Assembly: GCA_028694565.1 (NCBI GenBank)
Contig: JAQVKR010000039.1
Location: 1 to 11,553 of the forward strand
From: Gammaproteobacteria bacterium
GTDB lineage: Bacteria; Pseudomonadota; Gammaproteobacteria; DSM-26407
Direction of reading: 5' to 3'
DNA length: 11,553 nucleotides
Positions 1 through 11,553 of this stretch are shown here, piece after piece (within the stretch, counting starts at the first letter, position 1; every line of letters begins with the position of its first letter). The position numbers and the translations under genes are program-made. Below the pieces are notes generated by a model. It had not been told where the DNA came from and searched no databases. It worked only from the letters and a program-made list of their open reading frames with translations.

Positions 1-1347
1 GGGGCGGAACTGCAGGTGGTGGCGGGCGTGGCGGGCGATGGCCGTGCGCCGCGGGTCCATGACGATGAGGGTCTTGCCGGCGCGGACGGCGTTCTTGACG
101 AAGGTGGCGGCCACCGGGTGGTTGTCGGTGGTGTTGGAGCCGATGATGACGATGACGTCGGCCTCGGCCACGTCGGCCACCGGGTTGGACACCGCGCCCG
201 AGCCGATCATCTCCAGCAGCGCCGCCACCGAGGAGGCGTGGCAGAGCCGCGTGCAGTGGTCCACGTTGTTGCTGCCGAAGCCCGTGCGCACCAGCTTCTG
301 GAACAGGTAGGCCTCCTCGTTGGAGCCCTTGGCGGAGCCGAACCCGGCCAGGGACTTCGGGCCGTGCGCAGCACGGATGGCCTTGAGCCCGGAGGCGGCC
401 AGCTCCAGGGCCTCATCCCACTCCGCCTCGCGGAAGCCGCGGAACGGGTGGTCGTGATCGAGCCCGAGCTCCGGCGCCTTGGGCGCGTCGGGCCTGCGGA
501 TGAGCGGCTTGGTCAGGCGGTGGCGGTGGTGGACGTAGTCGAAGCCGTAGCGTCCCTTCACGCACAGGCGGCCGTGGTTGGCCGGCCCGTCGCGGCCGGA
601 CACGTGGAGTATGCGGTTGCCCTTCACGTGGAAGGTGAGCTGGCAGCCGACGCCGCAGTAGGGGCAGACCGAGTCCACGGCGCGGTCCGGCGTCTCCAGC
701 GCCACGTCGCCGGCCGGCGCCAGCGCGCCGGTGGGGCAGGCCTGGACGCACTCGCCGCAGCCCACGCAGCTGCTCGCGCCCATGGGATCGCCCAGGTCGA
801 AGACGATGTGGGCCCGGTTGCCGCGGGCGGCGTAGCCGATGACGTCGTTGGCCTGGACCTCGCGGCAGGCGCGCAGGCAGCGGGTGCACTGGATGCAGGC
901 GTCCAGGCGCACCGCGATGGCCGGGTGGGAGGCGTCCGCCGCCACCCCGGGGCGGGCCGGGAAGCGCGGCGGCCCCAGCTCCAGCTTGCGGCGCCAGTGG
1001 TCGAGCTCGTTGTGCGGCGTGTACGCCGTCTCGGGCATGTCGGAGGCGAGCAGTTCCAGCACCAGCCGCTGGGCGCGGCGGGCGCGCCCGGTGGCGCTGC
1101 GGACCGCCATCCCCTCGGTGGGGACGCGGCAGCAGGCGGGCGCCAGCACCCGCTCGCCCTCGATCTCCACCACGCAGGCGCGGCAGTTGCCGTCGGCGCG
1201 CTGACCGTCCTGGTGGCAGAGGTGGGGAATCTCCACGCCGTGGCGGCGCGCCGCCTGCAGCAGGGTCTCGCCGGGATTCGCCGTCAGGCTCCGGCCGTCC
1301 AGGGTGAAGGTGACGCTGCCGGGGGCGGTCTCGGGGGGCGCGGACAC
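1..1347 (-). CDS. fdsA: NAD-dependent formate dehydrogenase alpha subunit (Mo/W-bisPGD), N-terminal 449 residues; partial at window edge
   Basis: This is the catalytic subunit that oxidises formate to CO2 in the cytoplasm and passes electrons through Fe-S clusters to the diaphorase subunit encoded upstream. The frame is open to base 1, so the rest (probably another 450-500 residues) lies outside. Visible in order: a [2Fe-2S] domain with Cys44, Cys55, Cys58 and Cys72; two ferredoxin motifs, CIQCTRCLRAC (151-161) and CVGCGECVQAC (194-204); the molybdopterin-domain cluster CPYCGVGC (228-235) with Cys262; and Lys264 in VKGRYG. FGSNNVDHCTRLCHAS follows, whose second Cys (Cys369) sits where E. coli FdhF has selenocysteine, so this is a Cys enzyme. 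The start is GTG at 1347, overlapping the upstream TAG by one base (TAGTG), with GAGGAG at 1356-1361 eight bases before it. The NuoG-like N-terminus plus the diaphorase partner points to the soluble NAD+-linked type (FdsABG), not FdhF or FdnG. Confidence 0.93.
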   Translation of the reverse strand, partial: MSAPPETAPGSVTFTLDGRSLTANPGETLLQAARRHGVEIPHLCHQDGQRADGNCRACVVEIEGERVLAPACCRVPTEGMAVRSATGRARRAQRLVLELLASDMPETAYTPHNELDHWRRKLELGPPRFPARPGVAADASHPAIAVRLDACIQCTRCLRACREVQANDVIGYAARGNRAHIVFDLGDPMGASSCVGCGECVQACPTGALAPAGDVALETPDRAVDSVCPYCGVGCQLTFHVKGNRILHVSGRDGPANHGRLCVKGRYGFDYVHHRHRLTKPLIRRPDAPKAPELGLDHDHPFRGFREAEWDEALELAASGLKAIRAAHGPKSLAGFGSAKGSNEEAYLFQKLVRTGFGSNNVDHCTRLCHASSVAALLEMIGSGAVSNPVADVAEADVIVIIGSNTTDNHPVAATFVKNAVRAGKTLIVMDPRRTAIARHARHHLQFRP

Positions 1348-3023
1348 TACTCGATCTCCTCGGGGAAGTGGCGCAGCACGGAGCGCAGCGGGTTGGGGGC
1401 GGCCTGGCCCAGGCCGCAGATGGAGGCGTCGCTCATCACCGCGGCGAGCTCCTCCAGCAGGGCGCGGTCCCACACCGGCGCCTCCATGAGGGCGGCGGCC
1501 TTGCCGGTGCCCACCCGGCAGGGGGTGCACTTGCCGCAGGACTCGTGGGCGAAGAAGCGCATGGCGTTCAGCGCCGCGGCGCGGGCGCTGTCCCGCTGCG
1601 AGAGGACGATGATGGCGGCGGAGCCGATGAAGCAGCCGTGCTCCTCCAGGGTGCCGAAGTCGAGCGGCAGGTCGGCCAGGGCGGCGGGCAGGATGCCGCC
1701 GGAGGCGCCGCCCGGGAACCAGGCATGGAGCTCGTGGCCCTCCGCCATGCCGCCGCAGTGCTCGTCGATGAGCTCGCGCAGGGTGATGCCGGCCGGCGCC
1801 AGGTGCACGCCCGGCTTGCGCACCCGGCCGCTCACCGAGAAGCTGCGCAGCCCGCTGCGGCCGTGGCGCCCCTGGTCCGCGAACCACGCCGCGCCGCGCT
1901 CGAGGATGTCCCGCACCCAGTACAGTGTCTCCAGGTTGTGCTCCAGGGTGGGACGCCCGAACAGGCCCTGCTCGGCGATGTAGGGCGGGCGCAGGCGGGG
2001 CATGCCGCGCTTGCCCTCGATGGACTCGATCATGGCCGACTCCTCGCCGCAGATGTAGGCGCCGGCGCCGCGGCGCAGGTGCAGCCCGGGGAGGGCGCAG
2101 GGCGGGTCCGCGCGCAGGCGGTCCAGCTCGCGCCCGAGCAGCGCCCGGCAGCCGGCGTACTCGTCGCGCAGGTAGATGTAGACCGCTTCCGCCTCCACCG
2201 TGCGCGCGGCCACCAGCAGCCCCTCCAGGAACCGGTGGGGATCGCGCTCCAGGTAGTGGCGGTCCTTGAAGGTGCCGGGCTCGCCCTCGTCGATGTTCAC
2301 CGCCATCAGCCGCGGGCCCGGGTGGCCGCGCACGATGCGCCACTTGCGCCCGGCGGGGAAGCCGGCGCCCCCGAGGCCGCGCAGGCGGGCGTCCTCCAGG
2401 GCGGCGATGACCGCCTCCGCCGTGAGCTCGCCGCTCTCCAGCAGCGCCGGCAGCCGGTAGCCGCCGCCGGCGCGGTAGGCGTCGTAGCCGATGGCCTCGG
2501 GCAGCGGCGCCCGGGTGGCGCCGTTTTCCACCGCCCGCGCCACCGCCTCGGGCGTGGCGCGGTCCACCGGGTTCTGTCCCACCACCGCCACGGGCGCCTC
2601 CGCGCAGCGGCCCACGCAGGGCACGGCCTGCACCCGCACGCCCGCGCCGAGGGCCGACTTCAGCGCCGCCAGCAGCTCGCCGGCGCCGGCCAGCTCGCAG
2701 CTCACCGAGTCGCACACCCGCACCGTCAGCGGCGGCGGGGGCGGCTCGCCGTCCGGCACCGGATCGAAGTGGTGGTAGAAGCTCGCCACCTCGTAGACCT
2801 CGGCGGCGGCGAGGTTCAGCTCCTCGGCCAGCGCCGTGAGGTGGGCCGTGGAGAGGTGGCCGTGGGCGTCCTGGATGCGGTGCAGGTGCTCGATGAGCAG
2901 GTCGCGGCGGCGGGGGGCGTCGCCCAGCAGGGCGCGCACCTCGCGCAGGGCCCGGGGTTCGGCGGTGCGGCCGCGCGGGCGTCCGCGGGCCCGGCGGGGC
3001 CGGTCCGGTGTGGCGCTGGTCAA
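1347..3023 (-). CDS. fdsB: formate dehydrogenase beta subunit, fused NuoE-like and NuoF-like diaphorase (NAD+/FMN)
   Basis: This 558-residue protein takes electrons from the alpha subunit and reduces NAD+ at FMN. An Arg/Pro-rich leader (about 1-40) precedes a complete NuoE-type domain (about 40-168). That domain has the helical front end and four candidate [2Fe-2S] ligands, Cys104, Cys109, Cys136 and Cys140 (C-x4-C...C-x3-C). The NuoF-type part has the FMN/NAD loop GLGGAGFPAGRKW (216-228), GAYICGEESA, and the N3-type [4Fe-4S] ligands Cys496, Cys499, Cys502 and Cys536 (SCGKCTPC...ICGLGQ). The start is TTG at 3023, chosen because GAGGAG lies seven bases upstream (3031-3036). It is one base into an overlap with the alpha gene, so the two are translationally coupled. 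In fds operons a separate gamma subunit (FdsG) normally carries the NuoE-like role; none is visible upstream here. HoxF of NAD-linked hydrogenases has the same architecture, but the molybdenum subunit next door settles the formate assignment. Confidence 0.9.
   Translation of the reverse strand: MTSATPDRPRRARGRPRGRTAEPRALREVRALLGDAPRRRDLLIEHLHRIQDAHGHLSTAHLTALAEELNLAAAEVYEVASFYHHFDPVPDGEPPPPPLTVRVCDSVSCELAGAGELLAALKSALGAGVRVQAVPCVGRCAEAPVAVVGQNPVDRATPEAVARAVENGATRAPLPEAIGYDAYRAGGGYRLPALLESGELTAEAVIAALEDARLRGLGGAGFPAGRKWRIVRGHPGPRLMAVNIDEGEPGTFKDRHYLERDPHRFLEGLLVAARTVEAEAVYIYLRDEYAGCRALLGRELDRLRADPPCALPGLHLRRGAGAYICGEESAMIESIEGKRGMPRLRPPYIAEQGLFGRPTLEHNLETLYWVRDILERGAAWFADQGRHGRSGLRSFSVSGRVRKPGVHLAPAGITLRELIDEHCGGMAEGHELHAWFPGGASGGILPAALADLPLDFGTLEEHGCFIGSAAIIVLSQRDSARAAALNAMRFFAHESCGKCTPCRVGTGKAAALMEAPVWDRALLEELAAVMSDASICGLGQAAPNPLRSVLRHFPEEIE
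1356..1361 (-). promoter_or_regulatory. ribosome binding site for fdsA, deciding a GTG start
   Basis: On the minus strand GAGGAG lies inside the last codons of fdsB, eight bases before the GTG at 1347. The GTG shares its first base with the last base of the fdsB stop codon TAG. Confidence 0.8.
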
Positions 3024-3030
3024 GTGGTCT

Positions 3031-3036
3031 CTCCTC
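3031..3036 (-). promoter_or_regulatory. ribosome binding site for fdsB, deciding a TTG start
   Basis: On the minus strand GAGGAG stands seven bases before TTG at 3023. No in-frame ATG in the first part of the gene has a comparable site, so the rare TTG start is preferred. Confidence 0.75.
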
Positions 3037-3083
3037 GTTGCTGTGATCTGTTTCCGTCCGGAACCGGGGTGCGCCGCGGGCCG

Positions 3084-3662
3084 TCAGCGCCGGTCGGCGG
3101 CCGGGGCGTCGGCGTGCCGCAGGAGGGTGCGCACCGTCTCGGCGATGGTCTCCGGCGGGATGCCGTAGGGCAGCTTGCGCACCAGCCGGCCGCCGGTGTC
3201 GATCACGTAGAGATCGGCGCTGTGGTCCACCGGGTAGAAGCCGCTGGCCTCGCGGGGACCGAAGCTGTAGCGCACGCGGTACTGGTCGGCGACGGCGCGG
3301 ATCGCGTCGGGGCTGCCGGTGAGCGCGGTGATGCGGGGGTCGAACCAGCCCACGTAGTTGCGCAGCACCTCCGCGGTGTCCCGCTCCGGGTCGACGCTCA
3401 CGAACAGGGGCTGCACCCGGTCGGCCGACTCGCCGAGCTGGCGCAGGGCGGCGGTGACCTCGCCCAGGGTGGTCAGGCAGATGTCCGGGCAGTGGGTGTA
3501 GCCGAAGAACAGCAGCACCACCCGGCCGCGCGCCTGCTCCAGGCTGAAGGGGGCGCCGTCGTGGCCGGTGAGGGTGAAGTCCCCGCCCAGGCGCGCCTGG
3601 GCCGGGGCGCTGAGCGCGATCAGCAGCGCCAGCAGCGCCGGCCAGGGGCTGAAGTGTCTCAT
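3084..3662 (-). CDS. sco: SCO1/SenC family periplasmic copper chaperone, first gene of the sco-fds unit
   Basis: This is a 192-residue exported thioredoxin-fold protein of the SCO family, which delivers copper to, or reduces cysteines in, extracytoplasmic copper proteins. Residues 1-23 form a Sec signal peptide ending in AQA-R. The Cu(I)/thiol motif CPDIC (Cys58, Cys62) follows FFGYTH, then VSVDPERDT, and the distal copper ligand His147 in VDHSADLYVID, so all three canonical ligands are present. The ATG start has GGGAGA six bases upstream (3669-3674). It lies 60 bases ahead of fdsB on the same strand and divergent from mtoX. Cytoplasmic formate dehydrogenase has no known need of a copper chaperone. 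Its likely client is therefore the divergently encoded copper-dependent methanethiol oxidase or a terminal oxidase; this is inference from position. Confidence 0.92.
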   Translation of the reverse strand: MRHFSPWPALLALLIALSAPAQARLGGDFTLTGHDGAPFSLEQARGRVVLLFFGYTHCPDICLTTLGEVTAALRQLGESADRVQPLFVSVDPERDTAEVLRNYVGWFDPRITALTGSPDAIRAVADQYRVRYSFGPREASGFYPVDHSADLYVIDTGGRLVRKLPYGIPPETIAETVRTLLRHADAPAADRR

Positions 3663-3840
3663 TCTGCGTCTCCCATCGGGTCATCCTGTCTCATTCCGGC
3701 CCTCCCCCGGCACGGACCGGGTCGTCGCGGACCGACGATGCAGGATGCGTACCAGCCCGTCCGCGCCCGGCTTCCGCGCGCCGCGCCCCCTCCTGGCGCC
3801 CGCGCGGGATCCGGATGGGCCGGGGATCACCGCGCGGCAC

Positions 3841-3872
3841 GCGCGGGTGTCACGCTTTCCGGGCACTCGCGC
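3841..3872. promoter_or_regulatory. imperfect inverted repeat, candidate activator binding site upstream of the sigma-54 promoter
   Basis: The arms GCGCGGGTGTCA (3841-3852) and GGGCACTCGCGC (3861-3872) match as inverted repeats at 9 of 12 positions, around an 8-base centre. The midpoint is about 120 bases before the predicted start of transcription, in the usual range for enhancer-binding proteins of sigma-54 systems. In DNA this GC-rich, GCGC-type dyads can arise by chance. Confidence 0.3.
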
Positions 3873-3951
3873 GGCCAGTCTGTCGCCGCGGTGCCACGCC
3901 CGGCCCCCGGCGCCCGGCCGGGGCGATTGTCCTACGCGGTTGCAGGGGCAT

Positions 3952-3967
3952 TGGCATTGAAATTGCC
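3952..3967 (+). promoter_or_regulatory. sigma-54 (RpoN) type -24/-12 promoter for mtoX
   Basis: TTGGCATTGAAATTGCC gives TGGCA at the -24 element (GG at 3953-3954) and TTGC at the -12 element (GC at 3965-3966). There are exactly ten bases between the GG and GC dinucleotides, as sigma-54 requires. All nine core positions match; the less conserved sixth -24 base is T, not C. Transcription would start near 3978, leaving a leader of about 115 bases before mtoX. Read as sigma-70, the TTGGCA has no acceptable -10 hexamer at the right distance. Confidence 0.68.
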
Positions 3968-3984
3968 TTTTGTCAGTTTAGGGC

Positions 3985-4016
3985 TGCCCGTGCGACCGGA
4001 TGCCGAGGCACGGGCA
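3985..4016 (+). promoter_or_regulatory. stem-loop at the start of the predicted mtoX leader
   Basis: TGCCCGTG (3985-3992) and CACGGGCA (4009-4016) form a perfect 8-bp inverted repeat with a 16-base loop. It begins only a few bases after the predicted transcription start, so it could stabilise the 5' end of the transcript or act as a DNA operator. Function is not shown by the sequence. Confidence 0.4.
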
Positions 4017-4074
4017 CGGCGGCGCGAGGGTTCACAAATCAACGGCAGCCCCCCAAAGGAATCCGTTTCTGAGC

Positions 4075-4083
4075 GAGGTGGAG
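4075..4083 (+). promoter_or_regulatory. ribosome binding site of mtoX
   Basis: GAGGTGGAG ends nine bases before ATG 4093. It supports this start over the upstream in-frame ATG at 4000, which has no such site. Confidence 0.7.
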
Positions 4084-4092
4084 TCAATCATC

Positions 4093-5475
4093 ATGAACAA
4101 GCGCAAGATGACTGTGACGCAGAAGTTCCGGCGCAACGCGGCGGTGGCCGCCTTCGGGCTGGGCGCCCTGGCGGTGGGCATGGTGCCGGTGGCGGGCCAG
4201 GCCGACGAGACCTGCATGTCCCCCTACATGGCCAAGATCGTCGGCCAGGAGGACTATGTCTACGTCTGGACCCTGGGCATCGAGGGGGTCGGCGACGGCC
4301 AGGACAAGCTGGTGACCGTGGACGTGAACCCCAACTCCAGGACCTATGGCCAGGTGGTGAACTCCCTGTCGGTGGGCGGGCGCAACGAGGCCCACCACTC
4401 CGGCTTCACCGATGATCGCATGTACCTCTGGGCCGGGGGCCTGGATACCAACAAGATCTTCATCTTCGACGTGCACAGCGATCCCCGCAATCCGACGCTC
4501 AGCCGGGTGATCACCGACTTCGTCTCCGAGAGCGGCGGCGTGGTGGGCCCCCACACCACCTACGCCCTGCCGGGCCGGATGATGATCACCGGCCTGTCCA
4601 ACAACAAGGACCACGGCGGGCGCACGGCCCTGGTGGAGTACACCAACGAGGGCGAGTACGTGGCCACCTACTGGATGCCCACCGACGACAACCTCGGGGG
4701 CGCGAAGAAGACCGGCAAGTATGCCGACGGCTACAACTACGATGTGCGGGTGCTGCCGCGGCGCAACTCCATGTTCACCTCCTCCTTCACCGGCTGGTCC
4801 AACTACATGATGGACTTCGGCAAGATGCTGAACGACCCGGAGGCGATGAAGCGTTTCGGCAATACCGTCGTGCGCTGGGACCTGCACCAGCGCAAGCCCA
4901 AGGAGGTGTTCGACGTGCCCGGCGCGCCGCTGGAGATCCGCTGCGCCTGGCAGCCGGATCACAACTACTGCTTCACCACCACGGCGCTGACCTCCGAGAT
5001 CTGGCTCATCCACGAAAATGGCCAGGGCGAGTGGAAGGCCGACAAGGTGGGCACCGTGGGCGATCCCTCCAAGGTGCCCCTGCCGGTGGACATCTCCATC
5101 AGCAGCGACGACGGCATGCTGTGGGTCAACACCTTCATGGACGGCAAGACCCGCGGCTTCGACATCACCGATCCCTTCAACCCGAAGCAGGTCCACGAGG
5201 AGAAGATAGGCGCCCAGGTGAACATGGTCTCCTCCAGCTGGGACGGCAGGCGCCTCTACTACACCAGCTCGCTGCTCGCCAACTGGGACAAGAAGGGCGG
5301 GGACAACGAGCAGTATCTCAAGCTCTACGAGTGGGACGGCAAGAATCTCGCCAAGAAGTTCGAGATCGACTTCATGAAGGAGAACCTCGGCCGCGCCCAC
5401 CAGATGCGCTTCGGCGCCTACAGCCTGTACGCCGGCAAGCCCGCGGAGGGCGGCCGGGTCGCCCAGGGCGACTGA
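4093..5475 (+). CDS. mtoX: methanethiol oxidase, selenium-binding protein SBP56 family, periplasmic
   Basis: The family (bacterial MTO, human SELENBP1) oxidises methanethiol with O2 and water to formaldehyde, H2S and H2O2, and the bacterial enzyme is copper-dependent. This 460-residue protein shows the family landmarks in order: VTVDVNPNSRTYGQV, EAHHSGF, IFIFDVHSDPRNP, GPHTTYALPG, PLEIRCAW, DISISSDDGMLWVNT, GFDITDPFNPKQV, SSSWDGRRLYYTSSL, and a C-terminal RAHQMRFG where relatives have AHELRYP. Residues 1-37 are a signal peptide (basic front, hydrophobic core, cleavage likely GQA-DE), with Arg13-Arg14 but no full Tat consensus. I chose ATG 4093 over an in-frame ATG at 4000 because GAGGTGGAG lies just upstream and the signal peptide begins here. 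It leads a plus-strand unit with a SCO-MauG fusion and a TlpA protein, which fits its copper and maturation needs. The older name 'selenium-binding protein' says nothing about its reaction. Confidence 0.9.
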   Translation: MNKRKMTVTQKFRRNAAVAAFGLGALAVGMVPVAGQADETCMSPYMAKIVGQEDYVYVWTLGIEGVGDGQDKLVTVDVNPNSRTYGQVVNSLSVGGRNEAHHSGFTDDRMYLWAGGLDTNKIFIFDVHSDPRNPTLSRVITDFVSESGGVVGPHTTYALPGRMMITGLSNNKDHGGRTALVEYTNEGEYVATYWMPTDDNLGGAKKTGKYADGYNYDVRVLPRRNSMFTSSFTGWSNYMMDFGKMLNDPEAMKRFGNTVVRWDLHQRKPKEVFDVPGAPLEIRCAWQPDHNYCFTTTALTSEIWLIHENGQGEWKADKVGTVGDPSKVPLPVDISISSDDGMLWVNTFMDGKTRGFDITDPFNPKQVHEEKIGAQVNMVSSSWDGRRLYYTSSLLANWDKKGGDNEQYLKLYEWDGKNLAKKFEIDFMKENLGRAHQMRFGAYSLYAGKPAEGGRVAQGD

Positions 5476-5487
5476 TCCGGGCCGTGA

Positions 5488-5508
5488 CCGGACCCGCGAG
5501 GGGTCCGG
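5488..5508 (+). terminator. first of two tandem hairpins after mtoX
   Basis: CCGGACCC (5488-5495) pairs perfectly with GGGTCCGG (5501-5508) around a 5-base loop GCGAG. It begins 12 bases after the mtoX stop. There is no T-run behind it, so it may be a transcript-stabilising or processing hairpin and not a true intrinsic terminator. Confidence 0.45.
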
Positions 5509-5520
5509 CGGCAGACCCGC

Positions 5521-5550
5521 GGAGCCGCTCCCCCCGGGGGGAGCGGCTCC
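5521..5550 (+). terminator. second hairpin: perfect 30-base palindrome between mtoX and the SCO-MauG gene
   Basis: GGAGCCGCTCCCCCC is followed directly by its exact reverse complement, giving a 15-bp palindrome with no spacer; folding would leave a tight loop at the C/G junction. It is very stable but followed by CTTGG with no U-tract. It could attenuate read-through so that the structural enzyme is made in excess of its maturation factor, or protect the 3' end of a processed mtoX message. Confidence 0.5.
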
Positions 5551-5628
5551 CTTGGCGACGGGCGGCCCGAAACCCGCGCCGGAGAGGCGGCGCGGCGACG
5601 GGCCGCGTGACACGAGGATGCGACAGGC

Positions 5629-7602
5629 ATGAGCGCTTCATTGCGAAACTTCACCACCGGGGCCGCGCTGCTGGGCCTCGCACTGGCCGCGCCGGTCCAT
5701 GCCGACCAGCGCGACACCGAGCCGCCCGGGGCGGGGGCGGAGATCCAGGCGCCTTTCTACACCGGCGTCGACTACGAGCCGCCGCCGCCCGGCAGCTACC
5801 GGCTGCCCCCCCTCGGGAGCGCCGCCGACGGGGAGGTTCTCGCCAGCGACGGCAGCCGCCTGCGGCTGCACGATCTGTTCGATGGCCGCTATGTCCTGCT
5901 CAGCTTCATCTACAGCCACTGCAGCGATACCAACGGCTGCCCCCTGGCCACCGCCGTGCTGCACCGGATGCAGAAACTGATGGCGGAGGATCCGCAGCTG
6001 GCGGAGAACCTGCGCCTGGTGAGCCTCTCCTTCGATCCCGAGTTCGACACGCCCGAGGCGATGGAGCTCTACGGCGCGGCATTCCGGGACGGCCCCGGCG
6101 ACTGGCGCTTTCTCACCACCGCCTCCCAGCGGCAGCTGGATCCGCTGCTCACCGCCTACGGCCAGCCGGTGATCCGCGACCTGGACGCCGAGGGCCGGCC
6201 CCTCTCGAGCTTCTCCCACATCCTGCGGGTCTTCCTCGTCGATCGCGAGCGGCGCATCCGCAACATCTACAGCGTGGCCTTCCTCTACCCGAAGCTCATC
6301 GTCAACGACGTGAAGACCCTGCTGCTGGAGGAGCGGGCGGAGGGGCCGCCGAGGATCTCCGCCGAGCCGGCCGGGCTGCCGGACCGCTACCGCCCCGGCG
6401 ACTACAAGGAGGGCTACGAGAGCGCGGACTACGCCACCCGCAGCCTGGCGGTGGAGAACCGGCACGGGCGGCCGGCGGACCTGCTGGCGCTGGTGGAGCG
6501 CACCCCGCTCGGGCTGCCGCCGGTGCCGGTGCCGGCGGCCAACCCGGTGTCCCGCGAGAAGCTGGAGCTGGGGCGCAAGCTCTTCTACGACCGCCGCCTC
6601 TCCAGCAACGACACCTTCTCCTGCGCCATCTGCCATATCCCGGAGCAGGGCTTCACCAGCCACGAGCTGAGCACGGCGGTGGGAGTGGAGGGGCGCACCG
6701 TGCGGCGCAACTCGCCCACCCTCTACAACGTCGCCTACGCCGAGCGGCTGTTCCACGACGGGCGCGAATTCTCGCTGGAGCACCAGGTCTGGGGTCCCCT
6801 GCTGGCCCGCAACGAGATGGCCAACCCCTCCATGGGCTGGGTGCTGGAGAAGATCCGCCGCATGCCCGACTACGGCGGGCTGTTCGAGGCGGCCTTCCCC
6901 GGGCGCGGCCTCGACGCCGAGACCCTCGGCGAGGCGCTGGCCACCTACCAGCGCGCGCTGGTCTCCGGCAACTCTCCCTTCGACCGCTGGCGCTACGGCG
7001 GCGAGGCGGAGGCGCTCGGGCCGGCCGCCCGGCGCGGCTTCGAGCTGTTCACCGGGAAGGCGGGCTGCGCGGCCTGCCACACGGTGGGCGATGATTACGC
7101 CCTGTTCACCGACAACGGGATGCACAACACCGGCGTCGGCTACCGCGAGTCCATGCGCCGGCCGCCGGAGAGGAAGCCGGTGCTGCTGGCGCCGGGGGTC
7201 ACGGTGGAGGTGGACATGGCGGTGGTGGAAGCGGTCTCCGAGCGTCCGCCCGGCGACGTGGGGCTCTACGAGGTGACCCAGGACCCGGGCGATCGCTGGA
7301 AGTACCGCACGCCCATGCTGCGCAACGTGGCCCTCACCGCCCCCTACATGCACAATGGCTCGCTGGGCACCCTGCGGGAGGTGGTGGCGTTCTACAACCG
7401 CGGCGGGGTGGGCAACGAGCTGCTCTCGCCCCTCATCCGTCCGCTCGGCCTCACCGGGCGGGAGATGGACGACCTGGTGGCCTTCCTGGAATCCCTGACC
7501 GGGGACAACGTGGAGCTCATCATCGCCGACGCCTTCGCCGCACCCGTGGGAGACATCACCCGTGACGATCCGAGCTGGAGCCATGAGAACCGCCTGCGCT
7601 AG
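5629..7602 (+). CDS. SCO domain fused to MauG/di-haem cytochrome c peroxidase domain, periplasmic
   Basis: This single 657-residue chain has a signal peptide (1-25, VHA-D), a SCO-like thioredoxin domain (about 55-245) and a di-haem peroxidase domain of the CcpA/MauG family (about 300-650). The SCO part has Cys98 and Cys104 in CSDTNGC, five residues apart and not the usual three, and a candidate distal ligand His197 in FSHILRVFLVD. The haem part has CAICH (332-336) and CAACH (480-484), LELGRKLFYDRRLSSNDTFSC, and TPMLRNVALTAPYMHNG (561-577), which probably supplies an axial ligand. Where many relatives have FWDGR, this protein has FHDGR (His376). GAGGA lies ten bases before the ATG. MauG completes the tryptophan tryptophylquinone cofactor of methylamine dehydrogenase, while CcpA reduces H2O2. 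Here the domain may mature MtoX or dispose of its peroxide. Identity of both domains is clear; the client is inferred from linkage. Confidence 0.9.
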   Translation: MSASLRNFTTGAALLGLALAAPVHADQRDTEPPGAGAEIQAPFYTGVDYEPPPPGSYRLPPLGSAADGEVLASDGSRLRLHDLFDGRYVLLSFIYSHCSDTNGCPLATAVLHRMQKLMAEDPQLAENLRLVSLSFDPEFDTPEAMELYGAAFRDGPGDWRFLTTASQRQLDPLLTAYGQPVIRDLDAEGRPLSSFSHILRVFLVDRERRIRNIYSVAFLYPKLIVNDVKTLLLEERAEGPPRISAEPAGLPDRYRPGDYKEGYESADYATRSLAVENRHGRPADLLALVERTPLGLPPVPVPAANPVSREKLELGRKLFYDRRLSSNDTFSCAICHIPEQGFTSHELSTAVGVEGRTVRRNSPTLYNVAYAERLFHDGREFSLEHQVWGPLLARNEMANPSMGWVLEKIRRMPDYGGLFEAAFPGRGLDAETLGEALATYQRALVSGNSPFDRWRYGGEAEALGPAARRGFELFTGKAGCAACHTVGDDYALFTDNGMHNTGVGYRESMRRPPERKPVLLAPGVTVEVDMAVVEAVSERPPGDVGLYEVTQDPGDRWKYRTPMLRNVALTAPYMHNGSLGTLREVVAFYNRGGVGNELLSPLIRPLGLTGREMDDLVAFLESLTGDNVELIIADAFAAPVGDITRDDPSWSHENRLR

Positions 7603-8164
7603 CCCGGGCTTCCCGGCGCCCGCCGCCGTGGGAGGACGGAGGCCGGGGGCTTTGCGCGGCCTGCTGCTGGGCCTGCTGATGCTCGCCGCCGGCAGAGCGC
7701 CGGCGGCGGCTGGCGAGGGGATGCGGCCGGTGGAGGGCCGGCCGGCCGCCGCCCCCCTGGCGCTGCCCGACCTGGAGGGCGGCACCGTGCGCCTGGCGGA
7801 CCTGCGGGGACGCTGGGTGCTGGTGAACTTCTGGGCCGCCTGGTGCGCCCCCTGCCGCCGGGAGATGCCCTCGATGGAGCGGGCCTGGCGCACCCTGCGG
7901 CCCGCGGGGCTGGAGCTGCTGGCGGTGCACGCGGGCCCCAGCGCCGCCGCCGCGCGGAAGTTCCTCGACCAGGTGCCGGTGGGCTTCACCGTGGTGGTGG
8001 ACGAGGCGCTCGGGGTCGCCGGCTGGGACATCCCCGGGCTGCCGGTCACCTACCTGGTGGACCCGCGGGGCCGCCTGGCGGCGGTGGCCGTGGGGGACCG
8101 CGAGTGGGACAGCCCGGCGATGATCGCGCGCCTGCGCGAGCTGATGGGGGCGGAAGGGGACTGA
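7562..8164 (+). CDS. TlpA/ResA-like periplasmic thiol-disulfide oxidoreductase
   Basis: This thioredoxin-fold protein has the active site WCAPC (Cys95, Cys98 counted from the first start), NFWAAWCAPCRREMP context and the cis-proline loop GLPVTYLVDPRGR. TlpA-type proteins keep SCO and copper-site cysteines reduced in the periplasm, matching the SCO domain encoded just upstream. The start is uncertain. GTG 7562 (41-base overlap with the upstream gene) has GGGAG nine bases before it. ATG 7583 has only a badly spaced GGAG. TTG 7652 has GGAGG (7638-7642) nine bases before it and would give a compact signal peptide, MRGLLLGLLMLAAGRAPAAAG. The longer forms put about 30 residues ahead of the hydrophobic core, so the real protein may begin at 7652 (170 residues). 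It closes the mtoX unit and ends 9 bases from the convergent SCO gene. Confidence 0.85.
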   Translation: MTIRAGAMRTACASPGFPAPAAVGGRRPGALRGLLLGLLMLAAGRAPAAAGEGMRPVEGRPAAAPLALPDLEGGTVRLADLRGRWVLVNFWAAWCAPCRREMPSMERAWRTLRPAGLELLAVHAGPSAAAARKFLDQVPVGFTVVVDEALGVAGWDIPGLPVTYLVDPRGRLAAVAVGDREWDSPAMIARLRELMGAEGD

Positions 8165-8173
8165 GGCCGCCCC

Positions 8174-8875
8174 TCAGCGCGCCCCGGCGCGCACGATGGC
8201 CTGGATGTCCGTGGCCATGATCCGGGGAGCGTGGGGCGCGCCGTACAGCGCGTGGAGCCCACCCCGGGGGTTGGTGAGGAGGATGGCCGCGGAGGGATCC
8301 ACCAGGTAGCCCATGGCGCTGCCGGGCGCCTCCACCCGTTCGTAGCGGATGCCCACCTGCCCGGCCAGGGCGCGCAGCGCCGCCGGCGCGCCCGTGGCGC
8401 CGAGGAACGATTCGTGGAAGTAGGGGACGTAGGCGGTCAGCCGCTCCGCGGTGTCCCGCCCGGGGTCCACCGAGATGAAGACGGTCCGGTAGGGGGTGTC
8501 CGGATCCTCCGCCGCCAGCAGGTGCCGCACCTGGGCCAGGTTGGCGAGCGCGGTGGGGCAGACGTCCGGGCAGTGGGTGTAGCCGAAGGCGAGCAGGCTC
8601 CAGCGGCCCCTGAGGGCGTCCAGGGTGAAGGGCGTTCCGTGGTGGTCGGTGAGGCTGAAGGGGGCCAGGGCCTTCGGCGAGGGCAGCAGGGTGGCCTGGC
8701 CGAGGGCCGGCTGCGGGGCGGCCGCCGCCGCGGGCGCCGCTCGCTCGCCCGCTTCCCGCGGGCCTCCCAGGGCGTAGGCCAGCCCGAGGGCGATCGCCGG
8801 CAGCAGCGCGGCCAGGAGCCACAGATACGCCCCGGGCCGTGCCGGTGCCGCGGTGTTCGCCGTCATCGTCTTCAT
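8174..8875 (-). CDS. sco: SCO1/SenC family protein lacking the usual distal histidine
   Basis: This 233-residue protein is anchored by a membrane segment at about 16-37 and has a periplasmic SCO domain. It shows PFTLDALRG, FGYTHCPDVCP (Cys102, Cys106) and FISVDPGRDT. At the position of the conserved copper-ligand His (VDHSA in relatives) it has Pro194 in YLVDPSAAILL. The two cysteines remain, so it may act as a thiol reductase, or bind copper with one of the later His residues (LHALYGAPHAP). The start is ATG 8875, overlapping the ATPase stop by four bases (ATGA), with GAGGAGAGGA just upstream (8881-8890). The in-frame extension upstream, to 9004, lies inside the ATPase gene and lacks membrane-protein character. 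As the third gene after ctaB and a copper ATPase, it probably serves cytochrome c oxidase CuA assembly. Confidence 0.9.
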   Translation of the reverse strand: MKTMTANTAAPARPGAYLWLLAALLPAIALGLAYALGGPREAGERAAPAAAAAPQPALGQATLLPSPKALAPFSLTDHHGTPFTLDALRGRWSLLAFGYTHCPDVCPTALANLAQVRHLLAAEDPDTPYRTVFISVDPGRDTAERLTAYVPYFHESFLGATGAPAALRALAGQVGIRYERVEAPGSAMGYLVDPSAAILLTNPRGGLHALYGAPHAPRIMATDIQAIVRAGAR

Positions 8876-11280
8876 GCCAGTCCTCTCCTCTGTGGCACCG
8901 TCATTGCCGCCGCCTCTTCCGGCGCCCGGGGCGTGCGCGGCAACGCCGCGGGGACCGGCCCCGGATCCGCCTCGGCCCCGAGAACAGGGCGCGAGGAATT
9001 CCACACCACCAGCAGGCTGCTGGTGGCCATGGCCAGGGCGGCGAAGAGCGGGTTGAGCAGGCCGCTCACGGCCAGCGGGATGGCCACCGCGTTGTAGAGC
9101 AGGGCCCAGCCGATGTTCTGCCGGACCCGGAGGCGGGTGGTCCGGATCAGATCGAGAGCGGTGAAGATCCGCTCCAGCCGGTCGCCCGGTATGACGATGT
9201 CGGCGGCCTCCGCCGCCAGCGGCGTGGGGGCGCCGAAGGCGATGCCGAGATCGGCCGCCGCCAGCGCCGGGGCGTCATTGCTGCCGTCGCCCACCATCAC
9301 CACCCGTCCTTCGGTCCGGAGCTGCCGCACCACCGCCGCCTTCGCCTCGGGGGGCAGTCCGGCGTGGAAGGCGTCCACGCCCTCCTCGTAGCCGCTCGGG
9401 TGCTCCGCCCCGGTGAGCAGTACGACCCGGTGGCGCCGGCGCAGCCGGGCCAGGACCGCCGCCCACTCGGGCCGCTGGCTGTCGCGGGTGATCACGGCGC
9501 CCCGGGCGCCGCCCTCCCAGCCCACGAAGGAGACGACCCCCTCGCCGGGCAGGCGGGCGGCGGCCGCGGCGGCCAGCGGCGCCGGAATGTCCCAGCCGAG
9601 CTGCGTGAAGAGCCCGCGGCTGCCCACCACCACGCGCCGTCCGGCCACCCGCGCCTCGGCGCCCCTGCCGGGGTGGAGCCGGAGGGTGTCGGCCACGAGG
9701 CGGGTGTCGAGCGCGGCGATGGCCGCGGCGATGGGGTGGGTGGAGAGACGTTCCACCGCGGCCGCCAGGGCGGCGGTCTCCGGCGGCCCCAGCACCTCCA
9801 CCACGCTCATGCGCCCGGTGGAGAGGGTGCCGGTCTTGTCCAGGGCGACGGTGTCGAAGCGCGGCGGCTTGGCGAACGTGTCGGCGCTGGTGACGAGAAT
9901 GCCCCGGCGCAGGGCGCTGCCCACCGCGTTGGCGGTGGTGAGCGGAATGGCCAGCCCGAAGGTGCAGGGGCAGGAGACGATGAGGGTCGCCAGCCCGGCC
10001 AGCAGGGCCGCTCCCGGCGCCGCTCCGCCCAGCAGCAGCGAGCCGGCCACCAGCGCCGCGAGCCCGAGCACCACCGGGACGAAGAAGCGGGCGATGCGAT
10101 CGGCGAAGCCCTGGACGCCGGCGCTGGAGCCTTGGACGTTCCAGAGCAGGCGCGCCAGGTGCTCGACGCGGCTGGTCACCGCCGCGCCCACCGCGATCTC
10201 CAGCTCGCCTTCCACCAGCCGGGTGCCGCCGAGGACCGTGTCGCCCGTGCCGCGGGCCCGGGGGAAGGGCTCGCCGGTGAGCAGGGATTCGTTCACCGCT
10301 CCCTGGCCCGCGTGGACGGTGCCGTCCACCGGAATCGGCTCGCCGGGGCCCACCAGCACCCGGTCGCCCGGCCGCAGCTGGTGGATCTCGATCTCCTTCA
10401 CCGTGCCGTCGCGGCGGGCGCGGGCCCGCGGCGTCCAGGCCTCCAGCAGGCGGCTCAGCTCCCGGGTGGCCTCCACCTTCGCCGCGCGCTCGAAGTGGCG
10501 GCCCAGGGTCACCACCGCCACGATCACGGCGGCCACGTCGAAGTAGAGATGGGGCCCGCCGCTGAAGATCTGGCCCACGCTGTAGCCGTAGGCGGCCAGG
10601 ATGGCGATGGCCAGCAGGTTGTCCATGTTGGGCATCCGCGCCCGCAGCCCGATCCAGGCGCCGCGCAGGATGGGGGCGCCGACCAGGAAGACCTGCAGGG
10701 TGGCGAGCACCAGCAGCGCCCGCGGGGCGGCGTAGAAGGCGAGCCAGCCCACCGGGGCCAGCTCCTCCAGGGCCACCAGGCCGAGATCGACCGGGTAGTA
10801 GAAGGCCGCGTAGAGCATCATCACCATGCCGGCGAGGCTGGCGCCGCCGATGACCCGCGCCAGCTCGCGGGTCTCGTCCGGCTCCGGCGCGGGTTCGCCG
10901 CGCAGCCGGGCGCGGTAGCCGCCGATGCTCAGTGCGGCGGACAGATCCGCCTCGGCGATGCGGGCCGGGTCGTAGACCACCCGGGCGGTGGAGGTGGCGT
11001 AGCTGGTGCTCACCGAGAGGATGCCGTCCACCCGGGCGGCGCGGTGCTCGATGAGGTACTCGCAGGAGGAGCAGTGCATCCCGTCGATGCGCAGGAAGGC
11101 CTCCACGCCCTCGGGCGGATGCGCGGGCGCGGGCGCCGCCGCGGCGGCCTTCCCGGCGGTGGCGAGGATCCCCTCGCCGAAGGTGCGGAACACCGCGCTG
11201 CAGCCGTAGCAGCAGAAGGGCTGGCCCGCCTCCATGACGGGAGGTGCCGGGGTGGGTGCGCCGCAGAGCCTGCAGTCCAT
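8872..11280 (-). CDS. Cu(I)-translocating P1B-type ATPase, CopA/CcoI-FixI-like
   Basis: This 802-residue membrane pump uses ATP to move Cu(I) from cytoplasm to periplasm, either for detoxification or to supply oxidase assembly. Order of elements: a Cys-rich N-terminal module CRLCG...FCCYGC (3-27) typical of CcoI/FixI-like pumps; one HMA domain with GMHCSSC (67-73); membrane segments with MPNMDNLLAIAI; an A-domain LLTGEP; the transmembrane metal site CPC (Cys437, Cys439) in SCPCTFGLA; the phosphorylation site Asp481 in DKTGT; an N-domain STHP; GDGSNDAP (664-671); and final membrane helices with YN and MATSS, the Cu(I)-type signature. The start is ATG 11280, 13 bases after the ctaB stop, with a weak ribosome site that suggests coupling. 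The end overlaps the sco start. Neighbours ctaB and sco favour an oxidase-supply role over export for resistance, but the choice cannot be settled from sequence. Confidence 0.93.
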   Translation of the reverse strand: MDCRLCGAPTPAPPVMEAGQPFCCYGCSAVFRTFGEGILATAGKAAAAAPAPAHPPEGVEAFLRIDGMHCSSCEYLIEHRAARVDGILSVSTSYATSTARVVYDPARIAEADLSAALSIGGYRARLRGEPAPEPDETRELARVIGGASLAGMVMMLYAAFYYPVDLGLVALEELAPVGWLAFYAAPRALLVLATLQVFLVGAPILRGAWIGLRARMPNMDNLLAIAILAAYGYSVGQIFSGGPHLYFDVAAVIVAVVTLGRHFERAAKVEATRELSRLLEAWTPRARARRDGTVKEIEIHQLRPGDRVLVGPGEPIPVDGTVHAGQGAVNESLLTGEPFPRARGTGDTVLGGTRLVEGELEIAVGAAVTSRVEHLARLLWNVQGSSAGVQGFADRIARFFVPVVLGLAALVAGSLLLGGAAPGAALLAGLATLIVSCPCTFGLAIPLTTANAVGSALRRGILVTSADTFAKPPRFDTVALDKTGTLSTGRMSVVEVLGPPETAALAAAVERLSTHPIAAAIAALDTRLVADTLRLHPGRGAEARVAGRRVVVGSRGLFTQLGWDIPAPLAAAAAARLPGEGVVSFVGWEGGARGAVITRDSQRPEWAAVLARLRRRHRVVLLTGAEHPSGYEEGVDAFHAGLPPEAKAAVVRQLRTEGRVVMVGDGSNDAPALAAADLGIAFGAPTPLAAEAADIVIPGDRLERIFTALDLIRTTRLRVRQNIGWALLYNAVAIPLAVSGLLNPLFAALAMATSSLLVVWNSSRPVLGAEADPGPVPAALPRTPRAPEEAAAMTVPQRRGLA

Positions 11281-11293
11281 GGTCGCGCCGTGG

Positions 11294-11553
11294 TCAGCCG
11301 AGGAGCCAGACGTCGAGCACCGTCGCCAGGAGCAGGGCGCTGAGCTGGACCAGGGAGGCGAAGAAGCTCCCCATCGCCACCCGCGGCGAGGCATCCCCCA
11401 CCATCTGCAGGTTGCGGTAGATGAAGTAGCACCCGCCCCCGGCGGCTCCGAGCAGGTAGATCCAGCCCATGCCGTGGAAGACGGGCAGCAGGGAGACGAT
11501 CACCAGCACCACCGTGTTGGCCAGCACGGCCCGGGCGGCCACGGCGTTGCCGG
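11294..11553 (-). CDS. ctaB: protohaem IX farnesyltransferase (haem O synthase) CtaB/CyoE, C-terminal part; partial at window edge
   Basis: The last 85 residues of a UbiA-family membrane protein are visible, and the frame is open to the right edge. The segment runs from GNAVAARAVLANTVVLV through SLLPVFHGMGWIYLLGAAGG and a YRNLQ loop to a final hydrophobic helix, LSALLLATVLDVWLLG. This pattern (SLLP, GM-G--YL, then a helix ending in LD/LVD near the C-terminus) is that of CtaB/CyoE. The enzyme farnesylates protohaem to haem O in the inner membrane for haem-copper oxidases. It is followed 13 bases later by the copper ATPase and then sco, consistent with an oxidase assembly operon. The catalytic aspartate motifs lie outside the window, so the call rests on the tail and its context. 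Confidence 0.8.
   Translation of the reverse strand, partial: GNAVAARAVLANTVVLVIVSLLPVFHGMGWIYLLGAAGGGCYFIYRNLQMVGDASPRVAMGSFFASLVQLSALLLATVLDVWLLG

Follow-up and report, generated by a model that had tools for sequence, protein, structure and literature searches.

Why should a gene for a methanethiol oxidase, an enzyme of a family that releases formaldehyde, lie back to back with genes for a formate dehydrogenase? The question is raised by the window analysed here, a stretch of 11,553 nucleotides that is an entire contig (C107) of a gammaproteobacterial genome (G000). Its features are as follows.

1-1347, minus strand: fdsA (fdh1A), alpha subunit of an NAD-linked molybdenum or tungsten formate dehydrogenase of the FDH1 type; 3' part lost at the contig end
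1347-3023, minus strand: fdsGB (fdh1B), FDH1 beta subunit with fused NuoE-like and NuoF-like parts
3084-3662, minus strand: sco, SCO1/SenC copper chaperone (PF02630, 152.9 bits)
3952-3966, plus strand: sigma-54 (-24/-12) promoter-like site, TGGCATTGAAATTGC, 5' of mtoX
4093-5475, plus strand: mtoX, predicted methanethiol oxidase of the SBP56 family (NF052453, 766.9 bits)
5629-7602, plus strand: SCO-MauG fusion, with SCO1-SenC and CCP_MauG domain matches
7562-8164, plus strand: TlpA/ResA-like thiol-disulfide protein (AhpC-TSA match), closing the mtoX run
8174-8875, minus strand: second SCO gene, sco2 (PF02630, 129.3 bits)
8872-11280, minus strand: copA, copper-type P1B ATPase with an HMA domain (TIGR01525, 412 bits, over the cut-off)
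11294-11551, minus strand: C-terminal end of haem O synthase (ctaB/cyoE), truncated by the contig end

The mtoX run is divergent from a run led by sco (sco-fdsGB-fdsA). The order of these six genes was kept in a congener (G001), with 78-94% protein identity, indicating that the arrangement is not due to chance. Profile matches and the order in the congener confirmed the divergent layout described in an earlier note on this DNA; the cluster that it had bounded at 3084-8164 does hold the mto genes and sco, but the formate dehydrogenase genes lie outside that range, at 1-3023.

The open reading frame listed for mtoX starts at 4000; the ATG at 4093, preceded by the ribosome-site-like GAGGTGGAG, was preferred. 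The product scored well over the cut-off of 650 bits of the methanethiol oxidase equivalog model (NCBIfam NF052453), and its N-terminus was judged by eye to be signal-like. Its putative copper ligands, His101, His102, His154 and His436, were equated with His89, 90, 140 and 412 of the Hyphomicrobium enzyme from their order and spacing rather than from an alignment with it; they were kept in 107, 106, 107 and 107 of the 107 rows of an alignment that includes the window, and Cys41, in TCMSPYM, in 106 or 107 of these rows. From family score and residues we infer that the protein is a methanethiol oxidase. As these are the whole basis for its function, it could in principle act on another thiol or sulfur compound, with no formaldehyde formed. 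The score on an equivalog model, the retention of the histidines and of the cysteine of the TC(Q/M)SPYM motif, and the linkage of mtoX to two unrelated types of formaldehyde route (see below) make this very unlikely.

The formate dehydrogenase had close structural counterparts. FdsGB matched 7e5z_B, a tungsten formate dehydrogenase beta subunit, with 738 bits over residues 4-555 (next solved relative, 284 bits), and was 94% identical in the congener. FdsA, of which 450 codons lie within the window, matched FDH1 alpha best (7vw6_A and 7e5z_A, tungsten enzyme, 584 bits; next 9wxb_B, 274.5) and was 89.8% identical in the congener. We take 7e5z and 7vw6 to be the tungsten FDH1 of Methylorubrum extorquens.

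The SCO-MauG fusion comprises an SCO1-SenC match (residues 81-209) and a CCP_MauG match (residues 310-457) in a di-haem MauG/MbnH-like part with two CXXCH motifs, behind an N-terminus that is signal-like by eye. Its SCO domain has CX5CP, as do 78 of 79 full-length fusions, and not the CX3C copper motif; the separate sco product has the canonical CX3C (CPDIC) and, by eye, a signal-like N-terminus. Assignment of the fusion as MauG of TTQ biosynthesis was rejected (TIGR03791, 203.9 against 443.85 bits), as was membership of the MbnH family (TIGR04039, 242.2 against 362.85 bits), though its best solved relative was 6e1c, presumably MbnH. With the MbnH and MauG di-haem enzymes (6e1c; MauG 3l4m and others) it shares the two CXXCH motifs and, we presume, oxidative maturation of a partner protein; it differs in its fused CX5CP SCO domain and in falling under both NCBIfam cut-offs. 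The fusion is presumed to be a maturase of MtoX. It was encoded within 5 kb downstream of mtoX at 51 of 63 named loci whose sequence runs 3.4 kb or more downstream, drawn from 80 named mtoX loci that are the best 80 of 382. The TlpA/ResA-like protein (AhpC-TSA, motif WCAPC) belongs to a cluster of 24 proteins found at 23 of 112 mtoX loci, a median of 3.6 kb downstream of mtoX.

The genes at the far end of the window have another affiliation. After sco2 the congener has copA, ctaB and a COX1 gene; sco2 probably belongs to this oxidase/copper locus and not to the mto module, and copA and ctaB form a separate locus adjoining that module. The copA start was picked by eye within the open reading frame 8872-11394, and its TIGR01511 score (384.5 bits) was just below the cut-off of 397. 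The 85-residue ctaB fragment scored 38.5 bits, below cut-off, on TIGR01473 and was 69% identical to the congener gene.

If MtoX supplies formaldehyde and FDH1 consumes formate, a connecting route should exist, and genes for formaldehyde oxidation, which the earlier note had suggested seeking elsewhere in the genome, were found. Contig C173 of the window genome encodes FhcC, FhcD, RFAPS, MtdB and Mch (the last with an in-frame stop near the contig end), and contig C511 encodes Fae and a PTPS-like protein. In the window genome (88% complete) mtoX and mch are on different contigs; in the congener (99% complete) they are 21.9 kb apart. There, about 43 kb of contig C5 (about 28.7-71.4 kb) unites tetrahydromethanopterin (H4MPT) genes, FDH1 and mtoX: FhcA/B, PTPS, fdsA-fdsGB-sco, mtoX-SCO-MauG-tlpA and FhcC/D, together with RFAPS-MtdB-MCH-MptN-Fae-PTPS and a predicted H4MPT-linked gene. 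FrmA was not found over cut-off in either genome, hence no glutathione route was found there. Elsewhere, FrmA-FghA was placed 3-7 kb from mtoX, namely in two genomes with no mch above the cut-off (G154 and G344) and at 6 of the 80 named loci (best 80 of 382), of which L073 is the same locus as that of G154. No PQQ methanol dehydrogenase (MDH) exceeded the TIGR03075 cut-off in the window genome or the congener, at the completeness given above; dsrA was present in the congener and partial in the window genome.

These observations point to the window as the methanethiol end of a C1 island, and we consider it likely that MtoX-derived formaldehyde would pass through H4MPT to FDH1, MtoX replacing MDH as the source. 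Dsr-type sulfur oxidisers are often autotrophs. Together with the reversibility of Mo/W formate dehydrogenases (stated in the available part of PMC10385643), this could suggest that FDH1 mainly reduces CO2 to formate for biosynthesis, its place beside mtoX being a regulatory coincidence; an island that carries an oxidative formaldehyde route and an enzyme of the NAD-linked FDH1 type leave that reading the least probable of those considered.

A class draw covered 369 genomes, 31 with mtoX and 338 without. With kin counted singly, MCH co-occurred with mtoX (23/31 against 24/338, Fisher P = 3.5e-17), as did FDH1-beta (20/31 against 48/338, P = 2.7e-9). In 6 of the 20 genomes with both, from families f1, f45, f134 and f142, no more than 10 kb separated FDH1-beta from mtoX. 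The proposed path of methanethiol carbon to formate dehydrogenase, with maturation genes alongside, thereby gained comparative support, namely mtoX by FDH1 in several families and an H4MPT step in the genome and in the congener island. Of 23 genomes with both mtoX and mch, 8 had the two genes at most 22 kb apart (9/24 counting a contig-edge fragment in G350), across six families; FDH1-beta was not found at E 1e-140 in one linked genome, G333. The two genes were 102-1876 kb apart on one contig in five of the 23 and on different contigs in ten, the window genome among them.

Could mtoX adjoin FDH1 only because C1 genes cluster, the island handling formaldehyde or formate that arises from methylamines, sarcosine or demethylations? 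The 48 genomes having FDH1-beta without mtoX over cut-off, and the 18 genomes of 30 that combine H4MPT genes with MDH but have no mtoX, are what such clustering would give. However, all eight linked genomes lacked MDH, in the sense of no match over the TIGR03075 cut-off and nothing more, and linkage was confined to such genomes (8/14 MDH-less against 0/9 MDH-bearing, P = 0.007; the unlinked MDH-less genomes include G003, G040, G180, G286 and G363). mtoX was also present, once as a fragment, in 15 of the 17 genomes that have MCH but no MDH over cut-off, and the two remaining genomes were 64% and 78% complete. On the Mch tree the linkage requires five changes; on the MtoX tree the H4MPT/FDH1-linked state requires seven. 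Clustering alone is therefore an unlikely explanation. Corrected for descent, the association of MDH absence with mtoX presence was not significant, at low power (two to four supported independent pairs on the Mch tree, none running in the opposite direction). In a phylum draw mtoX exceeded its cut-off in 5 of 398 genomes, G000 included, giving no replication outside the class. Among the 80 named loci (best 80 of 382), 71 had none of these C1 modules within the sequence covered, at most 10 kb on each side; several loci are short, and 46 of the 80 are Methylococcales, judged by record titles. Most mtoX loci are not linked to H4MPT-FDH1 genes. Nor is the MDH-type island universal: of 30 genomes with MDH, only 8 had it no more than 25 kb from mch. 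In four such islands, picked for linkage and mapped, MDH lies near the same H4MPT-FDH1 genes.

A further possibility, less probable than energy-yielding use of the route though deserving weight, is that MtoX clears toxic methanethiol, H4MPT and FDH1 only disposing of formaldehyde with NADH incidental. Detoxification has been proposed for methanethiol degradation in methanotrophs (PMC9003020, available part), and the adjoining sco2, copA, ctaB and COX1 might fit protection of an oxidase. Nevertheless, oxidation of formaldehyde all the way to CO2, with an NAD-linked formate dehydrogenase as the last step, exceeds disposal needs, and the route occupies islands whose MDH versions are proposed to be energy-yielding (PMC6712303, PMC11171427, as far as available). 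In addition, dsrA exceeded its cut-off in 9/9 linked genomes, implying a respiratory use for the sulfur; it was not found over cut-off in the unlinked G003 or G363.

The sigma-54 promoter consensus is TGGCA-N6-TTGC. It had two matches in the window against 0.05 expected, a number reached in 0 of 200 shuffles, and the site upstream of mtoX was kept in the congener. Of 107 other loci, 7 had TGG[CT]A-N6-TTGC upstream of mtoX, against a mean of 0.32 after shuffling, and six of the 7 are island-linked; no such site was found ahead of mtoX in G045, G185, G142, G254 or G056. In linked loci 14 of 20 sites fell at operon heads, which make up 4.7% of the sequence, in a test framed after some sites had been seen. 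The congener carries a sigma-54 activator gene beside fdsA (Sigma54_activat, 223.9 bits), at a position past the end of the window contig.

We propose that mtoX would be transcribed from the sigma-54-type promoter, and that the SCO-MauG fusion, the separate SCO and the TlpA-like protein would load periplasmic MtoX with copper and mature it oxidatively. By known family chemistry MtoX would convert methanethiol to formaldehyde and reduced sulfur species; the sulfur product is disputed, a 2024 paper (PMC10936201, available part) reporting sulfane sulfur and no H2O2 in place of H2S and H2O2. Formaldehyde would enter the cytoplasm, where Fae would load it onto tetrahydromethanopterin; MtdB, Mch and the Fhc complex, a route known from methylotrophs, would yield formate, FDH1 would convert this to CO2 and NADH, and the sulfur may feed a reverse-Dsr route. 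MtoX would thus hold the position of PQQ methanol dehydrogenase in such islands of methylotrophic relatives. More broadly, and with somewhat less assurance, we favour the view that H4MPT-FDH1 islands are modular, with a swappable formaldehyde front end: MDH in methylotrophs, and MtoX with SCO-MauG-TlpA in Dsr-type sulfur oxidisers of several families, in some under sigma-54. Those bacteria would be methylotrophs on methanethiol, oxidising its carbon through H4MPT and FDH1 and its sulfur through Dsr. If so, the presence of H4MPT genes in organisms that are not known to be methylotrophs would be explained, for this group at least, the mtoX-linked islands giving one sulfur-oxidiser group a concrete, testable answer, formaldehyde from methanethiol. 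Use of both elements would join organic and inorganic sulfur cycling, a link that would be overlooked by surveys in which genomes are scored for methanol dehydrogenase.

Parts of this arrangement are familiar. The M. extorquens FDH1 is, as in the window, a two-subunit NAD-linked enzyme with a fused NuoE-NuoF beta subunit; the window gene differs in adjoining mtoX, and its enzyme may hold either tungsten or molybdenum. mtoX with SCO and MauG genes, which the earlier note had named as reported, is in print (Eyice 2017): in the available part of PMC5739008, Hyphomicrobium sp. VS and Ruegeria pomeroyi have an mtoX-SCO1/senC-mauG operon, with a copper-dependent MtoX and SCO/MauG maturation genes as in the window, but with SCO and MauG as separate genes and, in R. 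pomeroyi, an IclR regulator upstream. That part holds no FDH linkage of mtoX for these organisms; it cites SBP56 near a selenocysteine FDH in methanococci (Self 2004). The pairing with FDH and TlpA had been thought less described. For FDH, our literature searches listed no link with mtoX; TlpA beside SCO-MauG was already known from 2019. As seen in excerpts of PMC6548844, mto-clusters 1 and 2 of Methylophaga thiooxydans have the order mtoX, SCO1-MauG fusion, TlpA-like as in the window, signal peptides are reported, and both MTOs are up-regulated on dimethyl sulfide; those clusters go on to pdo, sqrB and sulP, whereas the window has sco2-copA-ctaB, and the Methylophaga FDH subunits carry other locus tags, whereas FDH1 is linked to mtoX in the window, with H4MPT genes too in the congener. 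A related design is the C1 cluster of Ca. Thiodiazotropha, for which the available parts of PMC6712303 and PMC11171427 describe MDH, H4MPT oxidation and a tungsten-type FDH in a sulfur oxidiser; a cluster of this type was mapped in G349. There formaldehyde comes from PQQ methanol dehydrogenase, whereas the window genus gave no MDH over cut-off and has mtoX and its maturation genes there.

The stretch is one entire contig of a 3.02 Mb draft genome (G000; 511 contigs, 88% complete). Some of the gene calls used in the analysis come from a simple codon-score caller, names coming from family searches or alignments unless marked 'by eye'. The genes of the stretch are:

Left end, minus strand: FDH1-type alpha subunit, truncated where the contig stops
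After the alpha subunit, minus strand: FDH1 fused NuoE-NuoF beta subunit
After FDH1 beta, left to right, minus strand: SCO copper chaperone
Divergent from FDH1-sco, plus strand: mtoX (methanethiol oxidase equivalog model, 766.9 bits, cut-off 650)
5629-7602, plus strand: SCO-MauG fusion
After the fusion, plus strand: TlpA-like gene
8174-11551, minus strand: sco2, copper-type P-type ATPase and the end of ctaB

The gene cluster was confirmed. The earlier note had its contents right, although the FDH genes fall outside the interval it had assigned to the cluster. An oxidase maturation locus (sco2, the copper-type P-type ATPase and ctaB) adjoins the mto genes, and extends to a COX1 gene in the congener G001.

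A formate dehydrogenase downstream of MtoX is sensible only if formaldehyde is converted to formate. G001 (same genus, 99% complete) has a gene order identical to that of the window, with protein identities of 94% (FdsGB), 90% (the FdsA part), 92% (sco), 92% (MtoX), 89% (SCO-MauG) and 79% (TlpA). FrmA, the glutathione enzyme, had no match over cut-off in G000 or G001, and Mch and Fae, of the H4MPT route, were present in both. Formaldehyde oxidation genes, which the earlier note had proposed to look for elsewhere in the genome, are carried in G000 on contigs C173 (FhcC, FhcD, RFAPS, MtdB and Mch) and C511 (Fae and a PTPS-like gene). In G001 the H4MPT, FDH1 and mto genes lie together on contig C5, from ~28.7 to 71.4 kb:

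First part: FhcA, FhcB, PTPS-like gene, sigma-54 activator, fdsA-fdsGB-sco, mtoX-SCO-MauG-tlpA
Second part: oxidase locus, FhcC, FhcD, RFAPS, MtdB, MCH, MptN, Fae, second PTPS-like gene, predicted H4MPT-linked protein

As the G000 genes are split by contig ends, we infer mtoX-H4MPT linkage there from G001. FhcA and FhcB of G001 are 53% and 41% identical to references. Curated cut-offs were exceeded by FhcA (G045, G001), FhcD and FhcC (G045), and RFAPS (TIGR00144) and one_C_unchar_1 (G001); FhcB (274 versus 327.8, in L025), MptN (185 versus 350) and both PTPS-like genes scored below theirs. The methylene-H4MPT dehydrogenase received no NCBIfam name, and its assignment was settled with Pfam Mpt_N. 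In G000 the Mch reading (L154 8422-9345, on C173) is interrupted by an in-frame TGA close to where the contig stops, and that of the congener is open.

Co-occurrence was assessed in an even draw of 369 gammaproteobacterial genomes, the family and order draws holding two genomes only. MtoX was over cut-off in 31 genomes, Mch in 47, and the FDH1 beta subunit reached E 1e-140 or better in 68. Mch was present in 23 of the 31 MtoX genomes as compared with 24 of the 338 others, and FDH1 beta in 20 of 31 as compared with 48 of 338, comparisons whose p values overstate independence because close kin are counted singly. Four of the 24 Mch genomes without MtoX over cut-off hold mtoX pieces below it (G121, G174, G240, G350). 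Where both genes occurred, mtoX and mch were within 22 kb in 8 of 23 genomes (G001, G045, G185, G142, G254, G246, G056 and G333, from families f1, f45, f142, f134, f56 and f122), distant on one contig in five (G003, G040, G136, G248, G363) and on separate contigs in ten (G000, G029, G091, G120, G180, G212, G216, G286, G315, G349). G350, with an mtoX fragment at a contig edge, is a ninth linked case. FDH1 beta lay within 10 kb of mtoX, always divergently, in G000, G001, G045, G185, G246 and G142.

In the neighbourhood comparison suggested by the earlier note, fds/H4MPT linkage recurs in several families, and 71 of the best 80 of 382 named loci by score lack any of the modules considered within the sequence covered, which extends 10 kb at most to either side. 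The others comprise one H4MPT-linked (L025), two FDH1-linked (L034, L046) and six FrmA-FghA-linked loci, in a set where 46 of 80 are Methylococcales, judged from titles, and several contigs are short. A draw across the phylum yielded mtoX over cut-off in 5 of 398 genomes, too few for replication outside the class. L034 also carries, at 2370-3641 between FDH1 and sco-mtoX, a pyridine nucleotide-disulfide oxidoreductase (sulfide:quinone reductase-like by eye).

FrmA was over cut-off in five of the eight MtoX genomes without Mch over cut-off, so that one or both of the formaldehyde routes tested are present in 28 of the 31 MtoX genomes; neither Mch nor FrmA was over cut-off in G063, G299 and G342. 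G154, G344, L038, L043, L062, L073, L080 and L085 have FrmA and S-formylglutathione hydrolase genes 3-7 kb away from mtoX; L073 and G154 are one locus, and the names were confirmed for L062, L073 and G344. L062 is from a cultured strain, Sedimenticola selenatireducens DSM 17993, in which mtoX-SCO-MauG-sco is accompanied by frmA-fghA. Comparative genomics supports the interpretation that methanethiol carbon may pass to formate dehydrogenase.

PQQ methanol dehydrogenase (MDH), scored by the TIGR03075 cut-off, was searched for in the 55 genomes with MtoX or Mch over cut-off, and was over cut-off in 34. Thirty of the 47 Mch genomes had MDH and 17 lacked it over cut-off. Of these 17, 14 carried mtoX (15 if the G350 fragment is counted), as compared with 9 of the 30 MDH-bearing genomes (12 with fragments); the MDH-less Mch genomes without mtoX were G200 (64% complete) and G311 (78% complete, with MDH fragments). 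Among genomes with both mtoX and mch, linkage was found in 8 of 14 MDH-less and 0 of 9 MDH-bearing genomes (p 0.007), all eight linked genomes being MDH-less. Eight of the 30 MDH-bearing genomes have MDH no more than 25 kb away from mch. In the four of these that were mapped, selected for linkage (G349, G341, G240, G012), the core [Fae-MptN-MCH-MtdB-RFAPS] and [FhcB-A-D-C] is close to MDH and FDH1. The same core stands beside mtoX and its maturation genes in G045, G056, G333, G142, G254 and G350 and, partly in view, beside mtoX in G185, G246, G001 and the Thiogranum MAG L025. Because one core adjoins MDH in one set and mtoX in the other, these maps support the conclusion that MtoX would occupy the MDH position in H4MPT-FDH1 islands.

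The tree of the 47 Mch proteins required five changes for the linked state (4-5 in bootstrap trees; G000 taken as linked) and six for MDH absence (G200 and G311 left out). Only four independent pairs (two without G200 and G311) were on supported branches, and none opposed the association, in a test that cannot reach significance because resolved independent pairs are too few. The tree of 107 MtoX proteins required seven changes for H4MPT/FDH1 linkage, at least four of them forced by supported branches.

Sites were matched to the sigma-54 -24/-12 consensus. The sequence TGGCATTGAAATTGC at 3952-3966, kept in G001, matches it and fits a candidate sigma-54-type promoter site upstream of mtoX. Among 107 other loci, in which a few are counted twice from two collections, seven have TGG[CT]A-N6-TTGC ahead of mtoX (G001, L025, L034, L037, L046, G246, G333); mononucleotide shuffles gave a mean of 0.32 and a maximum of 3. 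Six of these, all but L037, belong to the H4MPT/FDH1-linked set, and five linked loci have no site. L037, a Thiogranum contig, carries FolE2 and DHPS genes upstream and stops shortly after mtoX. With the window included, and L037 taken as linked after its site had been seen, the site occurred in 8 of 13 linked versus 0 of 95 other loci (Fisher test). A site of this kind also heads the RFAPS-MtdB-MCH run in G000, G001, G056, G333, L025 and the MDH-type G240, 21-27 bases inside the aligned start, so that either the gene should start further downstream or the site belongs to the coding sequence. Further sites precede fdsGB by 98 (G246) and 77 bases (G349), sco by 95 bases in G056 and MDH by 290 in G349. 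Of the 20 sites in linked loci, 14 fell in operon-head regions, which cover 4.7% of the sequence, with heads defined after some sites were seen and kin included. A GAF-PAS-sigma54-Fis activator adjoins fdsA in G001. A second TGGCA-N6-TTGC site of the window (8893-8907, plus strand) falls within the 3' end of the ATPase-coding region, in antisense orientation.

Among solved structures, the di-haem domain of the fusion scored highest against 6e1c (165 bits), which we take to be MbnH, as compared with 146 for bacterial cytochrome c peroxidases and 89 for MauG. TTQ/MauG and MbnH assignments were both rejected, being below NCBIfam cut-offs. At residue 98 its SCO domain has CX5CP (CSDTNGCP), not the canonical CX3C, as do 78 of 79 full-length fusions; separate SCO proteins have CX3C in 33 of 33. 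Gene position and a literature proposal suggest that the fusion acts on MtoX. Other neighbours of mtoX (L007-L086 and others) include a small SCO4226-like protein (~90 aa; PF14026 in L125) in 45 of 112 loci, a median of 0.9 kb upstream, and two TetR-like families (by eye) upstream in 39 and 20 of 112 (medians 1.5 and 1.2 kb).

The cysteine used by the R. pomeroyi MTO sits in TCQSPYM (PMC10936201, in excerpt). The window MtoX has TCMSPYM at Cys41, and this cysteine is conserved in 107 of 107 rows. A cofactor claim from MtoX-specific Trp residues was dropped because alignment to eight distant SBP56 proteins was weak; W235 and W398 are conserved tryptophans of the window MtoX. G056 carries a second, distant SBP56-family gene (L127 12415-13842; 24% identity) ~3 kb from mtoX. 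Of 35 genomes searched for dsrA, 17 have it over cut-off, all nine linked ones among them, and in G000 it is partial; among mtoX-mch genomes it was found in 11 of 14 MDH-less versus 1 of 9 MDH-bearing ones. The sulfur product of MtoX is disputed, H2S with H2O2 or sulfane sulfur (excerpt of PMC10936201).

As the earlier note stated, mtoX with SCO1/senC and mauG is known, and SCO1/senC-mauG fusions are too (Eyice et al., PMC5739008, in excerpt). Of the pairing with a fused FDH operon and a TlpA, which it thought less described, the TlpA part is already described in Methylophaga thiooxydans, with two clusters of mtoX, SCO1-MauG fusion and TlpA-like genes (PMC6548844, in excerpt). The plus-strand mto run is thus a known arrangement. 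Among top-ranked matches in open-licence papers, as excerpted, neither FDH1 adjoining mtoX nor mtoX inside an H4MPT cluster was found, and within that scope the place of the mto run in an H4MPT-FDH1 island, at the MDH position in sulfur oxidisers, appears to be new. The MDH-type cluster of Ca. Thiodiazotropha endolucinida has been published (PMC6712303, in excerpt), and this organism and G349 have an MtoX sequence in common.
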